This document shows positions 1 to 50,999 of a stretch of 50,999 nucleotides of DNA, in pieces. The DNA is from a virus. The notes beneath the pieces are model-generated. The model made no database searches. It was not told the origin of the DNA and saw only the letters and a program-made list of their open reading frames with translations. The translations under genes were made by a program, and so were the position numbers. The stretch covers positions 1 to 50,999 of IMG/VR virus record IMGVR_UViG_3300007640_009134; one strand, given 5' to 3'. The first letter of the stretch is position 1. Each line of letters begins with the position of its first letter.

Positions 1-2
1 CT

Positions 3-407
3 ATGGATAGCCAATGTCTAATAACCTCAGTAGCCAATGATTATGGATATAATAATATGTTCATCAAATGGTTAGAGTTACATAAAAAAAGAATTAGTAA
101 AGATAAAAAGATATTAGTGGTTGGTTTATCTTGTAGTGGTGGGTCTAAAAACGTAACCTCAGCCTTGTATTGGGCTAAAATGAATGGTTATAATTCAGCA
201 ATGATTTCAGGACAGTCAGCAAATGTATTACCTGATAATGTCTTAGAAGTTTGTCTCAATGCAAAATATTTTCATACAACTGAAGTTCTTACACTCATTT
301 TATTTTATGAATTAATTCATGCATGTGGTGCCGCTTGTCCTTCTATACATGAAGAAGTTGTCAGAAAAAGTGTCACACAACCTCTCACACGTCCATTAGA
401 TGAGTAA
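3..407 (+). CDS. SIS-domain sugar-phosphate isomerase (GmhA-like), N-terminus cut by window edge
   Basis: The fragment reads as the C-terminal two thirds of a phosphosugar-binding SIS domain. It has the SCSGGSKNV phosphate-binding loop (about residues 43-51), the ISGQSAN segment, and a YFHTTEVL...LIHACG tail typical of sedoheptulose-7-phosphate isomerases (GmhA). Those proteins are about 190 residues; only 134 are visible, so the ATG at position 3 is probably internal. Its stop overlaps the next start by 8 nt. With the HldE-like kinase and nucleotidyltransferase at the far end of the operon it would supply D-glycero-heptose 7-phosphate. Assignment to the SIS family is firm; the substrate is inferred from context. 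Confidence 0.75.
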   Translation: MDSQCLITSVANDYGYNNMFIKWLELHKKRISKDKKILVVGLSCSGGSKNVTSALYWAKMNGYNSAMISGQSANVLPDNVLEVCLNAKYFHTTEVLTLILFYELIHACGAACPSIHEEVVRKSVTQPLTRPLDE

Positions 408-1101
408 AAAAAAAGTACTCATAACAGGAGGTACTAAGGGTATTGGTAAATCTATTTCTAAAATTTTTACCGATAATAATTTTTGTGTCCATATAACAGG
501 TACTAAACAACAAGTTGTTCCTGATTATGTGGACACTTTTTTTATTGTTGATTTTTCTAATAAAGAACAAACAAAAATTTTTTTAGATAAAATTTCTACA
601 GAAAATTATGATGTACTTATTAACAATGCCGGTACAAATATAATCAAACCAATTCAAGAAGTTTCTGAATCAGATTGGGAAATAATTCACAATATAAATC
701 TAAAAATTCCATATTTTATAACAAAAGAAGTATCTAAGCGTATTCCAAATGGTGGTAAAATAGTTAATATAACATCTATATTTTCACATGTATCAAAAGA
801 GTTTAGGTCTTTATATTCAACAACAAAATTTGGTTTAGATGGTCTAACTAAATCATTATCAATTGAGCTGGGACCAAGAAATATCTTAGTAAATTCAGTT
901 TCGCCAGGATTTACAAATACCGAACTAACTGATAGGTCATTAGACATTTCACAAAAATTAGAACTAAGTAAAAACATACCATTAGGTCGATTTGCAGAAA
1001 CATCTGAAATTTCTGAACTAGTATATTTTTTATCGTCTGATAAAAATACTTACATAACAGGACAAAATATAATAATTGACGGGGGATTTACATCAAAATG
1101 A
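400..1101 (+). CDS. Short-chain dehydrogenase/reductase (FabG-like SDR)
   Basis: Classical NAD(P)-dependent SDR of 233 residues, the usual length. The cofactor loop GGTKGIG is at residues 10-16, NNAG at about 75-78, and the catalytic Ser (about 126), Tyr139 and Lys143 lie in an ITS...YSTTK arrangement. The C-terminus carries the SDR signature ITGQNIIIDGG. It probably oxidises or reduces a sugar or cyclitol intermediate in the surrounding pathway; the substrate cannot be read from sequence. It overlaps the SIS gene by 8 nt and the cyclase gene by 4 nt (ATGA), indicating translational coupling. Confidence 0.85.
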   Translation: MSKKKVLITGGTKGIGKSISKIFTDNNFCVHITGTKQQVVPDYVDTFFIVDFSNKEQTKIFLDKISTENYDVLINNAGTNIIKPIQEVSESDWEIIHNINLKIPYFITKEVSKRIPNGGKIVNITSIFSHVSKEFRSLYSTTKFGLDGLTKSLSIELGPRNILVNSVSPGFTNTELTDRSLDISQKLELSKNIPLGRFAETSEISELVYFLSSDKNTYITGQNIIIDGGFTSK

Positions 1102-2105
1102 AAATAACATCTAGTATAAAAACATATGAAGTTTTGTTTATGGATTATGAAAAATTCATAGACGAATATTACTCAAATGGTGATATTATAGTACTAGACG
1201 AAAGGTTTAATTTGGATATTTTAGAAGATAAAAAATCCATAAAAATTAAATCAACTGAGGACAACAAAGAATATAATTACATATCGAATATAATATCCGA
1301 AATTATCTCAAACGGTTTTAAAAAAAACAATAAACTATTTGCGATTGGAGGTGGCGTAATACAAGACATCACTGGTTTTATTTCATCTATATTATACAGA
1401 GGTGTTGAATGGTATTTTTTACCTACAACCTTATTATCTCAAGGAGATAGTTGTATTGGAGGTAAGACATCAATTAATTTTGGTTCCTATAAAAACCAAA
1501 TAGGTAATTTTTATCCACCAACTAAAGTTTGTATTGATATTATTTTCTTAGAAACATTACCCGAAAAAGAAATATATTCAGGTTTAGGTGAGATGTTACA
1601 TTATTTTATTTTTTCTTCGGAAAAAGACTTAATTATATACGACAAATTATTAGAAGACCGTAACTATTATAAATTGATTAAAAATAGTTTAGAAATAAAA
1701 AAATCGGTTATTGAAATTGATGAATTAGAAACTGGCATACGAAAACTTTTTAACTACGGACATACTTTTGGTCATGCAATTGAAAGTATAACAAATTATA
1801 CAATTCCACATGGGATTGCTGTTGCACATGGAATGAAAATTAGTAATTTCATTTCAATGTCAAAAGGATTTTTAGATTATGAAAATTACATTAAGATAAA
1901 TTCAGTAATTGAAAAAATAATAAAAAACTATACTCTACCACCTTTTGATTTGAACGATTATTTTGAATTATTAAAGAAGGATAAAAAAAACAGTATCGGT
2001 GTCATAAAACCTATCTTGATAGAGGAATGTGGTGAATTATTTCAGTACGAATTTACATATGATAGTGATTTATTACCATTATTGAAAAAATATTTTGAAT
2101 TATGA
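1098..2105 (+). CDS. 3-dehydroquinate synthase-like sugar-phosphate cyclase
   Basis: Member of the AroB / sugar-phosphate cyclase superfamily (NAD-dependent, metal-binding), 335 residues. The GGGVIQD nucleotide loop (about 85-91), PTTLLSQGDSCIGGKTSIN (about 109-126) and the metal ligands E165, H222 (GHTFGH) and H238 are all visible. The helix normally reading AEVIKYG in DHQ synthase here reads GEMLHYF, so the usual active-site lysine is a histidine. A GmhA-like isomerase, SDR and aminotransferase nearby make sedoheptulose 7-phosphate cyclisation or another sugar cyclisation more likely than aromatic amino acid synthesis. Family is certain, reaction is inferred. Confidence 0.8.
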   Translation: MKITSSIKTYEVLFMDYEKFIDEYYSNGDIIVLDERFNLDILEDKKSIKIKSTEDNKEYNYISNIISEIISNGFKKNNKLFAIGGGVIQDITGFISSILYRGVEWYFLPTTLLSQGDSCIGGKTSINFGSYKNQIGNFYPPTKVCIDIIFLETLPEKEIYSGLGEMLHYFIFSSEKDLIIYDKLLEDRNYYKLIKNSLEIKKSVIEIDELETGIRKLFNYGHTFGHAIESITNYTIPHGIAVAHGMKISNFISMSKGFLDYENYIKINSVIEKIIKNYTLPPFDLNDYFELLKKDKKNSIGVIKPILIEECGELFQYEFTYDSDLLPLLKKYFEL

Positions 2106-2887
2106 CTTGGTGTTCATCAGCCCCTCCCCCTGAAAGACAGATTGAAATGTATTCCAAAAATATTGGTGGAAACACATTTATTGACTACGAAAAAGACCCT
2201 GAATTAGAACAACTTTTATTAAATAAGACAATCGCGTTTGTTGGTCCGTCAAATAACATTGTTGGTAAAGATATGGGTTCATTTATTGATTCACATGATA
2301 TTATAATTAGACCGGGACAACTTACTTTTTTAGATGAATCATTACACGAAGATTATGGAAAAAAAACAGATATTATTTTTCATTCTTTTAATTCTTGGGA
2401 AAAGGAAATTGCTAATAACAACGTAGAATTTTTACAAACTCTAAAATACGTTGTTGGGTGTATGGTTTGTATTTCTGAGTGTGGTGGATATGAAAAATTC
2501 ATGAATAATTTAATATCAAAAGGTATCAATTTTCATAAACCAAATGATAGATATATTTTTAAAAATTTTAGGGACGTTGGTACAACTTTGAGTTGTGGTA
2601 TTTCTTCATTACTAATACTACTAAATTATGATATAAAATCTGTATATATAACAGGTATGGATTTTTATAATATGGGAAAATACGGTAAAGTTTATAGAGA
2701 TGATTACTTTAATACCGTATCTAAAAGCTCTAGAGGACATATTCCACACAACAATCAACACACTGTATCACATAGTGCCGGAAGAAGTGATTTACATAAT
2801 CAAGAAGTTCAGATTTCACATCTTAGAAAATTGGCATCAGAAGACAAAAGAATAATATTAGACGAATATCTAACAAATAATTTATGA
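2102..2887 (+). CDS. GT29-like (sialyltransferase-fold) glycosyltransferase
   Basis: 261 residues resembling bacterial and viral glycosyltransferase family 29 proteins. The N-terminal motif AFVGPSNNIVGKDMGSFID followed by HDIIIRPG resembles the sialyl L-motif, and VGTTLSCGISSLLILL followed by ITGMDFY resembles the S-motif. Such enzymes use CMP-activated sugars, and the next gene encodes a CMP-sugar synthetase, so the pair probably makes and transfers a CMP-linked acidic sugar. The first 15 residues (Cys, Pro rich) look poorly conserved and a later start is possible. Overlaps both neighbours by 4 nt. Confidence 0.65.
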   Translation: MTWCSSAPPPERQIEMYSKNIGGNTFIDYEKDPELEQLLLNKTIAFVGPSNNIVGKDMGSFIDSHDIIIRPGQLTFLDESLHEDYGKKTDIIFHSFNSWEKEIANNNVEFLQTLKYVVGCMVCISECGGYEKFMNNLISKGINFHKPNDRYIFKNFRDVGTTLSCGISSLLILLNYDIKSVYITGMDFYNMGKYGKVYRDDYFNTVSKSSRGHIPHNNQHTVSHSAGRSDLHNQEVQISHLRKLASEDKRIILDEYLTNNL

Positions 2888-4008
2888 AAAAAATAGCAAT
2901 GATTCCTGTGAGATTGGGAAGTAAAAGAATACCTAAAAAAAATCTCAGACTTATAAATGGAAAACCTTTGGTTTCTTATATAGTTGAAGCAGCAGTAAAA
3001 TCTAATATTTTTGATGAGATTTATATCAATTCAGAATCTGAAGAATTTTTACCAATCGCACAAGATTATAATATAAAATTCTATAAAAGACCTGAACACC
3101 TTTCATCTGATACTGCAACTAACGATGAATTTGTAAAAGATTTTATGGAAAATGTCGAGGGTGATGTTTTAATTCAGTTGCTCGCAACATCACCATTTAT
3201 GTCTTCCGACGAAATAAAAGACTTTACATTATCTATGATTGAAAATAACTACGACACTCAAATTTTGGTTAAGAATGAACAAATTGAATGTGTGTTCGAA
3301 AACAAACCAGTAAACTTCAATAGTCTTGGTCAAACACTTCCATCTCAAATGTTAGAACCTATCAAAGTATATGCTTGTGGAATTATGGGTTGGAAATATG
3401 ATAAGTTTATTGAGAATATGATTAAGTTTAATTCTGGTTATCACGGAGGAGATGGTAAAACAGGGTTCTTCACGATAAAAGGATACTCAACAATTGACAT
3501 AGATAATGAAGAAGATTTCTTATTAGCCGAATCCATTTTTAAATCTAAAAATCACAAATCAATACCACAATATTATACACCAAAGAACAAAGAAAGAGCC
3601 GAAGCCGATGTTCCCTCTATTCTTCTAAAAGATGGTGTTATTCAAAATAATTTTGATGAAGAAAACAGAGAGATAACTAATGTAATAAAACTAATCAACC
3701 AAAAAGATTCAACTCTATCATGGAGTCATAGATTAGTAAATACCGAAAACAATTCCGCAACAATAATTAGTCAATTACCTGGTGAAGGTAATAGATTACA
3801 CTACCACAGAGACTGGAACGAATGGTGGTACATTGTTGATGGTGAATGGGTTTTTGAAATAGATGGGGTTGAAAAAAGAATTGTAAAAGACGATTTGGTT
3901 TTTATTGAAAAAGGTAAGATTCATAAAATAACCGCATCAGGTGATAAACCAGCAATTAGACTTGCGGTTAGTAGACAAGATGTTGACCACATTTATTTAG
4001 AACCATGA
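2884..4008 (+). CDS. CMP-sugar cytidylyltransferase (NeuA/KdsB-like) fused to a cupin domain
   Basis: Two-domain protein of 374 residues. Residues 1 to about 225 form an acylneuraminate/KDO cytidylyltransferase with the signature MIPVRLGSKRIPKKNL, a QLLATSPF motif and a late DIDNEEDF metal-site motif. Residues about 265-374 form a cupin with LHYHRDWNEWWYIVDGE and the second His in KIHKI. Cytidylyltransferases are usually about 230 residues, so the cupin is an added module that could bind or isomerise the sugar, or regulate the enzyme. It follows a GT29-like transferase that would consume its CMP-sugar product. The exact sugar is unknown. Confidence 0.8.
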   Translation: MKKIAMIPVRLGSKRIPKKNLRLINGKPLVSYIVEAAVKSNIFDEIYINSESEEFLPIAQDYNIKFYKRPEHLSSDTATNDEFVKDFMENVEGDVLIQLLATSPFMSSDEIKDFTLSMIENNYDTQILVKNEQIECVFENKPVNFNSLGQTLPSQMLEPIKVYACGIMGWKYDKFIENMIKFNSGYHGGDGKTGFFTIKGYSTIDIDNEEDFLLAESIFKSKNHKSIPQYYTPKNKERAEADVPSILLKDGVIQNNFDEENREITNVIKLINQKDSTLSWSHRLVNTENNSATIISQLPGEGNRLHYHRDWNEWWYIVDGEWVFEIDGVEKRIVKDDLVFIEKGKIHKITASGDKPAIRLAVSRQDVDHIYLEP

Positions 4009-4766
4009 AAGATAGAGCATTTATATTAGGAACTGGTCCGAGTTTAAATAAAATTGATGTTACAAAATTATCAAATGAAGTGACAATGACTTTTAATAGA
4101 GCTTATGTTGCCTTTGAAGATTGGGGTTTTGACCCTACATATTATTTAGCAATTGACGGTAATGATATCAGGTCCTTATATAAGGACATTAATAAACTTA
4201 TGAGAGAATCTGATGTTGAGAAATTTTTCTTAATACAACTAACAGATAATCAAAGGCATGAACCTAGACACTTTCAAGACTTTGAATTTAAGTCAAATGA
4301 AGAAATATATGAGAAATCAGACAAGTTGAGATTAATTCAATCTATTGGTTCAAAAATTTTACCAGTGTTAGATGATACAGTTGAAAACGATAATATAATC
4401 AAAACTACAATTGTCCCTAATGCAGGATTTTTAGGATTAAAAATGTTATATCACGAAGGATATAGAAAAATTTATCTGTGTGGAATGGACGCAAGGTACT
4501 CAAATGATAACACATACCGAGACGTTGAAGTTGATGGTGGGTCATATAAAGCCAAAGAAGATAACGATAAAAATCATTTTAGACCCGATTACTTTGGAAA
4601 AGACATTTTTTTTGGTAAACCAAACCAAGACCAAATTATTAGAATATGGAAAGATTTCATTGAAAAAGTTAAAGTAAATTATCCTGATTTAGAAATTATT
4701 TCATGTTCTGAAAATTCTAACTTAAATTCATTTATACCTTACAAAGATTTTGAATCTATTTTATAA
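4005..4766 (+). CDS. DUF115/MptE-like protein, possible Maf/GT42-type glycosyltransferase
   Basis: 253 residues opening with AFILGTGPSLNKID, then FNRAYVAF and YYLAIDGND. This N-terminal pattern is shared by DUF115 (6-hydroxymethylpterin pyrophosphokinase MptE-like) proteins and by the related Maf and GT42 families that transfer nonulosonic acids. A C-terminal GYRKIYLCGMDARYS motif matches the same fold. In this operon a glycosyltransferase role with the CMP-sugar made next door is most plausible. No membrane segment is visible. Starts inside the previous stop (ATGA). Confidence 0.55.
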   Translation: MKDRAFILGTGPSLNKIDVTKLSNEVTMTFNRAYVAFEDWGFDPTYYLAIDGNDIRSLYKDINKLMRESDVEKFFLIQLTDNQRHEPRHFQDFEFKSNEEIYEKSDKLRLIQSIGSKILPVLDDTVENDNIIKTTIVPNAGFLGLKMLYHEGYRKIYLCGMDARYSNDNTYRDVEVDGGSYKAKEDNDKNHFRPDYFGKDIFFGKPNQDQIIRIWKDFIEKVKVNYPDLEIISCSENSNLNSFIPYKDFESIL

Positions 4767-5899
4767 TGGAAATTAGTAAATCAAATATCAAATTTAATTT
4801 ATCTAAAAGTCATGGTTCATACATCTATGATGATAACAGAGAGTGTGAATTTTTAGACCTAATGTCAATGTATTCATCATTACCATTAGGTTATAATCAT
4901 TATATTTTTGATGACAAAAAATATATAAAATCTATTTTAGAATATTCCAAGGTAAAAACTTGTAATTGTGAATACAATACGGAAGAAAGAGAAGTTTTTG
5001 AAAAAGAGTTTTTAGATTTTGTGAGTGTAGAAAAATATGATTTCGTTCATTTTGCAAGTACAGGTGCATTGTCTGTTGAAATGGCAATAAAAGCCGCTAT
5101 AGATTTTTCTAAAAAACCTGAAGGAAAAGTGGTGTATTTTGAAAAAAGTTTTCATGGAATATTAGGATACTCAAACTTCATCACTGATAGAATAGGTTCA
5201 ACAAAAGATAGATTAGATGGGTTTATAAATTATAATTGGATAAAAGTTTCAAATTCTAAAGAATTAGAATCTATTCTATCTTCAGATTCAAATATTTCTT
5301 GCGTGATAATAGAACCAATTAGATGTACACAAGGAGACCTTTATTACGAAGAATCAGAATTAGACTCTATCTATAGCATTTGTAAAAAATATTCTGTTAT
5401 TACAGTTACAGATGAAATACAAACTGGGTTTGGTGCAACAGGAAATATTTGGTATACAAATGATAAATCAGACATCATAGTATTTGGTAAAAAATCTCAA
5501 GTTTCAGGATTTTTAACATCTAAAAAAATAGGTTCAACCCTAAACCCAATTAGATATTGTGTAACATGGGATGGTGATGTCTTAGATATGATAAGGTCTA
5601 GATACATAATAAAAACAATCAACAAAGATGACCTATTGTCAAATGTTAATCAATTAGGTGATTATTTTTTGTCCGAACTAAGTAGAATTGATGGTATCAA
5701 AAACGTAAGAGGTAAAGGGTTTATTATTGCCTTTGATATGGACAATAAAGAAAAAAGAGATTATTTTTATAAAAGATGTATTGAAAATAAGTTATTAGTA
5801 AATTTAACGGGTGAAGTATCAATTAGATTGCGACCTAACTTATGTATTGATAAAAAAACAATTGATGAATCCTTACGAAGAATTAAAGACTCACTATGA
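4766..5899 (+). CDS. Class III PLP-dependent aminotransferase
   Basis: 377 residues with class III (ornithine/acetylornithine/GSA) aminotransferase features: FASTGALSVEMAIKAA (cofactor phosphate region), the TDEIQTGFG motif around D216-E217, and the Schiff-base lysine in VFGKKSQVSG at about residue 242. A KSFHGILG segment near residue 127 matches the conserved SFHG motif. It probably transaminates a keto or aldehyde group of a sugar or cyclitol made by the cluster. Start and stop overlap neighbours (TAATG and ATGA). Family call is solid, substrate unknown. Confidence 0.8.
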   Translation: MEISKSNIKFNLSKSHGSYIYDDNRECEFLDLMSMYSSLPLGYNHYIFDDKKYIKSILEYSKVKTCNCEYNTEEREVFEKEFLDFVSVEKYDFVHFASTGALSVEMAIKAAIDFSKKPEGKVVYFEKSFHGILGYSNFITDRIGSTKDRLDGFINYNWIKVSNSKELESILSSDSNISCVIIEPIRCTQGDLYYEESELDSIYSICKKYSVITVTDEIQTGFGATGNIWYTNDKSDIIVFGKKSQVSGFLTSKKIGSTLNPIRYCVTWDGDVLDMIRSRYIIKTINKDDLLSNVNQLGDYFLSELSRIDGIKNVRGKGFIIAFDMDNKEKRDYFYKRCIENKLLVNLTGEVSIRLRPNLCIDKKTIDESLRRIKDSL

Positions 5900-6681
5900 T
5901 TTTTACCAGTTCGACTAAATTAATGGGTGGCTTGGGTAATTATTTATTTCAAATTGCTGCTGCTCTTGCCGTTTCATTACGTGATAATAAAAAACTAGTG
6001 GTTGATACTTCTGACATTCAGATAGTTCACGACCCATTAGAAAACTACAAAGATAACATTCTTAGAAGAATAACATTCCGTAATGGAATTGATGCATTTA
6101 TACCCATAAATCAAAATGGATTTCATTTTTCAGAAATCCCTAAAATAGAAAATAACACTAAGTTATTTGGGTATTTTCAAACTGAAAAATATTTTGAAGA
6201 GTTTTCAGACCATGTTCGTTCCATTTTTGAAATGACACCTCAAATCAGAAAACACCTAAAAACAAAATATGAAAATGACTTGAATGATGAAACATGTTCA
6301 ATTCACGTAAGAAGAACAAATTATCTAAAATTTCCACAACACCATCCTGTTTTGGATGTTGACTACTATAAGGAGGCGGTTTCAATTATAGGTGATGAAA
6401 AGTTATATTTAATTTTCTCAGATGATTTATTATGGTGTAAAGAAAATTTTGGATTTATAAAAAATAAAGTCTTCATTGAAAATCAAAAAGATTATGAAGA
6501 CTTATATCTGATGTCATTATGTGATGATAATATTATAGCAAATTCTTCATTTAGTTGGTGGGGAGCTTGGTTAAATAAAAATGAAAATAAAAAAGTCATT
6601 GCACCTAAACAATGGTTTGGAACTGCCTATTCACATTGGAATTTAAATGACTTATATTGTAAAAAATGGATTAAATTATGA
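5896..6681 (+). CDS. GT11 alpha-1,2-fucosyltransferase / colitosyltransferase
   Basis: Family GT11 enzyme of 261 residues. It has the N-terminal GGLGNYLFQIAAALA (about 11-25), the HxRRxxY motif (IHVRRTNYL) and the C-terminal NSSFSWWGAWLN motif. GT11 enzymes use GDP-L-fucose; some use GDP-L-colitose. The next genes encode a GDP-fucose/colitose synthase, a ColD-type dehydratase and GDP-mannose 4,6-dehydratase, so its donor is made in the same operon. Overlaps both neighbours by 4 nt. Confidence 0.85.
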   Translation: MIFTSSTKLMGGLGNYLFQIAAALAVSLRDNKKLVVDTSDIQIVHDPLENYKDNILRRITFRNGIDAFIPINQNGFHFSEIPKIENNTKLFGYFQTEKYFEEFSDHVRSIFEMTPQIRKHLKTKYENDLNDETCSIHVRRTNYLKFPQHHPVLDVDYYKEAVSIIGDEKLYLIFSDDLLWCKENFGFIKNKVFIENQKDYEDLYLMSLCDDNIIANSSFSWWGAWLNKNENKKVIAPKQWFGTAYSHWNLNDLYCKKWIKL

Positions 6682-7598
6682 AAATACTTGTTACAGGTTC
6701 AAATGGTTTACTCGGTTCAGCACTAAAGAGATTGTTAGGCGACTCACATGTATACCACACAAGAAAAGATTGTGATTTATTAAATTATGATGAATCATAT
6801 GATTATATTAAGAATGTTGTAGAAACATATGGTGTTGATACTATTATCCATACCGCGGCTAAGGTTGGTGGTGTGAAAGCCAACATGGAAAATAATGAAG
6901 GTTTTTTCTATGAAAATTACTACATCAATAATAATGTTATGAAAATTGCATTTGAATTGAAGATAGAAAATTTTGTAAATGTCTTATCAACTTGCATTTT
7001 CCCTAATGATAATATTATATTCCCGTTATCTCCTGACCAAATAGACAATGGAGAACCACACCCAAGTAACTATGGGTATTCTTACGCAAAAAGATTATCA
7101 GGGTATGAAACAAAAATTTTTAGAAATATTAATAAGAAAAATTGGTTTTCAGTAGTACCAACAAATTTATATGGACCTCATGATAATTTTAATTTAGAGT
7201 CAAGTCACCTAATACCAGGTATGATTCACAGAGCTTACTTAGCGAAAAAAAATAATGAGAAGTTCTTAATTTGGGGTGATGGAAAACAATTACGCCAATT
7301 TGTACATTCAGATGATATGGCAAAATTAATTATTTGGTCATTAGAACATTGGAACAATTCTGAACATTGTATGTTAATTGATGAAAAAGAAATTTCTGTT
7401 TTAGAAATTGCTAAAATTATTATGAAAAAATTTGAATTTACTGAGGGTGATATAATTTTTGATGAGACAAAACCAAAAGGACAATTTAGAAAACCTGCAA
7501 TGTCTCACGTCCATGATTACAATTTTACACCAATTGAAGATGGTGTGTCCTCGACCATTGATTGGTTTATTAAAAATTACGAAATAGCACGAAAATAA
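6678..7598 (+). CDS. GDP-L-fucose / GDP-L-colitose synthase (epimerase-reductase)
   Basis: Extended SDR of 306 residues, close to the ~310-320 usual for WcaG/Fcl. The NAD(P) loop GSNGLLGSAL is at residues 7-16, AAKVGGVKANM at about 60-70, STCIFP at about 104-109 includes the epimerisation cysteine (C106), and YxxxK lies at Y134-K138 (YSYAK). It converts a GDP-4-keto-6-deoxymannose, or its 3-deoxy form, to the L-sugar by 3,5- or 5-epimerisation and 4-reduction. The neighbouring ColD-type gene makes a ColC role possible; sequence alone does not separate ColC from Fcl. Confidence 0.85.
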   Translation: MKILVTGSNGLLGSALKRLLGDSHVYHTRKDCDLLNYDESYDYIKNVVETYGVDTIIHTAAKVGGVKANMENNEGFFYENYYINNNVMKIAFELKIENFVNVLSTCIFPNDNIIFPLSPDQIDNGEPHPSNYGYSYAKRLSGYETKIFRNINKKNWFSVVPTNLYGPHDNFNLESSHLIPGMIHRAYLAKKNNEKFLIWGDGKQLRQFVHSDDMAKLIIWSLEHWNNSEHCMLIDEKEISVLEIAKIIMKKFEFTEGDIIFDETKPKGQFRKPAMSHVHDYNFTPIEDGVSSTIDWFIKNYEIARK

Positions 7599-8758
7599 TG
7601 AAAATTGATTTAGTACAAGACACAATAGATAATAATGACATTGATAATCTAATTAAATGGTTGTCGAGTTATCCAAGATTAACAAAAGGTCCAAAGACTA
7701 TAGAGTTTGAAAAAAAATGGTCTGAATGGCTTGGTTGTAAACATTCAGTTTTTGTGAATTCAGGTTCGTCCGCAAATCTACTAATGATTTACGCTTTGAA
7801 ACTTATGAATAAACTGAAAAACAACAAAATTTGTGTTCCAACACTTTGTTGGGCGACTGACTTGGCACCTGTTCTACAGTTTGATTTACAACCTTTACTG
7901 ATTGATTGTAATTTGGACACATTATCTGTAGACCTTGAACACTTGGAAAAAACTTTTATTGAGGAATCTCCTTCCGCACTTATTTTAGTTTCAGTTTTAG
8001 GTTTATCTCCTCACATGGATGAAATTGTTTCATTATGTAAAAAATATGACGTTGTATTATTAGAAGATAATTGTGAATCACAAGGTACTTCATATAAAGG
8101 TGTAAAACTTGGTAATTTTGGTTTGATGTCTAGTTTTTCAACGTATTTTGGACATACAATGAGTACTATTGAAGGTGGTATGATTTGTACAAATGATGAT
8201 GAAGTATATCACACATTACTACAGTTGAGAAGCCATGGTTGGGACAGAGATTTACCTGTTGAGCAACAACAAGAACTCAGGGAACAATGGTCTTGTGATG
8301 ATTTCTCATCCCTATATACTTTCTTTATACCAGGGTTCAATGTTAGAAGTACTGATTTACAAGCCTTTATTGGTATAGAGCAATTAGATAAAATTGACAA
8401 TAACATTCAAAAAAGATATATAAATTATCTTTTGTTTAAGTCGTTATTATCTGAACATATGTGGTTTCCAAATGATATTGAAAACTCATTTACCGCAAAT
8501 TTTGCAATTCCAGTTGTCTTACCAACTAAAGAACAAAAACAAAAATTGGTTGAAAAACTAAATGAGAATGAAATTGCTTGTAGACCCCTTATTTCAGGGT
8601 CAATGGGTACTCAACCATTCTATAAAAAATTATATGGTGAAAATATTTTACCAAATTCAAACATTTTAGATGAAAGAGGAATGTATGTTCCAAACCATCC
8701 TAAAATGAGTGAAGACGATATTAAACTTATATGTTCCCTTATTTTGGAAGTTTTATGA
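7598..8758 (+). CDS. ColD/RfbH-type GDP-4-keto-6-deoxymannose 3-dehydratase (DegT family)
   Basis: DegT/DnrJ/EryC1-fold PLP protein of 386 residues. At the position of the usual Schiff-base lysine (SFxxxKxxxxxEGG) the sequence reads FGHTMSTIEGG, placing His186 where aminotransferases have Lys. That Lys-to-His change is the hallmark of the ColD/RfbH 3-dehydratases, which remove the C3 hydroxyl, not add an amino group. Flanked by GDP-fucose/colitose synthase and GDP-mannose 4,6-dehydratase, it fits GDP-L-colitose synthesis. The call relies on the His replacement plus the HGWDRDLP segment shared with ColD-like enzymes. Confidence 0.8.
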   Translation: MKIDLVQDTIDNNDIDNLIKWLSSYPRLTKGPKTIEFEKKWSEWLGCKHSVFVNSGSSANLLMIYALKLMNKLKNNKICVPTLCWATDLAPVLQFDLQPLLIDCNLDTLSVDLEHLEKTFIEESPSALILVSVLGLSPHMDEIVSLCKKYDVVLLEDNCESQGTSYKGVKLGNFGLMSSFSTYFGHTMSTIEGGMICTNDDEVYHTLLQLRSHGWDRDLPVEQQQELREQWSCDDFSSLYTFFIPGFNVRSTDLQAFIGIEQLDKIDNNIQKRYINYLLFKSLLSEHMWFPNDIENSFTANFAIPVVLPTKEQKQKLVEKLNENEIACRPLISGSMGTQPFYKKLYGENILPNSNILDERGMYVPNHPKMSEDDIKLICSLILEVL

Positions 8759-9723
8759 AAAAAGCATTAATTACAGGAATAAATGGTCAAGATGGCTCAT
8801 ATTTGGCCGAATTTTTATTAGAAAAAGGATATGAGGTACATGGTACATTAAAAAGAAATTCTGTTGCGGAAAACCAAACAGCAAGACTTGATAACATATT
8901 CACAAAAATAAATCTGCATTATGCAGATATGACTGATTTGTCATCATTAATATCAGTCTTACAAAAAGTGATGCCAAATGAAATATATAATTTAGCGGCT
9001 CAGTCCCATGTTAGAATTTCATTCGACCAACCATTATATACCGCACAGGTCACTGGTGTTGGTACTTTGAATATGTTGGAGGCAGTTAGATTGATTTGTC
9101 CTCAATCAAAGGTATATCAAGCATCATCATCAGAAATGTTTGGTAATTCAATTGACGGAGATGGTTTTCAACGAGAAACAACTTCTATGAATCCAGTGTC
9201 TCCTTATGGATGTGCAAAAGTATTCAGTTACAATATTTGTAGAAACTACAGAAATTCATACAAATTATTTGTATCAAATGGAATACTATTCAACCACGAA
9301 TCACCACGAAGAGGTACAAACTTTGTAACAAACAAAGTTGCTAAAGAAGCTGTAAAAATTAAATTAGGGTTATCTAACGTTCTTAAATTAGGAAACTTAG
9401 ACGCTACTCGAGATTGGGGTCATGCAAAGGATTATGTAGAGGCAATGTGGATGATTCTTCAATTAGAAACACCAAATGATTATGTATGTGCAACAGGAAT
9501 TTCGCATACAGTCAGATATTTGTGTGATTACACATTCAGTAAATTAGGATTAGACTATCGTGATTATGTAACACAAGATGAAAAATTCCTAAGACCCGAA
9601 GAGTTGAATGACCTAAAAGGAGATTCAACAAAACTTAGAAATCACACCGGATGGTCACCAAATTATTCATTTGAGACTATGATGGATGAAATGATTGATT
9701 ATTGGCTAAACTATTACAAATAA
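8755..9723 (+). CDS. gmd: GDP-mannose 4,6-dehydratase
   Basis: 322 residues when started at the ATG of the ATGA overlap with the previous stop; an upstream in-frame ATG would overlap that gene by 28 nt and is less likely. Motifs are classic for Gmd: ITGINGQDGSYLAEFLLEKGYEVHG at the N-terminus (abridged family signature GxxGxxG), LAAQSHVRISFDQP, YGCAKV (YxxxK) and NHESPRRG. It makes GDP-4-keto-6-deoxy-D-mannose, the common precursor for fucose and colitose. GDP-mannose itself must come from the host, since no ManB or ManC gene is visible here. Confidence 0.92.
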   Translation: MKKALITGINGQDGSYLAEFLLEKGYEVHGTLKRNSVAENQTARLDNIFTKINLHYADMTDLSSLISVLQKVMPNEIYNLAAQSHVRISFDQPLYTAQVTGVGTLNMLEAVRLICPQSKVYQASSSEMFGNSIDGDGFQRETTSMNPVSPYGCAKVFSYNICRNYRNSYKLFVSNGILFNHESPRRGTNFVTNKVAKEAVKIKLGLSNVLKLGNLDATRDWGHAKDYVEAMWMILQLETPNDYVCATGISHTVRYLCDYTFSKLGLDYRDYVTQDEKFLRPEELNDLKGDSTKLRNHTGWSPNYSFETMMDEMIDYWLNYYK

Positions 9724-10112
9724 TGGAAAATCCTATAGTATATAACGCAATTGAATGTAAAGAATGTAATGTCCCTAAAGGTTGGGGTCACGAGATAATT
9801 TTTGAAAATAATGAAAAATACTGTGGTAAATTATTAGTTTTCAAAAAAGGATGCAAATTCTCGATGCATTATCACATGATAAAAGATGAGACATGGTATG
9901 TTGATAAAGGTGAATTCATTTATAGATGGATTGACACTGAAACTGCAGAATTACACGAACAAACTCTTAGAGTTGGGGATAGTGTTAGACAATATCCTGG
10001 TCAACCACATCAATTAGAGGCACTAACTGATGGTGTGGTTTTTGAAGTTTCAACGGAACATTTTGATTCAGATTCGTATAGAGTATGGAGGGGGGACAGT
10101 CAACCACAATAA
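9723..10112 (+). CDS. Single-domain cupin, sugar-isomerase-like
   Basis: 129-residue cupin starting at the ATG inside the gmd stop (TAATG). The metal site is visible as SMHYHMIKDETWYVDKGE (HxH...E) and PGQPHQLEAL (third His). The opening PKGWGHEIIFENN resembles phosphomannose isomerase-type cupins and WbtJ-like sugar-phosphate proteins. It could act on a phosphosugar or 4-keto sugar in the pathway. Similar in fold to the cupin fused to the cytidylyltransferase upstream. Confidence 0.7.
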   Translation: MENPIVYNAIECKECNVPKGWGHEIIFENNEKYCGKLLVFKKGCKFSMHYHMIKDETWYVDKGEFIYRWIDTETAELHEQTLRVGDSVRQYPGQPHQLEALTDGVVFEVSTEHFDSDSYRVWRGDSQPQ

Positions 10113-10495
10113 AAAAAGTTTGGGTAAACGGTACTTTTGATATTTTACATGTAGGACATCTAAGATTATTAGAGTATGCTTCAAAATTAGGAACTCTAAG
10201 AGTTGGTATTGATTTTGACTCTAGAGTAAAAGAACTAAAAGGAGATACCCGACCATTCAATATATGGATGGATAGAATCTACTTTATGAGTAGAATTCAT
10301 GGTGTTGACAGTGTTGTTGGTTTTGGCTCAGAATTTGAACTAAAAGAACAAATTAGGTTATGGGAACCAGATTATTTAGTGGTTGGTTCTGATTATAAAA
10401 ACAAATATGTCATTGGTTCAGAATATTCTAAAGAAGTTATTTTCTTTGATAAAATTGGTGATTATTCTACCACAAAAATTTTAGGTCAATGGTAA
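10085..10495 (+). CDS. HldE C-terminal-type heptose-1-phosphate nucleotidyltransferase
   Basis: 136-residue cytidylyltransferase-fold protein. GTFDILHVGHLRLLEYA has the T/HxGH nucleotide-binding motif, and the chain ends in DYSTTKIL like the adenylyltransferase half of HldE (RfaE). It overlaps the cupin gene by 28 nt and the kinase gene by 7 nt. Standing alone before a separate kinase gene, it represents a split HldE in which the usual domain order is reversed on the genome. Expected product: ADP- or related nucleotide-heptose. The nucleotide is not certain (GDP or CDP variants exist). Confidence 0.75.
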   Translation: MEGGQSTTIKKVWVNGTFDILHVGHLRLLEYASKLGTLRVGIDFDSRVKELKGDTRPFNIWMDRIYFMSRIHGVDSVVGFGSEFELKEQIRLWEPDYLVVGSDYKNKYVIGSEYSKEVIFFDKIGDYSTTKILGQW

Positions 10496-11226
10496 TAGTG
10501 GTAGTAGGTGAATCCTGCACGGATAAGTTTATATATGGAAAAGTTGACAGACTAAGTCCTGAAGCACCTGTCCCTGTATTTAATCCAACAGGAAATAAAA
10601 AAAATAATGGTATGGCTGGTAATGTTGTTAGAAACATAACGGCAATAAACCCTTTAATTTTAACTTTTGGTTTACATAATAAAAATGAAATTACTAAAAC
10701 AAGAATTGTTGATAAAAAAACAAATCACATGTTCATTAGGATTGATGAGGGTGAAGAAAATATTGACAAATTTGATTTGAATGAGGTTAATAAAAAAATA
10801 CTATCTGATGCTGACGCAGTTATAATAAGTGATTATAATAAAGGATTTTTATCTGATAGTGATATTATTGAAATTTCAAAAATAAGTAATCTCACTATAA
10901 TGGATTCAAAACGAAAACTGAATGATTCATTAATAGAGTATGTTGATTTTTTAAAACTAAATGAAAAAGAGTATAACAATAACAAGTCAATTTCATATAC
11001 AGAAAAAATTATAATCACATTAGGTGAAAAAGGTGTAATGTATAATAACAAATTATTTCCATCACCAAGACCACAAGAAACAATAGACGTTAGTGGTGCA
11101 GGTGACACATTTACCGCTTCATTTACTATCAAATTTTTAGAAACTGACGATGTAATAGAATCTATTAATTTTGCAAATCTAATGAGTTCTATCGTAGTTA
11201 GTAAAAAAGGGGTTACAACGCCGTAA
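10489..11226 (+). CDS. PfkB-family kinase, HldE N-terminal-like (heptose-phosphate kinase)
   Basis: 245-residue ribokinase-fold protein. LSPEAPVPVF and a GMAGNVVRN segment are signatures of the HldE/RfaE kinase domain, and DVSGAGDTFTASF is the PfkB signature 2 with the catalytic Asp. It is shorter than the ~315-residue HldE kinase domain, mainly in the middle, so activity is likely but unproven. With the SIS isomerase and nucleotidyltransferase it completes a heptose activation route. It is the last gene of the sugar operon; a 55-nt gap follows. Confidence 0.75.
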   Translation: MVIVVVGESCTDKFIYGKVDRLSPEAPVPVFNPTGNKKNNGMAGNVVRNITAINPLILTFGLHNKNEITKTRIVDKKTNHMFIRIDEGEENIDKFDLNEVNKKILSDADAVIISDYNKGFLSDSDIIEISKISNLTIMDSKRKLNDSLIEYVDFLKLNEKEYNNNKSISYTEKIIITLGEKGVMYNNKLFPSPRPQETIDVSGAGDTFTASFTIKFLETDDVIESINFANLMSSIVVSKKGVTTP

Positions 11227-11227
11227 C

Positions 11228-11235
11228 TATTTATT
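11228..11235 (+). promoter_or_regulatory. Late-type TATTTATT box before phoH
   Basis: One-mismatch copy of the TATTTATA box found upstream of many virion genes of this phage. It lies directly after the sugar operon stop and 46 nt before the phoH start. Confidence 0.4.
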
Positions 11236-11281
11236 ACCAAAAGTATTTTTTTATTATAATTAATAACAATTAATAAACTAC

Positions 11282-12010
11282 ATGAGTAGAAGAAAACCAA
11301 GTCCAACTCCTACATTAGGAGAAACAACACAAACAAAAACTAAAAAAGAATCGATTACTCAAATCATAAAAAGAAAAACTAGAGAAAAATTTCTTTCAAA
11401 AAACCAAGAAAAATATTATAGAATTTTAGAAGATAATCAAATTACTATATGTTCAGGTCCTGCTGGTGTTGGTAAGAGTTATATTGCAATGAAATGTGCT
11501 ATAGACTTATTATCAGACCCAAACAATAATTACGAAAAACTAATAATTGTAAGACCTGCAGTAGAAGCTGAAGAAAAATTAGGAGCTTTACCTGGTAATG
11601 TTGAAGAAAAACTAGACCCATATATTTTTCCATCTTATTATCTATTGAACAAGATTATTGGTAAAGATACGAGGGAAAAATTAAAAGATTTAGAGGTTAT
11701 TGAAGTATTCGCTTTAGCCTACATGAGAGGGATGAATATTGATAACTCAATCTTAATCTTTGAAGAAGCTCAGAATTGTACACCTAAACAAATGAAATTA
11801 TTATTAACAAGGATTGGATTCAATAGTAAATTCTTTATATCAGGTGATTTAGAACAAACAGACAGGTACAAAGATAAAACACAAAGTGGATTGTGGGATG
11901 CGATTGAAAAATTCAAAAATATAAATGATATTGGTGTCTTTGAATTTGAGGACAGTGATATTGTACGTAATCCAATTATTAGTAAAATTTTAGGTAAATA
12001 CGAAGAATGA
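11282..12010 (+). CDS. phoH: PhoH-like ATPase
   Basis: 242 residues with a PhoH P-loop ATPase core: Walker A GPAGVGKS (about 60-67), IIVRPAVEAEEKLGALPG, Walker B SILIFEEAQN and the ISGDLEQTD sensor motif. PhoH genes are frequent in T4-like and marine phages; the role is debated (RNA-related helicase/nuclease regulation, phosphate starvation). The first 40 residues are basic and low in complexity. First gene after the sugar operon, overlapping the next gene by 4 nt. Confidence 0.9.
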   Translation: MSRRKPSPTPTLGETTQTKTKKESITQIIKRKTREKFLSKNQEKYYRILEDNQITICSGPAGVGKSYIAMKCAIDLLSDPNNNYEKLIIVRPAVEAEEKLGALPGNVEEKLDPYIFPSYYLLNKIIGKDTREKLKDLEVIEVFALAYMRGMNIDNSILIFEEAQNCTPKQMKLLLTRIGFNSKFFISGDLEQTDRYKDKTQSGLWDAIEKFKNINDIGVFEFEDSDIVRNPIISKILGKYEE

Positions 12011-12591
12011 AAATTGCAATAGAAATAAATGGTGTTTTAAGAGATACTATAGGTAAGATAGAACAAACTTATAGAAAATTCTTAATGGATGATATATTAT
12101 TAGAGGAGTCAGATTTTAAACGAGAAGTTACTGAACCTATTGATAGTTTAAATCTTTCTAACCATTTTAAATTTAAAGATGAAAATGAAATATATGAGTT
12201 TTTATATTTAGAATTTGCAATGCAAATATTTGGACATGCTGGTTCTTCTGAAACATTCACATTCAATGATTTGAATGATTTTTATATTGAATTTAGAGAT
12301 AAGTATAAAATAATTTTAATCTCAGATGAGATTGGTAAATCAAAACCTTCAACATTATTTTTCCTTTCAAAGTTTGGGTGTTTAATTGAACATATAACTT
12401 TTTACAGTAAATTAACTAAGGATGATGTTTTATCTGATGTTGACATTTTACTTACTTCTAATCCTGAACTATTATTAGAAAATAATAATGTTTTGAAAAT
12501 AAAGTATGTAACAAAATACAATCAAGATATCAATTGTGAAAATACAATAACTAAAATAAAAGAACTAAAAGATATAATAGAAAAATTATGA
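12007..12591 (+). CDS. Degenerate HAD-like protein
   Basis: 194 residues that follow the HAD fold pattern but lack the catalytic aspartates. The N-terminal motif that should read DxD reads IAIEINGVLRD (E-I-N), and the later segment KIILISDEIGKSKPSTLFFLSK resembles motif II plus the motif III lysine region. It is probably a catalytically inert binding or structural protein derived from a HAD phosphatase. It overlaps both neighbours by 4 nt and sits between phoH and a small unknown gene. Confidence 0.5.
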   Translation: MKIAIEINGVLRDTIGKIEQTYRKFLMDDILLEESDFKREVTEPIDSLNLSNHFKFKDENEIYEFLYLEFAMQIFGHAGSSETFTFNDLNDFYIEFRDKYKIILISDEIGKSKPSTLFFLSKFGCLIEHITFYSKLTKDDVLSDVDILLTSNPELLLENNNVLKIKYVTKYNQDINCENTITKIKELKDIIEKL

Positions 12592-12860
12592 TACAAGTTT
12601 TGGGAGAACTCTACTACATTGATTTAGATAGTATTGAAACTGTTTGTAACATACCTCAAACAACCGAAGAAAAATCTGAAAATGAAGATAGTATACACAT
12701 TAATGTAATGAAATGGGAAGTAGTTAAAATGTTATTAGAAGTTGTAATGTCTGAAAGAGAGGATATGGATGAATTAATTGGTAAACATAACAATACAACT
12801 CTTCCATTTAAATTGGCATTTAATACATTATTACATAAAAAAATTATAAAAAAATTCTAA
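12588..12860 (+). CDS. Hypothetical protein, 90 aa
   Basis: Not recognised. An acidic middle (residues 28-36), then a helix-rich region WEVVKMLLEVVMSEREDMDELIG and a basic C-terminus. ATGA overlap with the upstream gene and a 1-nt gap to the next show it is a genuine member of the phoH-sigma operon. Confidence 0.6.
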   Translation: MIQVLGELYYIDLDSIETVCNIPQTTEEKSENEDSIHINVMKWEVVKMLLEVVMSEREDMDELIGKHNNTTLPFKLAFNTLLHKKIIKKF

Positions 12861-12861
12861 T

Positions 12862-13914
12862 ATGGAACAAGAACAAATATTAAAAATAAAAGAAACTATT
12901 GGGAATTTGGAAACTAAAAATTCCAGATTGTATTTTTTAGTACAAGATACTAAAGGGAACGCTAAGGGTTCTGTAAGATACATTTATCAAATGGCTCTTA
13001 CATTAAAAAACAATGGATTTAATCCAATAATGTTGAGTGAAAAAAATGATTACCAAGGTGTTAGCGAGTGGCTTGGTAATGAATACATGGAAATACCTCA
13101 CCAAAGTATTGAAAATCGTAACTTAGAGATTTCACCTGAGGATTTTATTATAGTACCTGAAATATATGGTTTTATAATGGAACAGATTAAAAATTTACCT
13201 TGTGGTAAAATAGTAATTGCACAAGCATATGACCAAATAGTAGATACTTTACAGCCAGGTCAGTCATGGTATCAATTAGGTTTTAACAAAGTTATTACTA
13301 CCTCAGAAGAATCTATGAATGAAATTTCCTTGATAATGAAGAATCAATCTTGGGAAGTCATTGAACCGACAATATCCCAATCCTTTTCTAAGGCAACTAA
13401 ACCACCTAAACCAGTAATTGCAGTACATAGCAGAGACCAAAGAGATACAATTAATTTAATCAAAAAATTCTACCTTAAGTTTCCTCAATTTAGATGGATT
13501 ACTTTTAGAGATATGAGAGGATTAAGTGAAGTACAATTTGCACAATCACTAAAAGAATGTTGTGCGGCAATTTGGATTGATGAAACATCAGGATTTGGAA
13601 CATTCCCATTAGAATGTATGATAACAGGAGTACCTGTATTAGGTTTAACACCTAATGTTAGACCAAACTGGTTATCAGAAGAAAATGGTATTTGGGTTCA
13701 TAATAAAAATGTTTTAGTTGACCTTATCGCAGAATATATTCAAAATTGGTTAGAGGATAACATTTCTGATGAATTATATGAAAATATGAAACAAACAAAT
13801 AGATACCAAGATTATAATAAATTTGAATTTATGGTAATATCAACATTTACTAAATTTTTGCAAACAAGAGCATTAACGTTCAAAGAACAAATTGAATCAA
13901 CACAAACAGTATAA
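12862..13914 (+). CDS. GT4-like glycosyltransferase (GT-B fold)
   Basis: 350 residues. The C-terminal half has the retaining GT-B nucleotide-sugar motif WIDETSGFGTFPLECMITGVPVLGL (E-x7-E-like), preceded by VIAVHSRDQRD and followed by ENGIWV. The N-terminal half contains GSVRYIYQMALTLKNNGF, typical of the acceptor domain. It probably modifies a phage or host glycan with sugars from the upstream operon. It pairs with the GT2-like gene 2 nt downstream. Confidence 0.65.
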   Translation: MEQEQILKIKETIGNLETKNSRLYFLVQDTKGNAKGSVRYIYQMALTLKNNGFNPIMLSEKNDYQGVSEWLGNEYMEIPHQSIENRNLEISPEDFIIVPEIYGFIMEQIKNLPCGKIVIAQAYDQIVDTLQPGQSWYQLGFNKVITTSEESMNEISLIMKNQSWEVIEPTISQSFSKATKPPKPVIAVHSRDQRDTINLIKKFYLKFPQFRWITFRDMRGLSEVQFAQSLKECCAAIWIDETSGFGTFPLECMITGVPVLGLTPNVRPNWLSEENGIWVHNKNVLVDLIAEYIQNWLEDNISDELYENMKQTNRYQDYNKFEFMVISTFTKFLQTRALTFKEQIESTQTV

Positions 13915-13916
13915 TT

Positions 13917-14726
13917 ATGTCACAAGAAACTTTAGATTTATCGGTAATATTACCACTACATAAAAAATCAATCAAAGATTTTGAAGATTTTTTTGAAAAA
14001 AGTATAAAAGCACTTAACAATCAATCTATTTTACCTAAAGAACTTTTGATTGTCCATTCAAATGATAATGAATTAATTGAATACTTAAATTCTTTTGATT
14101 TTGGGTCAATAAATACAAAATTATTATTGTTTGACGGTGAACCAAATTACACATCTCAAATTAATTTTGGAGTTGAGAATTCTACATCAAAATGGGTTTC
14201 ATTTTATGAATTTGATGATGAGTATGCGTCAATATGGTTTAAGAATGTAAAACTTTATATGGATGCATTTCCTGAAGTACAAGCATTTTTACCAATTGTT
14301 GTTGATGTTGATAATAAAAATACATTTGCTGGATTTACAAATGAAGCAACCTTTGCGGCAAATTTTAGTCAAGAAATGGGTATGTTAACTAACGAAACTT
14401 TACTTGATTATCAAAACTTCCAAAGTTCAGGTATGGTAATACAAAAAGAATCATTTGTTGATTTTGGTATGTTTAAGACAAATTTCAAATTAACATTTGT
14501 GTATGAATTTTTATTAAGAATGACATATAATTCAGTACAAATTATGACTATCCCTAAAATAGGTTACAAACACCTAAACATGAGAGAAGGTTCAATCTTT
14601 TGGAATTATAAATTTGGAAACTCAATCTTATCTGAAAATGAAGTTAAGTTTTGGGTAGACTCAGCAAAAAAAGAATATTTCTTTACTGAAGAAAGAAACA
14701 TAAACTTTCAAGAAAATGAAGGTTAA
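13917..14726 (+). CDS. GT2-like glycosyltransferase (GT-A fold)
   Basis: 269 residues with a GT-A start LSVILPLHKKSIKDFEDFFEKSIKALNNQS, a central FYEFDDEYA that stands at the DxD metal position, and a later FVYEFLLRM segment. These fit an inverting family-2-type transferase. It overlaps the late sigma gene by 1 nt (TAATG), so a glycan-modifying enzyme is co-expressed with the late transcription switch. Confidence 0.6.
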   Translation: MSQETLDLSVILPLHKKSIKDFEDFFEKSIKALNNQSILPKELLIVHSNDNELIEYLNSFDFGSINTKLLLFDGEPNYTSQINFGVENSTSKWVSFYEFDDEYASIWFKNVKLYMDAFPEVQAFLPIVVDVDNKNTFAGFTNEATFAANFSQEMGMLTNETLLDYQNFQSSGMVIQKESFVDFGMFKTNFKLTFVYEFLLRMTYNSVQIMTIPKIGYKHLNMREGSIFWNYKFGNSILSENEVKFWVDSAKKEYFFTEERNINFQENEG

Positions 14727-15460
14727 TGTTAGAAGTATCGGGTTCAACACAAGAGCGTAAACGTGGTCGTAAAACAGTCAACGAAAATTATTTCGCTGAA
14801 AGAGAAGAAGCTGCCGTTAGACGTTATTTAGTTGCTGAAACCTTTGAAGAAAAGAATAAGATTTATAATGAATTTTTAAGACATCCATTGGATAAAATGA
14901 TATCTTCAATTATTAGAAGATATAAACTTTATCGTAAAGATATGGATTTTTTTGAAATTCATACTGACACTCATTCATTTTTAATGACCAAAATAGATAA
15001 GTTTAGGCCTGATAAAAACAAAAAAGCTTATTCATATTTTGGTACTATCTGTAAAAACTATTTAATGGGTCAAATTATCAAAGACCAAAAAGATATTAAT
15101 AGAAAAATATCATATGAAGATATATCTTCAAGTTTGGAGGAAAGACCTGATATGGTGTATTTTATTGACGAAGAAAAATTTGATTCGGAAGTTCTAATAA
15201 AAAAATATTTAGATGAACTTAAGTTTTTTTTAGAAGGTGAAAATATGAATGATAATGAAAAAAAATTAGGTTATGCACTAATTGATTTATTTGAAAACTA
15301 TAACACTATTTTTGTTGGGGCTGATAATAATAAATTCAATAAAAATATTATTTTACTATCTCTAAGAGAGATGACTAACTTAAGTACTAAGGAAATTAGA
15401 ACTAGTATGAAAAGATATAAAAAATTGTATTTTGTAATACAAGAGGCTTTTAAAGAGTAA
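14726..15460 (+). CDS. gp55-like late sigma factor
   Basis: 244 residues. The segment DKFRPDKNKKAYSYFGTICKNYLMGQI followed by IKDQKDINRKISYED (about residues 91-130) matches the layout of T4 gp55 and sigma-70 region 2 (the -10 recognition helix and basic tail). The preceding PLDKMISSIIRRYKLYRKD resembles region 1.2/2.1. In T4, gp55 with gp33 and the sliding clamp directs RNA polymerase to late promoters. Its location just before the virion genes and the TATTTATA boxes fits. The C-terminal half is not recognised. Confidence 0.65.
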   Translation: MLEVSGSTQERKRGRKTVNENYFAEREEAAVRRYLVAETFEEKNKIYNEFLRHPLDKMISSIIRRYKLYRKDMDFFEIHTDTHSFLMTKIDKFRPDKNKKAYSYFGTICKNYLMGQIIKDQKDINRKISYEDISSSLEERPDMVYFIDEEKFDSEVLIKKYLDELKFFLEGENMNDNEKKLGYALIDLFENYNTIFVGADNNKFNKNIILLSLREMTNLSTKEIRTSMKRYKKLYFVIQEAFKE

Positions 15461-15474
15461 AAAATAATATCAAA

Positions 15475-15482
15475 TATTTATA
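15475..15482 (+). promoter_or_regulatory. Late-type TATTTATA box
   Basis: Exact TATTTATA, three bases before the ATG at 15486; the same box-GAT-ATG arrangement occurs before the M23 endopeptidase gene (43690, minus strand). Confidence 0.5.
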
Positions 15483-15485
15483 GAT

Positions 15486-15848
15486 ATGCCAAGACCACAG
15501 AAAAAACAAATATCACTAACTAAAGAATCAATGTTATCATTGATGCAAGAAATATATAACGAGTTAGTTGAACAACGAAATACTGCTATTCGTATACAGA
15601 ATAAAATGTTAACCATGATGAAGGACCCTGAAGATATGACAGTTATTGGTCCGGTTATTGAAAAACAACAAAAAATCATAAACGACGTTGTCGAAAAGAA
15701 ACTGTCTCTTTCTAAATTACAGGCAAGTATTTGGGAAAAATCTGCAAATCAAGAAGAAAGTTTTACAATATCAGACCTTGATGCCGATACTATACAAAGT
15801 CTTTTACAAAAAGATATATCTGACGACGATGTTTATACAACAAGATAA
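15486..15848 (+). CDS. Hypothetical protein, 120 aa, helical
   Basis: Not recognised. Starts MPRPQKKQ, then a long predicted helix with coiled-coil character (residues 15-90, rich in Glu, Gln, Lys) and an acidic tail. It is the first gene of the tail/baseplate block, preceded by an exact TATTTATA box and followed at 2 nt by the next gene, so it is probably a virion or assembly component. Confidence 0.6.
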   Translation: MPRPQKKQISLTKESMLSLMQEIYNELVEQRNTAIRIQNKMLTMMKDPEDMTVIGPVIEKQQKIINDVVEKKLSLSKLQASIWEKSANQEESFTISDLDADTIQSLLQKDISDDDVYTTR

Positions 15849-15850
15849 AA

Positions 15851-17773
15851 ATGCCACAGGACGACTTAAAATTTTCGTATCAGGAAGCGAAAGAACTAAT
15901 TCAAGCGAACAAGACCTACAAAGAAGTCTCTGATACAATAAAAGAGAGAAAACGTCGTGCCGGTGACAGTTTAGAACAAGCATCATCAAAAACATCAACA
16001 ACTGAAGAAAGCTTAGTTCAAAAAAAGAAAAGATATCAAAGACAAGTTAAAAGCCAACTAGAGGAATTATTAGAATTACAATTTTTATCCTCAGGTTCTG
16101 GTAATGACAATTCTAACTACATAAAAAGAAAATTTACTCAAACATTACTTGAAATAAAACCAAAACTAAAGAGTATTGTTGAGAAGGAAACAATAAGCGC
16201 TTTAGGTTGTAGTCAAGAACAAAAATATGTTTCAGGAGACATCTATATAAAAGTTTCAGCGATTGACCCATCAAAGAGACTTAAAGTATCACCTGAAGAA
16301 CCGGGTTCTATTGGGATTTATGAATCAGTTGATACGGGTGTTGGTACTACTCCATACTCAATGAATAGGCAATTATATACCCGTCTTCAAAACTTAAACG
16401 TCCCATTTTCAACATCATATAATACCGATTATATTGGGAAGTCAGGGCAAGCTTTATTTGATATAGAATATGTAACGCAAGATAATTTTGGAAATACCGG
16501 AGAATTTTATAAAGTATCAGTTAGAGATAGACAAAATGGTGAAAATTTAGTAACAGAATTTTTAACTGATTATTATAAAACAATTGAAGTGTTAGACCTG
16601 AGAAATTTTGCCGCTCAGTTAGCCAATGTATTAACAGGGTTATTAGATATGGAGTTAATTGTTGGAACTGAACAAATTGCTGTTGAAGGTAAATTTTTTA
16701 AAATTTTGACAAGAATATTAGGGTTATGTTTTGATAATAGAGTTGAAATTGATGTGTCAGGTAACTCTAAGGTCTCAGAATTAGACGGTATTGATGATAC
16801 TTTTTTTGAAATGACTGACCAAGACTTGAGGGAGATTGATAACTTTATATCAAACGTAAAGCAAGGTGTTGTTGAATTTGTGGACTGTGATAATGTAAAA
16901 TTACCACTTGACAGACAAAATGTACTAAATCAACTATACTTGTTAGATGTAAATGTTGACGGTAATCAAAATGATTATGACTCGGAAACTGTTGACGGTC
17001 TTATAGATTCAATAGTTTCTCAATGGGAAATTGAATTTCCTAAATTGGAACTTAGGCATAATTTAACAAAAGATTTTTTAAAAAATTATCCTTTAGCCAT
17101 CACTTTAGGTATTTTAGGACCAAAAATGTTGTTACCATTACTAATAATGGGTAAATCGTTGCAAAAAAATGCAATTGATGATATAAATGACTTAAATGAT
17201 TTTATCAGACAATATAAAAAAATGATAATAAATCTTACGTCTAAAATCGCAGCACTTTTTATCGAAACATTATTCAATATTATAAAAAAAGACTTATTAA
17301 ATTTAGTAAGCAGTATTCTAATTGATATTGTAAATGAATCTAAACAAGCTAGGTACACAATGATTTATCGTTTATTAGTTTTAGCACAACAAGTTGGTTT
17401 ATTAATTGATGACTACAGAAAGTGTAAAAATGTTATTGATAATATTTTATTAGTTTTAGCGGCAACCAAAAACGTTTTAGCCGGAAAAAAACAATTACCA
17501 TATCCCGCATTACTATTAGCACCAACGTTACCAGGTTTCTCATCAACACGAGCATCTATTAATGTTATTCAGGAGCTACAAAAAGCTGGAATTAACACGG
17601 GTCCAAACCCGGATGGTACTGTAAATAAAGGTGTTTTATCAGAAATACAAAGAATAACTGGTGTACAAAAAGAATCCGATGAAAACGGTAAAGTAGAATT
17701 TGCATTACCACCAACACCAATAACACCGGCAATGACTCTACCACCAATAAAATTAGTAGGTAAATCTATGTAA
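15851..17773 (+). CDS. Large putative virion structural protein, 640 aa
   Basis: Not assignable to a named family. Residues 1-75 are charged and helical (KKKRYQRQVKSQLEELLEL), the middle is mixed, and residues about 415-560 contain several long hydrophobic helices (YPLAITLGILGPKMLLPLLI; a LVSSILIDIV stretch; NILLVLAATKNVLAG). The C-terminus is Pro rich. Position next to the gp5-like hub gene suggests a baseplate or tail protein; the hydrophobic helices could instead mean membrane contact during DNA entry. Function unknown. Confidence 0.6.
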   Translation: MPQDDLKFSYQEAKELIQANKTYKEVSDTIKERKRRAGDSLEQASSKTSTTEESLVQKKKRYQRQVKSQLEELLELQFLSSGSGNDNSNYIKRKFTQTLLEIKPKLKSIVEKETISALGCSQEQKYVSGDIYIKVSAIDPSKRLKVSPEEPGSIGIYESVDTGVGTTPYSMNRQLYTRLQNLNVPFSTSYNTDYIGKSGQALFDIEYVTQDNFGNTGEFYKVSVRDRQNGENLVTEFLTDYYKTIEVLDLRNFAAQLANVLTGLLDMELIVGTEQIAVEGKFFKILTRILGLCFDNRVEIDVSGNSKVSELDGIDDTFFEMTDQDLREIDNFISNVKQGVVEFVDCDNVKLPLDRQNVLNQLYLLDVNVDGNQNDYDSETVDGLIDSIVSQWEIEFPKLELRHNLTKDFLKNYPLAITLGILGPKMLLPLLIMGKSLQKNAIDDINDLNDFIRQYKKMIINLTSKIAALFIETLFNIIKKDLLNLVSSILIDIVNESKQARYTMIYRLLVLAQQVGLLIDDYRKCKNVIDNILLVLAATKNVLAGKKQLPYPALLLAPTLPGFSSTRASINVIQELQKAGINTGPNPDGTVNKGVLSEIQRITGVQKESDENGKVEFALPPTPITPAMTLPPIKLVGKSM

Positions 17774-17775
17774 TC

Positions 17776-17982
17776 ATGACTAAAGAAGAATTAGACCATA
17801 TTGAAAAACAACTCTCTGATTTACAGAATATACCTAATAAAGAACTTATTAGTAGTATGGATATATTATCAACTGAGTTTGATACGTTAAAGGACTTGAT
17901 AATCAAACTAACTCATAATATTGATACAATTGAGAAGTATTATAATACGATTCTAAAGGAATACGACAAAAGAAATAACTAA
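17776..17982 (+). CDS. Hypothetical protein, 68 aa, coiled coil
   Basis: Not recognised. Nearly all helix with heptad-like Leu/Ile spacing (HIEKQLSDLQNI, LKDLIIKLTHNID). Two nt after the preceding stop and overlapping the hub gene by 1 nt, so it is likely a small assembly or chaperone-like partner of the neighbouring baseplate proteins. Confidence 0.55.
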   Translation: MTKEELDHIEKQLSDLQNIPNKELISSMDILSTEFDTLKDLIIKLTHNIDTIEKYYNTILKEYDKRNN

Positions 17983-19571
17983 TGAGTAAAGGACTAAAAG
18001 ATTCGGCAAGACGTAATTTATATTACGGAAAGGTTGTTGATAATATTGACCCTTTGATGTTGGGTCGTATAAGGGCTGAGGTTATTATTAAAAACCAACA
18101 GGATATTGAATTATCTGTACCTAACACAAATGTTAAAAACGGTGACAATATAAAAAAATGGTCTGAAAATGACCCTTTTGTAGTTTATCCATTATTACCT
18201 TATTTTTTATATCAAGTACCTGCAGTTGGCGAACTTGTTCAAATAATGTACGCTAATGATAATAATCAGTATCAAGACATATATTATATACAAGGAGCAT
18301 TCTCAAGTCCCGTTCAAACACCATTTGAACAAATAGAACCAGCCAAAGCTCTTACAGGTTTAGGACCTAGAATTAAACAATCTTTACCAATAAGAAACGT
18401 TGACGGTACAATACCAAAAAATACTAAGGGTATATTCCCTGAGCCTGGTGATAATGCCCTAATGGGTAGAGGAACAGCCGATGTAGTTGTAAAAAGAAAT
18501 AAAGAAAAAGGAGAAGATACTGTATTAATCAGAGCGGGTAAAACAGAAAAACTTGAAAGGAATGTATTGCCGGTTCAAAACATCAGAAGAGCATTTTCTC
18601 AAGTATCTCAATTCCAACAAAGAACAATACCTAGTACACCAACTAACATTATTTCTCAAAAAGTAGAAGCCAAATTAGTAAAAAAAATAATAGAATGGCA
18701 GATTTCTAATCCTGAAAATGGTTCTGACTCATATAGTGGGAATGTCATTCTATATACACTACCTGCAGAAGATAAGGTATTAACTAACTCTTTTGGTTTA
18801 CCAAATAATCCTTACCTAAATAAAGTTAGAGAATATGAAAGTAAATTTGATGACTTGTCAATGGACAATGCAATTAATTTCATAAATAACTTTATAAAAG
18901 GAGTTAATGATGGGAAAATTCCAAACGGTCCCCAACTATCAACAAATGGGGGTTGGGAGACTCAATATTTTCCGTTGTATGTGAGACCAGCATCGAGCAA
19001 TTATAAAGTAATGGTTTTAAATACAAGTACATCACAAGCAAAATTAAATGTGAATTTACTAACTATACCAACAGCCAGAAAAAATCTTACTAAGATAAAT
19101 AAATCAATCAAATTTAGTGAAGGTCAAAAACAATATGGTAATTTCTTAATGTCTTCACCAGGTGTTGTTGGTGTACAAAAAACTGTAAAAATACAAGAAA
19201 AACAAAACTTACAAGTGGTTGGGGAAAGACAAAGTGTTATTGTTGATGGTGCCGATAAGATTTATCTTTTATCACATGGTAGTAAAATACCAGGAAAAGA
19301 CGAGATAATTCTAAATGATACGTTATATGGTATCCCACAAGAATTTATTGAGAATACGATTGAACCAAACACGTCCTCAATGGTTAGAGGTGAAGAGTTA
19401 TTAAAATTACTAAATTACCTGATTCAATTTGTGTTTGCACATAGTCATGACTATCACAATGAATCCCCAAATACTAAGTGTCATGGTAGTGCACCATCTA
19501 AGGAAGATATCGACGCATTATTCGCATCTGCAAAAGAAACTATATTAAATACAAATATTCGTTTGAATTGA
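17982..19571 (+). CDS. Baseplate hub protein with gp5/VgrG-type OB-fold domain
   Basis: 529 residues. The N-terminus YYGKVVDNIDPLMLGRIRAEV has the conserved start of the gp5 OB-fold (G-x-V-x-x-x-x-DP-x-x-x-GR-x-R-V), followed by VPAVGELVQIMY as in gp5/VgrG OB domains. Unlike T4 gp5 no lysozyme domain is visible; lytic activity may lie in another protein such as the M23 endopeptidase. The C-terminus (EELLKLLNYLIQFVFAHSHDY) resembles the end of other T4-like hub proteins. The start overlaps the previous gene by 1 nt. Confidence 0.75.
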   Translation: MSKGLKDSARRNLYYGKVVDNIDPLMLGRIRAEVIIKNQQDIELSVPNTNVKNGDNIKKWSENDPFVVYPLLPYFLYQVPAVGELVQIMYANDNNQYQDIYYIQGAFSSPVQTPFEQIEPAKALTGLGPRIKQSLPIRNVDGTIPKNTKGIFPEPGDNALMGRGTADVVVKRNKEKGEDTVLIRAGKTEKLERNVLPVQNIRRAFSQVSQFQQRTIPSTPTNIISQKVEAKLVKKIIEWQISNPENGSDSYSGNVILYTLPAEDKVLTNSFGLPNNPYLNKVREYESKFDDLSMDNAINFINNFIKGVNDGKIPNGPQLSTNGGWETQYFPLYVRPASSNYKVMVLNTSTSQAKLNVNLLTIPTARKNLTKINKSIKFSEGQKQYGNFLMSSPGVVGVQKTVKIQEKQNLQVVGERQSVIVDGADKIYLLSHGSKIPGKDEIILNDTLYGIPQEFIENTIEPNTSSMVRGEELLKLLNYLIQFVFAHSHDYHNESPNTKCHGSAPSKEDIDALFASAKETILNTNIRLN

Positions 19572-19572
19572 T

Positions 19573-19580
19573 ATTTATTA
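19573..19580 (+). promoter_or_regulatory. Late-type TATTTATT box
   Basis: One-mismatch copy of the TATTTATA box, 12 nt before the ATG at 19593 and directly behind the hub gene stop. Confidence 0.4.
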
Positions 19581-19592
19581 TAAAAAGAGTAA

Positions 19593-21098
19593 ATGTCAGT
19601 TCACAAGTCATATTTTAACAGGAATAATACTATAATCTATAACTCATACACAAACACAGGTAGAAACCCTGTTACTGAGTTATATTTTGGAAGTGCTCAA
19701 GATACTTTAGCAACAAACGGATTCTCTCGTTTTATATTCAATATTGATTTATCACAACTTCAAGCCAAGATAGCCACGGGTGAAATATCAACAGGTTGTA
19801 CTGCGGATATGACACACGTACTAAATATGACTAACACATGTGCTTTTTCTGAAACTGAATTACTAAATACATACACCTCTGACGGTAGAAGAAGAGCAAC
19901 AAGTTTTGATTTGGTTTTATTTAGAATACCAAAAGTCTCAGGTACGACAGGAAATGCCCAAGAGTGGGACGAAGGGGTGGGTTATGATTTTTATGACTTC
20001 CAGACCACTCAAAATTCGTCCTACGGACAAAGTTCACCAACAAGTCCATTCAACGATAAAGCATTTTCAACAAGACCATCAAATTATTATCAAGCAACTA
20101 CTTTGAGTGGATGGTCACAAAACGGAATTTATGATAATACAAACTCAAATTCGATTTCAGGACTGAATTATTCAGGACTTACCATTGTTGACACACAACA
20201 CTTTGAATTTGGTGATGAAAACATTTCATTTGATATGACAAACGAGATAAACAATGTCTTATCGGGTGCAACTACTAATATTGTGGGATGGGGTATTGCT
20301 TACCTACCACAATTAGAAAATATAACAGGTCTTACCGAAAACTATTCTGTTGGTTTCTTTACAAGACACACACAAACTTTCTACGAACCATATCTACAGA
20401 CAACATATGATGATTTGGTTAATGATGATAGAAATTTATTTGTTGAGAATAAAACTAATAAATTATATCTATACGTTTATCAAAATGGTGATTTTGTGAA
20501 CTTGGATGGTAACCCAACAGTTAATATTCAAGATTCAAATGGTAATAATGTATATACAAATCTAACATCATGTTTGAGAAGTAAGGGGATATATGAAGTA
20601 TCAGTACCTCCAATCTCAGGATACACCACACCATGTATGTTTTACGACGTATGGTCAAGTGTTGTACTAAATGGTGTTAGTTTAGCTAATATCACAAATG
20701 AAGTTATATTACAACCATATACTAACTTGTATATAATTGGTCCTCAATCTAAAGAGCCAGCATTGTACGGATTCGATGTTTCAGGAATAAATCAAAATGA
20801 AAAAATCCTGAACACGGATATTAGAAAGGTGTCGGTGAATATAAAGAAAGCATATACTAGTAGACAACCATTATATAGAATACAAGCCGACTATAGGATT
20901 TATGTTAGAGAGGGTACTACTGAAGTACAAGTACAAGATTGGACACAACTAAGTAGAACACCAAACGAGTACTATTTTACTTTTGACACAAGAGATAAAA
21001 TACCTAACGAATATTTTATTGATATTAGAGTGTCAACAAGTGGTGAGAAAGATACTTATAAAAGACAAATACAATTTGAAATCGTAAATAAAAAATGA
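19593..21098 (+). CDS. Putative beta-rich virion structural protein, 501 aa
   Basis: No named family recognised. The sequence is rich in Asn, Thr, Ser, Tyr and Gly and poor in Lys, typical of beta-structured tail or baseplate proteins. Residues about 1-280 include FSRFIFNIDLSQ and WGIAYLPQ...FFTRHTQTFYEPYLQTTYDD, which resembles DNRLRE/carbohydrate-binding jelly-roll proteins; the C-terminal ~120 residues look like an Ig-like domain. Preceded by a late-type box and coupled by ATGA to the next gene. Possibly a baseplate wedge or short fibre component. Confidence 0.6.
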   Translation: MSVHKSYFNRNNTIIYNSYTNTGRNPVTELYFGSAQDTLATNGFSRFIFNIDLSQLQAKIATGEISTGCTADMTHVLNMTNTCAFSETELLNTYTSDGRRRATSFDLVLFRIPKVSGTTGNAQEWDEGVGYDFYDFQTTQNSSYGQSSPTSPFNDKAFSTRPSNYYQATTLSGWSQNGIYDNTNSNSISGLNYSGLTIVDTQHFEFGDENISFDMTNEINNVLSGATTNIVGWGIAYLPQLENITGLTENYSVGFFTRHTQTFYEPYLQTTYDDLVNDDRNLFVENKTNKLYLYVYQNGDFVNLDGNPTVNIQDSNGNNVYTNLTSCLRSKGIYEVSVPPISGYTTPCMFYDVWSSVVLNGVSLANITNEVILQPYTNLYIIGPQSKEPALYGFDVSGINQNEKILNTDIRKVSVNIKKAYTSRQPLYRIQADYRIYVREGTTEVQVQDWTQLSRTPNEYYFTFDTRDKIPNEYFIDIRVSTSGEKDTYKRQIQFEIVNKK

Positions 21099-21472
21099 AA
21101 AAAGTAGTAAAAATTACCGAATCAGAATTAGCTAAGTTAATTAAAAATGTATTATCTGAACAAGATAGTGATAGATATATGTTTTTCTCGAATTTGGAAC
21201 AAATGAGAAGACAGTGTGATTTATTATTAGATTTAGACAGAGGTATGATTGAATCTATATTAGATAATGGACATGATTGGGCACAGGACCACATTGCTGA
21301 AGCCAAAAATAATATGGACCAAGTCTTTGATTTCTTAATGAATGAAACTAATAAAGATGGTTCTGACATGATGGAGGAAAGTAAAAAAAAGACTGGTACT
21401 AAATTATGTGCAAGAGGTAAAGCCGCCGCTAAAGCAAAATTTGATGTGTATCCGTCAGCATACGCCAATTGA
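21095..21472 (+). CDS. Small phage protein with C-terminal CARGKAAAKAKFDVYPSAYAN motif, ended by in-frame TGA
   Basis: 125 residues. The N-terminus ITESELAKLIKNVLSE is a short helix common at the ends of T4-like phage proteins. The C-terminal CARGKAAAKAKF then VYPSAYAN is a recurring phage motif that normally continues with a Gly and then YAVQVCKG. Here the codon after AYAN is TGA, and the same frame continues for 24 codons with exactly that continuation to a TAA at 21545-21547. Either a GGA-to-TGA mutation shortened the protein or the stop is read through. ATGA overlap with the upstream gene. Confidence 0.65.
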   Translation: MKKVVKITESELAKLIKNVLSEQDSDRYMFFSNLEQMRRQCDLLLDLDRGMIESILDNGHDWAQDHIAEAKNNMDQVFDFLMNETNKDGSDMMEESKKKTGTKLCARGKAAAKAKFDVYPSAYAN

Positions 21473-21547
21473 TACGCAGTCCAAGTTTGTAAAGGTAAGA
21501 TGCCAGGACTCGATGGAAAAAAACATTGTTCAGGTTCCTACTGTTAA
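21473..21547 (+). pseudogene. Orphaned in-frame extension of the preceding gene beyond a TGA
   Basis: In frame with the gene ending at 21472. It encodes YAVQVCKGKMPGLDGKKHC and a short SGSYC end before TAA. It has no start codon of its own and carries three Cys and the conserved phage motif continuation, so it is the remnant, or read-through part, of the upstream protein. Confidence 0.6.
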
Positions 21548-21579
21548 TTTGTTAGTTTAGATTTTACTTTGTATATTTG
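21548..21579 (+). promoter_or_regulatory. Bacteroidota-type promoter TTTG-N20-TATATTTG
   Basis: TTTG at 21548-21551 and TATATTTG at 21572-21579 match the -33/-7 elements of Bacteroidota primary-sigma promoters with the same 20-nt spacing seen before tmRNA, the M20 peptidase and two tRNA genes. The ATG at 21597 follows 17 nt later. Confidence 0.7.
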
Positions 21580-21596
21580 TCCAACAAACAAATTTT

Positions 21597-22007
21597 ATGT
21601 CACGTAATAATTTACACAAGGTAAAAAGGGTCATTCAAAAACTTTATATAAAGGCTCATAAAAAATTTTCAATTACTGAAGAGAAATCAGTATATGAAAA
21701 TGACTGTATTAGAATTTGTAAAAAATTACTTAATTTACAAAATTCAATTTTACTTATTAGCCCAATATCTAACAAGCGATATATACGTAATGATGAACAT
21801 CAAATTTACATCATCATTGAAGGTAGGTCAGTGAATATTATTAACCACACATATTCATATGTTGTGTTTTTAGATGAAAAATCTTTAGAAAAACTATTAA
21901 ATATGTATAATACTGAGGTTGAGAAACGAAGAGAAGAATTCGAAAAAGAAATGACCTCAAATATCAAACATTCACTACAATCAATAATTCATTCAATCCA
22001 TGAGTAA
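21597..22007 (+). CDS. Hypothetical protein, 136 aa
   Basis: Not recognised. Basic N-terminus (HKVKRVIQKLYIKAHKKF), a central beta-rich part (ISNKRYIRNDEHQIYIIIEG) and a helical charged C-terminus. It has its own host-type promoter and overlaps the membrane-protein gene behind it by 8 nt, so it is probably expressed early and not part of the virion. Confidence 0.6.
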   Translation: MSRNNLHKVKRVIQKLYIKAHKKFSITEEKSVYENDCIRICKKLLNLQNSILLISPISNKRYIRNDEHQIYIIIEGRSVNIINHTYSYVVFLDEKSLEKLLNMYNTEVEKRREEFEKEMTSNIKHSLQSIIHSIHE

Positions 22008-22293
22008 GAAATTTAAAAATATTTTTATAAGTGGTTTGATATTGTTTGTTATTATACCATTGTCACTAATTTTTGTTACAATTGCTTACATTAATAGGGA
22101 AGACATGACAATATCATCAGAAAACGATGTTGAACCAAAAGGTACTGAAAAAATTATATATAAGGAAAAAGTTGTTACCGATACAGTTTATGTAACTAAA
22201 ACACAAGTTTGTAATAAAAAACATTGTGATGATATACATCAACCTTCAGTCCCTGAACCTACTAAAGTTGTTGTTAGTGATTCTGCTCAATAG
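22000..22293 (+). CDS. Small single-span membrane protein, 97 aa
   Basis: One membrane helix near the N-terminus (about residues 9-30: ISGLILFVIIPLSLIFVTIA) after a basic start, then a soluble tail with a KEKVVTDTVYVTKTQVC segment and two Cys (CNKKHC). The tail resembles the spacer regions of phage Rz-like or inner-membrane accessory proteins, but no lipobox or holin signature is visible. Its 3' end overlaps the convergent minus-strand gene by 20 nt. Confidence 0.6.
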   Translation: MSKKFKNIFISGLILFVIIPLSLIFVTIAYINREDMTISSENDVEPKGTEKIIYKEKVVTDTVYVTKTQVCNKKHCDDIHQPSVPEPTKVVVSDSAQ

Positions 22294-22651
22294 ATTCTTG
22301 TAACACTTTTAGAATTAAATCCCTAACACTTTCTTTTTTTGGCTTGTAGGAAGTCATGACAGGTTTTTGACCTTTTCCTGATTGGGTGTCTTTCTTTTCT
22401 GCGGCACGTTTTTGTCTGCAAGCCGCCTTTTTTTCCGCATCACTCATTTTTCCAGCAACACCTGCAGCTCTACATTTTGGATACGCACCATCCTCCGCTG
22501 ATTTTCTACCACATGGTGGATGTTTACCGTCAACTTTACGACAAATATTAACCCAAGGACCTTTAGGTTGTTTACTTCCTTTTGGTTTTTTCTTTTTACC
22601 AAACCAAACTGCTAAATCTTCAGATAAAATATTGTTTAGTCTTTCTTCCAT
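22274..22651 (-). CDS. Cys/Lys-rich phage protein (DUF6321-like)
   Basis: 125 residues. The core WFGKKKKPKGSKQPKGPW, then VNICRKVDGKHPPCGRK and AYPKCRA.. with evenly spaced Cys is a pattern repeated in many T4-like phage small proteins (the DUF6321-like type). The C-terminal VRDLILKVLQE helix is another common phage tail-piece. It may bind metal or nucleic acid (strongly basic). An exact late-type box lies 13 nt before its start. Confidence 0.6.
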   Translation of the reverse strand: MEERLNNILSEDLAVWFGKKKKPKGSKQPKGPWVNICRKVDGKHPPCGRKSAEDGAYPKCRAAGVAGKMSDAEKKAACRQKRAAEKKDTQSGKGQKPVMTSYKPKKESVRDLILKVLQESIEQNH

Positions 22652-22664
22652 TTTACTATATTAC

Positions 22665-22672
22665 TATAAATA
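22665..22672 (-). promoter_or_regulatory. Late-type TATTTATA box (minus strand)
   Basis: Exact TATTTATA on the minus strand, 13 nt upstream of the gene starting at 22651. Read on the plus strand it is TATAAATA, 4 nt before the ATG at 22677, so it could serve either gene. Confidence 0.4.
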
Positions 22673-22676
22673 TACC

Positions 22677-22910
22677 ATGAAAGAAAAAGGAATTTTATTT
22701 AACGCTATCGAATATCAGTCAATTGACGATTACGAGGCTTTTGTAGAAAAAATGGATGGACATCAATCTGAATATATTATTAGATTAGCATTAGAGTTAG
22801 CAAACTCAAATGGAATCTATACCTTAGAAGAATGTGAAGTTATATCTAAGTCATTACGAGTTATTACAGATGACAGAAAACGAGAAAATATCAAGAATAG
22901 TACAGATTGA
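22677..22910 (+). CDS. Hypothetical protein, 77 aa
   Basis: Not recognised. Starts at the ATG right after the TATAAATA sequence; mostly helical with EYIIRLALELANSNGIYTLEE. Its end overlaps the next gene by 41 nt in another frame. Confidence 0.5.
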   Translation: MKEKGILFNAIEYQSIDDYEAFVEKMDGHQSEYIIRLALELANSNGIYTLEECEVISKSLRVITDDRKRENIKNSTD

Positions 22911-23049
22911 GTATAGAATACTTAAAGCTGTAATGAATGGTCACAAAGCATTCATTGGTGATGAATTCCAAAAAGATAGGGATGAAATGATTAAGTTAAG
23001 ATGTGAACTATATCCAAGAAACACTTATTGTATTGGGCAAAGTAAATAA
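22870..23049 (+). CDS. Hypothetical protein, 59 aa
   Basis: Not recognised. Begins MTENEKISRIVQIEYRILKAVMNG; contains two late Cys (LRCELYPRNTYCIG). A strong hairpin terminator starts right after its stop, which supports it being the end of a real transcription unit. An earlier in-frame start would extend the overlap with the preceding gene and is less likely. Confidence 0.5.
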   Translation: MTENEKISRIVQIEYRILKAVMNGHKAFIGDEFQKDRDEMIKLRCELYPRNTYCIGQSK

Positions 23050-23050
23050 A

Positions 23051-23075
23051 AAAGGGGACCGTAAGGTCCCCTTTG
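23051..23075. terminator. Bidirectional rho-independent terminator
   Basis: Stem GGGGACC / GGTCCCC with GTAA loop, flanked by A-rich sequence on the left and T on the right. It lies between convergent genes (59-aa gene, plus; major capsid, minus) and can stop transcripts from both. Confidence 0.85.
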
Positions 23076-23096
23076 AGTTTATCACTATTGTGAAGA

Positions 23097-24911
23097 TTAT
23101 CTCAACTCGTTCAAGTCGAATGTTCTAACACCATCAACTGTGATTTTACCGTAGAAACGGTTATTCACCATCTTCTTAGCGTATCTTGTCATGATACCCT
23201 TGATTGGAGTGAAGTTGAATGGGTTATACATAGTTGGAGTCAACTGAAGAGGTACATATGGTGCGTAAATGTAACCTGTATCAAGTAAAGATGTTCCTTT
23301 GTGACCCATCAACACAGTGTTTGCTGGGAAATAAGGGTCTCTATAAACTTGATATCTACCGCTCAATGTACCAACTCTTTCAATACCCATGTTGTATTGG
23401 TCTTGGTCAGGTGCTGCATTTGAAACGTGGAAGTACTCCAAGTCGTCAAAAATTGCACTGATTTCAGAAGAAACAACAATCCAGTTAGCTCCACCTCTCA
23501 ACGTTGATTTGTGGATTTGTGCTGAAATTTGGTTGATAGCAGTGATAAGAGTTTGGTTCCAGTCCTTCTGTGTATAAGGTACTGCATTTGAACCTAATCT
23601 CTTCCATCCGTTATAATCCCATCTCAATGACCAAGATGCTCCTTGTCTCAAATCTCTTAAGATTTCACGGTCAATCTCAGCTGCAACTTGCTCTGACAAC
23701 AATGCTGTCAATTCAGCTTCAGCGTCGATGTTGTGGAAAGCAGCAACGTCTTGAGCTAATTCAGGAGACCATTGAGCTCTAAGTTTTCTTTCTGTAACTG
23801 ATACTGTTACTGACTGAAGGTCAAAAGAAACTTCACCAATTTGGTCTTCAAATTCTAATGTATCATATACTCTATACAAGATGTTGAAACAGTTCTCAGA
23901 GTCCTCTGTTACAGCAGCACCTGTTGTAGATGCGAATGTTGAACCTGAATAACCGTCCAATGAATCAGCACCTACAGCGCATGGTACTTGTAAGTCAACT
24001 TCCAAGTACATTACACCGTCAGCAGTACAAATATCATCATAATAGTTAGTATTTGCACCTGCAAATGGTGTGTAAGATGCTTGTGTACCGTATTCAACAA
24101 TACCCTTACCATATTTCTGAGTCACAACTCTATAAAGATATGGGTTAGCAGTGTTACCTGAAGTTGTGTTGTTATTTGCATTACCAACAATCTTCAAACC
24201 AGCTAAGAATGATTCTGTATCTTGTAAGTTTCCGTCAGGACCGATAAGTTTACCTTGACCTGCACTTGAGAAACCTGAGATACCAATCAATACTTTTCTA
24301 TAAACGTCACTTGTGTACGCAGATGCAATCAACTGACCATTGTCCCAAGCCATTGATGTAGCAGCAACTGTAACAGCTGTCCACTGACCTTTAGAATAGT
24401 CAAATAACCCTGGAGGGTCCAAATCAGGTGTGTTACCTTCGTAGAACAAGTCATACAAGTTCTTATTGAATGGTGTTCCTGAAGTATAACCAGCGTTAGG
24501 ACTACCTGGGTAGTTACCTGGTGAACCTACTGGTGCGTAGTGTACACCTGAATAAGTTGCAGTTCCACCTGAATAACCTTGGATTTGAGGTACAAAATAG
24601 AACAATTTACCGATTGGTAAGTTCATAGCTTGTACAGAAACGATATCGTTTGCTAATAATTTTGAGAATACTCTTCTCACGATTGGGAATACAACAGTTT
24701 CAAAAGAACCTGAATCGTTTGATGATGAAGCCTCGTTGATAAGGTGAGACGCTTGGTTCTCATACAACTGTGCAACGTTCTCCTTCAAGTGACCATTCAA
24801 TCCCTCTAAGAAACCTAATTTATCCCATTTGTTGATTGTGTCTTCTTTGATAACTTTCAAGTGCTTAAGACCGATGTTACCAACAAGACCGCTTTCTAAT
24901 AATGCTCCCAT
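23097..24911 (-). CDS. Major capsid protein, T4 gp23-like
   Basis: 604 residues; T4 gp23 is 521. The N-terminus KWDKLGFLEGLNGHLKENVAQLYENQA then FPIVRRVFSKLLANDIVSVQAM is the gp23 signature. HLINE/ASSS at residues 57-64 fits the prohead protease consensus (I/L-x-x-E), predicting cleavage after E60, close to T4 gp23 processing at E65. It forms the capsid shell. It is last in the order gp20, gp21, gp22, gp23. Codon choice looks more GC-leaning and more regular than in its neighbours, consistent with very high expression. Confidence 0.93.
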   Translation of the reverse strand: MGALLESGLVGNIGLKHLKVIKEDTINKWDKLGFLEGLNGHLKENVAQLYENQASHLINEASSSNDSGSFETVVFPIVRRVFSKLLANDIVSVQAMNLPIGKLFYFVPQIQGYSGGTATYSGVHYAPVGSPGNYPGSPNAGYTSGTPFNKNLYDLFYEGNTPDLDPPGLFDYSKGQWTAVTVAATSMAWDNGQLIASAYTSDVYRKVLIGISGFSSAGQGKLIGPDGNLQDTESFLAGLKIVGNANNNTTSGNTANPYLYRVVTQKYGKGIVEYGTQASYTPFAGANTNYYDDICTADGVMYLEVDLQVPCAVGADSLDGYSGSTFASTTGAAVTEDSENCFNILYRVYDTLEFEDQIGEVSFDLQSVTVSVTERKLRAQWSPELAQDVAAFHNIDAEAELTALLSEQVAAEIDREILRDLRQGASWSLRWDYNGWKRLGSNAVPYTQKDWNQTLITAINQISAQIHKSTLRGGANWIVVSSEISAIFDDLEYFHVSNAAPDQDQYNMGIERVGTLSGRYQVYRDPYFPANTVLMGHKGTSLLDTGYIYAPYVPLQLTPTMYNPFNFTPIKGIMTRYAKKMVNNRFYGKITVDGVRTFDLNELR

Positions 24912-24942
24912 TTTAGTATTTATTTGTTTTTTTGTTTTATTT

Positions 24943-26472
24943 TTATTTTATTTTTTGCATGAGGTCCTTCATTCTTAAGAATTGAGGATTCTCATAAGTT
25001 TTTGATTCAATCAAACTTTGAGCTGAACCTGAAGATGGTGCCTTGTCAATAATCTTTTCAACAGATTCTGTTACAACATCAGCATTACTTCCTGACAACT
25101 CTTCTTTTATTTGTTTGTAGAGGTTCTTTGACTCTTTCATTGTTTCAGCATCGTCAAATCTTCTTAAGATGTTAATTTTCTCCTTCTTAGTTGTAGAGTG
25201 TTCTGTGAACAATCTTGTTGCGTAAGCTAAGTTTGAGTTGAAAACTGCAACTTCTTGTAATTTTTCTCTGAAGATATTCAATGCTTTACGGTACTCTTCA
25301 TTTTTTTCATTGAGTTTAGAAACTTCTGTTTTCAATTTCTCGTTTTCATAAACGTGATTTCTGTTATTAGTAATTCCTTTTCTCAATCCACGACCTTCTT
25401 TAGAACCAAAACCATAAGTTCTAGCTGCTTCTTTGGTTTCTTCGTAATCGATATCACCTTCTTCTTTAGCTGTTTCTTTTCTCTTAGGTCCTTTTCCATG
25501 GTGTCCGACTTTTTCCAAGGTTCCTTTAATGTCACCTTTTCTTCCGCCACGTTCCATCATTTCACCATCTTCATCTTCTTCTTTCATTTCGCCTTTTACA
25601 AATTTCTTTGCTTCAGATGAAGATTTACCTTTAGGTCCTTTATGAATGTTTTCACCACTAAATGAAACTTTTTTAGGTCCGTTTCCTGTTTTACCTTTTG
25701 GTGTTATAGTCATTTTTGCCTCTTCGACTTTTTCAGGTGAATAAGATTCATCACCTTCTTCCATTTCGTCCTCTTCGTCCATTTCAAGTTCATAGACCAT
25801 GTTTTCGTCGTCAGACTCATTCCATTCTTCGTCCATGTCCTCTTCATCAAACTCAATTTCGAAAACAAGCTCTTCGTCTGGGTCATCTTCGTTATCTCTT
25901 TCTGGGTCAACTTTGAAATCAACGTCAACTTCAGAAGGGTCTAATCCACCATCACCGAATAATTCATCCATGATAGCGTCTAAACTATCGTCTTCATCTA
26001 TTTCCATTTCTTCCATTTCTTCAGATTCTCCTAATTGAACGATATACTCAACGTCTTCATCATTATCAGTAATGTGAACTTCATCATCATCCTGTGTAAC
26101 AATAACTCCGTCTTCGTCACTCATTCTCTTAAAGATTTTTAAGATTTCCTCATCAGACACGTCTGTCAAGTCGATGGGTTCTTCGGAATCAGTATCCATG
26201 TCCATGTCAATATCCATGTCCATATCAACTTCATCTTCATTATCAGTATCCATATCCATGTCTTCGTCACCGGCTGGTTCCAAATCCATATCAATATCAA
26301 CGTCTGTGTCAACCTCATCATCATCTTGTTCAGACAGAGATTCCTTTACTAACTGAGAGATTTCTTCCTTCATGGTCGAAGCAAGTATTCCTTTTGCATT
26401 TTCAGAAACAATAGATTCCAAATTTTTCATTTGGATTAATGCTTCTTCAACAATGTTTTTCTTTTCAGACAT
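24943..26472 (-). CDS. Prohead scaffold protein, gp22-like, with Asp-Met repeats
   Basis: 509 residues in the exact position of T4 gp22, between protease and capsid genes. The C-terminal ~130 residues (NEKLKTEVSKLNEKNEEYRKALNIFREKLQEVAVFNSNLAYATRLF) are coiled coil with the gp22-like FNSNLAYATRLF motif. Residues about 50-260 are extremely acidic, including alternating Asp-Met runs (DMDMDIDMDMD), and T4 gp22 (269 aa) lacks such an expansion. It should form the inner core of the prohead and be degraded by the protease; the acidic part may mimic DNA inside the prohead. Confidence 0.8.
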   Translation of the reverse strand: MSEKKNIVEEALIQMKNLESIVSENAKGILASTMKEEISQLVKESLSEQDDDEVDTDVDIDMDLEPAGDEDMDMDTDNEDEVDMDMDIDMDMDTDSEEPIDLTDVSDEEILKIFKRMSDEDGVIVTQDDDEVHITDNDEDVEYIVQLGESEEMEEMEIDEDDSLDAIMDELFGDGGLDPSEVDVDFKVDPERDNEDDPDEELVFEIEFDEEDMDEEWNESDDENMVYELEMDEEDEMEEGDESYSPEKVEEAKMTITPKGKTGNGPKKVSFSGENIHKGPKGKSSSEAKKFVKGEMKEEDEDGEMMERGGRKGDIKGTLEKVGHHGKGPKRKETAKEEGDIDYEETKEAARTYGFGSKEGRGLRKGITNNRNHVYENEKLKTEVSKLNEKNEEYRKALNIFREKLQEVAVFNSNLAYATRLFTEHSTTKKEKINILRRFDDAETMKESKNLYKQIKEELSGSNADVVTESVEKIIDKAPSSGSAQSLIESKTYENPQFLRMKDLMQKIK

Positions 26473-26494
26473 ATTTTTATGCTATATTTTACAT

Positions 26495-26502
26495 AATAAA
26501 TA
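26495..26502 (-). promoter_or_regulatory. Late-type TATTTATT box before the scaffold gene
   Basis: One-mismatch minus-strand copy of the late-type box, 22 nt upstream of the start at 26472. Confidence 0.4.
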
Positions 26503-26574
26503 TATCCAAACACCAAAAAATATTGATTTTCATGGTGTTCGGACAAAAAATATTACTATTATAAATATTATTAA

Positions 26575-26603
26575 AACAAAAAAACTCGGAGTTTCCTCCG
26601 AGT
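26575..26603 (-). terminator. Rho-independent terminator
   Basis: Stem ACTCGGAG / CTCCGAGT with a 4-nt loop (26584-26603), followed on the minus strand by a run of seven T. It ends the small gene at 26628-26837 and separates it from the scaffold gene. Confidence 0.8.
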
Positions 26604-26627
26604 CTAATTATTCAATACGTTTTATTT

Positions 26628-26837
26628 TTAATCAATCACTTCATCAATCTTACTTTCAAGACACGCAGTGATTCTCCAATCATGCGGAAATCCTTGATAT
26701 TTTTTAGTCACTTTAGCTTCAACATCGGTTACATTGTAACCCATAACAAGTTTCTCTTCTCTAATTTTTTTTACCTTTCCAGTGTTTTCATCAGGTAAGT
26801 CATAAGTTACCTTTGCAACAAAATATTTTTCATCCAT
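26628..26837 (-). CDS. DUF4494-like small protein
   Basis: 69 residues: KYFVAKVTYDLPDENTGKVKK then EKLVMGYNVTDVEAKVTKKYQ resembles the DUF4494 family, which is common in Bacteroidota and their phages and has no known function. It lies between the protease and scaffold genes with its own terminator. Its family gives extra weight to a Bacteroidota host. Confidence 0.55.
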   Translation of the reverse strand: MDEKYFVAKVTYDLPDENTGKVKKIREEKLVMGYNVTDVEAKVTKKYQGFPHDWRITACLESKIDEVID

Positions 26838-26852
26838 AATTTAAAATGTTTT

Positions 26853-27569
26853 TTAGTGTCCTAAATAATCGGTTAATTTTTTCATCAAGTCAATAGACTT
26901 GTCGATACTTCCCTGACTTTTCATCTTAGTTTCCTCTTCAAGATTTTCCTCATACTTAGAACGGTCATCAACATTTGAAAACAAGTAAGCACCTGGTGTT
27001 GATGGTGATGACACTAAGTCAAAACATATTAATTCAAAATCGTCTTGGACTTCATTTTGTTCCCCAACTTTTTTTAGTGAACCAACCCCACGTGAAGATA
27101 CGCCCATAGTCACACCTTGTCTCATAAGGTTTGCAGCAATATCTCCCTTTGTTGAGACAATACCTCTCTCGTGGAATCCTGGTGAAGTCAATAATCTTAA
27201 CTTACCCATAAGAATATTATTATCCCACCAAACATCATCAATGATATGAGACACTCTATCTAAATCAATCAATGAAGATTCTGGGTGGTTTAATTCTGAT
27301 GTTGATAAACCTTTATTTATAATTTGTTTATATTTTTCAGCTTCTCTTTTTAATATTCTTTCGGGGTAAACTCTACCATTTCTATTTGGTACTCCGTGTT
27401 TTTGTAAAACGGCGTAGAATACAAAAGGTTTTGAATAATCAAGTTGGGTCTTTTGTTCTTGTAACATTTTCAGATTGAATTCATCTTTTGGGGAAACATA
27501 TCCCGCATCCATTTCAATCAAGATACCTTTACCAACTTCTGATGGTCCTAATATTCTCATATCTTTCAT
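26853..27569 (-). CDS. Prohead core protease, T4 gp21-like
   Basis: 238 residues (T4 gp21 is 212). The herpesvirus/HK97-type serine protease signatures are present: NRNGRVYPERIL (about 62-73), the catalytic His in SELNHPESS (H95) and the nucleophile Ser in TMGVSSRGVGS (S158 or S159), followed by the FDLVSSPSTPGAY core strand. It cleaves the scaffold, capsid and itself during head maturation. Preceded by an exact TATTTATA box. Confidence 0.9.
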   Translation of the reverse strand: MKDMRILGPSEVGKGILIEMDAGYVSPKDEFNLKMLQEQKTQLDYSKPFVFYAVLQKHGVPNRNGRVYPERILKREAEKYKQIINKGLSTSELNHPESSLIDLDRVSHIIDDVWWDNNILMGKLRLLTSPGFHERGIVSTKGDIAANLMRQGVTMGVSSRGVGSLKKVGEQNEVQDDFELICFDLVSSPSTPGAYLFSNVDDRSKYEENLEEETKMKSQGSIDKSIDLMKKLTDYLGH

Positions 27570-27576
27570 AATACTT

Positions 27577-27584
27577 TATAAATA
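27577..27584 (-). promoter_or_regulatory. Late-type TATTTATA box before the protease gene
   Basis: Exact minus-strand copy, 7 nt upstream of the start at 27569. Confidence 0.5.
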
Positions 27585-27603
27585 AATACTATGAAAAGAT
27601 ACT

Positions 27604-28053
27604 TTACGCTATAATACCGAACGATTCTTTCTTAGATGAAGAAAAAGTAAAAAACTCATTTTTGATAATTGAATCTTTATAAATCATTTGAATTATTTTT
27701 TTTACTTCATTTTTTAGTTGGGTTGATTTAAAATCCATTTCATTTTTTAGATATAAATTTACTTCTAAATTCATGAATGATTTTTTACCATACATTATAC
27801 CGCTTGTTCTCAAATCTAAATCAACTATAAATTTATCATTGAATATTGTTCTGTTATAATTCTCATATACGGTATGTTTTATTTGCCGTGATAGATTGTT
27901 TACAATACGATTCCAATTGTCATACTCATCTGTTGGTTCTGCCCATGATTGTATGTTTATGAATATAGATTTTAAGTTTTTTGAATCTACCGTTCCGTAA
28001 TTTGTTTTAATTTCCTTATATAAATTTAATTTTGAGGTTTTACCTTTTTTCAT
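27604..28053 (-). CDS. Hypothetical protein, 149 aa
   Basis: Not recognised. Basic, with FIVDLDLRTSGIMYGKKSFMNLEVNLYLKNE suggesting an alpha/beta fold. It sits between the portal and protease genes, where T4 carries gp67/gp68 core proteins, but shows no resemblance to them. A start-to-start gap of about 127 nt separates it from the divergent bS21 gene. Confidence 0.55.
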   Translation of the reverse strand: MKKGKTSKLNLYKEIKTNYGTVDSKNLKSIFINIQSWAEPTDEYDNWNRIVNNLSRQIKHTVYENYNRTIFNDKFIVDLDLRTSGIMYGKKSFMNLEVNLYLKNEMDFKSTQLKNEVKKIIQMIYKDSIIKNEFFTFSSSKKESFGIIA

Positions 28054-28180
28054 TACATATTTCTTGCTCGAGTTTATTTCTATAATGAAAATATATGATA
28101 AAAACTAATAATTGTCAAAAAAAATCACTTTATAAGAATATCTATGTATATTTTTATTATTTTTTAGATATTTGTATTAT

Positions 28181-28375
28181 ATGTTAATTGTCAAAGTACA
28201 CGGTTCTCAGGGAATTGAACGAGCGTTGAAAGAGCTAAAGGGTAAGGTCATTAGGACCAAACAGAACAACATATTAATTGATAGAAAAGAGTTCAAGAAA
28301 AAATCCGTTACGAGAAGAGAACAAATCAAAAAAGCAAAATATGTTCAGTCTGTAAAAGATAGAGAACAATTATAG
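28181..28375 (+). CDS. rpsU: Phage-encoded ribosomal protein bS21
   Basis: 64 residues, the family length. Start set at the ATG; an upstream TTG would add three residues. The pattern MLIVKVHGSQGIERALKELK, then RKEFKKKSVTRREQIKKAKY, follows bS21, with the Bacteroidota-style REQIKKAKYVQ region; Tyr54 is at the position that in Flavobacterium ribosomes contacts the 16S anti-Shine-Dalgarno. It would join the 30S platform and alter start selection. It is the only plus-strand gene inside the minus-strand head cluster and converges on a head gene (6-nt tail overlap). No SD precedes it; an imperfect GATATTTG box lies just upstream. Confidence 0.88.
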   Translation: MLIVKVHGSQGIERALKELKGKVIRTKQNNILIDRKEFKKKSVTRREQIKKAKYVQSVKDREQL

Positions 28376-29065
28376 TGAGTTATATAACTGTCTCATTTTT
28401 ATAAGTTCTATCTTACCACTATTTTCTTTACTAACTTTTTCAATAGTCTCAGATATTTTATTTTTTACACTTAAATCCTCAACAGTATTTTTAACTTCAG
28501 ATAACTTTTCAATAGTTTTTTCTTTCAAAGACTCAAATTCCTCTTTAATTGATTCTTCAGGTTTTGAGACTAATTCAACAAATTCTTGTTTTTCTGATTC
28601 AGATAACGTTTCAATAACTGATTCAATTTGTTTGTTGGCAATTCCAATTATTGTTGATAAAGGTAATTTTACTGTTTCCAAAACAGATTGTTTTCTTTGT
28701 AAATTTTCAGATATCTTTTTCTTTGATGTAACAACTTTTGATAAATCTGAACCATAGACTAACATATCAATATCAGAATATTCGTTTTCTGTTACAACAT
28801 CCTGAACCCAATCCATTATTTTGATGAACTTATTATTCTTATATTGTGAAACTATTCTTACACCTTCATTGATATATTCCAAGGAATCTTCTTTTGAGAA
28901 ACCCATGTTTTTAGACAAGTCTGAATAAACATTATAAATCTTAGAAAAACTTTTATCTTCAATTACAAGTTTTGAAAAATTCTTCATATTAGATTTAAAA
29001 GAATTTTTACCATAAGACTCAACAAGTCTTTTATTTATCTTCGATATCAAATTACCTAGTGTCAT
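28370..29065 (-). CDS. Putative prohead core protein, 231 aa
   Basis: Not assignable by motif. The protein is largely helical, with a Lys/Glu-rich coiled-coil second half (EEFESLKEKTIEKLSEVKNTVEDL). It follows the portal gene, where T4 has the small core proteins gp67 and gp68, so a scaffold-core role is plausible from position only. An exact TATTTATA box lies 11 nt before its start. Confidence 0.55.
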   Translation of the reverse strand: MTLGNLISKINKRLVESYGKNSFKSNMKNFSKLVIEDKSFSKIYNVYSDLSKNMGFSKEDSLEYINEGVRIVSQYKNNKFIKIMDWVQDVVTENEYSDIDMLVYGSDLSKVVTSKKKISENLQRKQSVLETVKLPLSTIIGIANKQIESVIETLSESEKQEFVELVSKPEESIKEEFESLKEKTIEKLSEVKNTVEDLSVKNKISETIEKVSKENSGKIELIKMRQLYNSL

Positions 29066-29076
29066 AGTTTTTATTT

Positions 29077-29084
29077 TATAAATA
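29077..29084 (-). promoter_or_regulatory. Late-type TATTTATA box
   Basis: Exact minus-strand copy in the short gap between the portal stop and the start at 29065. Confidence 0.5.
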
Positions 29085-30947
29085 TCAAGACCTTAATATG
29101 TTTTCCAATTCTTTTTCCATATCACCTAAAGATTGTGAACCTTTAGATAAATCCAAGTAGTTTTTACCTTTAATCATATCGTTCTCAACTAATATATTTA
29201 AGTCCACTTTTTGTGATTCGGGTTGAACTTCTGGTGCGGGAGGTGCTTCTGGTACTTCTGGTGCCGGAGGTGCTATTTCTTCACCACCCAAAGGTGCTTC
29301 AGGTTCCATTGATGGTTCAGGTATTCCTCCTCCACCAAAGTCACCACCACCAAAGTCAGAGGTTGTTGATGTGTCTGAGGTTGTTGTACCCGTGGCTCCA
29401 CCACCATATAATTTATCGATATTATCAAATACACCTGTTTTTCTAATCACCTCAGCGGTTGTTTGCAATTCAGCTGAAACTGCTTTTTCAATTCTTTGTT
29501 GTTGTAAATCTAATCTAATTTCTTCATCAGAGAAACCAAGAATATGTTTCTTAGCCCATGTTGTTGATACTGGTTGTATTCCATTTCCTGGGTCAGATAC
29601 TGCATCACGATATAATTGAATTTTTTCTTTCCATATATCAATTTTCAATAAATCAGCCTGTGTTGATGGATTTGTAAGACCTAAAGTGAAATTTGACAAC
29701 TCATCTTCAAAACCAAGTAAAAACAAATGAATAATTGCAATTTTATTCAATTCTTGAATCATTGATTTTTGAATTCTATTAATTGTTCTGGCAAATCTAA
29801 TATCCTGTAAAGATAGGTTTTTACCATCTCCAACAACTTCTTCAAAACCTAAAAACGCTTTAGGTACTCTAAGTGCTGTTAATAATTTTTTCTGAATATA
29901 TTCAATATCAGCAATTTCAGATAAGTTAGTTGCCCCTGGTAATGTTTCAATTGGACTTGGAGCTGATGGGTCACGTACAGGAATAAAATAATCTTGGTCA
30001 ACCGCCATTTGGTTAAATCTCAAGTCAACATTACCACTTGAACTATCAACAACTTGGTCTCTTTTGAATTTATTGGCTACTCTTTGTACATACGGTTCAA
30101 CATCTTGGTCGTCCATATTACCAACAAATACTTTGAATACTCTTCTTTCAGGAGCTCTTGATGTTCTATAAATTAACATCGCATCTTCAGATAATAAAAG
30201 TTGTTTCCAAATACGTCGAGCTTTTTCTAACATTGATGTACCATATGGTAACTTTCTATCATCACCTAAAAGTCTAAAGTGAGCAATTTCCCATGAATTG
30301 AATTCCATGTTTTTCTCCTTCCACTTAAACTTCATTGGTTTAGATTCTTTGATATCGCTAGTTGTTGCATTCAAATTTCTATCACCTAACATACCACCTT
30401 CAACACGTTCAATTGAAATGTTTGGTAATTGGAAACATCCTACGACACCTTTTTCAGGGTCTAATTTTAAGAAAATAAAGTTGTCACCAAACTTACATGT
30501 GTTTCTTGTCCACATAGGTAAGTTTGTGTTTATATCCAATTTGTTATTGAATAAATCTGCCAAAATACTTTTTATTCTTTTAGATTCTGAATAAATCTGT
30601 AACATAAAACCATTTTGGTCTGGTGTTGTTGATTCTTCAGCGTAAATATCAAGAGCGGCTGAGATTTCAGGTGTATACTCCATTGATTCGTAATCATAGA
30701 AACTAGCCAATCTTGTTGGTTCGTAGTATACGGCTTGAGTATAAAGGTTGTTCTCAATTTTCGTCCATTGAGATGACAAATAATAAGTCTGTTGTGCTTG
30801 TAATTTTTCTTTTTCGTATGTTTCCTTGTCGGTTGTACGCAATAACTCTTTTTTATCAAACGAGTACGTTGGATAATCTTGACCTAATAACGAATTAGGT
30901 CCAAAAGTTTGAGATAATCTCTGCCAAACGGTTTGTTTTTCTGACAT
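29085..30947 (-). CDS. Portal vertex protein, T4 gp20-like
   Basis: 620 residues (T4 gp20 is 524). Conserved gp20 segments include YYEPTRLASFYDYESMEYTPEISAALDIYAEE, WTRNTCKFGDNFIFLKLD, the YIQKKLLTALRVPKAFLGFEE stem region and LSLQDIRFARTINRIQKSM. The ~110-residue C-terminal extension is Gly, Pro and Ala rich and low in complexity. Forms the dodecameric portal for DNA entry and neck attachment, working with the terminase gene just upstream in the transcript. Confidence 0.92.
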   Translation of the reverse strand: MSEKQTVWQRLSQTFGPNSLLGQDYPTYSFDKKELLRTTDKETYEKEKLQAQQTYYLSSQWTKIENNLYTQAVYYEPTRLASFYDYESMEYTPEISAALDIYAEESTTPDQNGFMLQIYSESKRIKSILADLFNNKLDINTNLPMWTRNTCKFGDNFIFLKLDPEKGVVGCFQLPNISIERVEGGMLGDRNLNATTSDIKESKPMKFKWKEKNMEFNSWEIAHFRLLGDDRKLPYGTSMLEKARRIWKQLLLSEDAMLIYRTSRAPERRVFKVFVGNMDDQDVEPYVQRVANKFKRDQVVDSSSGNVDLRFNQMAVDQDYFIPVRDPSAPSPIETLPGATNLSEIADIEYIQKKLLTALRVPKAFLGFEEVVGDGKNLSLQDIRFARTINRIQKSMIQELNKIAIIHLFLLGFEDELSNFTLGLTNPSTQADLLKIDIWKEKIQLYRDAVSDPGNGIQPVSTTWAKKHILGFSDEEIRLDLQQQRIEKAVSAELQTTAEVIRKTGVFDNIDKLYGGGATGTTTSDTSTTSDFGGGDFGGGGIPEPSMEPEAPLGGEEIAPPAPEVPEAPPAPEVQPESQKVDLNILVENDMIKGKNYLDLSKGSQSLGDMEKELENILRS

Positions 30948-30975
30948 ATTACAATTTTAATAAAGTATTCAATTA

Positions 30976-30983
30976 TATAAATA
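30976..30983 (-). promoter_or_regulatory. Late-type TATTTATA box before the portal gene
   Basis: Exact minus-strand copy in the gap between terminase stop (30986) and portal start (30947), 28 nt from the ATG. Confidence 0.5.
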
Positions 30984-30985
30984 CC

Positions 30986-32746
30986 TCATTTTCCGAATAA
31001 CCAAGAATGTTTCAAATAATCTTCTTTAGATATTTGATTTTGTCTCATTGAATCTTGTGGATTCAAAGGCATTACAGGATTTAGGTACTGTGATATTGTT
31101 TTATTAGTATTATTGGTGTTTACCTGCCAAGAGTCTAACATAATTTTTGTTTGTTCAGTAACACGCTCTAGTTTTGAGAATGAATTTTGTCCCACATATA
31201 TAGCCATAGCTAAAGACATGATTAGGTCATCGTGATGTCCTTTTTGGTGGTCTGGTCTACCATTCAAATAGATAAATGTGTTCATTTCATTCATCAATCT
31301 ATTACTGTAAATTTTGAAACCGTGACGTAACTGTTCTTCCAATTCGGCAATAATTTGAACTCGTTTGTTATTGAAGTTTAACCCAGGGATTTTATCCATC
31401 GCTTTTGGGTCATACTTCCATGTGTTACCATGGTCGACACCATCTATATATAAATTTTTATATCCAAGTTCTTGCATTTTTCTAGATGTATTCACACCCA
31501 TTCCACCCGTAATATCAATAACAACAAAACAAGAATACATATTGGCCCATTTATATGAAATTTCAGCTAAAGTATCAGGTGGTATCTTTCCGACATACTC
31601 GGCAACCTGTTCCATAGTATCAAAATCAACAATTTCAAAGGATGAGAAGTCTTCTGAGTCACCACGAGAAACGTCAATCCCCATTATATATTTGTGACCA
31701 AGTTCTGGTTCTTTCCAAATCCATAATGAGTTACCAATCATTTTGGCTTGTGGTTCACATAACATATTTTCCTTGATGTTTTGTAACAAATTAGCATCAA
31801 ATACGTTATCACCTGAACCTAAGAAATTACATTCTAATTCCTGAGATACTTTTCTTTTGTCGTACTTAAGTTTTTTTACCATCGCCTCAAACCATGATGA
31901 ACATGGTTTGTATCCGTCATTCATTAGTTTCCTAATTAACTTAAAATCTCTATCTCTAGGTGACTGCTTAGACATGTCAATAATATCATCATCAGTATAC
32001 TCTTCTTTATTCAAAAGATAATGAATCATATCTTCTGTTTTTACTAAGAAAAAATCAGTGGTATATCTAGGGTCTCGGTACCAATACATTTCAGTAATTT
32101 TGAATGTATTCATACTCCTAAGAGCTTGGTCGTATATTTCGTAATAAATTCTATCGTATCCGTTTGGGGTTGAGATTACAATTACTTTACCACCTGTAGA
32201 AAGTGATGCCATACAAGCTGCCCAGAAATCCTCATCCGCATCAATATATGCCGCTTCGTCAAATATCAATGTTGTTGGGGTATATCCACGTAAAGCGTCC
32301 TTTGAGGTTGCAACCGCTTTTACTTCACAACCATTATTCAATTTAAAATGTCGTGCGGCATTTTTTTCAGGTGTAAAATCAACACCAACCCATGATGGCC
32401 ATTGTTGTAAAAAACTTCTGATTTTATTAGCAAATTCTACCGCAGTATCCAATTTGTTGGCAATGATAAGAACTTTCTCAGGTTTACTTTTTTGAGCAAA
32501 CGCTATTTTCTTAGATGCCCACGCCGCGGTTACAGTTGATACACCAGCCTGTCTGTACTTGAGGGCAATGTTTTCATTATACTCATCATAATCCTCAACT
32601 AATGTTTGTTGGTCTTCAAATAAATCTAACGGAACATATTTTGATTGTGTATTATCATATGTTTGTAGATATGTACGCATAGCATATGGTGTATTTTTCA
32701 TACACTTAGCGTATTCTAAAAGTACTTGTTCTTTTGTTATAGACAT
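30986..32746 (-). CDS. Terminase large subunit, T4 gp17-like
   Basis: 586 residues from the ATG at 32746; an ATG six codons earlier falls inside a terminator hairpin and is unlikely. ATPase: an arginine-type P-loop KYRQAGVSTVTAAW (about 70-83, with Val at the usual Lys position), Walker B TLIFDEAAYID, and the VISTPNG coupling motif. Nuclease: MGIDVSRGDSEDF, VVIDITGGMG and a C-terminal HHDDLIMSLAMA supply the metal-binding Asp residues. It cuts and pumps DNA into the prohead. Confidence 0.92.
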   Translation of the reverse strand: MSITKEQVLLEYAKCMKNTPYAMRTYLQTYDNTQSKYVPLDLFEDQQTLVEDYDEYNENIALKYRQAGVSTVTAAWASKKIAFAQKSKPEKVLIIANKLDTAVEFANKIRSFLQQWPSWVGVDFTPEKNAARHFKLNNGCEVKAVATSKDALRGYTPTTLIFDEAAYIDADEDFWAACMASLSTGGKVIVISTPNGYDRIYYEIYDQALRSMNTFKITEMYWYRDPRYTTDFFLVKTEDMIHYLLNKEEYTDDDIIDMSKQSPRDRDFKLIRKLMNDGYKPCSSWFEAMVKKLKYDKRKVSQELECNFLGSGDNVFDANLLQNIKENMLCEPQAKMIGNSLWIWKEPELGHKYIMGIDVSRGDSEDFSSFEIVDFDTMEQVAEYVGKIPPDTLAEISYKWANMYSCFVVIDITGGMGVNTSRKMQELGYKNLYIDGVDHGNTWKYDPKAMDKIPGLNFNNKRVQIIAELEEQLRHGFKIYSNRLMNEMNTFIYLNGRPDHQKGHHDDLIMSLAMAIYVGQNSFSKLERVTEQTKIMLDSWQVNTNNTNKTISQYLNPVMPLNPQDSMRQNQISKEDYLKHSWLFGK

Positions 32747-32750
32747 AAAA

Positions 32751-32778
32751 AAAACCCTATACAAATAAGTATAGGGTT
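32751..32778 (-). terminator. Rho-independent terminator immediately before the terminase start
   Basis: Minus-strand stem CCCTATAC / GTATAGGG followed by eight T; the terminase ATG lies at the end of the T run. It ends the upstream virion gene (stop at 32785). Terminase expression would need read-through or initiation within the hairpin, whose loop strand reads TTATTTGTA, close to the late-type box. Confidence 0.8.
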
Positions 32779-32784
32779 AAGTTG

Positions 32785-34113
32785 TTATTTGATGTCGATT
32801 CCTAAATCACCTAAGAACGACAAATCAGGACCATCATCCTCATCATCATTATACATACTTTGTTCGTATTCTTCTGACTTTAGTTGGTCGACAATTTCCT
32901 TTACCATTCGTTGTATAATTTGTTTTCCTTTTGGGTTACCCATAAGGATTGCCTTCATTAAAGTATTAAATTCAGATGGTGATAACCTTGAGAATTTAGT
33001 GAAGAGATAAGATTGTATAATTTTTTTATCATCATCGAATAATTCATCAGGATATGCTTCAATAAATTTTTCCCAAAAAACAGGACCAAATCGTAAATCC
33101 CAAATCTCACCAATTAAAGTATCAGCTTGACCAACAACCAATCTTGTTCTTTCAGGGTCTGTTGGCAATCCACTGGCACCTAACAATTCCATACACCCTT
33201 TAATTAGTTCGTGTACTAAAGCTGGAAAAAAAGCAGCTCTGGCTTTTACAGTTGGTGGGTCTGTTTCAATATCTACTTCTTCTGAACCAGCAATACCTTG
33301 TCCTGACATTTGTGATAACATTGCTTGGTCTGGCATCATCCAATATAGAAGGTCATTGATAGACATTAATGTACCATATAAATTCATTAGATTTGGGTCA
33401 ATAGCTTCTAACTCATCAGGTAATAACTCAAACATATAATGACCTTTCTTTGATGAACCTTGGATAAGAGCATTTACAACTCTTCTTTTTGCCACTTCAT
33501 CATTGAATTTTTCAAATACATCAACAAATTCTTCTAAATCATCTTGGGCTTCTTCTGAGTCTACATTACTAAAAGCCTGTTCAATTTCCTCATCAGATAC
33601 ATCTTCAGGATTCATAGTCATTTGAGATGTATCAATACTTCTAGGAGAAACAAGTTTGGCGTCAAATTGCACCATATCAGGTGTTAATCCAAATTCTTTT
33701 TTTACTAAATCAATTGCTAAATTTTCAAGATATTCTTTGTTGTTTGATTCTATAGAAATAACCCTATTATACGCCATCATCATTGACTGAATCAATTGCA
33801 TAAGTTGATTACTTTGAGGTCTTATGTTAGTGGCTCCTGTATATCGATTTACTTTATTTACAACATCATTAAATCTTTTATTCGCAACAATCTTTTCAAA
33901 TCTATCAGGTAAACCATCTTTATCTCTATCAGGTAAAGCAGGATTTTCATTATACGGAGTATCACCACGTTCAATCTTATTCCTTAATGAAGGGTCCATT
34001 TCACTTCCATCCTCGGATTGTTCTTTGATAGATTTCTTTTTCTTATCAAGAGCCTCTGACAACATATGTGTCATAACCTTTTCAATGTTCTTATTTTTTA
34101 CTGTTTTTGCCAT
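32785..34113 (-). CDS. Putative virion protein, 442 aa, with Ca-binding-like loop
   Basis: No named family recognised. Start chosen at MAKTVKNKN; an ATG six codons earlier overlaps the upstream gene further. Residues near 60 read PDRDKDGLPDRFE, a thrombospondin type 3/EF-hand-like calcium loop; the middle is acidic (DVSDEEIEQAFSNVDSEEAQDD). It sits directly upstream of terminase and is followed by a terminator, so it is probably a neck, tail or head-completion protein. Confidence 0.6.
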   Translation of the reverse strand: MAKTVKNKNIEKVMTHMLSEALDKKKKSIKEQSEDGSEMDPSLRNKIERGDTPYNENPALPDRDKDGLPDRFEKIVANKRFNDVVNKVNRYTGATNIRPQSNQLMQLIQSMMMAYNRVISIESNNKEYLENLAIDLVKKEFGLTPDMVQFDAKLVSPRSIDTSQMTMNPEDVSDEEIEQAFSNVDSEEAQDDLEEFVDVFEKFNDEVAKRRVVNALIQGSSKKGHYMFELLPDELEAIDPNLMNLYGTLMSINDLLYWMMPDQAMLSQMSGQGIAGSEEVDIETDPPTVKARAAFFPALVHELIKGCMELLGASGLPTDPERTRLVVGQADTLIGEIWDLRFGPVFWEKFIEAYPDELFDDDKKIIQSYLFTKFSRLSPSEFNTLMKAILMGNPKGKQIIQRMVKEIVDQLKSEEYEQSMYNDDEDDGPDLSFLGDLGIDIK

Positions 34114-34999
34114 GTCCGAATATATTATCAAATTTCAAAAATTCAGGCACTTCAGCCTTTGGTTTTGGTTGTTGTCCTGGTTGTGGTTTGAAAGGGTTTG
34201 ATTTACCTGGTTTAGTACCGGGTTTAGTTTTAGTCCTATCAGGTGCTGTTTTAGTATCACCAGCCTTTGGTTTGGGTTGTTGGCCTGGTTGTGGTTTGAA
34301 AGGGTTTGATTTACCTGGTTTAGTATCAGGTTTCGTTTTAGTCCTATCAGGTGCTGTTTTAGTATCATCCTCAAGAATATTCATAATATCTTTTTTAGAG
34401 ATTGTCTTTGGTAAATGTTTCTCCAACAAAGATAAGATATTATTTTCAATATTCCTAACGTTTTCTTCTGTTACTTTTTCAGGTAACTTACTAAATCCAC
34501 CTTTTTCCATAGTATCTTTGGTAAATTCTTTGGCGTACTTTTTGAATTTTTTACCTTTTTTACCTGGTTTGTCTGCCATTGCGTAAAAATATTTAGCTTG
34601 AGATTTTGATTCAAACTTCTCTTTTATTTCACTTTCAGTTTGACCTTGGGCACCATGTGCAGGACTCTTAGGGTCAGAATCGTCACCCATACCATCATTA
34701 CCCATAAATTGGTGTTTATCTTGTGAAATACCTGTAAGGTCAAAATCAATATCAGCCGCCATATCATCTTCACCTAACTCATTTTTTAAGTCTTCGATAC
34801 CGATTTTCAAATCAGCTATATTTTTAGACGTATCTGATAATTGTTGATTCATTGCCAACAAATTATCTGAAACACTAGACTGTTCAGGTAAAATCAATTT
34901 GTTATATAACGTATTGATTTCAGATTCTGTTAAGTTTGAAACTGTTTTAGATTTGAGACCAAACTCAATCAACGCAATTGTTTTTTTATTAATTCTCAT
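34091..34999 (-). CDS. Putative virion protein, 302 aa, with two 36-residue repeats
   Basis: Not recognised. Start at MRINKKTIALIEFGLK (11-nt overlap with the upstream gene); an upstream ATG would overlap more. The C-terminal third holds two near-identical basic, Pro-rich units (DTKTAPDRTKTKP, then KPGKSNPFKPQPGQQPKPKA). The middle has KAKYFYAMADKPGKKGKKF-like basic sequence. It overlaps the next gene by 23 nt. Likely virion-associated by position. Confidence 0.55.
   Translation of the reverse strand: MRINKKTIALIEFGLKSKTVSNLTESEINTLYNKLILPEQSSVSDNLLAMNQQLSDTSKNIADLKIGIEDLKNELGEDDMAADIDFDLTGISQDKHQFMGNDGMGDDSDPKSPAHGAQGQTESEIKEKFESKSQAKYFYAMADKPGKKGKKFKKYAKEFTKDTMEKGGFSKLPEKVTEENVRNIENNILSLLEKHLPKTISKKDIMNILEDDTKTAPDRTKTKPDTKPGKSNPFKPQPGQQPKPKAGDTKTAPDRTKTKPGTKPGKSNPFKPQPGQQPKPKAEVPEFLKFDNIFGHGKNSKK
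34154..34367. repeat. Two tandem 108-bp direct repeats inside a coding sequence
   Basis: Copies begin at about 34156 and 34264 with only a few differences and keep the reading frame (36 codons each). They encode the Pro/Lys-rich repeat of the 302-residue protein. Near identity points to a recent duplication or ongoing gene conversion. Confidence 0.85.
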
Positions 35000-35399
35000 A
35001 GACAACTCTTTTTTCTTTATCAAATTCTAAAATTAGGTCTCTTTCGTACAGTTTTTCTTTTATTGTTTTTTCTTCTTCACCAAATCTAAATACAAGACGT
35101 TTTTCATTGTCATTGTATTCATCGGTTTCCCAGGCTAATGCAATGACATCATCCATTGCATCTATAATTGAAAAAAAGTCGGAGTTTTGTACCAAGTCAA
35201 ATTCGACTTTGGTGTTTTTCAAGACTCCGACTTTATTTATGTGTATCAACTCAGGTGGATTTGGATTTCCATGAGCTGGTTTTGATTCCCAATTCTCACC
35301 CCAAATGTTACCTAAATCATCATCTGAAAATATAAACTCATAGATATTATCCCCTTTGTAGTTGGGACCTAATCCATTCACGTATATTAGACGACTCAT
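34989..35399 (-). CDS. Hypothetical virion-cluster protein, 136 aa
   Basis: Not recognised. Begins MSRLIYVNGLGPNYKGDNIYEFIFSD and includes GENWESKPAHGNPNPPELIH. It overlaps both neighbours (4 nt upstream, 11 nt downstream). The mRNA can form a long hairpin at 35176-35233. Confidence 0.6.
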   Translation of the reverse strand: MSRLIYVNGLGPNYKGDNIYEFIFSDDDLGNIWGENWESKPAHGNPNPPELIHINKVGVLKNTKVEFDLVQNSDFFSIIDAMDDVIALAWETDEYNDNEKRLVFRFGEEEKTIKEKLYERDLILEFDKEKRVVYEN

Positions 35400-36682
35400 A
35401 TTACCAAACCTTCAGGTGATATTCTTACTTGTTTGTTATTTGATTTGAAAACTAAATTGTTTTTGTTTGTCTTTCCCAAAAAGGTACTTTTTAAATTCTC
35501 AGATAAGAATTTTTCAGCAGCTAATTCTTGTTCTACAGACTCACACATTGTTTTAATTTTCGAAAATCTTTTTCTTTTTTCTGATTCCGAAATTACTTTT
35601 TTAGATATTTTCTTTTCTTCACTTAATCTTTTTTCACCATCAGAAACTTCAAAGTATTTTGATAAAACTCTTTCTACTTTAGATTCTGAAAAAATACTAT
35701 CGACGATATCTTTTACATGATTACTTGTTTCTTCTTCAAAGAACTCACCTAAACTATTCACCGCATCTCTAGCTTTTGATAGTTTATTGATTTTGTGATA
35801 TTTTTCATCGACTTCAGTGTGACCAAAACCGATTGGTTCTTCAATTTCATCTCCGATTGAGATTTCGTCGTCACCTCCGATTTCCGCACCTAAATCAATT
35901 GACATATCTTCAGTTTCAGAACCTTCTTCTTCCGGTTCAAACTTAGCAGTAATTTCTTCTTTATCTTCGTCGGTCAAGATGTCCAAATTAATAGCAGAAA
36001 TCACCATGTTTAGAACATACTTAGATTGTTCAGCATCTAAACCTTCATTTTCATTAAATGACCTCATTTTCTGAGTAAGTTTTCCTGTCAACTTTTGTAT
36101 TTGTTTATAAGAACCCTCCTCTCCTTCATCATTATCATCAACAGCTGGTTCATCAACAGGTTCAGCAACATCAATATCAACTTCAGCGTCAACATCTACA
36201 TCGTCAATGGGAGTTGCTAAGTCTGCAGATGGAGCTTCAGGTTCAGGAGATGGTGCGGGAGCTGGTGCTGGTGCCGCTTCTGGTTCTGGTGCCGGTAAAG
36301 CCTTTTGTTTAGGCAATTTTAAAACAGTCTTTTGTTCAAATAATGAAATCTCTTGTTCATTACCAACAACAGAATTGTTTTCTTTAATCATCAAATTCAA
36401 CTTCTTCAAAGCTTGAGAATATGAACTGTGATATTTTCTATTCTTCATTGGTTCAATATAGTCCAAAGTAGATTCATCAATTCTTTTCTTAATGATATAA
36501 CCTTGTTTTTCTCTTACAATTTCAAACTTGTTACCATCAGCAAAAGTGATTGAATATTCACTGTTAGAATTTTCATTAACTCTATTTGGAATATTTTCTT
36601 TATATCGAGAAATTTCGATAATTCTATTTATTTTTTCTTGACCTTGTAGTTTCTCACTACCTATTGGTTTTAAATCTCCCAT
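35396..36682 (-). CDS. Putative virion-associated protein, 428 aa, with Ala-Pro linker
   Basis: Not recognised. The N-terminal ~125 residues form a globular part (EYSITFADGNKFEIVREKQGY). Then come an Ala/Pro/Glu linker (PAPEPEAAPAPAPAPSPEPE) and an acidic stretch with DVDVDAEVDIDV, and a helical C-terminal domain that ends NNKQVRISPEGLVI. The acidic, low-complexity composition is shared with the scaffold protein. Position suggests a head or tail component. Confidence 0.55.
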   Translation of the reverse strand: MGDLKPIGSEKLQGQEKINRIIEISRYKENIPNRVNENSNSEYSITFADGNKFEIVREKQGYIIKKRIDESTLDYIEPMKNRKYHSSYSQALKKLNLMIKENNSVVGNEQEISLFEQKTVLKLPKQKALPAPEPEAAPAPAPAPSPEPEAPSADLATPIDDVDVDAEVDIDVAEPVDEPAVDDNDEGEEGSYKQIQKLTGKLTQKMRSFNENEGLDAEQSKYVLNMVISAINLDILTDEDKEEITAKFEPEEEGSETEDMSIDLGAEIGGDDEISIGDEIEEPIGFGHTEVDEKYHKINKLSKARDAVNSLGEFFEEETSNHVKDIVDSIFSESKVERVLSKYFEVSDGEKRLSEEKKISKKVISESEKRKRFSKIKTMCESVEQELAAEKFLSENLKSTFLGKTNKNNLVFKSNNKQVRISPEGLVI

Positions 36683-36700
36683 TTTATTTTTATTATATGT

Positions 36701-36883
36701 TTAGCTGTTTAGTCCATCAAACCCACCAATTTTTATGGCATTTAATTGTATAACATCATTGCCTGTTGTTATGTCAGAATACACTGGATGTGGTGCAACA
36801 GAACCTGCAGGTGCAGTTCCACCACTGTAACTTCCAAGTTTGTCAATTCCATATTCGTATTGAGGGTTAACTTCTGTTGGCAT
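36701..36883 (-). CDS. Hypothetical protein, 60 aa
   Basis: Not recognised. Gly, Pro and Tyr rich (YEYGIDKLGSYSGGTAPAG), without charged helices, which would suit a small virion or decoration peptide. An exact TATTTATA box lies 12 nt before the ATG. Confidence 0.5.
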   Translation of the reverse strand: MPTEVNPQYEYGIDKLGSYSGGTAPAGSVAPHPVYSDITTGNDVIQLNAIKIGGFDGLNS

Positions 36884-36895
36884 AATTTTTTTCTT

Positions 36896-36903
36896 TATAA
36901 ATA
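36896..36903 (-). promoter_or_regulatory. Late-type TATTTATA box
   Basis: Exact minus-strand copy, 12 nt upstream of the start at 36883. Confidence 0.5.
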
Positions 36904-36935
36904 TATCAATATTGTGGAATTTTACTAAAAATAGT

Positions 36936-37688
36936 TTATTCTGCTATTTTTGTTTCCAATGATAAGTTCTTATCAACCATTTGATTTTCCATATCAAATA
37001 ACTTTTGCACGTACCCGTTTCTTCTTAAAAATTTAAAAGTTAAATTTTCGTATGAATATTCACCACCTTGTTCTAATCCAGTACTCCTGTATTTCTTCAA
37101 TTTATCTTTTAAATTATCAATACTTTTTTTGATTAAACCAGAGTCTTCACCTTCCAAATTATCCAACAAAGCATCAATTTGGTCGGTCCAACTTTTTACT
37201 TTAGACTTCAATTGATTTTTATCTATTTCAACATGAATTTTCTTTGGCGGTATTACCCACTCATCATCACTTACTGAATATACACCTGAACTAAAATGAG
37301 TTTCAGAAATATCTTGGACATACAATTCTACTTCATAACCATATATCTTAATATCATGTTGCGAATTGAATAGAGTTTTCTTTAGATTTAATAATTGTTT
37401 GTATAAATCAATTTCTTTACCAAATTGGTCAAAGTTAACCATAAGGTGTAAATCTATGTCTGAGAATTGTGACCAGTTAAAGTTAGCTAATGAGCCAGTC
37501 ATTGTTACTCCTTTCACAAACATGGGTACGTCAAGATATTCGATAAACTCATTTGCGATATCCATTAGGGCTTCCTTAACCTTTGGTCTCATGTGAGATT
37601 TAGAAGGTTTGGATGGGTTTTCCCAAATTTTTGGATTTAGAGTTTCTTGTGTACCGAAACTTGCTAATATCTTACTGTACTTATCCAT
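36936..37688 (-). CDS. Pol beta-type nucleotidyltransferase
   Basis: 250 residues. The motif TGSLANFNWSQFSDIDLHLMV (G65-S66 with D77 and D79) is the GS-x-DxD signature of the polymerase-beta nucleotidyltransferase superfamily, and a later acidic strand YEVELYVQD supplies a third carboxylate. The C-terminal part is helical. Substrate unknown: candidates are tRNA 3' ends (the tRNA genes lack CCA), antibiotics or proteins. Such genes recur in T4-like phage structural regions. Confidence 0.7.
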   Translation of the reverse strand: MDKYSKILASFGTQETLNPKIWENPSKPSKSHMRPKVKEALMDIANEFIEYLDVPMFVKGVTMTGSLANFNWSQFSDIDLHLMVNFDQFGKEIDLYKQLLNLKKTLFNSQHDIKIYGYEVELYVQDISETHFSSGVYSVSDDEWVIPPKKIHVEIDKNQLKSKVKSWTDQIDALLDNLEGEDSGLIKKSIDNLKDKLKKYRSTGLEQGGEYSYENLTFKFLRRNGYVQKLFDMENQMVDKNLSLETKIAE

Positions 37689-37692
37689 TTAT

Positions 37693-37700
37693 CATAAATA
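37693..37700 (-). promoter_or_regulatory. Late-type TATTTATG box
   Basis: One-mismatch minus-strand copy, 4 nt before the start at 37688. Confidence 0.35.
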
Positions 37701-37707
37701 CCAGATA

Positions 37708-37956
37708 TTAACCTAATTTTTTGAATTCGAATTTTTTTGATATTTCAGTTGTAAAAAATTTACCTTGACTCTCAGCCATTCTGAATTTAGTATAGGTATT
37801 ATGTGGAACTCCTTCGTATACATATCGAGTACCTCCTTTTTTGAATTCCACAATCATTTCTTTAGTTTGAGTGTCATACTCTGTTCTAACAATATTAGAT
37901 GATTCAACCTCATTTAATATTTTAGTTCCTTTAATTTCTTCTCTAGTTATTGCCAT
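37708..37956 (-). CDS. KTSC-domain protein
   Basis: 82 residues. VESSNIVRTEYDTQTKEMIVEF then YVYEGVPHNTYTKFRMAESQG matches the KTSC domain, named after its occurrence at the C-terminus of some lysyl-tRNA synthetases. It is common in phages and of unknown function, perhaps RNA or nucleotide binding. It overlaps the next upstream gene by 14 nt. Confidence 0.75.
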   Translation of the reverse strand: MAITREEIKGTKILNEVESSNIVRTEYDTQTKEMIVEFKKGGTRYVYEGVPHNTYTKFRMAESQGKFFTTEISKKFEFKKLG

Positions 37957-38272
37957 CTCCTAAGGGTGTTAGTTTATCGATTTCTTTCATTCTATCCTTA
38001 AGAAAATATTCATAAAATTTGGATTGTGTATACTTTTCACCAACCTCGAGCCCAAAAAAATCATTGGTCTCATCAATTAATTCGGTCAAATATTGTTGGA
38101 AGTTGCTATATGCAGCAACAAGAGTACCAGTTACTTTATCAACACGTTTACTCTCCTCTTCAGTATAACCCATTCTTTTAAGTTCATTTCGGATTTCAAG
38201 ATAAGACTGTAAAAACAACAACATGGTTGTTGAGTTATCAAGATAGGCTTTCACGTGTTTTAGATTTCCCAC
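37943..38272 (-). CDS. Hypothetical protein, 109 aa, GTG start
   Basis: Not recognised. Mostly helical (TMLLFLQSYLEIRNELKRMGY). The start appears to be GTG, three bases after an exact TATTTATA box, the same spacing as the genes at 15486 and 43690; no ATG is close. It is preceded by a terminator for the Hsp20 gene. Confidence 0.55.
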   Translation of the reverse strand: MGNLKHVKAYLDNSTTMLLFLQSYLEIRNELKRMGYTEEESKRVDKVTGTLVAAYSNFQQYLTELIDETNDFFGLEVGEKYTQSKFYEYFLKDRMKEIDKLTPLGDGNN

Positions 38273-38275
38273 GTA

Positions 38276-38283
38276 TATAAATA
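38276..38283 (-). promoter_or_regulatory. Late-type TATTTATA box
   Basis: Exact minus-strand copy, 3 nt before the GTG start at 38272, directly behind the terminator of the upstream gene. Confidence 0.5.
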
Positions 38284-38286
38284 CAA

Positions 38287-38312
38287 AAAACCCCCGAATT
38301 ATCGGGGGTTTT
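38287..38312. terminator. Rho-independent terminator after the Hsp20 gene
   Basis: Stem CCCCCG / CGGGGG (38291-38308) with AATTAT loop. The minus-strand side is followed by six T, the plus-strand side by four, so it may work both ways, mainly for Hsp20. Confidence 0.85.
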
Positions 38313-38314
38313 GA

Positions 38315-38710
38315 TTAGAGAACTTCGATTACGTTTTTTGTTTTTGATTTTGGTGAATAGAATGGGAGTGAAATTTTCAGTACGCCGTTCTCTACTGTAG
38401 CTTTCACAACGTCAACATCAATGTTGTCACCAAGTGTGAAAGACTTTGTTACTTCATAGGAATTAACATCCGATTTATATGAAGCAATAATTTTTAGGTT
38501 CCTATCTTCAATCTTTACGCTTACATCTTTTTTAGTAAGACCAGGAACAAACATTTCGAACTCAAGTCCGTTTTCTTTTTCAACTGTACCCCAACTATTG
38601 GTTGATTGGTAGTTAGAGTTTATTTTTTGTGACCAAGATGGTTTAGACATTGAGTCAAAAATTTCATCAACTAAACTTGATGTTGAGTAGAATGGTTTTA
38701 ATGTAATCAT
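38315..38710 (-). CDS. Small heat-shock protein (Hsp20/alpha-crystallin)
   Basis: 131 residues from the ATG at 38710; an in-frame ATG 11 codons earlier gives an Asn/Lys-rich lead that is unlike the family. The alpha-crystallin domain spans about residues 45-131, with FVPGLTKKDVSVKIEDRNLKI and the ATVENGVLKISLPF motif (GVLxIxLP). It is an ATP-independent holdase. TATAAATA (T4 late orientation) lies just upstream. It stands back to back with the ClpC-like gene, so two protein-quality-control genes diverge from one intergenic region. Confidence 0.9.
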   Translation of the reverse strand: MITLKPFYSTSSLVDEIFDSMSKPSWSQKINSNYQSTNSWGTVEKENGLEFEMFVPGLTKKDVSVKIEDRNLKIIASYKSDVNSYEVTKSFTLGDNIDVDVVKATVENGVLKISLPFYSPKSKTKNVIEVL

Positions 38711-38833
38711 TTTTTTATTTATATTTGTGTTTATTTTACTCACCTATTAGATAAAAATATGCCAAATCACAATATATGACAAATTGTCACAAATATGTTT
38801 TTTTTACATATTTCATATGACAAAAAGACATTG

Positions 38834-38863
38834 TTGTTTTTTTCAGAATAATTTTTATCTTTG
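38834..38863 (+). promoter_or_regulatory. Bacteroidota-type promoter TTG-N19-TATCTTTG for clpC-like gene
   Basis: TATCTTTG at 38856-38863 matches TAnnTTTG; TTG at 38834-38836 is 19 nt upstream. The ATG at 38884 follows 20 nt later. Confidence 0.65.
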
Positions 38864-38883
38864 TGGTATAAACAAAAAAAGAC

Positions 38884-40890
38884 ATGATTGAATCAATGGA
38901 TGACGACGACAAGAAAATTCCAAAACGAAAAGGAATTAGTGAGACAGGTACCCCTGTATTGGATAACTTTAGCCGTGACCTAAATAAATTGGCGGAAGAA
39001 GGTAAATTGGACCCTGTAATTGGTAGGGAGCGTGAGATTATGAGAATTGCACAAATCCTATCAAGACGAAAGAAAAATAATCCTATTATCATAGGTGAAC
39101 CAGGTTGTGGTAAAACAGCAATCGTTGAAGGTTTGGCAATGAAAATCTATGAAGGTGATTGTCCTCGTAACCTTATCGATAAACGAGTGGTTAGTTTGGA
39201 TATGACCTCTATTGTTGCCGGTACAAAATACCGTGGACAGTTTGAAGAACGTTTGAAAGTTATTTTGGAAGAACTTCAATCAAACCCAAACATTATCGTA
39301 TTCATCGATGAAATTCATACCATCGTTGGGGCAGGTAATTCATCAGGTTCGTTGGACGCTTCTAACATTATCAAACCCGCACTTTCTCGTGGTGAAATTC
39401 AATGTATTGGTGCAACCACTTTGGATGAATACCGAGAGAACTTTGAAAAAGATGGTGCATTGGAACGTAGATTCCAAAAAGTTGTGGTGGACCCTTCAAC
39501 TAAATCTGAAACTTTTGAGATTCTAAAACAACTTAGAAACAAATATGAAGAATTTCATAAAGTGAGTTATTCTGATGAGGTTTTGAATATTTGTGTAAAT
39601 TTAGCGGACCGTTATATCACAGACCGTGAATTCCCTGATAAAGCGTTTGACATCATGGATGAGGTTGGTGCTCGTACACAAACAGAAATTAAAGTTCCTG
39701 AAATCGTTGAAAAACTAAAACAACAAGCTCACGAAATCAAACAACAAAAAGTTGAGGTAGTACGTAAACAGAACTACGAACAAGCCGCTGAACTTCGTGA
39801 TAAGGAACGTAAGATTTTAACTAAATTAGATTCCGAGAAAAAGAAGTGGGAGGAAGAAATGTCAAAACAAAGAAAAGAAATTTTACCTGAAATGGTATTC
39901 GAGGTAGTTTCTAACATGACAAAAATTCCCGTAAGTAAAATGTCTGTTGAGGATACTAAAGCACTTATCAATATGGAAAACAATTTGAAGGGAATGGTTA
40001 TTGGTCAAGATGAGGCGGTTTCAAAAATCTCTAAATCAATTCGTAGAAATAGAATTGGTATCAAAGACCCCAACCGAGCAATTCGTTCATTTGTTTTCTT
40101 AGGTTCAACAGGTGTGGGTAAGACTCACTTGGCAAAACAATTGGCCAAAGAAGTGTTTGGTTCAGAAGACGCGTTGATTCGAGTAGACATGAGTGAGTTC
40201 CAAGAAAAACACACCATTTCAAAATTGATTGGAGCACCTCCGGGGTACGTTGGTTACAATGAAGGTGGCCATCTTACAGAACAGGTGAAAAATAAACCAT
40301 ATTCTGTTGTGTTATTTGACGAAGTTGAAAAGGCAAACAAAGACATCTTTTCAACATTGTTACAGGTACTTGATGATGGATTCTTAACTGATAGTTTGGG
40401 TCGCAAAATCAATTTCAAAAACTGTCTTATTATTATGACATCTAACATTGGTGTTAAAAAATTACAGGACTTTGGAACAGGTATTGGTTTCTCAACCAAC
40501 AACTACAGCAATGAAGAACATAAAAAAGAAATTCTAAAAGCTGAACTTAAAAAATTCTTCTCACCTGAATTTATCAACCGTATCGATGAAGTTGTTGTGT
40601 TCAATTCCTTGGATAAAGAGAATATCAAGAAAATCGTAACGATTGAACTTAATAAATTGATTTCTCGTCTAAATGAATTGAAATACTACTTCAAGTTCGA
40701 TAATAAAGTTGTTGAGCATATAGCCGACGTGGGGTATGATGAGTTGTATGGTGCAAGACCTTTGAAACGAGCAATCCAAGAAAAAATTGAGGATAAAATT
40801 TCCGAAGAGATTCTGATGGGTAATGTTGTTGAGGACAAGAAATACCAAATGACTTATAAAAATGAGGATTTTGAAATCAAGGGGTCGTAA
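38884..40890 (+). CDS. ClpC-like AAA+ unfoldase lacking the Clp N-domain
   Basis: 668 residues; host ClpC is about 810-850. Two AAA modules: Walker A1 GEPGCGKT (about 70-77), Walker B1 VFIDEIHT, then Walker A2 GSTGVGKT (about 406-413) and Walker B2 VVLFDEVEKA. Between them is a short UVR-type middle segment (NYEQAAELRDKERK). After KLQDFGTG comes IGF (about 533), where ClpC carries its ClpP-docking loop, so docking to host ClpP is plausible. The ~150-residue N-terminal adaptor/substrate domain is missing. The terminator stem overlaps its stop. Confidence 0.9.
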   Translation: MIESMDDDDKKIPKRKGISETGTPVLDNFSRDLNKLAEEGKLDPVIGREREIMRIAQILSRRKKNNPIIIGEPGCGKTAIVEGLAMKIYEGDCPRNLIDKRVVSLDMTSIVAGTKYRGQFEERLKVILEELQSNPNIIVFIDEIHTIVGAGNSSGSLDASNIIKPALSRGEIQCIGATTLDEYRENFEKDGALERRFQKVVVDPSTKSETFEILKQLRNKYEEFHKVSYSDEVLNICVNLADRYITDREFPDKAFDIMDEVGARTQTEIKVPEIVEKLKQQAHEIKQQKVEVVRKQNYEQAAELRDKERKILTKLDSEKKKWEEEMSKQRKEILPEMVFEVVSNMTKIPVSKMSVEDTKALINMENNLKGMVIGQDEAVSKISKSIRRNRIGIKDPNRAIRSFVFLGSTGVGKTHLAKQLAKEVFGSEDALIRVDMSEFQEKHTISKLIGAPPGYVGYNEGGHLTEQVKNKPYSVVLFDEVEKANKDIFSTLLQVLDDGFLTDSLGRKINFKNCLIIMTSNIGVKKLQDFGTGIGFSTNNYSNEEHKKEILKAELKKFFSPEFINRIDEVVVFNSLDKENIKKIVTIELNKLISRLNELKYYFKFDNKVVEHIADVGYDELYGARPLKRAIQEKIEDKISEEILMGNVVEDKKYQMTYKNEDFEIKGS

Positions 40891-40903
40891 GACCCCTTTT
40901 TTT
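40881..40903 (+). terminator. Rho-independent terminator overlapping the clpC-like stop codon
   Basis: Stem GGGGTC / GACCCC with GTAA loop (containing the TAA stop) followed by seven T. Confidence 0.85.
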
Positions 40904-40909
40904 ATTTAA

Positions 40910-40941
40910 TTTGTTTATAAGAAAAAAAAGCATTACATTTG
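40910..40941 (+). promoter_or_regulatory. Bacteroidota-type promoter TTTG-N20-TACATTTG for the M20 peptidase gene
   Basis: TTTG at 40910-40913 and TACATTTG at 40934-40941 with 20-nt spacing. Because transcription should begin a few nt after the box, the ATG at 40943 and the TTG at 40939 would precede or abut the transcript start; the ATG at 40960 is therefore the likely start of the peptidase. Confidence 0.7.
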
Positions 40942-40959
40942 TATGATAAAAAATACGAA

Positions 40960-42030
40960 ATGGAAAACTTACAAGAATTCAAGAACCTGCTTCAAGTACC
41001 ATCAAAGAGTTACTATGAAGACCAAATGGTTGAGCATATTAAAAGTGTTTTAGATACCATAGATGGAGTTGAATACTTTGTTGATGACTTAAAAAATATC
41101 TATGTAACAAAAGGTGGGTCAGAATACAAACCGATGTTTGTTGCTCATACCGATACCGTACACCAATTGGTTGATGAGATTGTTGTTACTGAATTTCAAA
41201 CATCAAAACCATACACCTATGGTAGGTATTTTGATTCAACAGAATTCAAAGCACTGAAAGCTCTAACCCCTGATGGAAAACCGACTGGTATTGGTGGTGA
41301 TGACAAATGTGGTATTTTCATTTGTTTGGAGTTGTTGAAAAAACTCGATAATGTAAAAGTTGGTTTGTTTATGGCAGAAGAAGTTGGGTGTATTGGTTCT
41401 TCTGGTTGTGATTTGAATTTCTTGAAAGATGTCGGATATATTGTACAATTTGACGCGCCAGGTAATCACCTAATTACCGAGATTTGCTCGGGAGTTCGTA
41501 TGTTTGAACGAGATAGCGAATTCTTTACAAAAGCATTCCCTGTTATTGAAAATGGTATGGGAACACAAATGGAATTACAATCACACCCATACACAGATGT
41601 ATCCGTACTCAAGAAAAAATCAGATGTTGCATGTATCAACATTTCATGTGGGTATTACAATATGCACACATCAAACGAATTTATTGTAATAGACGATGTA
41701 GAACGAGCTATCAAAGTTGGTGTTGAGTTATATAACACTTTGGGTACAAACAAATACGAATACATCTACGGAACCACTTATAATAAAAACAAGTCTTGGG
41801 TGGATAATCTAACTGATGAAGAATTAGATGAAGTATTCAATGGGTTCCAAAATGCTGAAGTATTTACTGTGGACACTGATGAAAAGGAATCTTCATTGGT
41901 TATTATGGAAGAAGAGGATGGTGCTTATATATACAATGATGAAAACAACGAAGGGTTCTTTCTAACCAAAAAAGACATGGAATTATTGGCGTGGTACCTA
42001 TTAGATGAGGAAAAAATGAAAGTCTTCTAA
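40960..42030 (+). CDS. M20-family metallopeptidase (peptidase T-like)
   Basis: 356 residues. All M20 zinc and catalytic residues are in place: AHTDTV (H63, D65), IGGDDKCGI (bridging Asp114 or 115), MAEEVGCIGSSG (catalytic E140 and metal E141), FDAPG (D165) and NMHTSNEF (H236). The closest known pattern is peptidase T/M20 aminopeptidases that trim short peptides. It lies between the unfoldase gene and tmRNA, so it could recycle peptides from Clp-dependent degradation. The acidic C-terminus (about 290-340) is an extra segment. It has its own host-type promoter. Confidence 0.85.
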   Translation: MENLQEFKNLLQVPSKSYYEDQMVEHIKSVLDTIDGVEYFVDDLKNIYVTKGGSEYKPMFVAHTDTVHQLVDEIVVTEFQTSKPYTYGRYFDSTEFKALKALTPDGKPTGIGGDDKCGIFICLELLKKLDNVKVGLFMAEEVGCIGSSGCDLNFLKDVGYIVQFDAPGNHLITEICSGVRMFERDSEFFTKAFPVIENGMGTQMELQSHPYTDVSVLKKKSDVACINISCGYYNMHTSNEFIVIDDVERAIKVGVELYNTLGTNKYEYIYGTTYNKNKSWVDNLTDEELDEVFNGFQNAEVFTVDTDEKESSLVIMEEEDGAYIYNDENNEGFFLTKKDMELLAWYLLDEEKMKVF

Positions 42031-42062
42031 TTTGGAATATATTTATTTTAACTGTATATTTG
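42031..42062 (+). promoter_or_regulatory. Bacteroidota-type promoter TTTG-N20-TATATTTG for tmRNA
   Basis: TTTG at 42031-42034 and TATATTTG at 42055-42062; the tmRNA 5' end is 19 nt downstream. Confidence 0.75.
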
Positions 42063-42081
42063 TAGAGTTCTTTGAAATTAT

Positions 42082-42506
42082 GGGGGTGACCGGTATTGAT
42101 TGGCAGGGTTAGTCATACGGGGCATGCAGTGAGAAGTTTCCTATCACTATAATCTATGGGGGCGAGTTTTAAGTGGCAACACTTTTGCGAAACTCGAAGC
42201 ATTCGGTCTCATGAGTGCTGAGAGAGTTGCTGTAGCGTGAGCTATATCAACATCAGGTCGGTGGACATATAACCTAGGAACAGAAGTCTTATAGTGTGAT
42301 ACCACTTAGAGTGTCAAAGGTCTCGTTCAGAGGACTACCTGTAAATCCACTAAAGTGGTAAAAGTGAACTCGACACAGTTGTTGGTAACAATGTCAAAAT
42401 AGGAACCAAATATGTCGGAATATTGTGAGTCAATATTGACCTAAGCATGTAGTCCTTTATGGTTAGACTGAGCAAGACGCGGGTTCGATTCCCGCCACCT
42501 CCACCA
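42082..42506 (+). ncRNA. ssrA: tmRNA (SsrA), phage-encoded
   Basis: 425 nt, one-piece. The tRNA-like ends pair as a 7-bp acceptor stem (GGGGGTG with CACCTCC, one G-U), then A73 and an encoded CCA. The T-arm GCGGG-TTCGATT-CCCGC is at the 3' end. The likely resume codon is GGC at 42175 (nucleotide 94), preceded by TAAGT, which keeps the U(-5), A(-4) pattern; the frame runs 21 codons to TGA at 42238-42240, with a tag beginning GNTF and ending AERVAVA. In ribosome rescue it frees stalled ribosomes and tags products for proteolysis. The tag is read by eye, so the frame is less sure than the RNA itself. Confidence 0.93.
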
Positions 42507-42507
42507 A

Positions 42508-42534
42508 ATAAAAAAGGGACCTTCGGGTCCCTTT
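42508..42534. terminator. Bidirectional terminator after tmRNA
   Basis: Stem GGGACC / GGTCCC with TTCG loop (42516-42531), A run on the left and T on the right. It lies between tmRNA and the convergent endopeptidase gene. Confidence 0.85.
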
Positions 42535-43690
42535 AGTATTTAATCAAATTTTTCATTCTTTTTGTTTCTTCCTCTAAATTAGATATTTCTTTTGATAATC
42601 TATCGGCAACTGGTTTAAAAATTGTTTTTAATTGATTTTGTGCGAAAGTCTCTTCTGTGTTATTATTAGATTGTTTTCCAGGTTCATTCAATTCATAAGA
42701 CTTCTCAAATTTATTTGGATTTTGTTGAGCTTCTTGTCCAACATAAATGTAAGCCTTTGAATTACCATCGGAAGAACCTAATAATTTATTTTTTTCTATT
42801 TTAGCACCTTCAGTATATGAGACAACTGATTTTAAATCACAAAATTGTGTTGTAAATGTTTCAGTTTCTTTCTTATCAGTATTATAAATTGTGTGTTGAA
42901 TTGCAATACCATTCTCACAATTAGCTTTACGTATGACACCACTCATTGGTGCAACAACATCACCACCTTTCAGTATAAAATAATTTGTTTGAACGCTACT
43001 GTCATTAATATCATACTTTTCAGATTCTTCTGAAAGTTCTTTTAATCTATCACCTATTGCAGTTCCTAATCTACCAAGAGCCGCAGAAATCCTACTAACT
43101 GAATTTGGACCAATTATGTCGTAAAATTTTTGTAACAAACTCTTAGATACTTTGTTACTTTTTAAGTAATCGTCAATATCCTTTGTCGAATAATCACCTA
43201 TTTCAAGACCTTTCCATAATCTTTGAAATGCATTTAAACCGTCACCTTCAATTGTCTGTGACGTTCTTAGAAAAGGTGCTGGATTAAATTGACTACCAAG
43301 AAGACTTCTACCCAATTCAAAATGTAAATGAGCACCTAATGAATTACCTCTATCAGGGTCTGACGCGTCTCCACCTGATAAACCAATAATATCACCAGCT
43401 TCAACAATATCACCAACACTTACATATCTAGCTTTAACATGACCATATGTACTATAAATTTCACCAAGAGGTGTATCATGTTTTACAACAATTAACCCAC
43501 CAAATCCAGTTGGGTTTGTTGTGTTATCACTTTTTACAACAACACCATCATAAATAGCATATAATTCAGAGCCACTTTTAGCTCGTATATCAACACCTTT
43601 GTGTTTATGAGTTGTCCTTTGTTCACCAAATGGATGGTCGATATGAGCATCCGGGTTATTAAGTGGGTGTATCATGAACATTGAGGCCAT
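42533..43690 (-). CDS. M23 (lysostaphin-type) peptidoglycan endopeptidase
   Basis: 385 residues. The zinc motifs of M23 are complete: HKGVDIR (H30, D34), YGHV (H84) and the HLHFELG motif (H121, H123). Residues about 235-300 form a second, M23/lipoyl-like beta domain (GGDVVAPMSGVIRKANCENG) without the zinc ligands. The C-terminus is coiled coil. It should cut peptide crosslinks, either as a virion-borne enzyme at entry or in lysis. No signal peptide is visible. An exact TATTTATA box with GAT spacer precedes the ATG, which suggests late expression. Confidence 0.88.
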   Translation of the reverse strand: MASMFMIHPLNNPDAHIDHPFGEQRTTHKHKGVDIRAKSGSELYAIYDGVVVKSDNTTNPTGFGGLIVVKHDTPLGEIYSTYGHVKARYVSVGDIVEAGDIIGLSGGDASDPDRGNSLGAHLHFELGRSLLGSQFNPAPFLRTSQTIEGDGLNAFQRLWKGLEIGDYSTKDIDDYLKSNKVSKSLLQKFYDIIGPNSVSRISAALGRLGTAIGDRLKELSEESEKYDINDSSVQTNYFILKGGDVVAPMSGVIRKANCENGIAIQHTIYNTDKKETETFTTQFCDLKSVVSYTEGAKIEKNKLLGSSDGNSKAYIYVGQEAQQNPNKFEKSYELNEPGKQSNNNTEETFAQNQLKTIFKPVADRLSKEISNLEEETKRMKNLIKY

Positions 43691-43693
43691 ATC

Positions 43694-43701
43694 TATAAAT
43701 A
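43694..43701 (-). promoter_or_regulatory. Late-type TATTTATA box before the M23 gene
   Basis: Exact minus-strand copy, 3 nt (GAT) before the ATG at 43690. Confidence 0.5.
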
Positions 43702-43704
43702 CTA

Positions 43705-44007
43705 TTACAATGGAATATCGTTCAATCTAAAAAATAATAACAAATTTTCAGTACTCATATCTCTATTATCTAATTCAATTAATGTATTATCTGTTTTGAA
43801 ATAGGTTAATTTATTTGTCTTTAAATCATATATTATGGCATCACTCATGATAACTTTTGAACCGTCGTCTTTTATGACGGTAGCTTCTTTTACCATTTTG
43901 TATTCACTAACTTTAGTAAAACCTAAAAAAGATAATTGATTTGAATAATCTTCCTTAGGGTATTCAACAACCTTAAATCCCCAAAAATCCTCAGAAAATG
44001 GACTCAT
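43705..44007 (-). CDS. Hypothetical protein, 100 aa
   Basis: Not recognised. Contains FWGFKVVEYPKEDYSNQLSFLGF and several beta strands; no membrane segment. Coupled by a 4-nt overlap to the membrane GAF gene upstream. Confidence 0.55.
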   Translation of the reverse strand: MSPFSEDFWGFKVVEYPKEDYSNQLSFLGFTKVSEYKMVKEATVIKDDGSKVIMSDAIIYDLKTNKLTYFKTDNTLIELDNRDMSTENLLLFFRLNDIPL

Positions 44008-44624
44008 AATAAAGAAATTATAGAAACTGCCTCAGTTAAAACTTCACTTTTAAATTCATCAGTAAATTCATTATTGTTTACAAATTCAGAAGGAATTTCC
44101 GAGAATACCCAACTAAGAGCTAAACTTCCAATTAAGTGTTGGTTTTTATCCCATAATGGAACCATACATGTTGATTGTGTACCAAAACTTTCAAGTAATG
44201 ACCTTGTCATCAAATCATCAATATTATCAACATTATATTCAAATAAACCACCAGATATTACCGACTTCACTAAATAATTGTAATTACTAACCAAAACATT
44301 TTGGAATTTATCTGACACTCTTTCTAAACCATCAGAACATCTTTCATAAGTAATTGATGCTCTTTGTATTGGTGATTCTGTATAAAAATTCCCACCATTG
44401 TGAAACTGTAATATTTTTACTCTGTCAGCATTGTATTTTCGTCTAATTGAACGTATTGCCAAATGAACTAATTCATCTTTTTGAATTTGTTCCAATAATT
44501 TTACCTTACTAAACTCAGTTTTTTGTCTATCTTGGTGTTTCTTAAAATACCCGGCAGCTATCAAAGCAACCACTATTGAGCTTAGAGACGTAATTAACGT
44601 CTGAAAGAAAGATGTCCACTCCAT
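44004..44624 (-). CDS. Membrane-anchored GAF-like domain protein
   Basis: 206 residues. An N-terminal membrane helix (about 8-28: TLITSLSSIVVALIAAGYF) is followed by a GAF-like domain with ADRVKILQFHNGGNFY, RASITYERC and a C-terminal MVPLWDKNQHLIGSLALSW strand pair. GAF domains bind small ligands. Lying between a small gene that precedes the M23 endopeptidase and an acidic protein gene, it may be a membrane sensor or lysis-timing factor; no holin family is recognised. The function is a guess from layout. Confidence 0.6.
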   Translation of the reverse strand: MEWTSFFQTLITSLSSIVVALIAAGYFKKHQDRQKTEFSKVKLLEQIQKDELVHLAIRSIRRKYNADRVKILQFHNGGNFYTESPIQRASITYERCSDGLERVSDKFQNVLVSNYNYLVKSVISGGLFEYNVDNIDDLMTRSLLESFGTQSTCMVPLWDKNQHLIGSLALSWVFSEIPSEFVNNNEFTDEFKSEVLTEAVSIISLL

Positions 44625-44640
44625 ATACCATTTAAATATA

Positions 44641-44671
44641 ATGGGTGAACAAGTTTTTCCTGTTCACCCAT
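44641..44671. terminator. Strong hairpin, probable terminator
   Basis: Stem of 11 bp (ATGGGTGAACA / TGTTCACCCAT) with a 9-nt loop, between the stop at 44697 and the start at 44624 on the minus strand. The following minus-strand tail is T rich but interrupted (TATATTTAAA), so termination may be partial. Confidence 0.5.
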
Positions 44672-44696
44672 ATAAAAAAATAAACTTTTATTGAAT

Positions 44697-45323
44697 TTAA
44701 TCAATCATTGACCCATCTTTACGGAAGATTTGTGCTGTTGATGCCTTCCCTCGATTATCCAAATGGTCTTTAATTTCAAGATGTTTGTCCTTGAAGAAAA
44801 TTCGAGAAATGAAATCCCAATCCCCTTCTGGAGTATCTACAGAACCACTTTGATATGAAAAATCTTTTGAGGTGGGAACTTCATCACTTTCAAACTCCAT
44901 TTCGTAAATACCACCTTTGTTTTCATCAACAACAATCAAAACATTATCAACACCTTCCATATCTTCAGGAATTGCCAAATAACTCATATGAGGGTAATTA
45001 GTCTCAATAAAATCATCATCTCCTACGTTATCGTAGATATCACCACAATCCTTATCTTCAAAAGTTAGAATTTCATTACCTTCCTCATCTTTTATAACAA
45101 AGAACGTATTACCATTATCCATTGGTGCTGACATATGAAACAAATCAGGGTTGTATATATCATCTAAAATACCATCATCCTCAAAATCCCAACGAGCTTC
45201 AATCAAGTCGTCATATTCATTTTCATCAATAGTTTCTTTAATTTTTTCAACCTGTTCATCAGTCAATGAATGACCAACAGCTTCCATTTCCCATCCGTAG
45301 ACTTCAAGTTTATACTTCGCCAT
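44697..45323 (-). CDS. Hypothetical acidic protein, 208 aa
   Basis: Not recognised. Very acidic with repeated DD/DE clusters (ARWDFEDDGILDDIYNPD) and no membrane helix. Similar in style to the acidic 223-residue protein at 47108-47779. Its start overlaps the upstream 50-residue gene by 14 nt. DNA-mimic or calcium-binding roles are possible but unsupported. Confidence 0.6.
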   Translation of the reverse strand: MAKYKLEVYGWEMEAVGHSLTDEQVEKIKETIDENEYDDLIEARWDFEDDGILDDIYNPDLFHMSAPMDNGNTFFVIKDEEGNEILTFEDKDCGDIYDNVGDDDFIETNYPHMSYLAIPEDMEGVDNVLIVVDENKGGIYEMEFESDEVPTSKDFSYQSGSVDTPEGDWDFISRIFFKDKHLEIKDHLDNRGKASTAQIFRKDGSMID

Positions 45324-45462
45324 TTTCTTTTATTTTTACTGGTTCATTTTCTTTTGGTTTTGGCGTTGTAAACATAATAATATCACCATGGACATTATCC
45401 CATTCACAAACCCAAGCTTCATTTTTGGGTTTGTCGACATCTTTTTGTTTATCATCCACCAT
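45310..45462 (-). CDS. Small hypothetical protein, 50 aa
   Basis: Begins MVDDKQKDVDKPKNEAWVCEW and ends in a KPKENEPVKIKENGEV tail. It lies right behind tRNA-Thr and overlaps the next gene by 14 nt. Not recognised; kept because of the clean ATG start and tight packing. Confidence 0.45.
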   Translation of the reverse strand: MVDDKQKDVDKPKNEAWVCEWDNVHGDIIMFTTPKPKENEPVKIKENGEV

Positions 45463-45466
45463 TTTG

Positions 45467-45539
45467 AGCCTCCTGTCGGATTCGAACCAACGACCTTGAG
45501 ATTACAAATCACACGCTCTACCAGCTGAGCTAAGGAGGC
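45467..45539 (-). tRNA. tRNA-Thr (anticodon UGU)
   Basis: Cloverleaf with acceptor GCCTCCT/AGGAGGC, D-arm AGCTCAGCTGGTAGAGC, anticodon loop TTTGTAA and T-arm GTTGG-TTCGAAT-CCGAC. CCA is not encoded. Confidence 0.93.
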
Positions 45540-45549
45540 AACTTTGACA

Positions 45550-45581
45550 CAAATATATATCAGGATATCTATTTTGTCAAA
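45550..45581 (-). promoter_or_regulatory. Bacteroidota-type promoter for tRNA-Thr
   Basis: Minus strand TTTG (45578-45581), 20-nt spacer, TATATTTG (45550-45557), ending 10 nt before the tRNA. Confidence 0.75.
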
Positions 45582-45589
45582 TTAATTTA

Positions 45590-45730
45590 CTATTCTTTAC
45601 CAGATTGTTCTGACATTGAGGGTGTAAGTAATGTCATCAAACACCACCATGGATTTTTTGACATCCAAATTGCAAGACCAACTACTGAATAAAACAGTAA
45701 AATTGTTAGAATATATGTTACGTACTTCAT
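45590..45730 (-). CDS. Single-span membrane peptide, 46 aa
   Basis: Begins MKYVTYILTILLFYSVVGLAIW, one membrane helix near the start, followed by SKNPWWCLMTLL and a polar end. Starts in an ATGA overlap with the HAD gene. Size and layout fit a small inner-membrane or superinfection/lysis accessory peptide; not recognised. Confidence 0.55.
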   Translation of the reverse strand: MKYVTYILTILLFYSVVGLAIWMSKNPWWCLMTLLTPSMSEQSGKE

Positions 45731-46326
45731 AATAAAAATGATAAAATTTTTTCTTTTACACCTGACTGTTTTATCCCTTCCCAATCACGAGGGGTCCATG
45801 CGAAATTACTCAAACCCCAATCTCTTTTTGTTGGTCCATATGACGTATTAATATTAATACCCATATTCAGGTCGTCAATTGCAACCCAATGTGTTACAGA
45901 TGGATTCTTACTCAACCAACGCATAATTTCAAAATAACGCTGTTGTTCCAAATCATCAATTCTACTCCAAGGGAAATTCTCACTAACAATACCTTCTTCA
46001 ACCCAATCACGATGATGGAACTTATCTGTAATTGAATACGGTCTTTTGATAATTCCTTGTGACTGGTAGTAATCCCCCAATTCTTCATGGGTTGCATGAA
46101 ATCTCCAATCAGAACTCACAACGATTTCAGCATCAGTTTGTTCTAAAATTTCATTTAGAACTTTGACAGCTTTTTTGTCAAAGTTATCAAATCGATATTC
46201 CAATGGAATTTCCCTACCTCTCATAGATAGTTTCATTCCACCCCACTTATCTTGTTTTTTGCGGCGAGAACCCCAGTTATTAGCGAGACAGATAACACCA
46301 TCGTTATCTAAAAATATAACTTTCAT
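45727..46326 (-). CDS. HAD-superfamily phosphatase-like protein (RNA-repair-associated HAD type)
   Basis: 199 residues from the ATG of an ATGA overlap with the zinc-ribbon peptide gene. MKVIFLDNDGVICL carries motif I (D-N-D-G), VVSSDWRFHATHEEL the motif II Ser/Asp region and WVAIDDLNM the motif IV acidic pair. The SSDWR form resembles the HAD domain found in Swiss-army-knife RNA repair proteins. It may be a 3'/5' phosphatase for nucleic acid ends; next to tRNA genes, a tRNA-repair role is worth testing. Confidence 0.7.
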   Translation of the reverse strand: MKVIFLDNDGVICLANNWGSRRKKQDKWGGMKLSMRGREIPLEYRFDNFDKKAVKVLNEILEQTDAEIVVSSDWRFHATHEELGDYYQSQGIIKRPYSITDKFHHRDWVEEGIVSENFPWSRIDDLEQQRYFEIMRWLSKNPSVTHWVAIDDLNMGININTSYGPTKRDWGLSNFAWTPRDWEGIKQSGVKEKILSFLL

Positions 46327-46433
46327 TTTTTTCCTTTCGGTTTTGTCAAACATTCAACACAAATGTACTGTGTCATTGTCAAAGGTGGAATTTGTGTCCC
46401 ACACACTATACACTTATTTAGTTCTTGTGACAT
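46323..46433 (-). CDS. Zinc-ribbon-like micro-protein, 36 aa
   Basis: MSQELNKCIVCGTQIPPLTM then QYICVECLTKPKGKK: two CxxC knuckles 20 residues apart, enough for one zinc ribbon. Its stop overlaps the HAD start (ATGA), which supports real translation. Confidence 0.6.
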   Translation of the reverse strand: MSQELNKCIVCGTQIPPLTMTQYICVECLTKPKGKK

Positions 46434-46446
46434 ATTGGAAACTTAG

Positions 46447-46518
46447 TAGGTCCACCAGGACTCGAACCTGGAATAGAAGCTTAGAAGGCTACTGTTATAT
46501 CCCTTTAACTATGGACCC
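46447..46518 (-). tRNA. tRNA-Arg (anticodon UCU)
   Basis: Acceptor GGGTCCA/TGGACCT (one G-U), anticodon loop CTTCTAA, T-arm CCAGG-TTCGAGT-CCTGG. The anticodon stem has one T-T mismatch. CCA is not encoded. Decodes AGA/AGG, frequent in this AT-rich genome. Confidence 0.9.
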
Positions 46519-46530
46519 GTTTTGTTGATA

Positions 46531-46538
46531 CAAATTTA
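46531..46538 (-). promoter_or_regulatory. -7 box TAAATTTG before tRNA-Arg
   Basis: Matches TAnnTTTG on the minus strand, ending 12 nt before the tRNA; no clear TTTG at the expected -33 site. Confidence 0.45.
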
Positions 46539-46715
46539 CGTCTTTTTTACGTAATATCGATACCCTGAATCAGAATTTTTTGTCAAAAGTTCTGACATTT
46601 TGATTGCGTCATCTGCGGTTTCAAAAGTCCACACTTCTTCTTGACCATTTAGCATTACAACAGGAAGTTCTTTACCTTCTGCGTTTTTAATCATTTTGAT
46701 TATAATATAAGACAT
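46536..46715 (-). CDS. Small hypothetical protein, 59 aa
   Basis: MSYIIIKMIKNAEGKELPVV, then LNGQEEVWTFETADDAIKMSE and a GYRYYVKK end. It forms a compact beta-beta-alpha-beta pattern similar to small host Bacteroidota proteins, but the family is not recognised. It lies between tRNA-Arg and a membrane peptide gene. Confidence 0.5.
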   Translation of the reverse strand: MSYIIIKMIKNAEGKELPVVMLNGQEEVWTFETADDAIKMSELLTKNSDSGYRYYVKKT

Positions 46716-46716
46716 A

Positions 46717-46842
46717 TTAGAATATTAATACGATTGCAAGTGTAATAAAAAATAAAATATAAGTCAAACGCATTACTTTATAGTTTTCCTCAACTTGTTT
46801 TTTTGTGCGTCCTTGCCATTCGTTTCTGTCCCATTGTTCCAT
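46717..46842 (-). CDS. Small membrane peptide, 41 aa
   Basis: MEQWDRNEWQGRTKKQVEEN then a C-terminal membrane helix (LTYILFFITLAIVLIF). One nt upstream of the 59-aa gene's start region. A tail-anchored micro-protein, not recognised. Confidence 0.5.
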   Translation of the reverse strand: MEQWDRNEWQGRTKKQVEENYKVMRLTYILFFITLAIVLIF

Positions 46843-46875
46843 AGTTGTATTTTTAATATCTTTCTCAGCGAGTAT

Positions 46876-46990
46876 GGTTAGCGCGGGTCCCCACCTTCTT
46901 TAACTCCTAACCGGTCCGTCCATCACCCTCTATGTGGACTTGTGTTTGGTCTTCGTATAACAGTCTACGAAAAGGACTTGCACGTAGGAG
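46876..46990 (-). ncRNA. Unassigned structured element between tRNA-Glu and the 41-aa gene
   Basis: No open frame. Hairpins: GGTTAG/CTAACC (46876-46881 with 46907-46912), GTCCA/TGGAC (46918-46922 with 46935-46939), TTCGTA/TACGAA (46952-46957 with 46966-46971). CTCCTA (46904-46909) can instead pair with TAGGAG (46985-46990), excluding the first stem. It is notably less AT rich than normal intergenic sequence. Strand assumed from the adjacent tRNA. Confidence 0.4.
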
Positions 46991-47004
46991 AACTGAGTTA
47001 TTTG

Positions 47005-47077
47005 TAGCCCGACGGGGAATCGAACCCCGCTTTTATCCGTGAAAGGGATATGTCCTGAACCGATAGACGACCGGGCC
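47005..47077 (-). tRNA. tRNA-Glu (anticodon UUC)
   Basis: Acceptor GGCCCGG/TCGGGCT with end G-U pairs, anticodon stem TATCC/GGATA with loop CTTTCAC, T-arm CGGGG-TTCGATT-CCCCG. CCA is not encoded. Confidence 0.93.
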
Positions 47078-47088
47078 ATTTTGTGATA

Positions 47089-47120
47089 CAAAGATAAGAC
47101 AAATTATTTAATCTTTCAAA
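47089..47120 (-). promoter_or_regulatory. Bacteroidota-type promoter for tRNA-Glu
   Basis: Minus strand TTTG (47117-47120), 20-nt spacer, TATCTTTG (47089-47096), ending 11 nt before the tRNA. The -33 element lies inside the end of the upstream gene. Confidence 0.75.
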
Positions 47121-47779
47121 CTAATTGTTTTTTCTTCTTCTTCTTTTTCGACATCTTCCCTAAAATTTATCTCTAACTTCATTGTTTTCATTCTTGGGCT
47201 GAAGTACAAATCTCCGTATCCTCCATCATTATTTACCCAATCCCATTGTTGTAATACGTGATAACAAAAATCTTCAATCTCAGCTGGGATATTAGTTACA
47301 GTGGTAGAATGCATACCATTGTCAGTCATTACCGACATTTCTTGTAAAGAACCATCATCACCATACCCATCAAAACTAACAGAAAATGCATTGATATATC
47401 TGTCCTCAATCTTTGAAAATAATTCCATCAATTCTTCATTATCCTCATCAAGATAAAGTTCCTCACTATCTACTGTTTCAAGTTCTCTCCAATTAGTGTA
47501 AATTGTAATTGTGTCATCAAGACAGTTAAATTCCATTCTACCTCCATAATCAGTGTAACCTATTTCATCCTTTAATAATTCTTTTATATTTTCATCCAAA
47601 ATTTCAAGTGGAAATGGTGTCATAATGGTTGTTGAATAACCATCTTTAGTTTCTACTTTTAATTCATCAGTTTCCCATATACTATTATCATCTGAAAATT
47701 CAAGTGAAAACTTAATACCACCCATAGTTTTTACATACTTGGTTAGCTTTAGTAAATATTTTTTTAAAATTCCATCCAT
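47108..47779 (-). CDS. Hypothetical acidic protein, 223 aa
   Basis: Not recognised. Rich in Asp/Glu, with VKTMGGIKFSLEFSDDNSIW near the N-terminus and GYGDDGSLQEMSV in the middle, ending in a charged DVEKEEEEKTIS tail. A late-type box (one mismatch) lies 3 nt before the start. The end contains the -33 element of the tRNA-Glu promoter. Confidence 0.6.
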   Translation of the reverse strand: MDGILKKYLLKLTKYVKTMGGIKFSLEFSDDNSIWETDELKVETKDGYSTTIMTPFPLEILDENIKELLKDEIGYTDYGGRMEFNCLDDTITIYTNWRELETVDSEELYLDEDNEELMELFSKIEDRYINAFSVSFDGYGDDGSLQEMSVMTDNGMHSTTVTNIPAEIEDFCYHVLQQWDWVNNDGGYGDLYFSPRMKTMKLEINFREDVEKEEEEKTISLKD

Positions 47780-47782
47780 AGT

Positions 47783-47790
47783 GATAAATA
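47783..47790 (-). promoter_or_regulatory. Late-type TATTTATC box
   Basis: One-mismatch minus-strand copy just upstream of the start at 47779. Confidence 0.35.
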
Positions 47791-48144
47791 TTAGTCGTTT
47801 ATATCAATATCTAACGTTCTAACCATCCATATGGGTTTTTTGGACGCTTTGATTGCCTCTAACCATTCTTTAGCCGTTGGGATGTGTCCGTAACAATCTT
47901 CCTTTACATGTTGTTCTCCCACATAACGAGTGTATACTGTCTTTCCATCACTATTTGTAAATGACGCACCAAAGACTTTTTCCATCTCAAAAATACCTTC
48001 ACTATGGTGCCTAAACATTCTGTGACTTGAACTTCCAATCCAAGCTTTTGTTTCATCCAACCAATTGTGTAGATGAATATAATCTTCAACAACCCCACCA
48101 AATCTCTTTACTGAAGATTTAGCGTGTAGTAATGGATGTGCCAT
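47791..48144 (-). CDS. DUF6915-like protein
   Basis: 117 residues. MAHPLLHAKSSVKRFGG, then HNWLDETKAW, RHHSEGIFEMEKVFG, GEQHVKEDCYG and IPTAKEWLEAI match the conserved path of a phage/bacterial family (DUF6915). Many conserved His and Asp could bind metal, but function is unknown. Overlaps the upstream gene by 1 nt. Confidence 0.7.
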   Translation of the reverse strand: MAHPLLHAKSSVKRFGGVVEDYIHLHNWLDETKAWIGSSSHRMFRHHSEGIFEMEKVFGASFTNSDGKTVYTRYVGEQHVKEDCYGHIPTAKEWLEAIKASKKPIWMVRTLDIDIND

Positions 48145-48356
48145 TAATCTTGTTGTGGTTGTTCGTCATACAATCCCTGAGCTTTTTTAAGTTTGATAAC
48201 CTTAAGAGCTTGTAGATAAATGTCCGATTTATCACTCTTTTTATCATCTTGCATGAGGGTTTGGGCTTCAATAAAAAGCTCTGTACGAAGACCTAGTTCA
48301 AAGGCTTCATGTAAAACTTCTTCAATAATTTCAGAATTTGTCATGGGTTTCTTCAT
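48144..48356 (-). CDS. Hypothetical protein, 70 aa
   Basis: MKKPMTNSEIIEEVLHEAFE then a helix-rich basic part (LQALKVIKLKKAQGLYDEQ). Helix-bundle look, not recognised. Start placed 26 nt inside the preceding lipoprotein gene; a second ATG 12 nt later is equally possible. Confidence 0.5.
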   Translation of the reverse strand: MKKPMTNSEIIEEVLHEAFELGLRTELFIEAQTLMQDDKKSDKSDIYLQALKVIKLKKAQGLYDEQPQQD

Positions 48357-48624
48357 CTTTAAATTTGTAATAATAGATAGTGTCACCAAAGTCATATCTA
48401 GGTTTATTCGTTATTACTCTAGTACCACAATCTGTATGATAAATATATTTGTAATCACTTTCTATAGTACTACGAGGTTTGGATTTCTCAATGTGTGTAA
48501 CAATACACTTTTTTACAAGAACTTTTTCGCGGTTGATACAACCTGTCAATACAATAGCAAAAGTAATAACTAATGCAAACCAAAATAGAATAATTAACGA
48601 TTCTTTACTAAAATATTTTTTCAT
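48331..48624 (-). CDS. Putative phage lipoprotein, 97 aa
   Basis: N-terminal signal with hydrophobic core and lipobox: ILFWFALVITFAIVLTGC at about residues 10-27, with Cys27 as the lipid site. The mature part is basic and short, with two more Cys. Phage lipoproteins act as Rz1-type spanins or superinfection exclusion factors; no coupled Rz gene is visible. A start 15 codons earlier would run into tRNA-Pro, so the ATG at 48624 is preferred. Confidence 0.65.
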   Translation of the reverse strand: MKKYFSKESLIILFWFALVITFAIVLTGCINREKVLVKKCIVTHIEKSKPRSTIESDYKYIYHTDCGTRVITNKPRYDFGDTIYYYKFKDEETHDKF

Positions 48625-48628
48625 TTTG

Positions 48629-48701
48629 TCGGGGTGACTGGACTCGAACCAGCGGCCTCCTGCTCCCAAAGCAGGCGCGCTACCAACTGTGCTACACCCC
48701 G
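48629..48701 (-). tRNA. tRNA-Pro (anticodon UGG)
   Basis: Acceptor CGGGGTG/CACCCCG, anticodon loop TTTGGGA in stem CCTGC/GCAGG, T-arm GCTGG-TTCGAGT-CCAGT (last pair G-T). CCA is not encoded. Confidence 0.93.
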
Positions 48702-48706
48702 TATTT

Positions 48707-48714
48707 CAAATATA
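48707..48714 (-). promoter_or_regulatory. -7 box TATATTTG before tRNA-Pro
   Basis: Minus-strand match to TAnnTTTG, 5 nt before the tRNA 5' end; the -33 site is not obvious. Confidence 0.4.
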
Positions 48715-48765
48715 TGCCAAACAAAATTAAAAATCCATAAAAATATGAATTTGTTTGGCAATTTG

Positions 48766-48839
48766 TGGACCGTGAGAGACTCGAACTCTCGACCCCCTGC
48801 GTGCAAAGCAGGTGCTCTAGCCAACTGAGCTAACAGCCC
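48766..48839 (-). tRNA. tRNA-Ala (anticodon UGC)
   Basis: Acceptor GGGCTGT/ACGGTCC holds the G3-U70 alanine identity pair; anticodon stem CCTGC/GCAGG with loop TTTGCAC; A73. CCA is not encoded. Confidence 0.93.
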
Positions 48840-48844
48840 TTTTG

Positions 48845-48918
48845 CGGTATGGACGGGACTCGAACCCGCGACCCTCGGCGTGACAGGCCGATATTCTAAC
48901 CAACTGAACTACCACACC
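48845..48918 (-). tRNA. tRNA-Asp (anticodon GUC)
   Basis: Acceptor GGTGTGG/CCATACC, anticodon loop CTGTCAC, discriminator G73 as expected for Asp. CCA is not encoded. Confidence 0.93.
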
Positions 48919-48924
48919 AATATG

Positions 48925-48997
48925 AGCGAGAGACCGGGTTCGAACCGGCGACCCTGACCTTGGCAAGGTCATGCTCTACCAACTGAGCTACTCTCGC
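48925..48997 (-). tRNA. tRNA-Gly (anticodon GCC)
   Basis: Acceptor GCGAGAG/CTCTCGC, anticodon stem TGACC/GGTCA with loop TTGCCAA, U73 as in bacterial glycine tRNAs. Confidence 0.93.
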
Positions 48998-49001
48998 AAT
49001 T

Positions 49002-49098
49002 AGATGGCGAATAATTTGCGATTATTCATTTCTACTTCTGAATATGCTGATTAAGTTAACATCACAGCAGGAATTTCATTTTCGTCTAACTACCATCT
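49002..49098 (-). ncRNA. Unassigned 97-nt structured spacer between two tRNA-Gly genes
   Basis: Closing stem AGATGG/CCATCT (49002-49007 with 49093-49098). Inside are a hairpin GAATAAT-TTGCG-ATTATTC (49009-49027) and a second arm TGCTG/CAGCA (49045-49049 with 49065-49069). The closing stem fills the gap between tRNAs with 3-4 nt left on each side. No open frame. Not a recognisable tRNA. Confidence 0.45.
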
Positions 49099-49101
49099 TT
49101 G

Positions 49102-49174
49102 AGCGGGAGACGAGACTCGAACTCGCGACTTTCAGCTTGGAAGGCTGAAGCTCTACCAACTGAGCTACTCCCGC
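49102..49174 (-). tRNA. tRNA-Gly (anticodon UCC)
   Basis: Acceptor GCGGGAG/CTCCCGC, anticodon stem TCAGC/GCTGA with loop CTTCCAA, U73. Second glycine tRNA; with GCC it covers all glycine codons. Confidence 0.93.
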
Positions 49175-49184
49175 AAAATGGTGT

Positions 49185-49247
49185 ACCACTAGTGCCCAGC
49201 TAGCCGTCGTCGCAGGAATCGGAAGGGCTCATCGGATACACCAAGAT
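49185..49247 (-). ncRNA. Unassigned 63-nt structured spacer between tRNA-fMet and tRNA-Gly(UCC)
   Basis: Outer stem GGTGTA/TACACC closes the element; nested pairs GCCC/GGGC and CCG/CGG fit inside it. GC rich relative to its surroundings and without an open frame. No known ribozyme or RNA family recognised. Confidence 0.4.
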
Positions 49248-49255
49248 GTTTATAG

Positions 49256-49327
49256 TTGCGGGAGAAGGATTCGAACCTCCGACCACAAGGTTATGAGCCT
49301 TGTAAGCTACCTCTGCTCTATCCCGCG
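49256..49327 (-). tRNA. Initiator tRNA-fMet (anticodon CAU)
   Basis: CGCGGGA pairs with TCCCGCA so that position 1 C faces A72 unpaired, the key mark for formylation and initiation. The D-stem has a purine-pyrimidine 11-24 pair (A-U), as in initiators. Anticodon loop CTCATAA in stem CAAGG/CCTTG, so two of the three initiator G-C pairs are kept. The 3' end CCCGCA-A matches bacterial fMet tRNAs. Confidence 0.88.
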
Positions 49328-49338
49328 ATATCGTTATA

Positions 49339-49369
49339 CAAATATACGAAAAATATTTATATTTCCAAA
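49339..49369 (-). promoter_or_regulatory. Bacteroidota-type promoter for tRNA-fMet
   Basis: Minus strand TTTG (49366-49369), 19-nt spacer, TATATTTG (49339-49346), ending 11 nt before the tRNA. Confidence 0.65.
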
Positions 49370-49379
49370 TTTTTTTTTG

Positions 49380-49453
49380 CTCCCCCTCTTGGACTCGAAC
49401 CAAGGACATCGAAATTAACAGTTTCGCGCTCTAACCAACTGAGCTAAGGAGGA
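49380..49453 (-). tRNA. tRNA-Asn (anticodon GUU)
   Basis: Acceptor TCCTCCT/AGGGGGA, anticodon stem CGAAA/TTTCG with loop CTGTTAA, G73 as expected for Asn. Confidence 0.93.
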
Positions 49454-49501
49454 GTGCATGACATGCAAGGTTTTAAAAGTGGGTCTTTGACGATTTATGA
49501 A

Positions 49502-49843
49502 TTATCCGTTAATAACGGATTTTTCGGTTTTTAGTTTATCTAATTCTCTGTAGATTTCTGCAATATGTTTAGACATACTATCCACAGTCTTATCGGTTCT
49601 ACTGTCAATGTGACGATAGATTTTTTCCATCTCTTCTCTTAGATTTCGGTCGGTATTATTCAGACCGTTCCAGATTTGGTTACCCTCTTTCTCCATTTCT
49701 CTATGAATATGTTCAATATTTCCACGAAGAGAGTTTATTTCCTTTTTCAAGGACATAGTTGTCATATAATTCACTAACGTACCCACGACCATCATAACAA
49801 TGATGACCGCACATACACCTAAAATAAATGATGTTATTTCCAT
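49502..49843 (-). CDS. Membrane-anchored coiled-coil protein, 113 aa
   Basis: N-terminal membrane helix (about 5-27: SFILGVCAVIIVMMVVGTLV), then a long coiled coil to the end (LKKEINSLRGNIEHIHREME). The shape is like phage Rz (i-spanin) or a membrane tether, and a putative lipoprotein gene lies 0.9 kb downstream. It is the only protein gene inside the tRNA run. Not recognised by family. Confidence 0.6.
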   Translation of the reverse strand: MEITSFILGVCAVIIVMMVVGTLVNYMTTMSLKKEINSLRGNIEHIHREMEKEGNQIWNGLNNTDRNLREEMEKIYRHIDSRTDKTVDSMSKHIAEIYRELDKLKTEKSVING

Positions 49844-49882
49844 AATTCGTTAAAGTTTTAATATGTCAAAGAACCCACTTAG

Positions 49883-49965
49883 TTGGAAGGGACGGATTCG
49901 AACCGCCGTACCCGTAAGGGAACAGATTTACAGTCTGTCGGTTTTAACCACTCACCCACCTTCCA
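49883..49965 (-). tRNA. tRNA-Tyr (anticodon GUA)
   Basis: Class II tRNA of 83 nt with a long variable arm (CCCTTACGGG). Acceptor TGGAAGG/CCTTCCA, anticodon stem CAGA/TCTG with loop CTGTAAA, A73. Confidence 0.92.
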
Positions 49966-49970
49966 ATATC

Positions 49971-50110
49971 GGGAACAGGAATAACTTTATCAGGAATCTC
50001 GTCCGTACACTGAAGTACTCGACTTCACACACCATTAGAGAGTTGTACTTAGTGTGTACCCTTGTGCTCAATGCTCTCCCAGCTTGTTATTCTACGCTTC
50101 CTCTGTTCCC
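49971..50110 (-). ncRNA. Unassigned 140-nt structured element between tRNA-Phe and tRNA-Tyr
   Basis: Closing stem of 8 bp GGGAACAG/CTGTTCCC (49971-49978 with 50103-50110) and, stacked on it on one side, a second 7-bp stem GAATAAC/GTTATTC (49979-49985 with 50086-50092). A long imperfect arm pairs GTACTT.AGT.GTAC with GTAC.ACT.AAGTAC further inside. It fills the gap between the tRNAs with 5 nt on each side. No open frame and no known family recognised; the rod with an internal loop is loosely like 6S RNA. Confidence 0.5.
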
Positions 50111-50115
50111 TTTTG

Positions 50116-50188
50116 TGGTATGAGCTGGAATCGAACCAACGGCACATGGATTTTCAGTCCATTGCTCTACCTTCTGAGCTATCACACC
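50116..50188 (-). tRNA. tRNA-Phe (anticodon GAA)
   Basis: Acceptor GGTGTGA/TCATACC, anticodon stem TGGA/TCCA with loop CTGAAAA, A73. Confidence 0.93.
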
Positions 50189-50195
50189 ATTTTTG

Positions 50196-50268
50196 TTGTG
50201 TGGGTGGGATTTGAACCCACGACTGCGATGGTATAAGCATCGTACTCTTACCCCTGAGTTACCACACA
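50196..50268 (-). tRNA. tRNA-Ile (anticodon UAU)
   Basis: Acceptor TGTGTGG/CCACACA, D-stem ACTC/GAGT, anticodon stem CGATG/CATCG with loop CTTATAC, T-arm GTGGG-TTCAAAT-CCCAC, A73. UAU reads AUA directly, whereas most bacteria read AUA with a lysidine-modified CAU anticodon. Confidence 0.88.
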
Positions 50269-50279
50269 ATATAGTTGTA

Positions 50280-50287
50280 CAAATATA
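50280..50287 (-). promoter_or_regulatory. -7 box TATATTTG before tRNA-Ile
   Basis: Minus-strand TAnnTTTG match ending 11 nt before the tRNA; an ATTG lies near the -33 site. Confidence 0.5.
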
Positions 50288-50321
50288 ACAATAAAAAACC
50301 TTTATTGTCAATTTTTTTTTG

Positions 50322-50395
50322 AGGTCCCGGTCAGATTCGAACTGACGAATAACGGGATTGCAAACCGCCCCCTTAAACCACTTGGGTACAGGACC
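50322..50395 (-). tRNA. tRNA-Cys (anticodon GCA)
   Basis: Acceptor GGTCCTG/CGGGACC, anticodon arm GCGGT-TTGCAAT-CCCGT (one T-C mismatch next to the loop), U73 as required for Cys. A UGC reading would need a worse stem. Confidence 0.85.
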
Positions 50396-50400
50396 ATTAG

Positions 50401-50473
50401 GGTGACTGATGGGACTCGAACCCACGGCATCTTGAACCACAATCAAGTGTTCTCCCTCTGAACTACAGCCACC
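50401..50473 (-). tRNA. tRNA-His (anticodon GUG)
   Basis: The extra G(-1) pairs with C73, the histidine identity element. Acceptor GTGGCTG/CAGTCAC, anticodon stem CTTGA/TCAAG with loop TTGTGGT. Confidence 0.92.
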
Positions 50474-50481
50474 ATATTTTG

Positions 50482-50562
50482 TACCGAAGGTGGGACTCGA
50501 ACCCACACACTTTGAAGTGCTGCATCCTAAGTGCAGTGCGTCTACCATTTCGCCACTTCGGC
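50482..50562 (-). tRNA. tRNA-Leu (anticodon UAG)
   Basis: Class II tRNA of 81 nt with a variable arm. Acceptor GCCGAAG/CTTCGGT, anticodon stem TGCA/TGCA with loop CTTAGGA, A73. Confidence 0.92.
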
Positions 50563-50568
50563 ATTTTG

Positions 50569-50643
50569 TAACCCCGGTGGGACTCGAACCCACGACCCCC
50601 TCATTAAAAGTGAGGTGCTCTAAACCAACTGAGCTACGAAGTC
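50569..50643 (-). tRNA. tRNA-Lys (anticodon UUU)
   Basis: Anticodon stem CTCA/TGAG with loop CTTTTAA. The acceptor GACTTCG/CGGGGTT has three G-U pairs and is weak. A73. It begins 5 nt after the RNase P RNA end, so both are probably cut from one transcript. Confidence 0.9.
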
Positions 50644-50648
50644 ATTCC

Positions 50649-50833
50649 ATTGACAATAATAACCAGGATTTTGTTTTAATCTGTCATTCATCTATTGGCC
50701 CCTACCTTGTCCGTCCTGCTCACCGACATGGACTATTTTGGGTTGCATCCTCGGTGGTATAACGATTTCTCTTCCACCTTAAGCAGTGATGTCCTGAGTT
50801 TCCTCTCCGTAGAGCGACAGAAACATTGTCAAT
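50649..50833 (-). ncRNA. rnpB: Miniature RNase P RNA, phage-encoded
   Basis: 185 nt. P1: ATTGACAAT/ATTGTCAAT closes the ends. P2: TCTGTC/GACAGA. P3: CTCT-ACGG-AGAG. P4, the catalytic core: AAC-U-CAGGA (50792-50800) with TCCTG-GTT (50661-50668), keeping the single bulged U. Conserved region I reads GAGGAAACTCAGGAC and region V reads AGATGAATGACAG (50681-50693), one base off the E. coli form; the ACAAAATCCTGG end mirrors ACAGAACCCGG. Only a short hairpin (GGTGG/CCACC) stands for the P7-P12 specificity domain. It lies immediately upstream of the tRNA run. Confidence 0.88.
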
Positions 50834-50999
50834 CTTCTTTTTTCTTTGGTGCAAATTTACTGTTAGCCATCAAATCGTCCCAATCTTTATACCCTTGTGA
50901 TTGAGCATAAATGTCGTTCTTCTTTCTCTGAAACGCTCTGATAATTTCAGGGTCTCTCATTTCCTCAACAGTTTCAAATCCGAGTGATTTTGCACATTC
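50829..50999 (-). CDS. C-terminal part of an unrecognised protein (cut by window end)
   Basis: The last 56 residues are visible, running in from the right edge: FETVEEMRDPEIIRAFQRKK, then YAQSQGYKDWDDLMANSKF and a basic end PKKKED. Charged and helical; family not recognised. Its stop overlaps the first 5 nt of the RNase P RNA gene, whose promoter must lie inside this coding sequence. Confidence 0.6.
   Translation of the reverse strand, partial: ECAKSLGFETVEEMRDPEIIRAFQRKKNDIYAQSQGYKDWDDLMANSKFAPKKKED
50852..50859 (-). promoter_or_regulatory. -7 box TAAATTTG before the RNase P RNA
   Basis: Minus-strand TAnnTTTG match ending 18 nt before the RNA 5' end, the same distance as for tmRNA; the -33 site is poor. 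It lies inside the end of the upstream gene. Confidence 0.45.

Follow-up and report, generated by a model that had tools for sequence, protein, structure and literature searches.

A putative miniature RNase P RNA, reduced to the catalytic domain, in a large bacteriophage and its relatives in other viral sequences

The window considered here is the whole analysed stretch of 50,999 nucleotides, positions 1 to 50,999 of the IMG/VR virus record IMGVR_UViG_3300007640_009134. It encodes 17 tRNAs, one tmRNA, a terminase, a portal protein, gp23 and a ClpA/ClpB-type AAA+ protein. Near its end, between the first tRNA of the array and a gene that runs off the window, lies a 185-nt stretch measured from the first to the last base of P1. 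The tRNA-Lys gene starts after a gap of 5 nt, and the stop codon of the upstream gene overlaps P1. A HAD domain of the 'Swiss Army Knife' RNA repair proteins (PF18143), perhaps a tRNA repair function, is encoded within the tRNA array. The positions of these features, and of those in related loci, are collected in the table.

Positions of the mini RNase P RNA, its predicted structural elements and neighbouring features (L numbers denote related loci, with positions counted within the locus)
Sequence	Feature	Position	Strand	Remarks
Window	Mini RNase P RNA gene, P1 to P1	50649..50833	-	RF00010 match over the whole model; covariation in 26 sequences
Window	P1 5' strand (AUUGACAAU)	50825..50833	-	Pairs perfectly with 50649-50657; all 9 pairs show double changes
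Window	P1 3' strand (AUUGUCAAU)	50649..50657	-	
Window	P2 5' strand (UCUGUC)	50816..50821	-	Pairs with 50680-50685; 6 of 6 pairs covary
Window	P2 3' strand (GACAGA)	50680..50685	-	
Window	P3, 3 bp closed by a UACG tetraloop	50805..50814	-	Site of an HNH-endonuclease gene in relative L140
Window	CR I (GAGGAAACUCAGGA) and P4 5' strand	50792..50805	-	Bulged U at 50797
Window	CR V (ACAAAAUCCUGGUUA) with P4 3' strand 50661-50668	50660..50674	-	P4: 6 of 8 pairs with double changes, 99% of cells paired
Window	P5 5' strand (CAUC)	50788..50791	-	
Window	P5 3' strand (GAUG)	50746..50749	-	
Window	J5/15 GCAA (region of E. coli A248)	50743..50746	-	Last A is 26/26 in relatives
Window	P6 pseudoknot 5' strand (CUGCU)	50782..50786	-	All 5 pairs show double changes, 95.9% of cells paired
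Window	P6 pseudoknot 3' strand in L17 (AGCAG)	50716..50720	-	
Window	P15-P16-P17 element	50700..50742	-	L15 GGU at 50704-50706; P15, P16 and P17 covary
Window	CR IV (AGAUGAAUG)	50685..50693	-	Reached directly from P15, through a few bases, without P18
Window	tRNA-Lys, first of 17 tRNAs downstream	50568..50643	-	Probable substrate
Window	Upstream gene, C-terminal 56 codons	50829..50999	-	
Window	tRNA genes	45466-50643	-	All 17 end in the discriminator base plus C
Window	HAD domain, PF18143	45727-46353	-	
Window	ClpA/ClpB-type AAA+ protein	38884-40890		
L140 (contig IMGVR_UViG_3300033182_000991)	Insert in P3 with HNH endonuclease gene	858-1499		185 aa, PF13395
L348 (LR745206)	RnpA	76441-76752 of LR745206	+	
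L370 (LR756502)	RnpA	28183-28473		
L215	Bacterial small SRP RNA, RF00169	5828-5917	-	49.9 bits, over cut-off
L155	tRNA 81 nt downstream of the RNA	5586-5658		Irregular anticodon by ARAGORN (ctta)
L203	tRNA 81 nt downstream of the RNA	12491-12563		Irregular anticodon by ARAGORN (ta)
L190	Group I intron, RF00028	7420-7637	+	76.5 bits; about 6 kb from the mini RNA

The Rfam model of bacterial class A RNase P RNA (RF00010) covers this stretch over model positions 1-367 at 45.1 bits, with an E-value of 1.7e-14 for the record, so the match is not due to chance. The score lies below the curated gathering cut-off of 100 bits because the specificity domain is missing, and the default Rfam search is silent. 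Some 150 model positions are replaced by a few tens of bases. The sequence-only reading had proposed a phage-encoded RNase P RNA of about 185 nt, almost without a specificity domain, in which P1, P2, P3 and P4 pair, the bulged U of P4 is kept and conserved regions I and V are nearly bacterial. Its coordinates and these structural statements are confirmed, the identity is supported, and CR IV is also nearly bacterial. It missed P5, P15, P16, P17, the P6 pseudoknot and the absence of P18; P7 is present as well, whereas P8-P14 are gone. The folding energy alone does not reveal the RNA, and neither supports nor refutes it: the minimum free energy (MFE) z-score is -0.44, and the nested native fold, without counting P4 and P6, reaches -34.2 against an MFE of -43.3 kcal/mol. 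The evidence is the covariance model together with covariation.

The relatives were found in several steps. The RF00010 search over 50 relatives by gp23 or the ClpA/B-type protein found nothing, even at E 10 for nine of them. A first sequence pattern for viral contigs, with CR IV as TAGATGAATG, also found nothing, and a broader CR I/CR IV/CR V pattern gave 50 hits, judged by eye to be almost all coincidences in coding sequences. One of these hits was a short, ordinary-looking class A RNA that does not belong to the phage family (35.5 bits with the model R1, described below). The upstream gene fragment found 35 relatives in viral contigs, and four of those loci (L140, L155, L156 and L157, of which L155 and L156 are identical) carry a homologous RNA at or near the same site. 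Two motifs derived from these led to further contigs with nhmmer matches, and from 17 members a model, R1, was built. BLASTN of single members against 50,697 named phages mostly failed, but one of them, L215, led to the 595-kb phage LR756511 and so to the huge phages.

With R1, 26 distinct members including the window were counted, and one more in LR756502, with lengths from 182 to about 295 nt. Of the 26 members other than the window, 21 are in viral contigs and 5 in huge phages of 484-735 kb: LR756511 (595 kb), LR756508 (484 kb), LR756501 (735 kb), LR745206 (635 kb) and LR756502 (642 kb), which are five of five examined. The last three match by size the 634-, 642- and 735-kb complete genomes of Al-Shayeb et al. 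(PMC7162821), where the genomes above 634 kb were predicted to infect Bacteroidetes. With RF00010, relatives L201, L215 and L221 reach E-values of 4e-11 to 8e-15, but no relative passes the gathering cut-off. The viral status of L215, L217 and L221 is less certain, as no terminase was found, although the RNA of L215 resembles that of phage LR756511. The distribution is patchy: only 3 of 50 phages related by gp23, the ClpA/B-type protein or the neighbouring gene have a convincing copy, so the RNA is dispensable in that group, and the Flavobacterium phage immuto, a gp23 relative, has none. In L163 and L165-L169, phages without the mini RNA at this site, the first 250 nt after the neighbour-gene match hold a structured-looking, conserved spacer between tRNAs (AAATAGGTTGATTGGGGAA...), of unknown nature.

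Covariation among the members is overwhelming. On the plain MAFFT alignment of 17 sequences, 39 of 52 pairs show changes on both sides, with a covariation of 0.425 against 0.170 for shuffled alignments and at most 0.169 when the partners are slid by 1-3 columns. On the model-based alignment of 26, 45 of 50 pairs are doubly changed, with a covariation of 0.672 against 0.186 shuffled and at most 0.120 slid, and P7 is among the covarying helices. This second alignment leans to the nested helices by construction. The fair test is provided by P4 and P6, which are pseudoknotted and were not in the R1 structure. In these helices 97.9% of cells are paired and 41 cells are doubly changed against 7.0 in shuffles, with 0 of 500 shuffles reaching the observed value. 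P6 appears as CUGCU/AGCAG, CAGCU/AGCUG, UUGCU/AGCAA, CCGCU/AGCGG, UUGUU/AACAA and GAACC/GGUUC. P4 changes too, while its bulged U stays in 26 of 26, and the L15 GGU, which binds tRNA 3' ends, is kept in 22 of 26. In L140, whose neighbouring gene is 93% identical to that of the window, the RNA is interrupted in P3 by about 640 nt holding the endonuclease gene, the last codons of which run into CR I; the ends of the insert pair into a long extended P3, and the rest of the RNA is intact.

The phage RNAs are distinct from those of the bacteria examined. Nine Bacteroidota genomes each have a full class A RNA of 313-454 nt over the cut-off, which R1 scores at 52 bits or less, or not at all, against 74-208 for phage RNAs; the highest value is that of the window, from which R1 was partly built. 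The third P4 pair, next to the bulge, has G on its 5' side in all nine Bacteroidota and is C-G in 19 of 26 phage RNAs, including the window. An 18-nt motif with 16 fixed bases gave 19 family members among 37 hits in viral contigs and none among 106 hits in genomes of 84,980 cellular species (best 18.6 bits). A search of 395 Bacteroidota genomes with R1 was empty, but as only six candidates a genome were scored, it was too shallow to count.

The protein partner of bacterial RNase P, RnpA (PF00825), is absent from the window and from 27 other IMG/VR records with the RNA, so a host protein must be assumed there. However, LR745206 encodes one (TIGR00188 equivalog 44.2 over 38.35 bits; PF00825 49.7 over 22.3; RNRIKRLMRE motif) and LR756502 another, 51% identical. 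Both also hold the mini RNA, and these two phages therefore carry both subunits of a bacterial-type RNase P.

Most members lie in tRNA arrays. In 11 of 24 records a tRNA starts 3-11 nt after the 3' end of P1, and in several a tRNA ends 0-8 nt before P1. From this gene order it is inferred that the RNA of the window is transcribed together with the upstream gene and the tRNA array, and that cleavage by RNase P at the next tRNA also releases the RNA's own 3' end. The window tRNAs have no encoded CCA, yet the L15 GGU is mostly kept in the family. L184 and L186 carry tRNAs with a CUA anticodon, which are possible amber suppressors.

The comparison with known systems places the RNA close to the bacterial class A lineage. 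It shares with RF00010, its best Rfam match, P1-P5, P7, P15-P17, the P6 pseudoknot, CR I/IV/V, the bulged U and the L15 GGU. It fails two defining features of class A, the specificity domain and P18, so it should not be filed as a class A member, though it is plainly related to that lineage. The archaeal type T RNase P RNAs of Pyrobaculum and Caldivirga also have a degenerate specificity domain and no P18, with P6 suggested (PMC5839562), and have a similar size of 195-215 nt (PMC7191817). They are archaeal, while Rfam prefers the bacterial class A model within the clan for the window RNA, and the partner found in phages is bacterial RnpA. The suggestion of the sequence-only reading that the RNA is close to the smallest known natural ones is fair, as it has 185 nt and L213 182, although smaller mitochondrial RNAs appear to exist. 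Diverged RNase P RNAs of CPR bacteria (PMC8172020) are likewise reduced forms missed at default cut-offs, and some lack P12-P14 and P18, but they are cellular genes, and one described example also lacks the UGG/GGU motif.

A further parallel is the E. coli catalytic-domain RNA engineered by Mao et al. (PMC5839562). Deleting the S domain of E. coli RNase P RNA leaves an active catalytic domain, with or without C5 protein. A P6-like pairing then matters, while P18, which normally docks on P8 in the S domain, does not. The activity is nevertheless lowered 120-fold by loss of the elbow-binding domain. The phage RNAs, which are natural and have a short P7 cap, have lost the S domain and P18 together and kept P6 under strong covariation, which is what that experiment would predict for a working enzyme.

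The locus is thus best explained, with good though not complete confidence, as a phage-encoded RNase P RNA reduced to the catalytic domain, with a fold kept by selection across many phages. Most likely it binds RnpA, from the host in most phages and their own in at least two huge phages, and cleaves 5' leaders from phage pre-tRNAs by recognising the acceptor stem, leader and 3' end rather than the tRNA elbow. That it matures the phage tRNAs, proposed also by the sequence-only reading, remains an inference without expression or activity data, though gene order and the conservation of catalytic and CCA-binding nucleotides support it. The RNA probably descends from a bacterial type A RNA that lost P8-P14 and, with them, P18.

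Among the alternatives, it is unlikely but conceivable that the RNA acts as a decoy or regulator, which captures host RnpA or host pre-tRNAs and redirects or inhibits host RNase P. It lacks the S domain, and as most phages carry no RnpA of their own it must compete for host protein if it uses one. However, the nucleotides for catalysis and CCA binding are kept, the gene order follows tRNA arrays, and two huge phages bring RnpA too. Slightly less likely is an enzyme specialised for another substrate, such as pre-tmRNA, pre-4.5S RNA or its own polycistronic transcript. A tmRNA lies in the window and in L176, L182, L189 and L213, the SRP RNA of L215 lies about 460 nt from the mini RNA, and enzymes with only the C domain are less dependent on the tRNA elbow (PMC5839562), but most members sit directly next to tRNAs and not next to tmRNA or SRP RNA. 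A decaying copy captured from a host, which the patchy distribution and the interrupted RNA of L140 might suggest, is contradicted by the compensatory changes and invariant core bases over very divergent phages. Bacterial contamination or misassembly is contradicted by the phage genes on the same contig, by the RNA at or near the same site in L140, L155 and L157, and by the absence of family members among the 106 cellular hits.

RNase P RNA is one of the few near-universal ribozymes, and no report of one in a virus was found in the open-access papers searched, which leave out subscription papers and most preprints; the RNase P surveys read do not mention phages. PMC7162821 lists tRNAs, synthetases, tmRNA and CCA-adding enzyme, but its main text never mentions RNase P. 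Default Rfam thresholds miss the whole family, so it is probably more widespread than the members found here and unannotated. A natural bacterial-type RNA without the specificity domain is the counterpart of the engineered catalytic domain, and makes directly testable how a ribozyme survives without its tRNA-elbow-binding half. It is possible, although this reading is tentative, that large phages possess their own RNase P lineage, specialised on phage tRNA arrays and self-released from them. In this scenario, the largest phages carry both subunits and mature their tRNAs independently of the host enzyme, which could keep the tRNA supply going when the host enzyme or its gene is shut down or attacked. 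The finding adds a processing step to the list of translation functions that phages carry, and it suggests how phages with dozens of tRNA genes could mature them.
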